Virus record (IMG/VR): IMGVR_UViG_3300008216_000091
Location: 1-22,833 of that record
Direction: 5' to 3' (one strand)
DNA: 22,833 bases
Source of the DNA: a virus
Shown here: positions 1 to 22,833 of the stretch, piece by piece
Layout: each line of letters begins with the position of its first letter
Numbering within the stretch: position 1 is the stretch's first letter
Notes under the pieces: generated by a model
What the model was told of the DNA's origin: nothing
Seen by the model: the letters and a program-made list of their open reading frames with translations, nothing else
Databases searched by the model: none
Position numbers and translations under genes: made by a program

Positions 1-97
1 GATTCTTCGTCTCTTGGGGCTCTAGACCCTTGGAAAACCCGAGAAGGAAATCCCCAACGCCCTGCCTCCCAGTACGTCCCCCCTGCTGGGCCTCCAT
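1..97 (-). CDS. Partial phage protein of unknown function (N-terminus only)
   Basis: An open frame starts at ATG (95-97) and runs without a stop off the left edge, giving 32 residues beginning MEAQQGGRTGR and including GDFLLGFSKGLEP. It begins 19 bases after the preceding Pro/Gly-rich gene on the same strand, so it is probably the next gene of the virion operon. An in-frame GTG lies 18 bases upstream. No strong ribosome-binding site is visible for either start. The hydrophobic stretch with small residues would suit another ejection or internal virion protein, but that rests on position only. Confidence 0.5.
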   Translation of the reverse strand, partial: MEAQQGGRTGRQGVGDFLLGFSKGLEPQETKN

Positions 98-116
98 CAG
101 TGACTTTCGACGCACG

Positions 117-434
117 CTAGCCACGGCGATACCCTCCATTCCCAATCAACCGAGCCATCGCCGGACTCATGGGCGGGTCGCCCCCTCCCCACGGTCCAGG
201 CGTCTGTGCCGGAGCGGCCAACCGGGTATCAGGCAACGGAGCGACCCCACGTCGTTGGACCCCAGGCGGTCCCTGCGGCCGTGGCCCCATCGGTCTCCGC
301 CGCGTTGTGCGTGCTTGTGTAGGCGCACCCCCGATGTTCCCAAACATTGGCCGTGCCTGGGGCGCTCCCTGACGCTGCGGGGCTACAGGTGCCCCTGGAC
401 CGCCTGGCGTGCCGGTATACGGATTAAATGGCAT
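117..434 (-). CDS. Pro/Gly-rich small phage protein, unknown function
   Basis: A 105-residue protein, very rich in Pro, Gly, Arg and Gln and mostly low complexity (for example PGGPGAPVAPQRQGAPQARP), with a short C-terminal segment, MSPAMARLIGNGGYRRG, that looks more structured. The start is well supported: GGGAGGG lies about 9 bases upstream of ATG 434, and the previous stop is only 5 bases away. It follows a long coiled-coil protein that I take to be an ejection protein, so a structural or internal virion role is plausible. I do not recognise a family. The composition suggests it is largely disordered. Confidence 0.6.
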   Translation of the reverse strand: MPFNPYTGTPGGPGAPVAPQRQGAPQARPMFGNIGGAPTQARTTRRRPMGPRPQGPPGVQRRGVAPLPDTRLAAPAQTPGPWGGGDPPMSPAMARLIGNGGYRRG

Positions 435-439
435 GATTA

Positions 440-2227
440 TTATCCCTCCCTAGTACCACTCACATAGCCTTCGGCAGCCATTGCCGCAGCCTTGAAGTAC
501 TCTTGAAGTAACGGAAGCAGGAACTCGTACCGCCCCTGCTGGAGTTCGGCCATCGTCCTGTCGCGTTCGAGGCCGTATTCGGCGAGGAACTTATTCCACT
601 CCATGTTGCGATCCAGTACTTCCAGCGCGGCGTCGGTCCGCATCTGCTGGACTCCTGTGAGGGCATTGATCGAGTTCACCAGGTTCCGGCTCTGCTCAAC
701 CGTGAGGTTGGCGGCCTGCTGAATCGCGGTCTGGAGCCGGGAATCCTGCCGCTGCGCCCGATCCAGCGCAATGTCGGTCTGAAGCGACCGTGCCTGCGCG
801 AACCGCTGATCCGTCGAGAGTCGCTGGGTCATCGCTTGCTGGTTGAGTTGATCGAGCGCCTGCCGATACCGGGCATCAGACCGTTCCCCTTCTTCAAGCG
901 CAATCTGCTGAGCGGCCTCGGTATACATCGGAGCCAGCTGTGTCTCCAGCCGCTCCATGTAATCGACTTCCGGTCCCTGCCCAAGTAATCCCCGGTCTGC
1001 GAGTGCGGCTTGTCCCTGAGAGAGCTGTGCGGCCCGGAGACGATCCAGTGGAGATCGGGCCGCTTCGATAGCCATCGCCTGCCTGGCCTGATCCTGTGGT
1101 AAGACCCCACCGCTCGCCAGAAGATCCTTAATGACGCCCTGAGACGCCGCTTCAGTGGTGGTCAGAGGGGCTTCGCCCCAATTCTGCACTGCATCACTGA
1201 GGTTCTTGAAGACCGTTGCCTCCGCTTCGGTAGGAAGTAATTGCCCTTCACGTTGAATAATGTTTTTAATAGCCCCTTCAGTCTCAGAGGTAAACGGCGT
1301 GGCCACGACACCCCCACGATGAATCAGATCTTCTAGGGCTAGATTAGCCTTCCGTGAGAGTGGATCGGCTGCCACTTCCTGGGTAAAAATATCCTGATAA
1401 GGTCCTGGAGTCAGCGGAGCACTGGTCGATGAGTACGGAATCTGTCCCAGAAAGTCCAGCATCTCCGATCCAGGATACTTGAGCAGATTCGGGTCCATTG
1501 CCCCAGGAGCAGGCCCGGTAGGAGGAATATTGCTTGTATTTATTGTGGGTTCCACTCCTGGAAAGGTGCAACCACTACTGGTCCACGTCCCTCCAGCCAA
1601 TTCGCACTGTAGTCTAAGATCGTCTATAGATGTGGTTGGGGGCGTGGGTGGAGCTGGTGGCTCGGGTGGAGCTGGTGGCATATCGCAGTCAATACCATTC
1701 CACGACCCACCCCTTGCTATGCAAGCTACTTCGTCTTCATTTACACCAGGTCTTTCGTTTGGATCCTGATAACCTACCCACGGAAAGCCTGCGTACTGCT
1801 CCTCCAACAGAGTCTCGCCACCACCGCCGCGAGAAATATGGTAACCAGTATCGCCTTCAGGGCCTTCGATCCCATACGTCGGACGCCAACTTCTCCTCGC
1901 CGTGGCGAGCGGATCGAATTGTAGGCTGTAGTCAGAACCTTCAAGGATGTCACTAAGTCCTGACGAAGTCTCCCCAAGATCCTCAAGATTGAAGGGCATG
2001 AGCCCGTCAGGTCCCAGACCGGGACCAGGAACCCCTGTGCCCTCATACCCCAAGGAGTACTCACCATAATCGCCTATGGGTCCTGGAATCAGCCATGGAT
2101 TGGTCTCGGCAGTCCCTCCCCATGCACCAGCAGCCCCATAGTCTGACCAGTCACCCGTATCACCCCATGGTTCAAGGCCTTCCACGGCACCCGTTTGCGT
2201 TTCAAACCACGGAGCTTTTTTTGGCAT
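440..2227 (-). CDS. Probable internal virion / DNA ejection protein with paired Cys motifs and long coiled coil
   Basis: A 595-residue protein in three parts. Residues 1-165 are acidic and rich in Gly, Pro and Trp. Residues 169-220 hold two copies of a C-x3-GG-x-W-x4-C motif (C169-C181 and C208-C220), joined by a proline hinge. Residues 290-595 are predicted helical and rich in Gln, Ala, Leu and Arg, with loose repeats of the type IKxxLxxGGxLP around 300-380, then an extended coiled coil. Helical, Gln/Ala-rich proteins after the tail genes are typical of podovirus ejection proteins, which form a channel in the host envelope after leaving the capsid. That assignment comes from position and composition, not a recognised domain. 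A tail protein is the alternative. Confidence 0.6.
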   Translation of the reverse strand: MPKKAPWFETQTGAVEGLEPWGDTGDWSDYGAAGAWGGTAETNPWLIPGPIGDYGEYSLGYEGTGVPGPGLGPDGLMPFNLEDLGETSSGLSDILEGSDYSLQFDPLATARRSWRPTYGIEGPEGDTGYHISRGGGGETLLEEQYAGFPWVGYQDPNERPGVNEDEVACIARGGSWNGIDCDMPPAPPEPPAPPTPPTTSIDDLRLQCELAGGTWTSSGCTFPGVEPTINTSNIPPTGPAPGAMDPNLLKYPGSEMLDFLGQIPYSSTSAPLTPGPYQDIFTQEVAADPLSRKANLALEDLIHRGGVVATPFTSETEGAIKNIIQREGQLLPTEAEATVFKNLSDAVQNWGEAPLTTTEAASQGVIKDLLASGGVLPQDQARQAMAIEAARSPLDRLRAAQLSQGQAALADRGLLGQGPEVDYMERLETQLAPMYTEAAQQIALEEGERSDARYRQALDQLNQQAMTQRLSTDQRFAQARSLQTDIALDRAQRQDSRLQTAIQQAANLTVEQSRNLVNSINALTGVQQMRTDAALEVLDRNMEWNKFLAEYGLERDRTMAELQQGRYEFLLPLLQEYFKAAAMAAEGYVSGTREG

Positions 2228-2244
2228 ACGATTCGCTCACTTCC

Positions 2245-3024
2245 CTACGTATTCTTCCCGCTCTTCTTGGGAGACGCTGGGAATACTCCACCAGTTCCTG
2301 TTGTCGGATATCCGGCCTGCCCATAAATCGTTCGCTGCATTTTCTCTAGATCATACATAGGAGAGTCTTTTGACCCCCAGAGGCGTTCAGGGACGGCTGC
2401 CGCTAGTCCCCGTGGCCCAGACGCGCCGGTAAAGAGAAACTCGCTAAACTCGCCAGGAGCATCAGCTCCAGGTCTTAGTAACGATAATGCCTGCTGCATC
2501 TCTTTCAACCCCGAATGAGCACCCCCGAAAGCTGGCGCTGGTGCTGGTTGCTGAACCGCACCGCGCATAAATTCCTGCCCACCTCTGGAAACTTCACCAG
2601 CAATAACATCCTGATCGGAGTTCAACTGAGAGACATCCTCCAATCCAGCCCCTGTTTGGGTAAACGGAATACTTAGTGGACTATCCCCCCAATCGACACC
2701 ACTCCGAAACTGCAGTTCTGGGCGAGGAAGCGCCGGGTCAATCCCACCAGCAAACACATCAACGGGACCAGCCCCCTTGAACATCGGGAGTGGCTGCACA
2801 TAGGAACTCGGCATCGAGACCGGAGTAGCGGCATACTGCGTGGCGAGAGCCCCCATCCGTCCCAGATCCCCCAACGCACCCTTGAAGATCCGCTGCGGAT
2901 TGAGCCCTGGAAACTGTACTCCTCCGTAACCTTCAATTTTAGCCGATTCAGGCCGCGCCCCTGACAGATAGCTCCCAAGCCCACCTAGCCCTGCCGCTGC
3001 AATCGGAACTGCTGCACTACCCAT
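2245..3024 (-). CDS. Probable internal virion / ejection protein, Gly-rich
   Basis: A 259-residue protein whose N-terminus (residues 4-22, AAVPIAAAGLGGLGSYL) is a short hydrophobic Ala/Gly segment, a common feature of phage ejection and minor virion proteins. The rest is Pro/Gly-rich with an amphipathic stretch near 170-185 (LKEMQQALSLLRPG) and a basic C-terminus. The ATG overlaps the stop of the GNAT-like gene (TAATG), so translation is probably coupled, and the next gene begins 17 bases downstream. No catalytic motif is visible. Function is inferred from its place between the tail genes and the coiled-coil ejection-like protein. Confidence 0.55.
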   Translation of the reverse strand: MGSAAVPIAAAGLGGLGSYLSGARPESAKIEGYGGVQFPGLNPQRIFKGALGDLGRMGALATQYAATPVSMPSSYVQPLPMFKGAGPVDVFAGGIDPALPRPELQFRSGVDWGDSPLSIPFTQTGAGLEDVSQLNSDQDVIAGEVSRGGQEFMRGAVQQPAPAPAFGGAHSGLKEMQQALSLLRPGADAPGEFSEFLFTGASGPRGLAAAVPERLWGSKDSPMYDLEKMQRTIYGQAGYPTTGTGGVFPASPKKSGKNT

Positions 3025-3500
3025 TACGTCAACTCCTTTGTAAACGTCCGTCGTGGTACCTCGATGTAGTGAAGGCGCTTGGCAATCGCCATCCCACGCG
3101 GATTGGTAGTTTCGACCGTGATAATGAAATTCTTGAGCCCCAGCGTCTTGGCATAGCGTTCGGATGCGTGAGCCGACGCGATACTGTACCGGCGATAAGA
3201 CGGGGCAATATAAAGATGTGGCTGACCAAACGTCCGATCTGGCGTGATGTTCGTCAGTGCCGTAAACCCAATCGTCTCACTGCCTCGATCAATCATTTGA
3301 AAGACGGACTGCTGGTTCCTGGCATCCTGGAGGAGCAAATTCATCGACATCGACAGCGCCACACTATCAGGGATGGGCATTCCCATAAATAACTCAAACC
3401 CATTACGATCCGCATCATACCAGCCCATGACGCGAGGGGGATCGCCGATCGTGTAGTTCCGAAGCCGAATGTCAGCAGCGTGACCGTTTCCGTTTCCCAT
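3024..3500 (-). CDS. GNAT-like acyltransferase-fold protein
   Basis: A 158-residue protein about the length of a single GNAT domain. The central part (HLYIAPSYRRYSIASAHASE, about residues 95-115) fits the beta4 strand and the following helix that bind acetyl-CoA, although the canonical Q/R-x-x-G-x-G/A loop is not clear (YRRYSI). The last third (KNFIITVETTNPRGMAIAKRLHYIEV) fits the usual beta5-alpha4-beta6 pattern, with N-x-x-G-x-A-x-x-x-x-x-Y. GNAT enzymes move acyl groups from CoA to amines. The substrate is unknown. It sits between a tail protein and an ejection-like protein, so it may be packaged or modify virion or host proteins. The eroded CoA loop may mean the fold is kept for a structural role. 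Confidence 0.55.
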   Translation of the reverse strand: MGNGNGHAADIRLRNYTIGDPPRVMGWYDADRNGFELFMGMPIPDSVALSMSMNLLLQDARNQQSVFQMIDRGSETIGFTALTNITPDRTFGQPHLYIAPSYRRYSIASAHASERYAKTLGLKNFIITVETTNPRGMAIAKRLHYIEVPRRTFTKELT

Positions 3501-3510
3501 CGTCAGTATA

Positions 3511-4044
3511 TCACCCAGTCACCGCGAGGGTGATCATGCCACGGAGGTCGACATTGTCCGTAATACTGGACGGCCAGGCCGCATGATCGGTGCGGAAACA
3601 ATAGAGCTTATCCGTGCCTCCGGTGGTGATGTAGCCTTCCGTATCGACCGATCCCTTGATCGTCAGCGGCCCCGTGTAGGTCGTTGCAGACGCGGACATC
3701 CCCTTCGGGAGCTGGATCTGGAGTTGATTGCCCATGCTGGAGGAGGTCGTCGTATCCTCCAGAAAGAAGTTCACCACCAGGAACTGGCCGATTTTGATAA
3801 AGTCGTACTGCTTCTGGTCGGCGCTGGCGACGGTCCATGTGCCCGTGTTGGCGGTGAAATTCCCTGCCAGAAACGGGGTGCTTTTCCATGCAAGCTCCTG
3901 TTGAATCCGTCGCAATCGACGGCGCGTGTCAAGAGCCGAGAAGTAGAGGGACCGCATCGCCCGTTCCGTGACGGAGCCAGATTCCTCCCGTATCCGCGCA
4001 AAGTCTGGCGTCGGGAAATCAAGAGGAATATTCGACCTAGCCAT
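3511..4044 (-). CDS. Beta-sandwich tail protein (putative)
   Basis: A 177-residue protein in two parts. Residues 1-55 are helical and basic (TRRRLRRIQQELAW). The C-terminal part, about 57-177, is a run of short beta strands with polar loops (WTVASADQKQYDFIKIGQFL, LQIQLPKGMSAS, GYITTGGTDKLYCF, ITLAVTG), the pattern of a C1q/TNF-like or tail-tip beta sandwich. Such domains occur on phage tail spikes and fibre tips that contact receptors. The ATG overlaps the end of the zinc-binding gene by 8 bases, suggesting translational coupling. A trimeric tail tip or receptor-contact role is an inference from fold pattern and position. Confidence 0.55.
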   Translation of the reverse strand: MARSNIPLDFPTPDFARIREESGSVTERAMRSLYFSALDTRRRLRRIQQELAWKSTPFLAGNFTANTGTWTVASADQKQYDFIKIGQFLVVNFFLEDTTTSSSMGNQLQIQLPKGMSASATTYTGPLTIKGSVDTEGYITTGGTDKLYCFRTDHAAWPSSITDNVDLRGMITLAVTG

Positions 4045-4201
4045 ACGGGTTCGTCCCCTTCTCGACCCACTCCTCTATGGGGGGACAGTCGCACTCGAAG
4101 ACGTGCTTCTCATGCTTGACGCACCAGTATTCATCGCACGACCGACACGGAATCCAGAGAGGATCTATGTCTGACTCCACTGCCAGGATCGGATCGCTCA
4201 T
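4037..4201 (-). CDS. Small zinc-binding protein
   Basis: A 54-residue acidic protein with a dense Cys/His cluster: C19-x2-C22-x4-C27-x2-H30-x2-H33-x3-C37-x-C39, followed by PPIEEWVEKGTNPY. The pattern fits binding of one or two zinc ions, roughly B-box or zinc-ribbon in style. I chose ATG 4201. An upstream ATG in the same frame (4279) would add 26 residues without Cys pattern and overlap the preceding gene. The gene's stop overlaps the start of the tail protein by 8 bases. Its role among tail genes is unknown; a small regulator, chaperone or host-targeted factor is possible. Confidence 0.6.
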   Translation of the reverse strand: MSDPILAVESDIDPLWIPCRSCDEYWCVKHEKHVFECDCPPIEEWVEKGTNPYG

Positions 4202-4256
4202 GCTTCCACACAGCCTCCCTCCATCACTATTTCCCCGAGCGCGGTCAACGACCACA

Positions 4257-4535
4257 CTACCTGCCGTGTTCCTGCACATAACGGTCGCCGCTGGCGTGGA
4301 TCAATTTTGCCTGATGCAGCTCGATGCGCCGTGGGCGCTCTGTGCTGCCGCCCATGCGTAACAGGGCTTGGAGTTCCTTGTCGGTCAGCCCTTTCGGGTG
4401 GTGGCCGAGAGCGACCAGCACGTTCCGGCGCTTGGTCCCCGCCTTGCCTGCCATCTTCTCGGCGGCTTCATACGACGTGGAAACTGTAAGCCCCAGCGCG
4501 CCGGTAAACGGGAGCAGTTCGTTGGTATACGGCAT
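4257..4535 (-). CDS. Winged-helix DNA-binding-like protein
   Basis: A 92-residue protein. From about residue 35, the segment RRNVLVALGHHPKGLTDKEL, then ALLRMGGSTERPRRIELHQA and KLIHASGDRY, matches a winged helix-turn-helix of a type common in phages and mobile elements: a GLTDxEL helix, a TxRPRRxEL recognition helix and a KLIxASGxRY wing. It may bind DNA, but it lies in the middle of the tail module. Its start overlaps the stop of a possible small upstream ORF (TAATG). An AGAAGG sequence sits close to the ATG. Regulation of late genes or genome packaging are both conceivable; nothing in the sequence decides between them. Confidence 0.65.
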   Translation of the reverse strand: MPYTNELLPFTGALGLTVSTSYEAAEKMAGKAGTKRRNVLVALGHHPKGLTDKELQALLRMGGSTERPRRIELHQAKLIHASGDRYVQEHGR

Positions 4536-4678
4536 TAACCTTCTAGTCCCGAGGCGCGCAGGATCTGTTCGCTCATGCGGGCACCGCCAAGGGGAGCGAC
4601 CGTTGCGCCCGCTTCACAATAAGGTATCCTACGCTTTCCGCCGTCGCAGTTTCCCGAATGTCTGAGCAAGGTGAGCAC
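4535..4678 (-). CDS. Possible small ORF overlapping its neighbours
   Basis: A frame ends at TAA 4537-4535, where it overlaps the winged-helix gene start as TAATG. Its last residues are MSEQILRASGLEG. Upstream the frame stays open through YCEAGATVAPLGGAR to a GTG at 4678, giving 47 residues; the first half overlaps the preceding small basic gene. The stop-start overlap matches the other gene junctions here, and without it about 90 bases of this compact operon would be empty. The start is uncertain: ATG 4576 would leave only 13 residues. No family is recognised. Confidence 0.3.
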   Translation of the reverse strand: MLTLLRHSGNCDGGKRRIPYCEAGATVAPLGGARMSEQILRASGLEG

Positions 4679-4832
4679 GCCGTCTCGTGGTAGCGGTTGC
4701 TCCAGACCCAGGTTTCAGCACATCACGCGCAAACTGAGACGTGCTTTTCCCTGCACGCTTTGCCTGCCCGGAGAAGGCCCCAGCCTTGAAATTCGACCCG
4801 TCCTTCATCTTCTGAATCCATTGTTCCGCCAT
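4629..4832 (-). CDS. Small basic phage protein (WIQ-type), unknown function
   Basis: A 67-residue, strongly basic protein, starting MAEQWIQKMKDGSNFKAGAF and ending in an Arg-rich helix, RRRAHLAQTFGKLRRRKA. The order WIQ, then a short Lys/Gly segment, then a basic ARLAxTxxKLR tail, recalls small proteins of unknown function found in many tailed phages; this is from memory and unchecked. The start is firm: GAGGAGGT lies 8 bases upstream, and the ATG shares a base with the stop of the nozzle gene (TAATG). An upstream in-frame start at 4937 would only add residues inside the nozzle gene. Confidence 0.65.
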   Translation of the reverse strand: MAEQWIQKMKDGSNFKAGAFSGQAKRAGKSTSQFARDVLKPGSGATATTRRRAHLAQTFGKLRRRKA

Positions 4833-6880
4833 TACTGCAACCTCCTCGTCGCGCCTGGCAACACCTGATAGCCCAGCGTCATCCCTTCGAGACTCCAGCT
4901 CCCATTCTGTGCGTCGTCGCTGATCCGAATCCGACATCCCACATCCTGAATGAAGTCCCCGGTACTGCTTTCCATGTTGATAATGCGCTGCACACTATCG
5001 AAGGGCACCGTGATGTTGCTGCTCTCAGACGTATCGATCCCGTTCCCATCAGAAGTGATCAACTGGAGCCCCAGGGGTTCGATCGACTTTGTGGCGCTCC
5101 CACGCCCGACCGCCTCATCAGAAGCCCCTCCTGACATCCATTCAACTGTGAGCGTGACATCGGAATTAGCTTCCGCGATGATGTCGAGCCAGCGATACCG
5201 CTTCGTGTAGGCCATGAGCTGCTGCGGAGCCCGAACATCCCACGAATTGTCGGTCCCATAAATCACCTTCGTCATCCAGCGTGACGGGATATTCGATCCG
5301 TCAAAGCTGTCCCCATTGAAGAATTGGTAGCAGAAGCCGCCTTTCGAGGTCTGAGCCTCACCCGTCAGGATCACCTGTGTATCGCTCGACGTTTCGACTG
5401 TCGTGGAGGCCGACATCGGCATATCGGGCCAGACATACCAGACACCCCACCGATAGTTCCAGACCACGGCCTGATTACATTCGGCATCATCACCGGAGGC
5501 CGTCGGACCAGGCCAGAACCAGACGATATGCCCGTTTTCAATGTCATGTATGGCGTGAATCTTCTTGATCTGGGCATACAGGAAGGTCTTGAGGGTTTCC
5601 TTGACCGGAGTGCTGATAATGGTGTCGTTATTCCCGTCAAAGAGGCGGATATCGCCCATGGGTGTGAAATATGCCTGCATCACCCGTGGCGTCGTAATCT
5701 GGTTCCCGGACGCATCGGTATAGACCGCCCCAGCCGGTACCTGGACAATCGACCGGTGCGAGACGGCCCCAATAAGCGCATTGGACTTGGTACGCACCCA
5801 GTCCATGATGTCTGAGACTATCTGTCCGGTGCCGCTGACGGTCCAGATGGATCGTTCAAGGAACACGACCAACATACCTTCGAAGTCCCCCACGATCCCG
5901 GTAATGAGGTCCCCGACGGAGCTTTGATCAGTGAAATCGAGGTAGTTATTCGCTCCCACCTGATCGGGCTTCCCTGGATCGGACCAAAAGACACGCCGAG
6001 GATTGGTGTCGGTGCGTCCCCACCAGAGTCGCTGCTTGTGGGGTTCGCAGAAGTATGTGCCGGTCGCTGGGGCATCGCCATGCTCCTCCAGAAGTCGATG
6101 TTCAAGAATATCCAGATCCGATGCATTGTCTGTATAGCTGGTAGTCGTGCGTCCATCGATGAACGTCACAAAGTAATAGTTCGTACCGGTCCCGGTCGTG
6201 CGATACAGCTCATAGCCCGTGATGTCGGTATCCGAGTCGGCGGTCCATGACAGATTGGCCTGTTCATCCTGGAGTTGAATCACGTTAGAGGTCACAGACC
6301 CCGCCGATCGGGTTTCTGCTGCGTCCACACTGACCATCTTCCACGTATAGGACCCGTTGAGCTGTCCAGCCGACGTATTGACCACTGCCGTGATGGTCGG
6401 AGACTTCCCACTGGCACCAGCCGTCGCCAGAGAGGAGCCGTTCCAGACTCGTGGCGCTACCACCCCGTCTGTAAAGAACAGGTTGTTGTCCACCTGCGCG
6501 AAATCAGGAATCCGTCCCACCGATCCGGTGCTGAGATCAGCAATAAAGGTCCACGCCGCTCCATCATTCGTGCTGTACCACAGTTCAAATTCATTGGTGC
6601 CGTCGTCAAAGGCCCCAAGTAGTTGTCGGGTAAAACTCGCGCCAGTCTGCCGATAGGCCCGAAGTGACCGCAGACGTGTAGCACTCCCGCCCGTATTGGT
6701 CGTGACGGCCGAACTATTTTGCTTGCTATAGCCCAGAATCTTCTTGGCGCGTCCGAGCTTATCAATCCAGAGGTTCCGGCTGCCGCTGGACGAATAAATC
6801 GCCGGCAGCGCGACAGAATGAATCCCCTCCTGGGTGCCCAGGAACACCGAGAATACCTGGGTCTGCATTGGATATGCCAT
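4832..6880 (-). CDS. Tail nozzle / packaged-DNA stabilisation protein with Fn3-like insert
   Basis: A 682-residue, beta-rich protein. Aromatic, Gly/Asp-rich blades (FFTDGVVAPRVWNGSS, YFCEPHKQRLWWGRTDTNPR, VFWSDPG, IRLFDGNND, AVVWNYRWGVWYVWP) follow the beta-propeller pattern of podovirus tail nozzle or stabilisation proteins, the family of P22 gp10 and T7 gp12. These close the portal channel and hold the spikes or fibres. Residues about 161-254 look like a fibronectin type III domain (YTWKMVSVDAAETRSAG, ITGYELYRTT). I chose ATG 6880, four bases after the preceding stop with AGGT upstream, rather than ATG 6931, which lies inside the previous gene. Its length and position near the fibre support the call. 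Confidence 0.7.
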   Translation of the reverse strand: MAYPMQTQVFSVFLGTQEGIHSVALPAIYSSSGSRNLWIDKLGRAKKILGYSKQNSSAVTTNTGGSATRLRSLRAYRQTGASFTRQLLGAFDDGTNEFELWYSTNDGAAWTFIADLSTGSVGRIPDFAQVDNNLFFTDGVVAPRVWNGSSLATAGASGKSPTITAVVNTSAGQLNGSYTWKMVSVDAAETRSAGSVTSNVIQLQDEQANLSWTADSDTDITGYELYRTTGTGTNYYFVTFIDGRTTTSYTDNASDLDILEHRLLEEHGDAPATGTYFCEPHKQRLWWGRTDTNPRRVFWSDPGKPDQVGANNYLDFTDQSSVGDLITGIVGDFEGMLVVFLERSIWTVSGTGQIVSDIMDWVRTKSNALIGAVSHRSIVQVPAGAVYTDASGNQITTPRVMQAYFTPMGDIRLFDGNNDTIISTPVKETLKTFLYAQIKKIHAIHDIENGHIVWFWPGPTASGDDAECNQAVVWNYRWGVWYVWPDMPMSASTTVETSSDTQVILTGEAQTSKGGFCYQFFNGDSFDGSNIPSRWMTKVIYGTDNSWDVRAPQQLMAYTKRYRWLDIIAEANSDVTLTVEWMSGGASDEAVGRGSATKSIEPLGLQLITSDGNGIDTSESSNITVPFDSVQRIINMESSTGDFIQDVGCRIRISDDAQNGSWSLEGMTLGYQVLPGATRRLQ

Positions 6881-6884
6881 CACA

Positions 6885-8243
6885 CTACCTGCGCGTAATT
6901 CGGTGGAGATAATCCCTCGTCCCACCTTCATGGAACGTCCACGCCTGACCTTCAGTTAGCTCAATCACATCTGTTCTCTCACCAGTCCGCACATCAAACA
7001 CCTCAACCGACATCGGCCACTTTGCCGCAACCGTGTAGGACTCACGCATCCCCATCACCGCGACATACGATTTCCCACCCATGTTAGCCGCAAACGCTCT
7101 CACGACGCCGGACCCTCCCGTATCAGGCCAAATCTGATCGTCTGTCTCATACGGGTGGCAGTCCCAATGGTGATTGCACCGTTCCGCCGATGCGATGCCA
7201 GCCGGGAGTAACTCTCGCGTGGATCTGAGTGCCATCATGACCGACTCAGGGACGACATCCCAATACTGCTCAACGCCTCGAACGCCTGCGCTGCTGTGCA
7301 GCACGTATCCGGCCCCGCCAGCGATGAACGTCGCCGCCATCCCAATCGCTAGACGCGCAGGATCGGCATCGCTCTCTCCACTTGAGCCGGGTCCGATTGG
7401 CTCATTGTTCGTAAACGGCAGCACATGATCGTAGAACTGAGCCTCCCAGGGTTGTCGTTGTGGTCTGTAGAAGGCTTCCACCGTATCTGTCCGCCTGTCG
7501 AAATGTGGCGTGACAAGGTCTGCCCCAACCAGCCGACCATCGAAGAGCCGGTTGATCGACTCCTCGGCATTGCCTCCATCTGGACTCGATGGCGCGACGG
7601 GAATCTCGCTCACCTCATCCCAGAGTAACGTCAGTTCCCGGAGCGTCTCGTCATCGATCCCGTTGAGGTTCGACTCGTTTGCCACCTCCACAAACTGCAC
7701 GGCATCTCGCTTGCCTTCCAGCCGCTCAGCCATTACCTCAACCCACGCCCGACGGTCAGCATGGTCTGGCATCATCACCTGGGCATCTGCGAACAACACG
7801 ACCTGCGCGCGCATCCCTCTCTCGGCACACGCATCGAGCAGGGTATTCAAGACCTCGCCATAATCCGGCCACCTGGGATCGATGACTCGTCCTTCCCAGT
7901 AGGGTAACGAGCCCACCATCGACAGCACCCGAACGTAGTTCACGCCCCAGCCAGCTAGCCAGTCGAGTGTTTCTGACAGCATCGGCTGGTCGTGCTTCGC
8001 CGCCCACAGCCCCCACATCAGGGTCACGCCCCAGGCATTGAACGGTCCATCGTCATCCGCAAAGGCTCTGCCGTCGAGCCTGACATGGCCAGCAGGAAAC
8101 GGAACAGGTTCAGGAACAACGACAGGCGGGTCCGGAATTAGCTCCGCAACCGGAGGCTCAAATACCGGAGGCTCTGGAAGTACCAGGTCTGGAGTCGATG
8201 TGCAACCGACCACCACCGCCAGGATGAGCAGTGCCCGTATCAC
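6885..8243 (-). CDS. Lipoprotein glycoside hydrolase, clan GH-A (GH5-like)
   Basis: A 452-residue predicted secreted lipoprotein. From the GTG start (8243), residues 1-14 form a type II signal peptide with lipobox VVGC, lipidated Cys at 14. A Pro/Glu/Val-rich linker (about 23-50) leads to a TIM-barrel-like domain. The clan GH-A acid/base appears as VEVANES (N189-E190), and a nucleophile candidate is in FTNNEPIG (E281). The substrate is unknown; beta-linked glycans are usual for the clan. The GTG has GGGAG 6 bases upstream and overlaps the preceding stop as GTGA, so I prefer it to ATG 8291. Lying between fibre and nozzle genes it could be a depolymerase, but the lipobox points to export to a host membrane. 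Confidence 0.7.
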   Translation of the reverse strand: MIRALLILAVVVGCTSTPDLVLPEPPVFEPPVAELIPDPPVVVPEPVPFPAGHVRLDGRAFADDDGPFNAWGVTLMWGLWAAKHDQPMLSETLDWLAGWGVNYVRVLSMVGSLPYWEGRVIDPRWPDYGEVLNTLLDACAERGMRAQVVLFADAQVMMPDHADRRAWVEVMAERLEGKRDAVQFVEVANESNLNGIDDETLRELTLLWDEVSEIPVAPSSPDGGNAEESINRLFDGRLVGADLVTPHFDRRTDTVEAFYRPQRQPWEAQFYDHVLPFTNNEPIGPGSSGESDADPARLAIGMAATFIAGGAGYVLHSSAGVRGVEQYWDVVPESVMMALRSTRELLPAGIASAERCNHHWDCHPYETDDQIWPDTGGSGVVRAFAANMGGKSYVAVMGMRESYTVAAKWPMSVEVFDVRTGERTDVIELTEGQAWTFHEGGTRDYLHRITRR

Positions 8244-8434
8244 CGACCGCTCCCGAGAAGGGGTCGGCCATCTGGAATGGCACCTCGCCACTCCGCTGTT
8301 GCCTCGTGCAGCGTGGGAAACCGATCGGGTTCAAAAAGGAGCCGCCTGAGAACATGACTGACGGTGTCGTCAGTGGCAGCCGTCCCAACGGTCATGAGAT
8401 GCCGTTCTTGGATAGCCAGAATCAGAGGTGTCAT
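8240..8434 (-). CDS. Small phage protein coupled to the glycosidase gene
   Basis: A 64-residue protein starting MTPLILAIQERHLMTVGTAA and ending PDGRPLLGSGR. It contains a short segment, FPTLHEATAEWRGAIPDGRP. Its stop overlaps the GTG of the lipoprotein glycosidase (GTGA), a classic coupling arrangement, and it fills the gap after the tail fibre stop at 8484. GAG sits 6 bases upstream of the ATG, a weak ribosome-binding site. The first part might be amphipathic. No family is recognised; a fibre-associated chaperone or regulator is only a guess. Confidence 0.5.
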   Translation of the reverse strand: MTPLILAIQERHLMTVGTAATDDTVSHVLRRLLFEPDRFPTLHEATAEWRGAIPDGRPLLGSGR

Positions 8435-8483
8435 CAGCGTCTCGACACAGCGTCTCGGCGTGCGTATCGACCCTCACATCTCA

Positions 8484-10655
8484 CTACCCGCTGGACGCTT
8501 CAAGGTCTGTAATCCGCTTGGTCAATGCGGCGTTTTCATCAATCAGTTCCTGAATGGCCCACCATGAAATGGCGGCCTGGTTTTTTGGCGAGATGCCGAT
8601 GTGATTCTTGGGTGTTCCGTCGTCCTTCAAGACAAACGGATTAAACCCAAGTCCAAATTCGGTGTAGAGATCCTGCGCGGACGGTCCCCCAAACCACACT
8701 GGGGTCTTTCCTTCAGGCAACCTGACGCTGTGATAGCGACCGTCCCGAATTCGCTGAATCCGCTGGCACACGCTCCCACCGTCAGACCCGCGTTCGATAT
8801 CCTCCGCCGACTGCTGGTCCGTCACGAACAGATCCTTGATGGCTACCGGACCCCAGGTCTTATCTTCCGCATCGCTGGCATCTGTCCACACGCCAAACTG
8901 TGTCAGCACACCCGAAGTCGCGGCAGGTCCTGGAGTGTTCACACCATCCATCACGAGAAACGTAATCGAACTATCCATCTGTGCTTCATTAGAATCAGTC
9001 ACATAAAAATAGATCCGATTGCATTGACGCTTTGTATCTCCATCGTCGTTTGAATAGAAAACAAGTTCGGCGACCCTAGTGGCATCAGTACCGCTCGCCT
9101 TGCTGTGGTAGAAATCGAGAGTCGGGCCTCTGGTATTGTTGGAGGAGACGAGGTTGCACACGTTGATACTCGTCGAGGTCACGTTTAGGATTTTTCCACT
9201 GTCGTCCCACGTCAACCCTGAGTCGCCTCCGAAACTCCCGCCATCATTGAACTGGACCTGCGTATCGCTCCCGCCTGGGCTTCCTGCGGACGCCGTTGCC
9301 CACTGGAGCGTGCCATCGGTGTTATTGATGGTAAGTAATTGATTCACGGAGCCGATCGCCGCTGGAAAGGTCAGGGTATAGGAACTTGAGACGGTAGTGG
9401 GCGCGTCGAGGCCGACATACTGCCCACCTGTATTGTCCTGCAGGCGCAAATCGTTTTCAGCCAGAATGTTGAGATGGCCGTTGACTTCAGCATTTCCCGT
9501 CGTCGTAATCGCAGACGTTCCGGCGCCAATCAGGACACGTCCTGATGCAAGCGTGGACGCGCCGGTACCCCCATACGCCACACCAACATCAGTGGCCTGC
9601 CACGTTCCAGTCGCCACCGTTCCCAGGACGGTAATCGCCGTGGAACTCCCGACATCGAGAGTTGTGGGATCGCCAGAGGCGTCACCAATAAGGATGACCC
9701 CATCTCCAAGCACTTCCGTGGCCGTGATGGCTGACGTACCGCTCCCGATCAACACACCACCATCCGTCAGAGAGGAGGCCCCAGTGCCTCCGTCGGTCAC
9801 CGGAACATCCGTCCCGCCAGCCCGGTAAATGGCGTTGCCCTCAATCGAAACATTCCCTGCACTCGCTCTCGTCAGGGTGGTGTCGCTCGCATGGCCTAAT
9901 TCAATCCCTGTAAATTGCGGACTATCGCCCGTTCCGACACCAACACTCGTCCGAAGGGTCGCCCCGCTCTCTGCCACAGGATCGCCCGAGCCATCCCCGA
10001 CAATCATCTCGCTGTCGGCCAAGACGGCCATCGGGGTAATTGCACTGCTCCCGCTGCCCAGTAACACTCCACCGTCGGTGAGCGAGGACACGCCAGTCCC
10101 CCCATCGGTGACGGGTACATCCGTGCCCCCGGCGCGGTAGATCGCGTTCCCCTCAATGGACACATTCCCTGAGCTTGCGCGAGTCAGGGTCGTATCACTC
10201 GCATGGCCGAGATTAAGGGCGGTGAACTGAGGGCTGTCGCCTGTGCCCACCCCAATACTCGTCCGCAAGGTCGCACCACTTTCAGCCACCGGGTCCGTCG
10301 ATCCATCGCCGACAATCATTTCGCTATCAGCGAGGACAGACATCGCTGTCACGGCCGAAGTGCCACTCCCGAGGAGAACTCCCCCATCGGTGAGCGAGGT
10401 GGCTCCCGTGCCACCCTTGGAGACCCCCACCGCACTACTCAGATTGGACGGGTCAATGTAGTAGGTACCGGTTTGTCCGTCGAGTTTATCGGCGTCGAGG
10501 TTGGAGACCACCGCCGCCCCGGCGACCACGGCAAACGGCGCATTCGTACTGCGACTGAAGGTATGCAGACCCGTGATGGTGTAGGCGTTCTCCTCGGTGA
10601 CGAGGGTATTCCCACTCAGATCCGAATCAGTATTCGCAACTTCAATATCAGCCAT
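8484..10655 (-). CDS. Tail fibre protein with tandem repeats and S74-like C-terminal chaperone region
   Basis: A 723-residue protein rich in Gly, Thr, Ser and Asp. Residues 1-83 are an N-terminal region that may attach to the tail. Two 104-residue repeats follow (84-187, 188-291), with a degraded third from 292; they show the GGTGASSLTDGGVLLGSG pattern typical of trimeric fibres. The C-terminus (about 600-723) has AEDKTWGPVAIKDLF, then GFNPFVLKDDG, ending in a coiled coil, AIQELIDENAALTKRITDLE. This resembles the peptidase S74 intramolecular chaperone that trimerises fibres and often cleaves itself off, though I cannot assign the Ser-Asp catalytic pair. It probably recognises the host receptor. 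Confidence 0.75.
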   Translation of the reverse strand: MADIEVANTDSDLSGNTLVTEENAYTITGLHTFSRSTNAPFAVVAGAAVVSNLDADKLDGQTGTYYIDPSNLSSAVGVSKGGTGATSLTDGGVLLGSGTSAVTAMSVLADSEMIVGDGSTDPVAESGATLRTSIGVGTGDSPQFTALNLGHASDTTLTRASSGNVSIEGNAIYRAGGTDVPVTDGGTGVSSLTDGGVLLGSGSSAITPMAVLADSEMIVGDGSGDPVAESGATLRTSVGVGTGDSPQFTGIELGHASDTTLTRASAGNVSIEGNAIYRAGGTDVPVTDGGTGASSLTDGGVLIGSGTSAITATEVLGDGVILIGDASGDPTTLDVGSSTAITVLGTVATGTWQATDVGVAYGGTGASTLASGRVLIGAGTSAITTTGNAEVNGHLNILAENDLRLQDNTGGQYVGLDAPTTVSSSYTLTFPAAIGSVNQLLTINNTDGTLQWATASAGSPGGSDTQVQFNDGGSFGGDSGLTWDDSGKILNVTSTSINVCNLVSSNNTRGPTLDFYHSKASGTDATRVAELVFYSNDDGDTKRQCNRIYFYVTDSNEAQMDSSITFLVMDGVNTPGPAATSGVLTQFGVWTDASDAEDKTWGPVAIKDLFVTDQQSAEDIERGSDGGSVCQRIQRIRDGRYHSVRLPEGKTPVWFGGPSAQDLYTEFGLGFNPFVLKDDGTPKNHIGISPKNQAAISWWAIQELIDENAALTKRITDLEASSG
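9783..10406 (-). repeat. Two tandem 312-bp coding repeats in the tail fibre gene
   Basis: Two consecutive 104-codon units (10406-10095 and 10094-9783) encode nearly the same protein, with shared blocks such as VLADSEMIVGDGS, DPVAESGATLRTS, GVGTGDSPQF, LGHASDTTLTRAS and GNAIYRAGGTDVPVTDGG. A third unit starts at 9782 and soon diverges. The DNA has drifted: over the last block the two copies differ at about 12 of 54 bases without changing a residue. Confidence 0.85.
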
Positions 10656-10657
10656 GC

Positions 10658-11011
10658 CTATGCCTCGATATAGACCAGTGCCCCATCAACCGACTGGCCT
10701 CCGCTAAGTTCCATATTCAGCAGCGTAGCATCGGAGGTTTCAAACCAGCCCACGGGATTAAACGGCAGCACGATGGTCTGCCCTGCTGTCGGTCCCATCT
10801 GTCCAGTCAACGCCGTGCCATCGGCCCCGTCCTCGAACCGGATGGTCACGGCCGTTCCGGTCATGGTGACGAAGATGGCCAGCACGCGAATCTTCTTCGC
10901 CGTCACAGCGGCGACCAGCGTATTGTTCCCACTCGTCGCTCCGTCAATCACGGCGCGTTTAATCAGCTGGGTGTCGCGTCCGTCCTGAAAGTCTTCCTGA
11001 ATCCACGCCAT
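10658..11011 (-). CDS. Small beta-rich virion protein (putative)
   Basis: A 117-residue protein with alternating short strands: NTLVAAVTAKKIRVLAIFV, TAVTIRFEDGADGTALTG, TIVLPFNPVGWFETSD and ending GALVYIEA. This arrangement is seen in small phage head-decoration or tail-associated beta-barrel proteins. It shares the general strand pattern of the protein at 12882-13283 but no clear sequence identity. TAGGAG precedes the ATG, and the next gene, the tail fibre, starts 2 bases after its stop. It could be a fibre-attachment or decoration protein; the evidence is pattern and position only. Confidence 0.5.
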   Translation of the reverse strand: MAWIQEDFQDGRDTQLIKRAVIDGATSGNNTLVAAVTAKKIRVLAIFVTMTGTAVTIRFEDGADGTALTGQMGPTAGQTIVLPFNPVGWFETSDATLLNMELSGGQSVDGALVYIEA

Positions 11012-11020
11012 CAGGTACTC

Positions 11021-11698
11021 CTATTCTGTGTGACCATACCGATATTCATAGCCCGGCGGTCGATCCCGATTAAAGCGGGCCATCCCCTGGATGACCGGAC
11101 CAAAAATCTTCATTCCGACCTGCACAATCGAGACGACCTCATCGTCTTTTCCGATCTTGAATATCTCGGCCGCAAACTGCGCCACCGCAATCGCCGCCAT
11201 GTCGGTATACGCAAAGGTCCCAGACGCCGTAATATCGTCGGCGGCCTTGAGTCCGTAATACCGCACGGTATGCGTGGCATCAGGAAGCGGTGACCAATAG
11301 ATGCTGGTCCCGTTCGTGGAGTACCGCCTCGGACGCCCAGACGTTGAGGCATCGAACTGGATCGTCGGATACTCACTCCCCGAATCGTAGTGTCCCCCAA
11401 TCGGTCCCACGCGCTCCAGGTCCCATGCCGGGCGACTGGTATTGGGATCGATGAACTGGAGCCGGTCGATACGAATCAACCCACTCGGGAAGTCCGTCGC
11501 TTCCGTATTGGCCGTGGTCGTGACGGTGGCCGCCGTGGACCCCAGCGAGTTGGGCTGCAACGCCAGCATCGACTCCAGGTGATCCTGGCCGGCATTGAGC
11601 GCCCGGAGTGCCATCGTGACACTGGTTTCGCCAGACTGTCCCTGGGTTCCGCGATCGAACAGTTCCATCGCGTTGAGCATCGTCTGTCCAGTTGCCAT
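11021..11698 (-). CDS. Head-tail adaptor (connector) protein
   Basis: A 225-residue protein with an N-terminal helical part (MLNAMELFDRG to LRALNAGQDHLESMLALQ), a central beta section (SGLIRIDRLQFID, RRYSTNGTSIYWSPLPDATH, VRYYGLKAADDI) and a C-terminal helical part (YTDMAAIAVAQFAAEIFKIG). This fits adaptor proteins of short-tailed phages (the P22 gp4 / T7 gp11 role), which form a ring between portal and nozzle. The phrase giving yxTxGxxIywsPxPD followed by RYyg is common in such proteins. The ATG directly follows the previous stop. Placing it between capsid and nozzle genes is consistent. Confidence 0.65.
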   Translation of the reverse strand: MATGQTMLNAMELFDRGTQGQSGETSVTMALRALNAGQDHLESMLALQPNSLGSTAATVTTTANTEATDFPSGLIRIDRLQFIDPNTSRPAWDLERVGPIGGHYDSGSEYPTIQFDASTSGRPRRYSTNGTSIYWSPLPDATHTVRYYGLKAADDITASGTFAYTDMAAIAVAQFAAEIFKIGKDDEVVSIVQVGMKIFGPVIQGMARFNRDRPPGYEYRYGHTE

Positions 11699-12226
11699 CT
11701 AGTCGCCTGCGTGATGGGTGACGAATTTACTACCAGACGAGTGTCCGTACTGGCTCACCTGAATCTTCGTGTGGTTCCACTGATCGCTCCCGATATCATC
11801 AATGAGCTGCTCACGGTCGGCGTCACGCTTGTCATGGTCGCGCTGAGCTTCATCCTCAATTCGCGCCCAGTATTGCTTCCCCGATCCCCACTTGAAGCCG
11901 CTCTGTTCATAGACCGCTGCCAGCGTCCGATCGTCCAGCGGGACGTATTCGTTCGTGGAGGTTTCCACCACGAGCAGAAGCAGCCAGCCGGGAGAGAGCG
12001 GATGCTGGATTCGCGGCCGTCGATACCAGACCAGCCACCGCTGGCGCGTCGGGTGCCAGGTGGCTTCAAGGTCAGGGTGCAGATCGTGCAGTTTCTGTCG
12101 AAAGCGCGTCGGCGCAACTGTGACCCCGAACCGATTCGGATGCCAGAAGTTGAGACGCTCCTCTACCGGGGGCGGCGTATTCCGCTGAACCGGAACCGAG
12201 AAGGTATCATCCCGCTGCGCGAGCAT
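11699..12226 (-). CDS. Phage protein of unknown function in the head-tail module
   Basis: A 175-residue protein rich in Trp, Arg, His and Asp. It has a central stretch, TWHPTRQRWLVWYRRPRI, a hydrophobic segment GWLLLLVVETS, then PLDDRTLAAVYEQSGFKWGS and a charged helix (EDEAQRDHDKRDADREQLID). No catalytic motif stands out. It starts 2 bases after the previous stop and its own stop abuts the adaptor ATG, so it is surely in the virion operon. It probably serves head completion or adaptor assembly, but I do not recognise the family. Confidence 0.6.
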   Translation of the reverse strand: MLAQRDDTFSVPVQRNTPPPVEERLNFWHPNRFGVTVAPTRFRQKLHDLHPDLEATWHPTRQRWLVWYRRPRIQHPLSPGWLLLLVVETSTNEYVPLDDRTLAAVYEQSGFKWGSGKQYWARIEDEAQRDHDKRDADREQLIDDIGSDQWNHTKIQVSQYGHSSGSKFVTHHAGD

Positions 12227-12228
12227 CG

Positions 12229-12873
12229 CTAGCCAAAGACTTTGAGCCCAAATTCTTGCACGCGCTCGTCCTTGCTCGACTTGCAGTGCTTGGCCATCCG
12301 GGCACGAGCCATGTTATGCGACTGATGTGATTCAGGCTTGAAGTTCGTCGCCCAGCTATCCACAGGGCACTGAAGCAGCCCTTTCTCCATGTCTTCTATC
12401 AGATGATCCGGTATAGGCTCTGGCGTCTTCACCCACGGAGGTGTGAACCCGGTCGGCGTCGATCCGCGCAACGGAATCGAGAGCGGTTGCCGATCGCCAT
12501 TCCCATCAAAATACGTCGAGACTTCACCGGAATCGGAACTGACGCCGCCTCGGTGTGGACGCCCTTTCCCATCCCAGGCGTGCATGGTCGGAAAGCGTGG
12601 TGCCCCACGAGTGGACATCTCCTTCCACGTCGCATATTCAGCAAGGAATCGCTTGATGATCTGGCTGACTTGCTGTATCCCAGCCCACGCGATGCCTCGA
12701 TGCTTCTCCAGCTCGTCGAGTTCGTAAAATTCTCCCAGCACTTGCTGCACGGCGACCGGATTCACCCCCTCTGGGAGCGTCTCCTGGAGCGCCACGACCG
12801 GGGATTCCCCGAGATGCTGGAGAAAAAACTGGTTCTCCTCGAGTGAATAGCGAACGGGTCGAAAACGATCCAT
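12229..12873 (-). CDS. Phage protein of unknown function with C-terminal Cys/His cluster
   Basis: A 214-residue protein. The N-terminal third is helical (PVAVQQVLGEFYELDELEKH, IIKRFLAEYATWKEM), the middle is Gly/Pro-rich (GKGRPHRGGVSSDSG), and the C-terminus has LQCPVDSWATNFKPESHQSH then NMARARMAKHC. Cys, His and His-Cys residues there could bind a metal, but the spacing matches no finger I know. AAGGAGG precedes the ATG closely, and the following gene starts 2 bases after the stop. Its position after the decoration-like gene suggests a head or packaging-completion role, which is inference. Confidence 0.55.
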   Translation of the reverse strand: MDRFRPVRYSLEENQFFLQHLGESPVVALQETLPEGVNPVAVQQVLGEFYELDELEKHRGIAWAGIQQVSQIIKRFLAEYATWKEMSTRGAPRFPTMHAWDGKGRPHRGGVSSDSGEVSTYFDGNGDRQPLSIPLRGSTPTGFTPPWVKTPEPIPDHLIEDMEKGLLQCPVDSWATNFKPESHQSHNMARARMAKHCKSSKDERVQEFGLKVFG

Positions 12874-12881
12874 GTGCCTCC

Positions 12882-13283
12882 TTAGTAACTCGTATTCGTC
12901 CGAATCGGCTTCAGCACAATATGCACCGAACCTTCATACGCTGTGACCGTTCCGGTGTAATTCAACGAGAGTTGTTCGCCCTTATCCATCTTTCGGTTGG
13001 CTAGCGTTGAGGTCAAGGTCGATTGAACCGGCGTATTGGCCGTGCTGTCTAAGGCCAACGCCGAACTCAACGCTGTGGTGAGACTCGCAGGTGCCGTCCC
13101 GGATGCCGCAATACCTACATCCAAGGTCGTACTGCTCGCTCCAGCAATACTATGGCATTCACGCACATCCATGATTTCATAGTCCTGATCAGCGACAAAA
13201 ATACCGATATCGGCCGCTTCTCCCGCTGAAATCGTATAGACGACATGCACCGGAGCAAGTTTGGCGATTGCTTTAATACCCAT
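12882..13283 (-). CDS. Putative capsid decoration protein
   Basis: A 133-residue protein just after the major capsid gene. It is mainly short beta strands and small residues: VHVVYTISAGEAADIGIFV, CHSIAGASSTTLDVGIAAS, LSSALALDSTANTPVQSTL and SLNYTGTVTAYEGSVHIVLK. Small beta-rich proteins directly downstream of a major capsid gene are commonly decoration or head-stabilising proteins that bind the outer shell. AGGGA lies close to the ATG. Between the capsid stop and this start lies a strong GC-rich hairpin, which could set its level relative to the capsid. It could also be a minor head or fibre-base protein. Confidence 0.55.
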   Translation of the reverse strand: MGIKAIAKLAPVHVVYTISAGEAADIGIFVADQDYEIMDVRECHSIAGASSTTLDVGIAASGTAPASLTTALSSALALDSTANTPVQSTLTSTLANRKMDKGEQLSLNYTGTVTAYEGSVHIVLKPIRTNTSY

Positions 13284-13309
13284 GATCCCTACTTTCTGGC
13301 GAAGTGACA

Positions 13310-13329
13310 GGGGAGGGTCACCCCTCCCC
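13310..13329 (-). terminator. GC-rich hairpin after the major capsid gene
   Basis: A perfect 8-bp stem, GGGGAGGG pairing with CCCTCCCC around a 4-base loop, lies 13 bases beyond the capsid stop codon. No T-run follows on the transcribed strand, so it is not a textbook intrinsic terminator. It may be a leaky terminator, an RNA-stabilising 3' end for the capsid message, or a processing site. Confidence 0.5.
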
Positions 13330-13342
13330 CCACCTACTCAGT

Positions 13343-14626
13343 TTACGATTCGGCCACGTCTTCGATCTTGGCCCCGGCTGCCGGGTTGTCACTCAGCAAC
13401 TGTCCCTGCCAGTACCACGCCACCTCGAAGGTCGCGTTGGAGGTCTGACGGAAGAACGGGGTTCCATCGAACACCTCCGAGACCGGACGCGGCACTGCAT
13501 TCTCGCCGTGACCGATATAGAAGTGCTTGGTATCGAGCCCGATGATCGTATTGGCCGCGAAGTACGGCTCAACGTGCCACGGATTACCGCTGAAGCGGTA
13601 GACGGTGCGTCCATCGCCACCGTCGGTCCCCTTCTGCTGCGCCCCGCCGTCACGACCCACTCCAGCCCCACTATCGAACGCTTTCGGAGAACTCATCGCA
13701 AAGAAGGTGTCTTCTCGCAGGAGTTCGTGATAGCGCCGGATGATGGCGAGATTGGAGAGATAGGCATTCAGCTTGGCCCCGCCCTTCTCACGGACGGCAT
13801 CTTCCAACTGAATGAGCAGGTCTTCCGTGAGTGCCCGATTGGTGCCGCTGTTCTCAAGCACGATCGATTCCCAGAACTCGTTCCCCGCCGTGCTCCGGTT
13901 GATATTCCCGAAGTTTCCGGAGGGTGGATTGGCATCATCAATGATGCCGAGGAGTCCTTCCGTGTGGTAGATCGCCCCGGATTTCGTCGTATTTTCAATA
14001 CAGAAGAAATCACCGGCTGCGGTCCCACTGGGTGCCGATCCACTGATCGTCACGGTACGGTTTTGCACATCAATCGCCGAGACGGTTCGGGACGCCGCCA
14101 AGTCTGTATCGTTGTCAGAAGCATCAATCAGATCGACGGTCATCCCCAGGTCGATACTGGGAAGGGCGTCCACGGTAATGGTGGTCTGATTATCTGCTGC
14201 TGGCATAATCGCCAGCTTGCCGAGGCCATCCGAGATCAGATCGGCGTTGATGAGTTTGAGAATGCGCCGACGGAAGCCCCCTTCCATCATTTTCAGGGCC
14301 GTCTGGAACGCAAACTTCGAATTCCGCGCGTCCTGGATGAGCTTCCACGACATATTGTACAGCCCCGCAAACTCTTGGAGGCTGAACGACGCCTCGGTCG
14401 TGTCGGGATCGATATTCGACGGCAACGCACCGCCTTCTGCCAACCCACTCCACGCGCCGGGGTTCTTCACCATGATGGGCATCAGGAACTGCCCTCGGCC
14501 AGCCATCGGTTTCTTCATCTTCTGGAACATATTCCAGCAGACGACCTCTTGGTTGACAAGGTACAAGACCTGATCGACCCCGTAGGTGTATTTCAGGGCT
14601 TCAATAACATCAGTTGTACTGGCCAT
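13343..14626 (-). CDS. Major capsid protein, HK97-fold
   Basis: A 427-residue protein that should build the icosahedral shell. The order fits HK97-fold capsids: a helical N-terminal arm (TTDVIEALKYTYGVDQVLYL), an E-loop-like glycine-rich segment (MAGRGQFLMPIMVKNPGAWS), a spine helix (FAFQTALKMMEGGFRRRILK), and a P-domain ending in IGLDTKHFYIGHGENAVPRP and FEVAWYWQGQLL. An insertion of about 80 residues from position 160 (SIDLGMTVDLIDASDNDTD to GDFFCIENT) is a beta-rich insertion domain. It follows the scaffold gene and precedes a decoration-like gene. GGGAG lies about 10 bases before the ATG. Confidence 0.85.
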   Translation of the reverse strand: MASTTDVIEALKYTYGVDQVLYLVNQEVVCWNMFQKMKKPMAGRGQFLMPIMVKNPGAWSGLAEGGALPSNIDPDTTEASFSLQEFAGLYNMSWKLIQDARNSKFAFQTALKMMEGGFRRRILKLINADLISDGLGKLAIMPAADNQTTITVDALPSIDLGMTVDLIDASDNDTDLAASRTVSAIDVQNRTVTISGSAPSGTAAGDFFCIENTTKSGAIYHTEGLLGIIDDANPPSGNFGNINRSTAGNEFWESIVLENSGTNRALTEDLLIQLEDAVREKGGAKLNAYLSNLAIIRRYHELLREDTFFAMSSPKAFDSGAGVGRDGGAQQKGTDGGDGRTVYRFSGNPWHVEPYFAANTIIGLDTKHFYIGHGENAVPRPVSEVFDGTPFFRQTSNATFEVAWYWQGQLLSDNPAAGAKIEDVAES

Positions 14627-14657
14627 CGGTGCTAGTCTCCCATGACGGAGTCACCGA

Positions 14658-15479
14658 TTATTCCGATTGACCTGGGTTGAGCATCGGCCACAATTCGTCC
14701 GTGCGTTCCTCGGGCGTCTTGTATCCGCCGGTCTTGCCGCTGGTGGGCGAAATCTCTCCCCCCCGTGATGGGAAAGGTGAGGCTTTGGCGGCTTTCGCCG
14801 TCGCCCGGTCGGCATCCCGCACCACTTTTTTGATCCCCTCCCACTGTTTTCGCAGCAACTCGGGGAACTCTTGATCAAGTGGCGCACCCGTACGCGACAA
14901 GTACATGTCGCGCATCATCTCGTAGATGAGCGGGTGATCGGGAAGACCCTGTTCCTCGCGGAGTTTCACAAACCGGGCTTCGAGGGCCTGCTCAGCTTGC
15001 TTGCCTTGGCTACTGCCTACACGCTCGGACAGTTCCTGCTGGTCCTGTCTGAGCTTCGCAATGATCTGGTCACGCTGCTGGACCGCCTGATTGAGAGGAT
15101 TGATCCCCTCGGTCACCATGCGTTCCATGAGCTGCGCGGCCGTCGCCCCATCCAGATACGGTAATTTGCGTAACTCGTCCAGCATAGTGGTTTGACTCTG
15201 CTGTCCCTGCTGAGCCTGCTGCTGAGCCTGCTGCTGGGCCTGACGCGCATACTGCTGTTGCTGCATTTGCTGGGCATACTGCTGCAACTGCTGTGTCTGC
15301 TTGGTGCGTTCGGTATCCCACGCTTTACGGTCCTCGGCAAGGGCCTGCGTTTTCCTCGTGTACTCGGCCTGAGCCTCCGCTGGCCAGGAATCGGATGTCT
15401 TGGTTTCTCCTCCACTCTCTGTAAGGTCCGGAGCCACCCCCGTTTCCTCGGGTGCAGCCGTCACATCGTCATCTGCCAT
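14658..15479 (-). CDS. Capsid scaffolding protein
   Basis: A 273-residue, highly charged, Gln-rich protein just upstream of the major capsid gene. Residues about 60-97 are a Gln/Ala tract (QQMQQQQYARQAQQQAQQQ), residues 130-175 are coiled coil (QQRDQIIAKLRQDQQELSER), and the C-terminus is basic then acidic (RATAKAAKASPF to TPEERTDELWPML). This is the usual build of scaffolding proteins, which guide capsid assembly and are then lost; the basic C-terminal part would bind the capsid protein. The start has GAGGAG at ideal spacing. A strong promoter and a leader hairpin lie in the 147 bases upstream. Confidence 0.8.
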   Translation of the reverse strand: MADDDVTAAPEETGVAPDLTESGGETKTSDSWPAEAQAEYTRKTQALAEDRKAWDTERTKQTQQLQQYAQQMQQQQYARQAQQQAQQQAQQGQQSQTTMLDELRKLPYLDGATAAQLMERMVTEGINPLNQAVQQRDQIIAKLRQDQQELSERVGSSQGKQAEQALEARFVKLREEQGLPDHPLIYEMMRDMYLSRTGAPLDQEFPELLRKQWEGIKKVVRDADRATAKAAKASPFPSRGGEISPTSGKTGGYKTPEERTDELWPMLNPGQSE

Positions 15480-15522
15480 ATCCGCTCCTCAGTCGAGTGG
15501 CCCGTGAGTGCGTCGAGAGGTG

Positions 15523-15538
15523 CTCATCTGCCGATGAG
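15523..15538 (-). promoter_or_regulatory. Hairpin in the scaffold mRNA leader
   Basis: A perfect 6-bp inverted repeat, CTCATC and GATGAG around a 4-base loop, lies about 45 bases upstream of the scaffold start and inside the leader made from the promoter at 15598-15626. It may stabilise the leader RNA or control translation. Its size is modest, so chance is possible. Confidence 0.3.
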
Positions 15539-15597
15539 TCTCCTGATGCGTGTTCACGATCCGTGTTCGCCTCAGTCCTGTCTGGGCAGTCGATCTC

Positions 15598-15626
15598 AGT
15601 ATAGAAAGGGGCGAGAATCCTGTCAA
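15598..15626 (-). promoter_or_regulatory. Sigma70-type promoter for scaffold and capsid genes
   Basis: On the minus strand TTGACA (15626-15621, full consensus) is followed by a 17-base spacer and TATACT (15603-15598, 5 of 6). The -35 box begins directly after the portal stop codon. Transcription should start near 15591, leaving a leader of about 110 bases before the scaffold ATG. This would give extra transcripts for scaffold and capsid, the proteins needed in most copies, without raising portal and terminase. Confidence 0.75.
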
Positions 15627-17819
15627 CTACATCTGCTGCTGCGACATCGCCTGCGCCAACGCCTCGGGGGCCTGCGGAGCGACCTGCTGACTGGCCTTGA
15701 CCTGCTCCAGCGCCATATCCACGGCCTGGGCGGCCGCTTTCGCGGCGGCCTGCTGGGTCGCCTGGGCGACAGCACTCTGGATCTGTTGCTGCTGCATCCC
15801 GCTCTCCCGTCGCTCGGACGCCTGGACGAGAAACTGCCGACACTTGTTCCAGAACGCCACGAAGCCCTGCTGGATGCCCTGACTCGCGCCGAGCCATTCC
15901 GTCGTGGCCATTTCCGACTCCAGCTCATCCATGATGACGCGCAGGTTCCAGAATGGCATTGGAAGATGCTCCGGCAGCGGCTGCCCCTCCCAGAGGCGTT
16001 CGACCAGGGATCGGGCGAGCTTGCGATACTGCGACTCTCTGGCTTCGCGGCCGATATCGCCCATTTCCAGGTCAGACGCGATTTTCTCCTTATCGATGCG
16101 CCCGGTACGTTCATCGACGTACAGAATCCCCAGTGGTGATTGGAGGTGTTCACGAATCCGAGCTTCCCGGAGCGCCCGGAGTTCAGGAATCAGGCTTCCG
16201 CGTTCGACCGTGATGGAGTAATCGGTCCCCGATCGGAGGATTTCCGACGCCTGGAAGGTGAAGACCTCGTCTCGCATACTCTTATCGGTGTAATGGAGCG
16301 TCCGCATCGCCGGATAGTATTCCTTGACCCGGTTGATCCGCATTTCCTTGACCTTGGCGAATCGCTGCCCGAGATGCTGATAGAGATTTCCCCACTGGGT
16401 GTCGATAATCTCCTGGAGCATCGGGACGGCCATCGGACCGCGCATCTGACCCGGAAACTTCGATTCGGAGAACAGATCGATCCCCCCCGCGATTTCACGC
16501 ATCAATTTGATCGTTAAATCAATTGATTGCATGAACCAGGCAGGTAGCTGGGGCGGATCACGGCGCTGGATCATCTTCACGCCGGTTTCAGTCAGGCCCC
16601 CTTCGATCGGAGCCGGGTAATCGGCGGGGATATCTTCCCGTCTCACCGTCGGGCCGAGCAGTTCATCGGCATAAATGGACGCATTCGCCTGTTCGCCCAG
16701 CTGGGAGAGGCGTTTATTGAGAAACCGCTGTGGCGCAATCAGATCGGAGAGGTAATCCGTGCTCCAGAAGCTCGTCGTCGTCGGCCCCCAGTGATAATCC
16801 ACGATCGGGATGGATTCGTAGGGACTATCGCCGTCCTGGATGATCTGTTCACCGGGAATGAACGCGGAGTACTTCCCACGGGGGTGTTTTGACGAGATCG
16901 GCTGAAATCGTTCCACCACGACGGAAAGATCAGGATCATTCTGCGCCTGACTCCCCTGAATGCGTGGAATAAGGTCCTGGAGATGCACCGAGCCGGTCGG
17001 ATCGCCCAGCTGCTTGATATCGGTGCTGAGAATCCGCACTTCGGACGCATCCTTGATATTCTGGATAGTTTCGGCACTGATGTCGTAATTTGCCTCGATC
17101 CAGCCCAGCGTCCGGATTTTGGCCAGATACACGGCCTGATCCGGGCTGAGATCGTCCAAGGATCGCACCGAGGCATCCACAAAGACCTGGAGAGGGCTCA
17201 GAATTTCACTGCCCACGTCACCGGCCAGGACCATCTCCTCCACGACCTCGAACCGTTCGGCCGGAGCCCCCTGCATGAGTGCCTCCTGCCGGAGGGACTC
17301 GGGTATTTGCTCCCCGGTCTGCACATCGGTCCAGACGAGTTCATTCGTCTCGGGATCGAAGCGGGGCATCGGTTCCATCGTGGCATCTTTGACCCACGGC
17401 ACGTATTCAAAGGCCACGCCGCCAATCGCCATCCACCAGAGGATTTCCCACGTCCGTGACCGCTGATCGAGCTTTTCATCCAGCGCCCGGATCAATTTAT
17501 TGACCACCTCGGCATTTCCGACCGATTTCGGGTCCTGTTTATCGGCCCGCGCCTTGAACACGGGTGCGATACTGCTCAGACGCCCCATCATCTTGTGGAG
17601 CATCTGTCCGGCGAGATTGAAGACCAGGTAGAGCTTGTTCGGGTCCCGTTTCCGGGTAAAGAGCACCCGATTTTGGCTCCCGATCCAGTGTTCGCCGGAG
17701 GCAAACGACAGATTGGTCAAGATCCGGAGTTCGACCGACCCGACGTTCCGGGCTTTCTGGGCACGAAGCCGGTTGTAGTCGTCGGTATACTCCGCCAGGG
17801 CAGTTGCCGTATCAGCCAT
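15627..17819 (-). CDS. Portal protein
   Basis: A 730-residue protein of the length seen in large portals of short-tailed phages. Portals form a dodecamer at one vertex through which DNA enters and leaves. Recognisable parts are the N-terminal region (SFASGEHWIGSQNR, NKLYLVFNLAGQMLHKMMGR), a core strand region (EILSPLQVFVDASVRSLDDL), clip and stem region (WGPTTTSFWSTDYLSDLIAP, FLNKRLSQLGEQANASIYAD) and the segment IDLTIKLMREIAGGIDLFSE. The C-terminus (about 650-730) is Gln/Ala-rich coiled coil, as in a barrel. ATG follows the previous stop by 6 bases with AGGA upstream. Position after terminase and before scaffold is typical. Confidence 0.85.
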   Translation of the reverse strand: MADTATALAEYTDDYNRLRAQKARNVGSVELRILTNLSFASGEHWIGSQNRVLFTRKRDPNKLYLVFNLAGQMLHKMMGRLSSIAPVFKARADKQDPKSVGNAEVVNKLIRALDEKLDQRSRTWEILWWMAIGGVAFEYVPWVKDATMEPMPRFDPETNELVWTDVQTGEQIPESLRQEALMQGAPAERFEVVEEMVLAGDVGSEILSPLQVFVDASVRSLDDLSPDQAVYLAKIRTLGWIEANYDISAETIQNIKDASEVRILSTDIKQLGDPTGSVHLQDLIPRIQGSQAQNDPDLSVVVERFQPISSKHPRGKYSAFIPGEQIIQDGDSPYESIPIVDYHWGPTTTSFWSTDYLSDLIAPQRFLNKRLSQLGEQANASIYADELLGPTVRREDIPADYPAPIEGGLTETGVKMIQRRDPPQLPAWFMQSIDLTIKLMREIAGGIDLFSESKFPGQMRGPMAVPMLQEIIDTQWGNLYQHLGQRFAKVKEMRINRVKEYYPAMRTLHYTDKSMRDEVFTFQASEILRSGTDYSITVERGSLIPELRALREARIREHLQSPLGILYVDERTGRIDKEKIASDLEMGDIGREARESQYRKLARSLVERLWEGQPLPEHLPMPFWNLRVIMDELESEMATTEWLGASQGIQQGFVAFWNKCRQFLVQASERRESGMQQQQIQSAVAQATQQAAAKAAAQAVDMALEQVKASQQVAPQAPEALAQAMSQQQM

Positions 17820-17825
17820 GATGTC

Positions 17826-17996
17826 CTAGCTGGGACGCCGACGCACGGTGGCGGCTGGGGTCTGCCGTGCAGGAACCACCGGACGACGGGTCACCGGTCC
17901 CGTCCGGGAGTGTTTCAGGGCGGCCTCATCCTTCCGGTACTGGGCTTTGCCGGCCGCGTCATAGCTGTACTTTTTCCCGGTTGATCCAATCGGCAT
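17826..17996 (-). CDS. Small basic protein between terminase and portal
   Basis: A 56-residue basic protein (MPIGSTGKKYSYDAAGKAQY, then an Arg/Pro-rich tail ending VRRRPS). Its ATG shares a base with the previous stop (TGATG) and has TAGGAG upstream, an arrangement repeated at the terminase junction. The start, MPIGSTGKKYSYDAAGKAxY, resembles small proteins often found beside portals; this is from memory. It is probably nucleic-acid or portal associated because of its charge. Confidence 0.55.
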   Translation of the reverse strand: MPIGSTGKKYSYDAAGKAQYRKDEAALKHSRTGPVTRRPVVPARQTPAATVRRRPS

Positions 17997-18019
17997 CAGT
18001 GCGCTCCTAGATGAGCATC
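17992..18019 (-). repeat. Junction repeat, copy 2 (upstream of the 56-residue gene)
   Basis: A 28-base segment that matches 18343-18370 at 24 of 28 positions. It holds the end of one gene (encoding DAHLGAH and stop), a TAGGAG ribosome-binding site and the overlapping start of the next gene (TGATGCC). The same units are present in the same order in copy 1. Confidence 0.75.
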
Positions 18020-18202
18020 CGGAAGATCCGCCATCTGCCGGTCGGCAGGCAGGCTAGACGGGGTGTCCGCGTTGGCTATCATGATTATCTGTTCCAGAGA
18101 ATCCATCCGGTCCTGCAAGGTCTGGATCTGGTCCGTCTGGTCCGGAGGCAGCAAAGGCACGTTGAGCCACGTCTGCAAATGTTTGCGGAGTTGTGCCAAC
18201 AT
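17996..18202 (-). CDS. Small coiled-coil protein ending in HLGAH
   Basis: A 68-residue frame starting at ATG 18202 (MLAQLRKHLQTWLNVPLLPP), with a short coiled coil, QIQTLQDRMDSLEQIIMIAN, and the C-terminus DAHLGAH, the same last residues as TerL (DVHLGAH). Codons here end mostly in G or C, as in true genes of this phage, whereas the alternative frame across 18054-18200 does not. AGGAG lies 10 bases before the ATG. It may be an independent gene translated from inside the 97-residue frame, or the continuation of that frame after a frameshift. Confidence 0.55.
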   Translation of the reverse strand: MLAQLRKHLQTWLNVPLLPPDQTDQIQTLQDRMDSLEQIIMIANADTPSSLPADRQMADLPDAHLGAH

Positions 18203-18347
18203 GGGTCATCATCTCCTGATAGAGCACCTGCAACGACCGGGACTCGGTCTGTCCGTTGGGTCCCTGCTTGGTGAGCGAGAGCGTCTGCATCACGAACGAC
18301 AGTTGCCGTTGCATCTCGGCTAATTGGGTTTCCATCGACGCTGGCAT
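18054..18347 (-). CDS. Small coiled-coil protein downstream of TerL, possibly frameshifted
   Basis: A 97-residue frame starting at ATG 18347, overlapping the TerL stop as TGATG with TAGGAG upstream. Residues 5-48 (METQLAEMQRQLSFVMQTLS, then LQVLYQEMMTH) are a believable helix with GC-rich third positions. After about residue 50 composition changes to ASGPDGPDPDLAGPDG, with poor codon bias, exactly where the 68-residue frame begins. So the real product may stop being this frame near 18200: a +1 frameshift, a one-base sequence error, or two overlapping genes. Confidence 0.5.
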   Translation of the reverse strand: MPASMETQLAEMQRQLSFVMQTLSLTKQGPNGQTESRSLQVLYQEMMTHVGTTPQTFADVAQRAFAASGPDGPDPDLAGPDGFSGTDNHDSQRGHPV

Positions 18348-18370
18348 CAGTGGGCTCCTAAATGGACATC
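18343..18370 (-). repeat. Junction repeat, copy 1 (end of TerL)
   Basis: The partner of 17992-18019, with 24 of 28 bases identical. It encodes the last residues of TerL (DVHLGAH), a TAGGAG ribosome-binding site and the TGATG stop-start overlap with the next gene. Confidence 0.75.
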
Positions 18371-19921
18371 GACCGGTGTCCGACGGGCTTTCTTCCGAAG
18401 GGGCGACCCGTACCACTGGATGGACCCGGACGGCGGGACCATCGGGCGCGTGGGCCGTGTACGAACCGCACGCGGATGGCGTGACAGGACGTGTTCCACG
18501 CAATCCAGGGCATGGTCATTGACTTTCACGCGCTCATATTTCCCGGCCGCCGTGGACTGATCGGGCCACTGGGCATATTCCAGTTCATAGGGCACCAGCG
18601 AGAGCCACGGCGCGAGACAAATCTGGTCATGCTGGAAGTACTGCCGTGTCGCTTCGGTCCGGACTTCGCGTCCACGCTGGTTCGCCAGCAGGTGCAGGCC
18701 ATGATGGAGGCATTCCTGCTTGAACTGGGAGTTACTGTCCACCCAGGCCAGCGGGCGGGTTTGCCAGAGGGCGGCCATCCGGCAGACGGCATCGGTCCAG
18801 CGGACAATCGAACTCGTCTCGTCCAGTTCCGGCGTATTGGCGACGTAGCGATAATTCGTGACCTCATCGAGCACATAGGCCACGCCCGTCGGGGACACGG
18901 CCACGACCACGGCGGCGCAATAGGTCCCGGTATCGGCCCCCAGCGTCACGGTCCAGTCGGACGGCAGCTTCAGATTCTCGCGCACCGCCCCTCGTTCGGG
19001 ATTATGCCACAAGTGGGGATGGCTCGTCAGGGAGAGTTGTCGTCCGCCCCGCTGATAATTGTACACGCGCCCGACGTAGTCCCCCAGCGTCCCGAGATAG
19101 GCAATCGAGAACTTCTCGCGGGTGAGGAGGTGTTCATCGCGGTCCATTGCGGACTGATCGAAGCTGTACGGATTCACGACGGCCGGAATCCCGCAGTGAC
19201 AGACCCACTGGGGAAAATCGGCATGGTCATGTCCATGGTCGTGAAACACCTGCACCCAGGGACGGTCAGGGGTGGTCGGAAAGACCGCATATCCCTGTCG
19301 AACGCGGAGATTCTGCGACACGGAGGTGAAACATTCAATGCCCGGCAGTTGATACGCCTCGCAGTAGATATAGGCATCGACCTCCTTGCCCTTGAGGGAC
19401 TCGGCGCGTTCCCAGCTCCGGGCCTCGAACCGCGCCCCATTATCGAGTTCCAGCCAGAGGCGGCCATCCTTCGGACGGTTCTGCAGCGAGGCATACCGCT
19501 GATTGAGTCCCCGTTCCGAGCACAGGGCTTCCAGGAGATAGTCAAATTCCGGGGCACACATATCATATTCGTTCCCGACCAGATAGACCAGGGCGTTGGG
19601 CACGGCGGCAAACGCGGCGGCCCAGATTCCGGCTCCGGCGGATTTCCCGGATTTGTACGCGCCCAGCTCCGCCACGACCTTGGCCCGCCCATGGGGTCTC
19701 GGCGTGAGCGTCCGGGTCGCCAGGGAGGCATCGGGCAGTCTGACCTGGATGGTGCGATCTCGCGCCGTCGGCGGGGTATCGGTCAGGACGTATCCATCAG
19801 TCGTCGCCCACCACGCGGCCTGATGTTCAAACGGCACGAACGCAATCCGCTCGCAGAGAAACCGGCGGAAGGCCGTGATCAGTTCATCGCGCAGGGGCGG
19901 GGGCGCAGTGACGGTCGGCAT
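18347..19921 (-). CDS. terL: Terminase large subunit (DNA packaging ATPase and nuclease)
   Basis: A 524-residue packaging motor. Walker A is GAYKSGKS (residues 87-94), and VDAYIYCEAYQ near 181-191 gives Walker B with catalytic E188. The C-terminal RNase H-like nuclease shows LGADTGTYCAAV (D330), AWVDSNSQF (D395) and NDHALDCVEHVL (D469, D473), in the right order and spacing. The enzyme cuts concatemeric DNA and pumps it through the portal using ATP. The ATG overlaps the stop of the small membrane protein gene (TGATG). The last residues after 485 are basic and Pro-rich, and the final HLGAH is shared with a downstream ORF. Confidence 0.92.
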   Translation of the reverse strand: MPTVTAPPPLRDELITAFRRFLCERIAFVPFEHQAAWWATTDGYVLTDTPPTARDRTIQVRLPDASLATRTLTPRPHGRAKVVAELGAYKSGKSAGAGIWAAAFAAVPNALVYLVGNEYDMCAPEFDYLLEALCSERGLNQRYASLQNRPKDGRLWLELDNGARFEARSWERAESLKGKEVDAYIYCEAYQLPGIECFTSVSQNLRVRQGYAVFPTTPDRPWVQVFHDHGHDHADFPQWVCHCGIPAVVNPYSFDQSAMDRDEHLLTREKFSIAYLGTLGDYVGRVYNYQRGGRQLSLTSHPHLWHNPERGAVRENLKLPSDWTVTLGADTGTYCAAVVVAVSPTGVAYVLDEVTNYRYVANTPELDETSSIVRWTDAVCRMAALWQTRPLAWVDSNSQFKQECLHHGLHLLANQRGREVRTEATRQYFQHDQICLAPWLSLVPYELEYAQWPDQSTAAGKYERVKVNDHALDCVEHVLSRHPRAVRTRPTRPMVPPSGSIQWYGSPLRKKARRTPVDVHLGAH

Positions 19922-20088
19922 CAGCGCCGGAGTTCGAGCAGGAGTGCCGTCAGCGCGACCCCGGCGAGCGTCCCGGCTTCCCCATCAAGCGTCACGTCGT
20001 ACTGGGTCGCGGTGAGCAGCTGGAGCCCCAGCAGCGTGACGCAGAGAATCGAAACGTGCAGGAACCGCCAGACCGGAGGATCAGCCAT
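19921..20088 (-). CDS. Small two-helix membrane protein
   Basis: A 55-residue protein, MADPPVWRFLHVSILCVTLL at the N-terminus, ending TALLLELRR. It has two hydrophobic segments: residues about 11-27 (HVSILCVTLLGLQLLTA) and 40-52 (AGVALTALLLEL), linked by a polar turn with Asp and Glu. Its start overlaps the preceding stop (ATGATGG) and its stop overlaps the TerL start (TGATG), so it lies in a fully coupled chain. Two short helices are compatible with a holin or a small membrane anchor, but I see no lysis gene beside it. GGGGAG lies about 15 bases upstream. Confidence 0.6.
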   Translation of the reverse strand: MADPPVWRFLHVSILCVTLLGLQLLTATQYDVTLDGEAGTLAGVALTALLLELRR

Positions 20089-20534
20089 CATGACACCGTC
20101 GATCGCTCCCCCTCGTACCGCTGGAGCAGGTCATGATAAAACGACGCCAGGGGCGATTCTTTCCCGGCCATCCCGGCAACCTTGGCCTCGATCGCCGTCC
20201 GGCATGTATCCGCTTTCAGCTTCGACGCCCCATCGCACGATGCATAGTTCGTCGTCCACAAGAAATACGCCATCTCATTGTAATGTTTCCGTAACGATAC
20301 GTCGAGCCGCCGATCGTCCCCCAGCTGGTGCCACGGGACCCCGCCCGTCTGGATCTCAATCGCGACCAGCACCTCGGGCTGCATCGGCCACGACGCCTCC
20401 GCCTGGAGTAACCGATCCTCCGTCGCATCGTCCGGACAGAAATACGGCACGACCTCCGCGACCGGTGCCCCCGATAACACCATCGATGCAAAATCCGTCG
20501 CCTCCCGACCCGTCAGCTTCCGGATCTTATCCAC
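20088..20534 (-). CDS. Unknown protein upstream of TerL, possible small terminase
   Basis: A 148-residue protein starting at GTG 20534 (first residues MDKIRKLTGREATDFASMVL). It has a helical N-terminus, then ASWPMQPEVLVAIEIQTGGV, and a longer helical C-terminal part (HYNEMAYFLWTTNYASCDGA, KADTCRTAIEAKVAGMAGKE). Position just before TerL, with only the small membrane gene between, and an all-helical build make it a candidate for the small terminase subunit that recognises the packaging site. No helix-turn-helix is obvious, and the neighbouring 105-residue gene has one, so that gene is a rival. The two genes overlap by 8 bases. Confidence 0.55.
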   Translation of the reverse strand: MDKIRKLTGREATDFASMVLSGAPVAEVVPYFCPDDATEDRLLQAEASWPMQPEVLVAIEIQTGGVPWHQLGDDRRLDVSLRKHYNEMAYFLWTTNYASCDGASKLKADTCRTAIEAKVAGMAGKESPLASFYHDLLQRYEGERSTVS

Positions 20535-20844
20535 GGAGACGCACCGATCGCTCGCTCTTCGGAAACCGTACCGTTACCTCGCACCCGCACGCCTCCGCAT
20601 ATCGCAAGAACCACCGCATCGTACTTGTTCCCCCTACCCCGCGCTTCTTGTAAAAATACTGATACATCGACCCCGGACGTACCCCCAGTATCGCACACAC
20701 CGCCACAATCGTTAATCCGGACCTCGACCGCATCTCCTGTAACAAGGCCGCAAACCCCTCGGGATCTGCCCCCAATGCATACGACACCACCACAGACTCC
20801 GGTACCCGCTCGCGTGTCCGACCAATCGGTGATATCCCAGTCAT
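20527..20844 (-). CDS. Helix-turn-helix protein, first gene of the late block
   Basis: A 105-residue protein. Residues 30-80 read as a helix (FAALLQEMRSRSG) followed by a helix-turn-helix, LTIVAVCAILGVRPGSMYQY, and FYKKRGVGGTSTMRWFLRYA, then a short strand (CEVTVRFP). The pattern is of Xre-like proteins of phages and mobile elements. It could be a repressor or activator of its own operon or the DNA-recognition subunit of terminase. I chose ATG 20844; GTG 20850 is possible. The promoter at 20855-20882 would leave only about 4 leader bases before this ATG, so the message may be nearly leaderless. Confidence 0.65.
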   Translation of the reverse strand: MTGISPIGRTRERVPESVVVSYALGADPEGFAALLQEMRSRSGLTIVAVCAILGVRPGSMYQYFYKKRGVGGTSTMRWFLRYAEACGCEVTVRFPKSERSVRLRG

Positions 20845-20854
20845 AGTCACTCAC

Positions 20855-20882
20855 TCTATACTCTGGTCACCCGGTGAGTCAA
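20855..20882 (-). promoter_or_regulatory. Sigma70-like promoter of the virion operon
   Basis: On the minus strand TTGACT (20882-20877, 5 of 6) precedes a 16-base spacer and TATAGA (20860-20855, 4 of 6). It reads into the helix-turn-helix gene and the packaging genes after it. It is weaker than the scaffold promoter, so it may need an activator. An inverted repeat sits in its spacer. Confidence 0.5.
20867..20877. promoter_or_regulatory. Operator-like inverted repeat in the promoter spacer
   Basis: TCACC and GGTGA flank a central base, giving an 11-base palindrome that lies between the -35 and -10 boxes of the minus-strand promoter. A bound dimer here would block RNA polymerase. The adjacent helix-turn-helix gene is a natural candidate for the binding protein. 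The arms are short, so this is tentative. Confidence 0.35.
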
Positions 20883-20933
20883 GGGGGTCCTGCAATGTAG
20901 ATGGGGATAAGGAGTGTCTTTTCAGATTCTATT

Positions 20934-20948
20934 CCCCCCTCCCCCCCC
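20934..20948. other. C/G tract with G-quadruplex potential
   Basis: A run of six C, one T and eight C on the plus strand gives a long G-run on the minus strand. It lies in the divergent control region 73 bases upstream of the minus-strand promoter. Such a run can form a G-quadruplex or i-motif and is also prone to length errors in sequencing. Confidence 0.5.
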
Positions 20949-21045
20949 GGCATCCATATAGCGTGAGGATTTGGATCTGTACTGCTTATTAATAATGATG
21001 TCGGCATCTCCGAATCCGCCGCTAGCTTCGCTTTATCCTCGCCCA

Positions 21046-21061
21046 TGTTCCACGTGGAACA
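21046..21061. promoter_or_regulatory. parS: parS-like 16-bp perfect palindrome (ParB-binding consensus)
   Basis: TGTTCCACGTGGAACA is a perfect palindrome and fits the form TGTTnCACGTGnAACA of chromosomal parS sites across bacteria; the canonical site is TGTTTCACGTGAAACA, and pseudomonad sites use the C/G variant seen here. ParB clamps load at such sites and spread to form the partition complex. With 14 specified positions the chance of finding one in a window this size is about 1 in 10,000 at equal base composition. I see no parA or parB in the window. Confidence 0.6.
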
Positions 21062-21259
21062 CGTCTCGACGTATGAAGATAGAGAGACCCTAGAAGATGT
21101 CTGGATTCACGGGAAGCCGTACGGCCGGGCGAGGTTCGCTTTCTGTTTGCTTGTATTGTGTCTGTCTTGTGAGGCTTCGAGGGGCTCAGCGTTGCCGCTC
21201 AAATAACCCTATCATATAGCATCGAATAGCATTGTATTAGGTGCCAGAGTATGCTAAAG

Positions 21260-21288
21260 TATAGTCATCAGCTGAGCCTAGATTAGGC
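21260..21288 (+). promoter_or_regulatory. Possible plus-strand promoter and operator
   Basis: TATAGT (21260-21265, 5 of 6 to the -10 consensus) lies in an AT-rich stretch, without a good -35 box. A further weak pair is TTGCCG (21192) and TATAGC (21215) with 17-base spacing. Just after the TATAGT box is a GCCTA-gat-TAGGC inverted repeat (21276-21288) that would cover the first transcribed bases. Together these could drive and control the plus-strand genes beginning at 21291. Confidence 0.3.
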
Positions 21289-21290
21289 GC

Positions 21291-21449
21291 ATGGCCATGA
21301 AGACTCGATCCCAAGCCCATTCACCATCCGATGAGATCCGAGATCGGCACCGGGGTGGTGGTCAAGGACAGCATTGGATCAGGGATCCAAAACGGCTGGC
21401 GATTTACCTTGTGTGGGCCGATGTGCCGGGCACGTCTGCGAAGAGATAA
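21291..21449 (+). CDS. Short ORF resembling the N-terminal stub of an HNH endonuclease
   Basis: A 52-residue frame, ATG 21291 (or ATG 21297, with AGG 9 bases upstream) to TAA 21447. Its second half, GQHWIRDPKRLAIYL, matches the stretch that opens many phage HNH endonucleases (WIRxxKRLAIYLRDG) just before the zinc-binding CxxC. Here the Cys pairs and the HNH residues are missing: it ends VWADVPGTSAKR. In another frame the same DNA gives CGPMCRARLRRDN, which might be a remnant. It is either a decayed endonuclease or a small gene of its own. The family link is from motif memory. Confidence 0.35.
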   Translation: MAMKTRSQAHSPSDEIRDRHRGGGQGQHWIRDPKRLAIYLVWADVPGTSAKR

Positions 21450-21497
21450 CACAGCGTCAGGAACAGTCACATGGTTGACAAAAACAGGAGGACACTT

Positions 21498-22013
21498 ATG
21501 GCACTCCAAAAGTATAGAGATTTTCAGCCGACCGAATTGGACGAAAAGGGCCTGAACCTCCCCGACCAACAGGACTGGCTTGTGTCACCAGTCTCGATTA
21601 CACGAGACACGCCCACCCACGACTACACCCTCTCCAACTGGCACGTAATCCAGACAGAATTAGCACGCCTAGACCCCGATCACACGGATCACGAAGCCTG
21701 CAGCTTCAATCACTGGGGGCCGGGGTGGTTTGAAATTCTAATCGTCAAGCCTGAGTCTCCAAGTCACACCTACCTCGAGGAGACCGCCAAAGAACTCGAT
21801 GCCTATCCGATCTTAGACGAGGCCGACTACCAGGCTCGGGAGCACACCGCCGCGTGTGACGACTGGGCGTGCCTTCCGGTCGCTGAACGGGTCAAGGCCA
21901 TCGCGCACAGTCGCGCAAACGGGCAGTGTGTGAGCACGTTCTCCGCACGATCCGAGGAGCTGCCCCGGGGAATCACATGGGAAACACACTCCGACGGGAT
22001 TTATTTTTGGTAA
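21498..22013 (+). CDS. Conserved-type phage/plasmid protein, unknown function
   Basis: A 171-residue acidic protein. AGGAGG lies 7 bases before ATG 21498, so I prefer it to the upstream in-frame ATG at 21471. The core, FNHWGPGWFEILIVKP, followed by ETAKELDAYPILDEADYQAR and EHTAACDDW, recalls small proteins found on many phages and plasmids: a HWGpGW-E signature, then an acidic helix and a PxLDExDYxxRE motif. No biochemical role is known to me. It stands early in the plus-strand cluster, where accessory, anti-defence and early genes are common, but nothing here shows which. Confidence 0.65.
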   Translation: MALQKYRDFQPTELDEKGLNLPDQQDWLVSPVSITRDTPTHDYTLSNWHVIQTELARLDPDHTDHEACSFNHWGPGWFEILIVKPESPSHTYLEETAKELDAYPILDEADYQAREHTAACDDWACLPVAERVKAIAHSRANGQCVSTFSARSEELPRGITWETHSDGIYFW

Positions 22014-22072
22014 CACAGATTGACAGATAGGTGGTGGACCGAATCCGCCAGCAAAAGGGAGGGAAGAGGGAC

Positions 22073-22483
22073 ATGCAAACAATCCAAGACGATCCGACGG
22101 CGACCACGCTCAAACCCGCGAGGGTTGCCCCACACCGACAGCAGCGGCTAAGTACCCGCCGCATTACGTCGGTCCGGACCTACGACCCGACCGACGGCAC
22201 CTCAGTGGGCTGGGATGTGACGCTCTACTCGGACGGGCACCTCGCGGCGGAGAAGTGGTCCTGCTGGCAAGGCTCGACCAGCGGCGAGCGCTGGATAACG
22301 GCGGCGGGCAGAGTCGACTACCGCGAGCCGGAGGATCCCGAGACGACCGCCGACGACCAAGCGCACGTCGAGATGCTGCGGGAGATTGAGCAGTTCGAGT
22401 ATCCTGGCGGGTGGAACAGCTACAGCTACGGCTGGACGATCCAAGGTTGGCGATGCAGCCGCAGGGGCTGGGTTGTCCAATAG
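22073..22483 (+). CDS. Hypothetical protein, plus-strand cluster
   Basis: A 136-residue protein, starting MQTIQDDPTATTLKPARVAP. The middle shows a strand pattern, GWDVTLYSDGHLAAEKWSCW, and the end is rich in Trp, Tyr and Ser (GGWNSYSYGWTIQGWRCSRR). GGGAGGGAAGAGGG upstream offers a ribosome-binding site for ATG 22073; an earlier frame start at 22031 has none. It shares the codon style of its neighbours and lies 59 bases after the preceding gene. I recognise no domain. Confidence 0.55.
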   Translation: MQTIQDDPTATTLKPARVAPHRQQRLSTRRITSVRTYDPTDGTSVGWDVTLYSDGHLAAEKWSCWQGSTSGERWITAAGRVDYREPEDPETTADDQAHVEMLREIEQFEYPGGWNSYSYGWTIQGWRCSRRGWVVQ

Positions 22484-22528
22484 GTGACGGGGGGGGCAAT
22501 CTGGCCCAGACAGCTAAGGAAAAAGACA

Positions 22529-22780
22529 ATGGCACATCTTCCGGAACATTATAATTTCAATGCTTTGCCCAGTCAATCAATGCATACACCGACAGCTCGG
22601 TGCGGCGCCTGTGGAAAAGAAAAACCGCGATATGACCTAGAAGAGCGGTATAGCTTCGGAGTGTATGCCGGTCGGTACTGTAATGATACCTGCTGGGCGG
22701 AGAGTGGATATCGAGACGCGACAGATCCTGACGCCCGATTCGATGCGGCAGATGCCGGCGAAGCCATGGAGGGAGAATAG
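22529..22780 (+). CDS. Small zinc-ribbon protein
   Basis: An 83-residue acidic protein with a zinc-ribbon-like pattern: C25-x2-C28, a 22-residue gap holding YDLEERYSFGVYAGRY, then C51-x3-C55. The acidic tail (DPDARFDAADAGEAMEGE) has no clear structure. TAAGGA lies 9 bases before ATG 22529; the frame extends upstream to 22484 but without a better start. Small zinc ribbons in phage early regions often bind nucleic acid or host proteins. The specific function is not visible. Confidence 0.65.
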   Translation: MAHLPEHYNFNALPSQSMHTPTARCGACGKEKPRYDLEERYSFGVYAGRYCNDTCWAESGYRDATDPDARFDAADAGEAMEGE

Positions 22781-22783
22781 ACC

Positions 22784-22833
22784 ATGGCAGTCACTACATT
22801 ATGGAACCACGACGAGCCCATCACGAGCTACAC
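22784..22833 (+). CDS. Partial plus-strand gene, cut by the right edge
   Basis: ATG 22784 is followed by 16 codons to the window end (MAVTTLWNHDEPITSY). GGAGGGAG lies upstream, and the start is 3 bases after the preceding stop, so the gene is probably real. The remaining length and function are outside the window. Confidence 0.6.
   Translation, partial: MAVTTLWNHDEPITSY

Follow-up and report, generated by a model that had tools for sequence, protein, structure and literature searches.

A predicted lipoprotein glycoside hydrolase of clan GH-A type in an exchangeable slot among phage tail genes

Phages encode lipoproteins, among them the Rz1 o-spanins, T5 Llp and TP-J34 Ltp, while the tailspike depolymerases of podoviruses belong to the virion, lack signal peptides and are mostly trimers of beta-helix fold. 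Podovirus tailspikes are exchangeable polysaccharide-degrading enzymes, encoded in the tail gene region and equipped with swappable N-terminal modules (PMC5380687), features which they share with the gene described here. Phage Izhevsk has 13 predicted lipoproteins (PMC7685451), and a peat-soil virus encodes a GH5 endomannanase, a phage-borne enzyme of the GH-A type whose activity has been shown (PMC6786970). The current study concerns a gene in the IMG/VR virus record IMGVR_UViG_3300008216_000091, of which the whole stretch of 22,833 nucleotides that was analysed is referred to as the window. The product resembles the known phage lipoproteins in that it is phage-encoded, carries a type II signal and would be made in the infected cell; but those proteins are small and non-enzymatic, none of them a glycosidase in the papers found, whereas the window protein is a predicted enzyme. 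For the soil virus endomannanase, PMC6786970 mentions no signal peptide and describes no exchangeable tail or lysis slot, and the limited set of literature searched yielded no phage glycosidase that is a lipoprotein. Phages are already known to carry GH5 enzymes (PMC6786970) and lipoproteins (PMC7685451), and the window gene would unite a glycosidase with a lipid anchor. The locus contains the following features:

4832..6880, minus strand: conserved tail-region gene, one boundary of the slot, ATG at 6880 (78 relatives in viral contigs)
6885..8243, minus strand: lipoprotein glycoside hydrolase gene, 452 aa, GTG start (open ORF; dN/dS)
6888..7193, minus strand: C-terminal beta-sandwich, residues about 351-452 (strands at 382-451 in the model; match over the full length to GH140 structures)
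7194..8096, minus strand: TIM-barrel domain, clan GH-A-like, residues about 50-350 (AlphaFold2 model, structural matches)
7401..7403, minus strand: Glu281, predicted nucleophile, end of beta7 (invariant in 34 proteins; model)
7674..7676, minus strand: Glu190, predicted acid/base, after Asn189, end of beta4 (invariant in 34 proteins; model)
8097..8201, minus strand: Pro/Glu/Val-rich stalk, residues 15-49 (disordered in the model, pLDDT under 60)
8202..8243, minus strand: type II signal peptide, residues 1-14, lipobox V-V-G-C14, +2 residue Thr (PS00013 match)
8240..8434, minus strand: 64-aa ORF whose GTGA overlap with the hydrolase gene indicates translational coupling
8250..8254, minus strand: Shine-Dalgarno GGGAG, 6 nt ahead of the GTG at 8241-8243
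8484..10655, minus strand: tail-fibre-like gene, the other slot boundary (phrog_31660 tail fiber, E 0.0013, weak; MADIxVxNTD start conserved in relatives)

The hydrolase reading frame is real and starts at the GTG at 8243. This start is fixed by the Shine-Dalgarno sequence together with the 4-nt overlap with the 64-aa ORF, which has no family match and is not a transmembrane (TM) protein, and the three closest relatives with a lipobox (L005, L006 and L014) have an equivalent start codon, the same 4-nt overlap and a Shine-Dalgarno sequence of their own. The gene is under purifying selection, with dN/dS of 0.08-0.18 in pairs with unsaturated synonymous sites. The start includes the signal sequence, and the preliminary description, which had proposed a type II signal with a VVGC lipobox followed by a Pro-rich stalk, is borne out on both points. 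PROSITE pattern PS00013 fits at residues 4-14 (ALLILAVVVGC), with Arg3 as the positive charge of the n-region, so that the pattern test finds a positive n-region, a hydrophobic core and a lipobox Cys within the first ~35 residues, lipidation itself being predicted. The pattern is also fitted by L005, L014 and the bacterial homologue L015, and L006 (LNSC) is a near-match. Only four of the 227 non-overlapping ORFs in 13 phage loci pass the lipobox filter and three of these belong to the hydrolase family (hypergeometric about 1e-4 for three of eight family members, by hand calculation); the lipobox in the hydrolase is therefore not background. In enterobacteria, the Lol rule sends lipoproteins without Asp at +2 to the outer membrane. 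The residue after the lipobox Cys is Thr in the window protein and Ser, Gly or Ala in its relatives, with Asp in none, and by the enterobacterial rule an outer membrane destination is thus indicated for the hydrolase.

Two AlphaFold2 models (pLDDT 81.6 for the whole protein; pLDDT 86.8 and pTM 0.89 for the domain without the stalk) predict a TIM barrel followed by a C-terminal beta-sandwich. The preliminary description had named a clan GH-A-like domain with E190 and E281 as catalytic candidates, and the models agree with it, as N189-E190 lies just past beta4 (182-187) and E281 just past beta7 (277-279) of the predicted barrel. Across 34 aligned proteins, many pairs of which are under 30% identical, N189, E190, H247 and E281 never vary, and neither does R105 except in one gapped row. 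The protein thus combines, in the model, a (beta/alpha)8 barrel with a Glu at the C-terminal ends of beta4 (after Asn) and beta7, as in clan GH-A. The top structural matches are GH140, GH164, GH5 and GH35, with neighbours ranging over mannanases, apiosidases and galactosidases, although Foldseek ranks are not family assignments. VIA-align places GH140 (PF13204; BT_1012 and the apiosidase 8t9w) first, the match extending over both the barrel and the beta-sandwich (Z 29-30, rmsd 3.1-3.4 A over 366-377 residues), but at 11-13% identity and without a match to the PF13204 profile above cut-off. The GH5 mannanases and mannosidases (1uuq, 1rh9) come next; their barrel (Z about 24) shares the Glu-Glu pair at the beta4 and beta7 ends and the Asn before the acid/base, whereas identity is 10-16% and the window protein has the extra C-terminal domain. 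The window protein has no match to the GH5 (Pfam cellulase) profile PF00150 or to any other Pfam family, and relatives give Pfam matches only through the low-complexity stalk. Matches of relatives to PARP, TonB and SslE were rejected as alignments to the (PE)n stalk, and a weak PDB profile match to Man5A (1uuq, E 0.0042) was lost once the profile was broadened; the glycoside hydrolase assignment therefore rests on the fold and the invariant residues. Pfam, PHROGs, NCBIfam and PADLOC gave no family for the hydrolase, and the lack of a PADLOC match means no support from that source for a defence role. Because the Glu-Glu pair is of GH5 type whereas BT_1012 of GH140 has Asp187 and Glu284 (PMC4032388), the protein is called clan GH-A-like and left unclassified below the clan, with a predicted retaining activity. 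Uncharacterised proteins of uncultured phages in BFVD share the predicted fold (A0A6J5R1U1, TM 0.79), so that this barrel as such was already present in sequence databases.

The gene had been described as lying between fibre and nozzle genes. The fibre neighbour stands, on a weak match, and the other neighbour is indeed a tail-region gene, but the name 'nozzle' drew no support from Pfam, PHROGs or PDB sequence searches. A search with the tail-region gene returned 78 contigs, and in about 65 related podovirus contigs that were compared the slot between it and the fibre gene is hypervariable. It is empty in some (e.g. L055, L058, L107), filled with unrelated proteins in L060-L064, L067 and L079, and in others holds GH-A enzymes behind different N-termini: about 20 begin with DYxWWIxHxHxDSAF, eight with YxxAIQxARxAY...VDDxGLAE, five of which are 4-nt-coupled to a small TM coiled-coil gene, and one or two have a lectin-like start. 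Within the podovirus slot the lipobox is found in the window lineage only, and most slot enzymes have no signal peptide. Since slot contents, N-termini and the 4-nt-coupled TM genes all vary, exchange extends to the enzyme, the anchor and the small TM partner alike. Far from being a one-off, the window gene represents an exchangeable GH-A cassette in its lipoprotein version, with same-slot relatives that lack a signal peptide. Contigs L060-L064 and L110 carry another unknown enzyme-sized slot protein (about 390 aa, N-terminus PNxHQRFTGIN), followed in L060-L064 by a 116-aa gene with a homologue elsewhere in the 39-kb sister contig of the window phage (L027:5091-5438). The same sister contig has an ISXO2/IS1595-like transposase fragment (L027:8632-8901; PF12762, E 6.5e-11) adjoining an HsdR_N/N6-methylase gene, and positions 3024-3500 of the window encode a GNAT acetyltransferase (PF13302, E 2.4e-6) amid late phage genes.

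Close relatives of the hydrolase were found in IMG/VR viral contigs, while tblastn gave no match in the phages collection (50,697 records) or among plasmids. The barrels are conserved across these relatives and the N-termini are not. A lipobox N-terminus is present in the window protein, L005, L006 and L014; L007 and L010, both window-type, have instead a short amphipathic start and a Pro-rich stalk, and L011 and L016 a bulb-lectin-like repeat. The settings differ as well: a podovirus tail region for the window gene, L007 and L008, a siphovirus-like tail/lysis region for L005, L006 and L014, a DnaB/SSB replication region for L010 and a T4-like DNA polymerase region for L011. In L005, L006 and L014 the hydrolase gene shares a 4-nt overlap with a small TM coiled-coil gene and has an endolysin gene downstream: in L005 a GH108 endolysin comes immediately next, in L014 one small gene precedes an M15 endolysin, and L006 has the same arrangement with a homologue of the M15 gene. 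In the sister contig of the window phage the M15 endolysin gene is located away from the hydrolase, so the link to lysis is known from the relatives only. Small TM coiled-coil genes, unrelated in sequence, are repeatedly 4-nt-coupled to the GH-A gene across phages (L070:2787-3035, L083, L084, L086, L114, L005:7447-7746, L006:7540-7830, L014:7519-7809) and may form a two-gene unit with it. Close to the hydrolase gene, L014:6178-7152 and L006:5793-6818 encode proteins with a short amphipathic start, a Pro-rich linker and an unidentified C-terminal domain; as this N-terminal style is that of L007 and L010, such anchors seem to be common to unrelated domains. Two proteins of one T4-like contig (L011:3-392 and L011:3900-5339) have in common the bulb-lectin-like N-terminal repeat SxDGKYEGVLxxxDGNFVV and differ in their C-terminal parts.

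The four viral lipobox sequences group together (support 90/76 in the 34-protein tree, 80/80 in the other tree), as do the window protein, L005 and L006 (98/99 and 100/97). Because the lipobox sequences cluster, the siphovirus-like contigs hold closer relatives of the window barrel than do L007 and L008, which share the podovirus backbone of the window phage; the lipobox form thus recurs across phage types with its signal kept. A minority of Acidobacteriota carry chromosomal homologues (two of 396 sampled in the phylum, nine of 162 in one order; other bacterial phyla were covered by a pattern-based scan alone). One of these homologues is itself a predicted lipoprotein. They have housekeeping neighbours, and an origin of L015 and L031 as prophage remnants was rejected on account of the MurA-like EPSP-synthase family and Tex neighbours. 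The bacterial L031 is nested among the viral sequences, and constraining the latter to one clade is rejected at the borderline (p-AU 0.048); with long branches in the tree, this hints at exchange and does not prove it. The suggestion that a captured host gene had been turned to tail use survives in its first half, as the Acidobacteriota homologues point to a cellular gene pool; tail use is not favoured for the window copy, because the lipobox form travels with its barrel into siphovirus-like genomes beside endolysins.

We tentatively propose, at somewhat less than even confidence, that a late, lipid-anchored retaining glycosidase trims the envelope glycan of the infected cell itself, aiding egress and limiting re-adsorption. 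The GH-A hydrolase would be exported by the Sec/Lsp lipoprotein route and lipidated at Cys14, and the Pro-rich stalk would hold it in the envelope of the infected cell and not in the virus particle. It would be produced late, with the tail genes in the window phage and with the lysis genes in the siphovirus-like relatives, and its target would be a polysaccharide belonging to the envelope or coat of the host itself. The progeny might gain in two ways, as the coat would be loosened for egress and the glycan used for re-adsorption removed, in a fashion similar to a receptor-destroying enzyme. Lipidation, membrane face, substrate, timing and benefit are steps that we infer: the lipobox disfavours assembly into the virion, the exchangeable slot position favours a host-surface glycan as the target, and the endolysins adjoining the gene in the siphovirus-like relatives favour late timing alongside lysis. 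The weak point is topology. As an outer-membrane lipoprotein of an ordinary Gram-negative host faces the periplasm, surface display needs more, and display on the outer face is putative, as are the block on superinfection and the release of progeny that the preliminary description had suggested.

The gene could instead encode a virion tail depolymerase that opens the host glycan at entry, its N-terminal segment docking on the particle or being a relic. A virion or released role does fit the slot in general, since most same-slot podovirus enzymes have no signal peptide; the slot between fibre and tail genes houses these relatives behind varied N-terminal modules, the window-type relatives L007 and L010 lack the lipobox, and in the T4-like contig L018 the gene is flanked by fibre-like genes and a head-tail adaptor gene. 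The window protein, however, carries an export signal, which such depolymerases lack: the full type II signal, Shine-Dalgarno sequence and coupled start persist in four genomes from two types of phage (L006 as a near-match), and an exported, lipidated protein would miss particles assembled in the cytoplasm. We therefore regard a virion role for the window copy as unlikely.

A role as lysis factor, in which the outer-membrane lipoprotein on its Pro-rich stalk would work on the cell wall or connect the envelope layers, much like an o-spanin with a hydrolase head, would account for the small TM coiled-coil genes and endolysins that adjoin the gene in L005, L006 and L014. The lipobox and Pro-rich segment resemble Rz1, and an Rz-like spanin is matched weakly in PHROGs (E 0.03). 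To these o-spanin traits, however, an enzyme of 400 residues is added, the close structural matches are not muramidases, and in the window phage the M15 endolysin is encoded at a distance from the gene, whose upstream neighbour is not TM. In the TM proteins of the three relatives the N-terminus is acidic and the TM segment is followed by basic residues, a pattern suggestive of an N-out/C-in orientation, unlike i-spanins. A lysis role is very improbable. An auxiliary metabolic role, in which a captured bacterial lipoprotein hydrolase feeds the infected cell from environmental polysaccharide, also seems improbable. It would be in keeping with the Acidobacteriota homologues, one with a lipobox, with the position of L031 inside the viral clade and with the demonstrated activity of the soil virus endomannanase (PMC6786970); but the gene lies among tail or lysis genes and in no metabolic cluster, and divergent enzymes swapped in one slot fit changing host surfaces better than nutrient supply.

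Phage depolymerases have been sought in virions; the window gene, with the envelope role proposed above, points instead to a class that uncultured marine phages would make for the infected cell. A wider proposal, which we consider rather unlikely, is that tailed phages display a receptor-destroying enzyme on the infected cell as the functional counterpart of influenza neuraminidase, with one GH-A enzyme family, lipid-anchored or on other N-terminal modules within an exchangeable cassette, serving both entry and egress. Enzyme and anchor are both swapped in one slot, and the same barrel family occurs with and without a lipid anchor. For annotation this is a warning that signal peptides matter when glycosidases get called tail proteins or metabolic genes, and whether phages strip host glycan on their way out becomes a testable question.

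Follow-up and report, generated by a model that had tools for sequence, protein, structure and literature searches.

A conserved promoter and a predicted structured leader RNA precede the scaffold gene in a group of uncultured bacterial viruses

In phage T7, genes 9 and 10 form a unit with the promoters phi9 and phi10 and with the terminator Tphi past the capsid gene. In phage P22, unassembled scaffold protein acts post-transcriptionally to repress its synthesis, an autoregulation reportedly described by Casjens and colleagues. By analogy, T7 genes 9-10 with Tphi would be the closest parallel for the organization of the unit considered here, and P22 scaffold autoregulation the closest for its regulation. 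As in T7, where there is also extra capsid product, the scaffold and capsid genes appear to have a promoter of their own, and a hairpin stands directly past the capsid gene. T7, however, employs promoters of its own RNA polymerase and a real terminator, whereas the promoter found here is of the host sigma70 type, the hairpin is without a U-tract and the leader of the scaffold gene is a conserved folded RNA. The resemblance to P22 resides in a P22-like portal protein (PF16510) and in the gene order terminase-portal-scaffold-coat, the scaffold gene lying between the portal and coat genes; we know of no comparable promoter and structured leader upstream of P22 gene 8.

The locus and its relatives

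The window, i.e. the whole stretch of DNA that was analysed (22,833 nt; positions 1-22,833 of IMG/VR record IMGVR_UViG_3300008216_000091), belongs to a group of bacterial viruses that are uncultured and have come to light through sequence surveys, and the features described below lie on its minus strand. The portal protein gene (15627-17819; 730 aa) matches PF16510 (E 1.7e-8) and phrog_156 (E 3.8e-10) and ends with a TAG stop codon at 15629-15627; the scaffold gene (14658-15479; 273 aa) starts with the ATG at 15479-15477; the major capsid protein gene (13343-14626; 427 aa) matches phrog_14242, major head protein (E 2.1e-19), and the gene of the terminase large subunit was assigned through a match to phrog_2. 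The scaffold assignment is based on the position between the portal and capsid genes and on matches to phrog_3927 (head scaffolding protein) obtained for 14 of the 22 aligned members of the scaffold family, with a best E of 1.1e-5; no such match was given by the scaffold protein of the window itself, which a structure model of modest confidence (mean pLDDT 65.6) predicts to be mostly helical.

No cultured relatives were found among phage records by portal or terminase searches, a search of phage records with the leader DNA returned no relatives, and none of the 32 candidate stretches from a scan of bacterial genomes proved to be one. Phage records gave only weak capsid matches, to Microbacterium phage Shocker (MW507126; 26.3% identity across 75% of the query) and to Podoviridae sp. 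ctEqG8 (MW202795; 30.9% identity across 38% of the query). Like the window, Shocker has a GC-rich hairpin past its capsid gene; its portal gene is followed by a small gene and then by a terminator-like hairpin before the gene in the scaffold position, the promoter scan found no promoter there, and model R1 of the leader (see below) gave no match above chance. In ctEqG8, the leader was not found by R1, and the portal gene overlaps the next gene, so that there is no room for a promoter and a leader.

Some features vary within the group itself. In L023 and others, capsid identity reaches up to 99%, as opposed to 83% for the portal and 65% for the scaffold protein within one phage, which suggests exchange of the capsid gene or strong constraint on it. 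Several relatives (e.g. L063) carry a small DUF6496-type gene between portal and promoter (PF20106, E 5.3e-7, for one of the three tested), which is absent in the window.

The promoter upstream of the scaffold gene

A sequence-only reading of the window had proposed a near-consensus promoter, TTGACA-17-TATACT, directly past the portal stop codon, and the proposal was confirmed. The sigma70-type promoter occupies 15598-15626, with the -35 hexamer TTGACA at 15626-15621, immediately past the portal stop, a spacer of 17 nt and the -10 hexamer TATACT at 15603-15598, so that it matches 11 of 12 positions of the TTGACA and TATAAT hexamers placed 16-18 nt apart. That it represents a chance pair of hexamers in an ordinary intergenic region is hardly credible. 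Weaker sites do behave in this way, those with 9 of 12 matches being about as many in a simple scan of the window as in shuffled sequences (11 versus 8.2), but two sites reach at least 11 of 12 where 0.077 would be expected, and none of 300 first-order Markov simulations reached two. The second such site, TTGACT-17-TATAAT (22576-22548, minus strand), sits upstream of a possible 123-aa gene. Because of this second site, the score alone cannot single out the scaffold promoter, whereas conservation does.

Conservation was assessed in two sets of relatives, in neither of which the hexamers had been preselected. A portal protein search gave 63 loci, 49 of which hold both the portal and the scaffold genes and represent 36 distinct gaps; every one of these has 10 or 11 of 12 as its highest promoter match. 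Among the 80 distinct leaders with enough upstream sequence, 65 have a promoter with at least 10 of 12 matches (11 in 48 leaders and 10 in 17), compared with 16 of 3000 windows of 90 nt drawn at random from those loci. On these counts, together with the excess of high-scoring sites in the window, a chance origin was rejected. The distance from the portal stop to the -35 hexamer ranges from -13 to 2803 nt across 75 distinct cases, which indicates that the promoter travels with the scaffold gene and not with the portal gene. Inverted repeats just 5' of the -35 hexamer are enriched (15 of 50 versus 2.0 shuffled) but inconsistent. Judged by its conservation, the promoter is real, and it very probably works.

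Of the 15 leaders with lower scores, three have TTGCTT-17-TATACT, two are without a -35 hexamer (L118 and L134, which have lost it and present TGnTATACT, an extended -10 element) and ten have TAGACA, a palindrome and a poor -10. The latter form one branch (L075, L082, L085, L087, L092, L093, L097, L100, L136 and L150), in which, upstream of the leader, the palindrome AGACATC-N5-GATGTCT lies in the spacer of a weak promoter (TAGACA ... TACACT or similar). The palindrome is operator-like and suggests that a DNA-level regulator may act in this branch as well; that one branch has a weak promoter and a palindrome instead counts against the main explanation put forward below. The palindrome branch also has extra genes of unknown family between portal and leader, such as those at 7365-6694 of L099 and 3814-2951 of L082 (minus strand; 223 and 287 aa, respectively), the former giving no Pfam match. 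Furthermore, in L085, L087, L092, L097 and L099, which are part of this branch, a second 5' hairpin (such as TTAGGGC/GCCCTAA) is found at the 5' end of the leader, between the -10 hexamer and the rod described below.

Architecture and conservation of the leader RNA

The -10 hexamer is separated from the scaffold ATG by 118 nt, and about 112 nt are counted from the putative start near 15591 (promoters of the sigma70 type start their transcripts about 7 nt past the -10), in agreement with the leader of approximately 110 bases anticipated before the scaffold ribosome-binding site, for which GAGGAG at 15490-15485 was identified by eye. The 6-bp hairpin that had been noticed in the leader is present as well (CTCATC-GGCA-GATGAG, 15538-15523), but it turns out to be no more than the apical end of a rod about 75 nt long within the scaffold gene's 5' leader, a structured RNA (15480-15591; R1 match of 105 bits) that is supported by covariation. 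One internal loop, GA-AYAC / AC-UC, occurs three times in the rod, the last time in inverted orientation. From the base, it consists of P1 (YGA/UCR), loop 1, P2, a symmetric inner loop and P3, followed in the upper part by loop 2, P4, loop 3, P5 and the apical tetraloop.

In the window, the long strand GAACAC of loop 1 (15568-15563) faces ACUC at 15498-15495, and that of loop 2 (15555-15550) faces ACUC at 15509-15506, while in the inverted loop 3 the long strand, GAGCAC, is on the 3' side (15525-15520) and its partner ACUC at 15539-15536. Across the family, loops 1 and 2 have the long strand GAAYAC on the 5' side opposite ACUC, and loop 3 has the inverted motif. The modules include four adenines, A32, A34, A49 and A80, that are invariant in all 69 distinct rows of the alignment, along with pyrimidines that alternate at position 33 (C in 47, T in 22), position 48 (T in 37, C in 32) and position 79 (C in 42, T in 27). 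The apical tetraloop is GGCA in most rows, a frequency that is inflated by the gathering of part of the rows of this alignment (A4) through a hairpin pattern.

By sequence description, the loop motif resembles the C-loop. The latter (PMC8983868) is an asymmetric internal loop in which (C/U)AC of the long strand, typically with C first, is opposed by an A on the short side; UCACU/AAA is the 23S example. In sequence, the leader modules are like the C-loop so described in the asymmetric internal loop in a hairpin stem and in (C/U)AC opposite A, but differ from it in that there are three tandem copies, one of them inverted, and in that U is common where C is typical.

Model R1, built from 33 distinct leaders, matches every one of 37 additional portal loci, with scores from 23.6 bits upwards, and all 15 longer records, exactly once each. 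An independent profile placed the leader in all 82 distinct capsid loci, at 600-1400 nt 5' of the capsid gene. L222, which is an unrelated phage and lacks the neighbouring genes, gave a weak R1 match that was taken as chance. Alignment A4, fitted to R1, takes up 75 of 79 sources; the four omitted (L115, L116, L117 and L128) are weak R1 matches (23.6-27.5 bits) under the cut-off. In its 69 distinct rows, 87.8% of the cells pair, as compared with 67.7% after shuffling and 27-47% for slid structures, and 390 cells are changed on both sides, as compared with 140.1 (sd 11.4) after shuffling and 53-89 for slid structures. In a tree-based test (our own re-implementation, in which substitutions are re-dealt along the tree, with 40 null alignments), five column pairs were significant, all five inside the leader structure. 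The stems thus covary beyond phylogeny, at a fixed place 5' of one gene, and the comparison makes it highly likely that the leader is a functional cis-acting RNA.

An element that works as DNA, as a packaging or recombination site, would also be at home next to the portal gene in the structural gene cluster, where the leader lies; such a role is most improbable, given that the stems still pair through two-sided changes while the loops stay fixed, and that the element is always found between the promoter and the scaffold start, in a single orientation relative to the gene. A known RNA family was likewise rejected for both the leader and the hairpin past the capsid gene, with no match at gathering score to the 4227 Rfam families: there were no matches in the whole window, the best E was 1.9 for the leader alone, and the hairpin stayed below gathering with a best E of 0.27. 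A literature search, largely confined to papers outside subscription, yielded nothing on the leader RNA or on P22 scaffold autoregulation.

A swap test lends support, in the 22 short leaders, to an outer helix that flanks the ribosome-binding site, only one of 2000 swaps scoring as high. In the window, CUGCC (15589-15585) might pair with GGCAG (15477-15473) to form a closing helix, P0, across the scaffold start codon; covariation lends P0 no support in the window's branch, and when the 5' and 3' parts of P0 were swapped among all 59 distinct leader ends, no excess was seen (12.58 versus 12.57), a null control that weakens the case for this long-range helix in long leaders. The idea of a ribosome-binding site closed by default is weakened, too, by the predicted opening energies, which average 9.2 kcal/mol for the scaffold start region and 12.9 kcal/mol for that of the capsid gene, the former being higher in only 11 of 72 cases. 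Since the scaffold start region is predicted to be the easier one to open, the leader would not be closed by default.

It could be argued, then, that the promoter alone acts and that the folded leader just stabilises the message or boosts its translation with no specific protein ligand, as exemplified by the leader of T7 capsid gene 10. This reading, which is consistent with the conservation of the promoter and with the prediction that the start region is closed no more tightly than the capsid gene's, is nevertheless unlikely, for three like loops with invariant bases exceed the needs of a stabilising stem, and no relative was found without the rod, which is kept in 82 of 82 loci. Promoter strength alone does not account for a leader that is a conserved structured RNA.

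The hairpin past the capsid gene and control of the scaffold-capsid message

The GC-rich hairpin that had been noted past the capsid gene is present at 13341-13296. It is a conserved element of the form CUGAGUAGGUG-[GC stem]-UGUCACUUCGCCAG; the pattern with a variable GC stem is found directly past the capsid stop codon in 122 of 123 matches, the remaining match being at a contig end without a capsid gene. Among 65 distinct downstream regions the element is exact in 59, and variants are found in the other six. The stem is GC-rich, with 97.5% of the cells paired in 45 distinct rows, and 77 cells are changed on both sides as compared with 19.8 after shuffling; only one pair passes the tree-based test. 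Past the stem, a U-tract is absent, and (T)GTCACTTCGCCAG or close variants are found instead, so that an intrinsic terminator was rejected. In ctEqG8, by contrast, a hairpin with a very similar stem, GGGGGGAGGG/CCCTCCCCCC, which is also directly past the capsid gene, is followed by a U-tract and constitutes an intrinsic terminator; in view of this similar stem in a matching place, the conserved hairpin may be a modified terminator. It probably serves to mark or to protect the message's 3' end, or to keep the message apart from the downstream genes. As a separate observation, the tip of the hairpin is inverted between the window (13296-13341) and L002 (9142-9187), GTGA versus TCAC, in phages that are otherwise nearly identical, perhaps through a stem-loop flip or as an effect of assembly.

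Taken as predictions from sequence comparison, the promoter, the RNA fold, its attachment to the scaffold gene and the hairpin past the capsid gene are all strongly supported. With a dedicated promoter and a conserved hairpin past the capsid gene, scaffold and capsid look like an expression unit of their own, and they are probably transcribed as a separate unit, with a leader that acts in cis as a control RNA. The earlier proposal of a dosage device for scaffold and capsid therefore holds as regards the strong and dedicated host-type promoter and the conserved hairpin, but it had overlooked the structured RNA leader, which probably sets the amount of shell protein made. Transcription from the sigma70-type promoter just 5' of the scaffold gene would produce a separate mRNA within the structural gene cluster; its leader of about 112 nt would fold into the long rod with three loop modules, ending beside the ribosome-binding site, and a protein bound to the repeated loops would allow the rod to tune translation or stability. 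We infer, that is, a separate scaffold-capsid message controlled by a protein that reads the repeated loops.

Which protein would do so can be proposed only tentatively. The leading candidate, at less than even odds, is the unassembled scaffold protein, which would make the leader the site of an autoregulation such as that of P22 gene 8. It is possible, though somewhat unlikely, that the ligand is another phage or host protein (the capsid protein or an early regulator) or a small molecule, and that the leader is an on/off switch of late expression: the highly conserved loops and the usual GGCA tetraloop would suit such a ligand, and the palindrome inside the promoter of one branch suggests a regulator at the DNA level as well, but no Rfam family is matched, and in the 15 longer records the leader is found before the scaffold gene only, once per record. 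More speculative still, and doubtful, is the view of the rod as a new class of phage RNA, whose tandem C-loop-like modules, three identical ones about one helical turn apart, would offer an assembling component of the capsid a multivalent platform. If this were true, procapsid assembly would be sensed or joined by the message for scaffold and capsid, or by a small RNA released from its leader by cleavage, which would make the element something intermediate between the phi29 packaging RNA and a translational operator.

How the scaffold-to-capsid ratio is set in tailed phages is understood for few systems. The leader provides a compact RNA element that lends itself to testing, is strongly supported by evolution and repeats a loop which a protein could read; it may deserve an entry as a new RNA family, and it suggests an RNA operator on which scaffold autoregulation could be examined.
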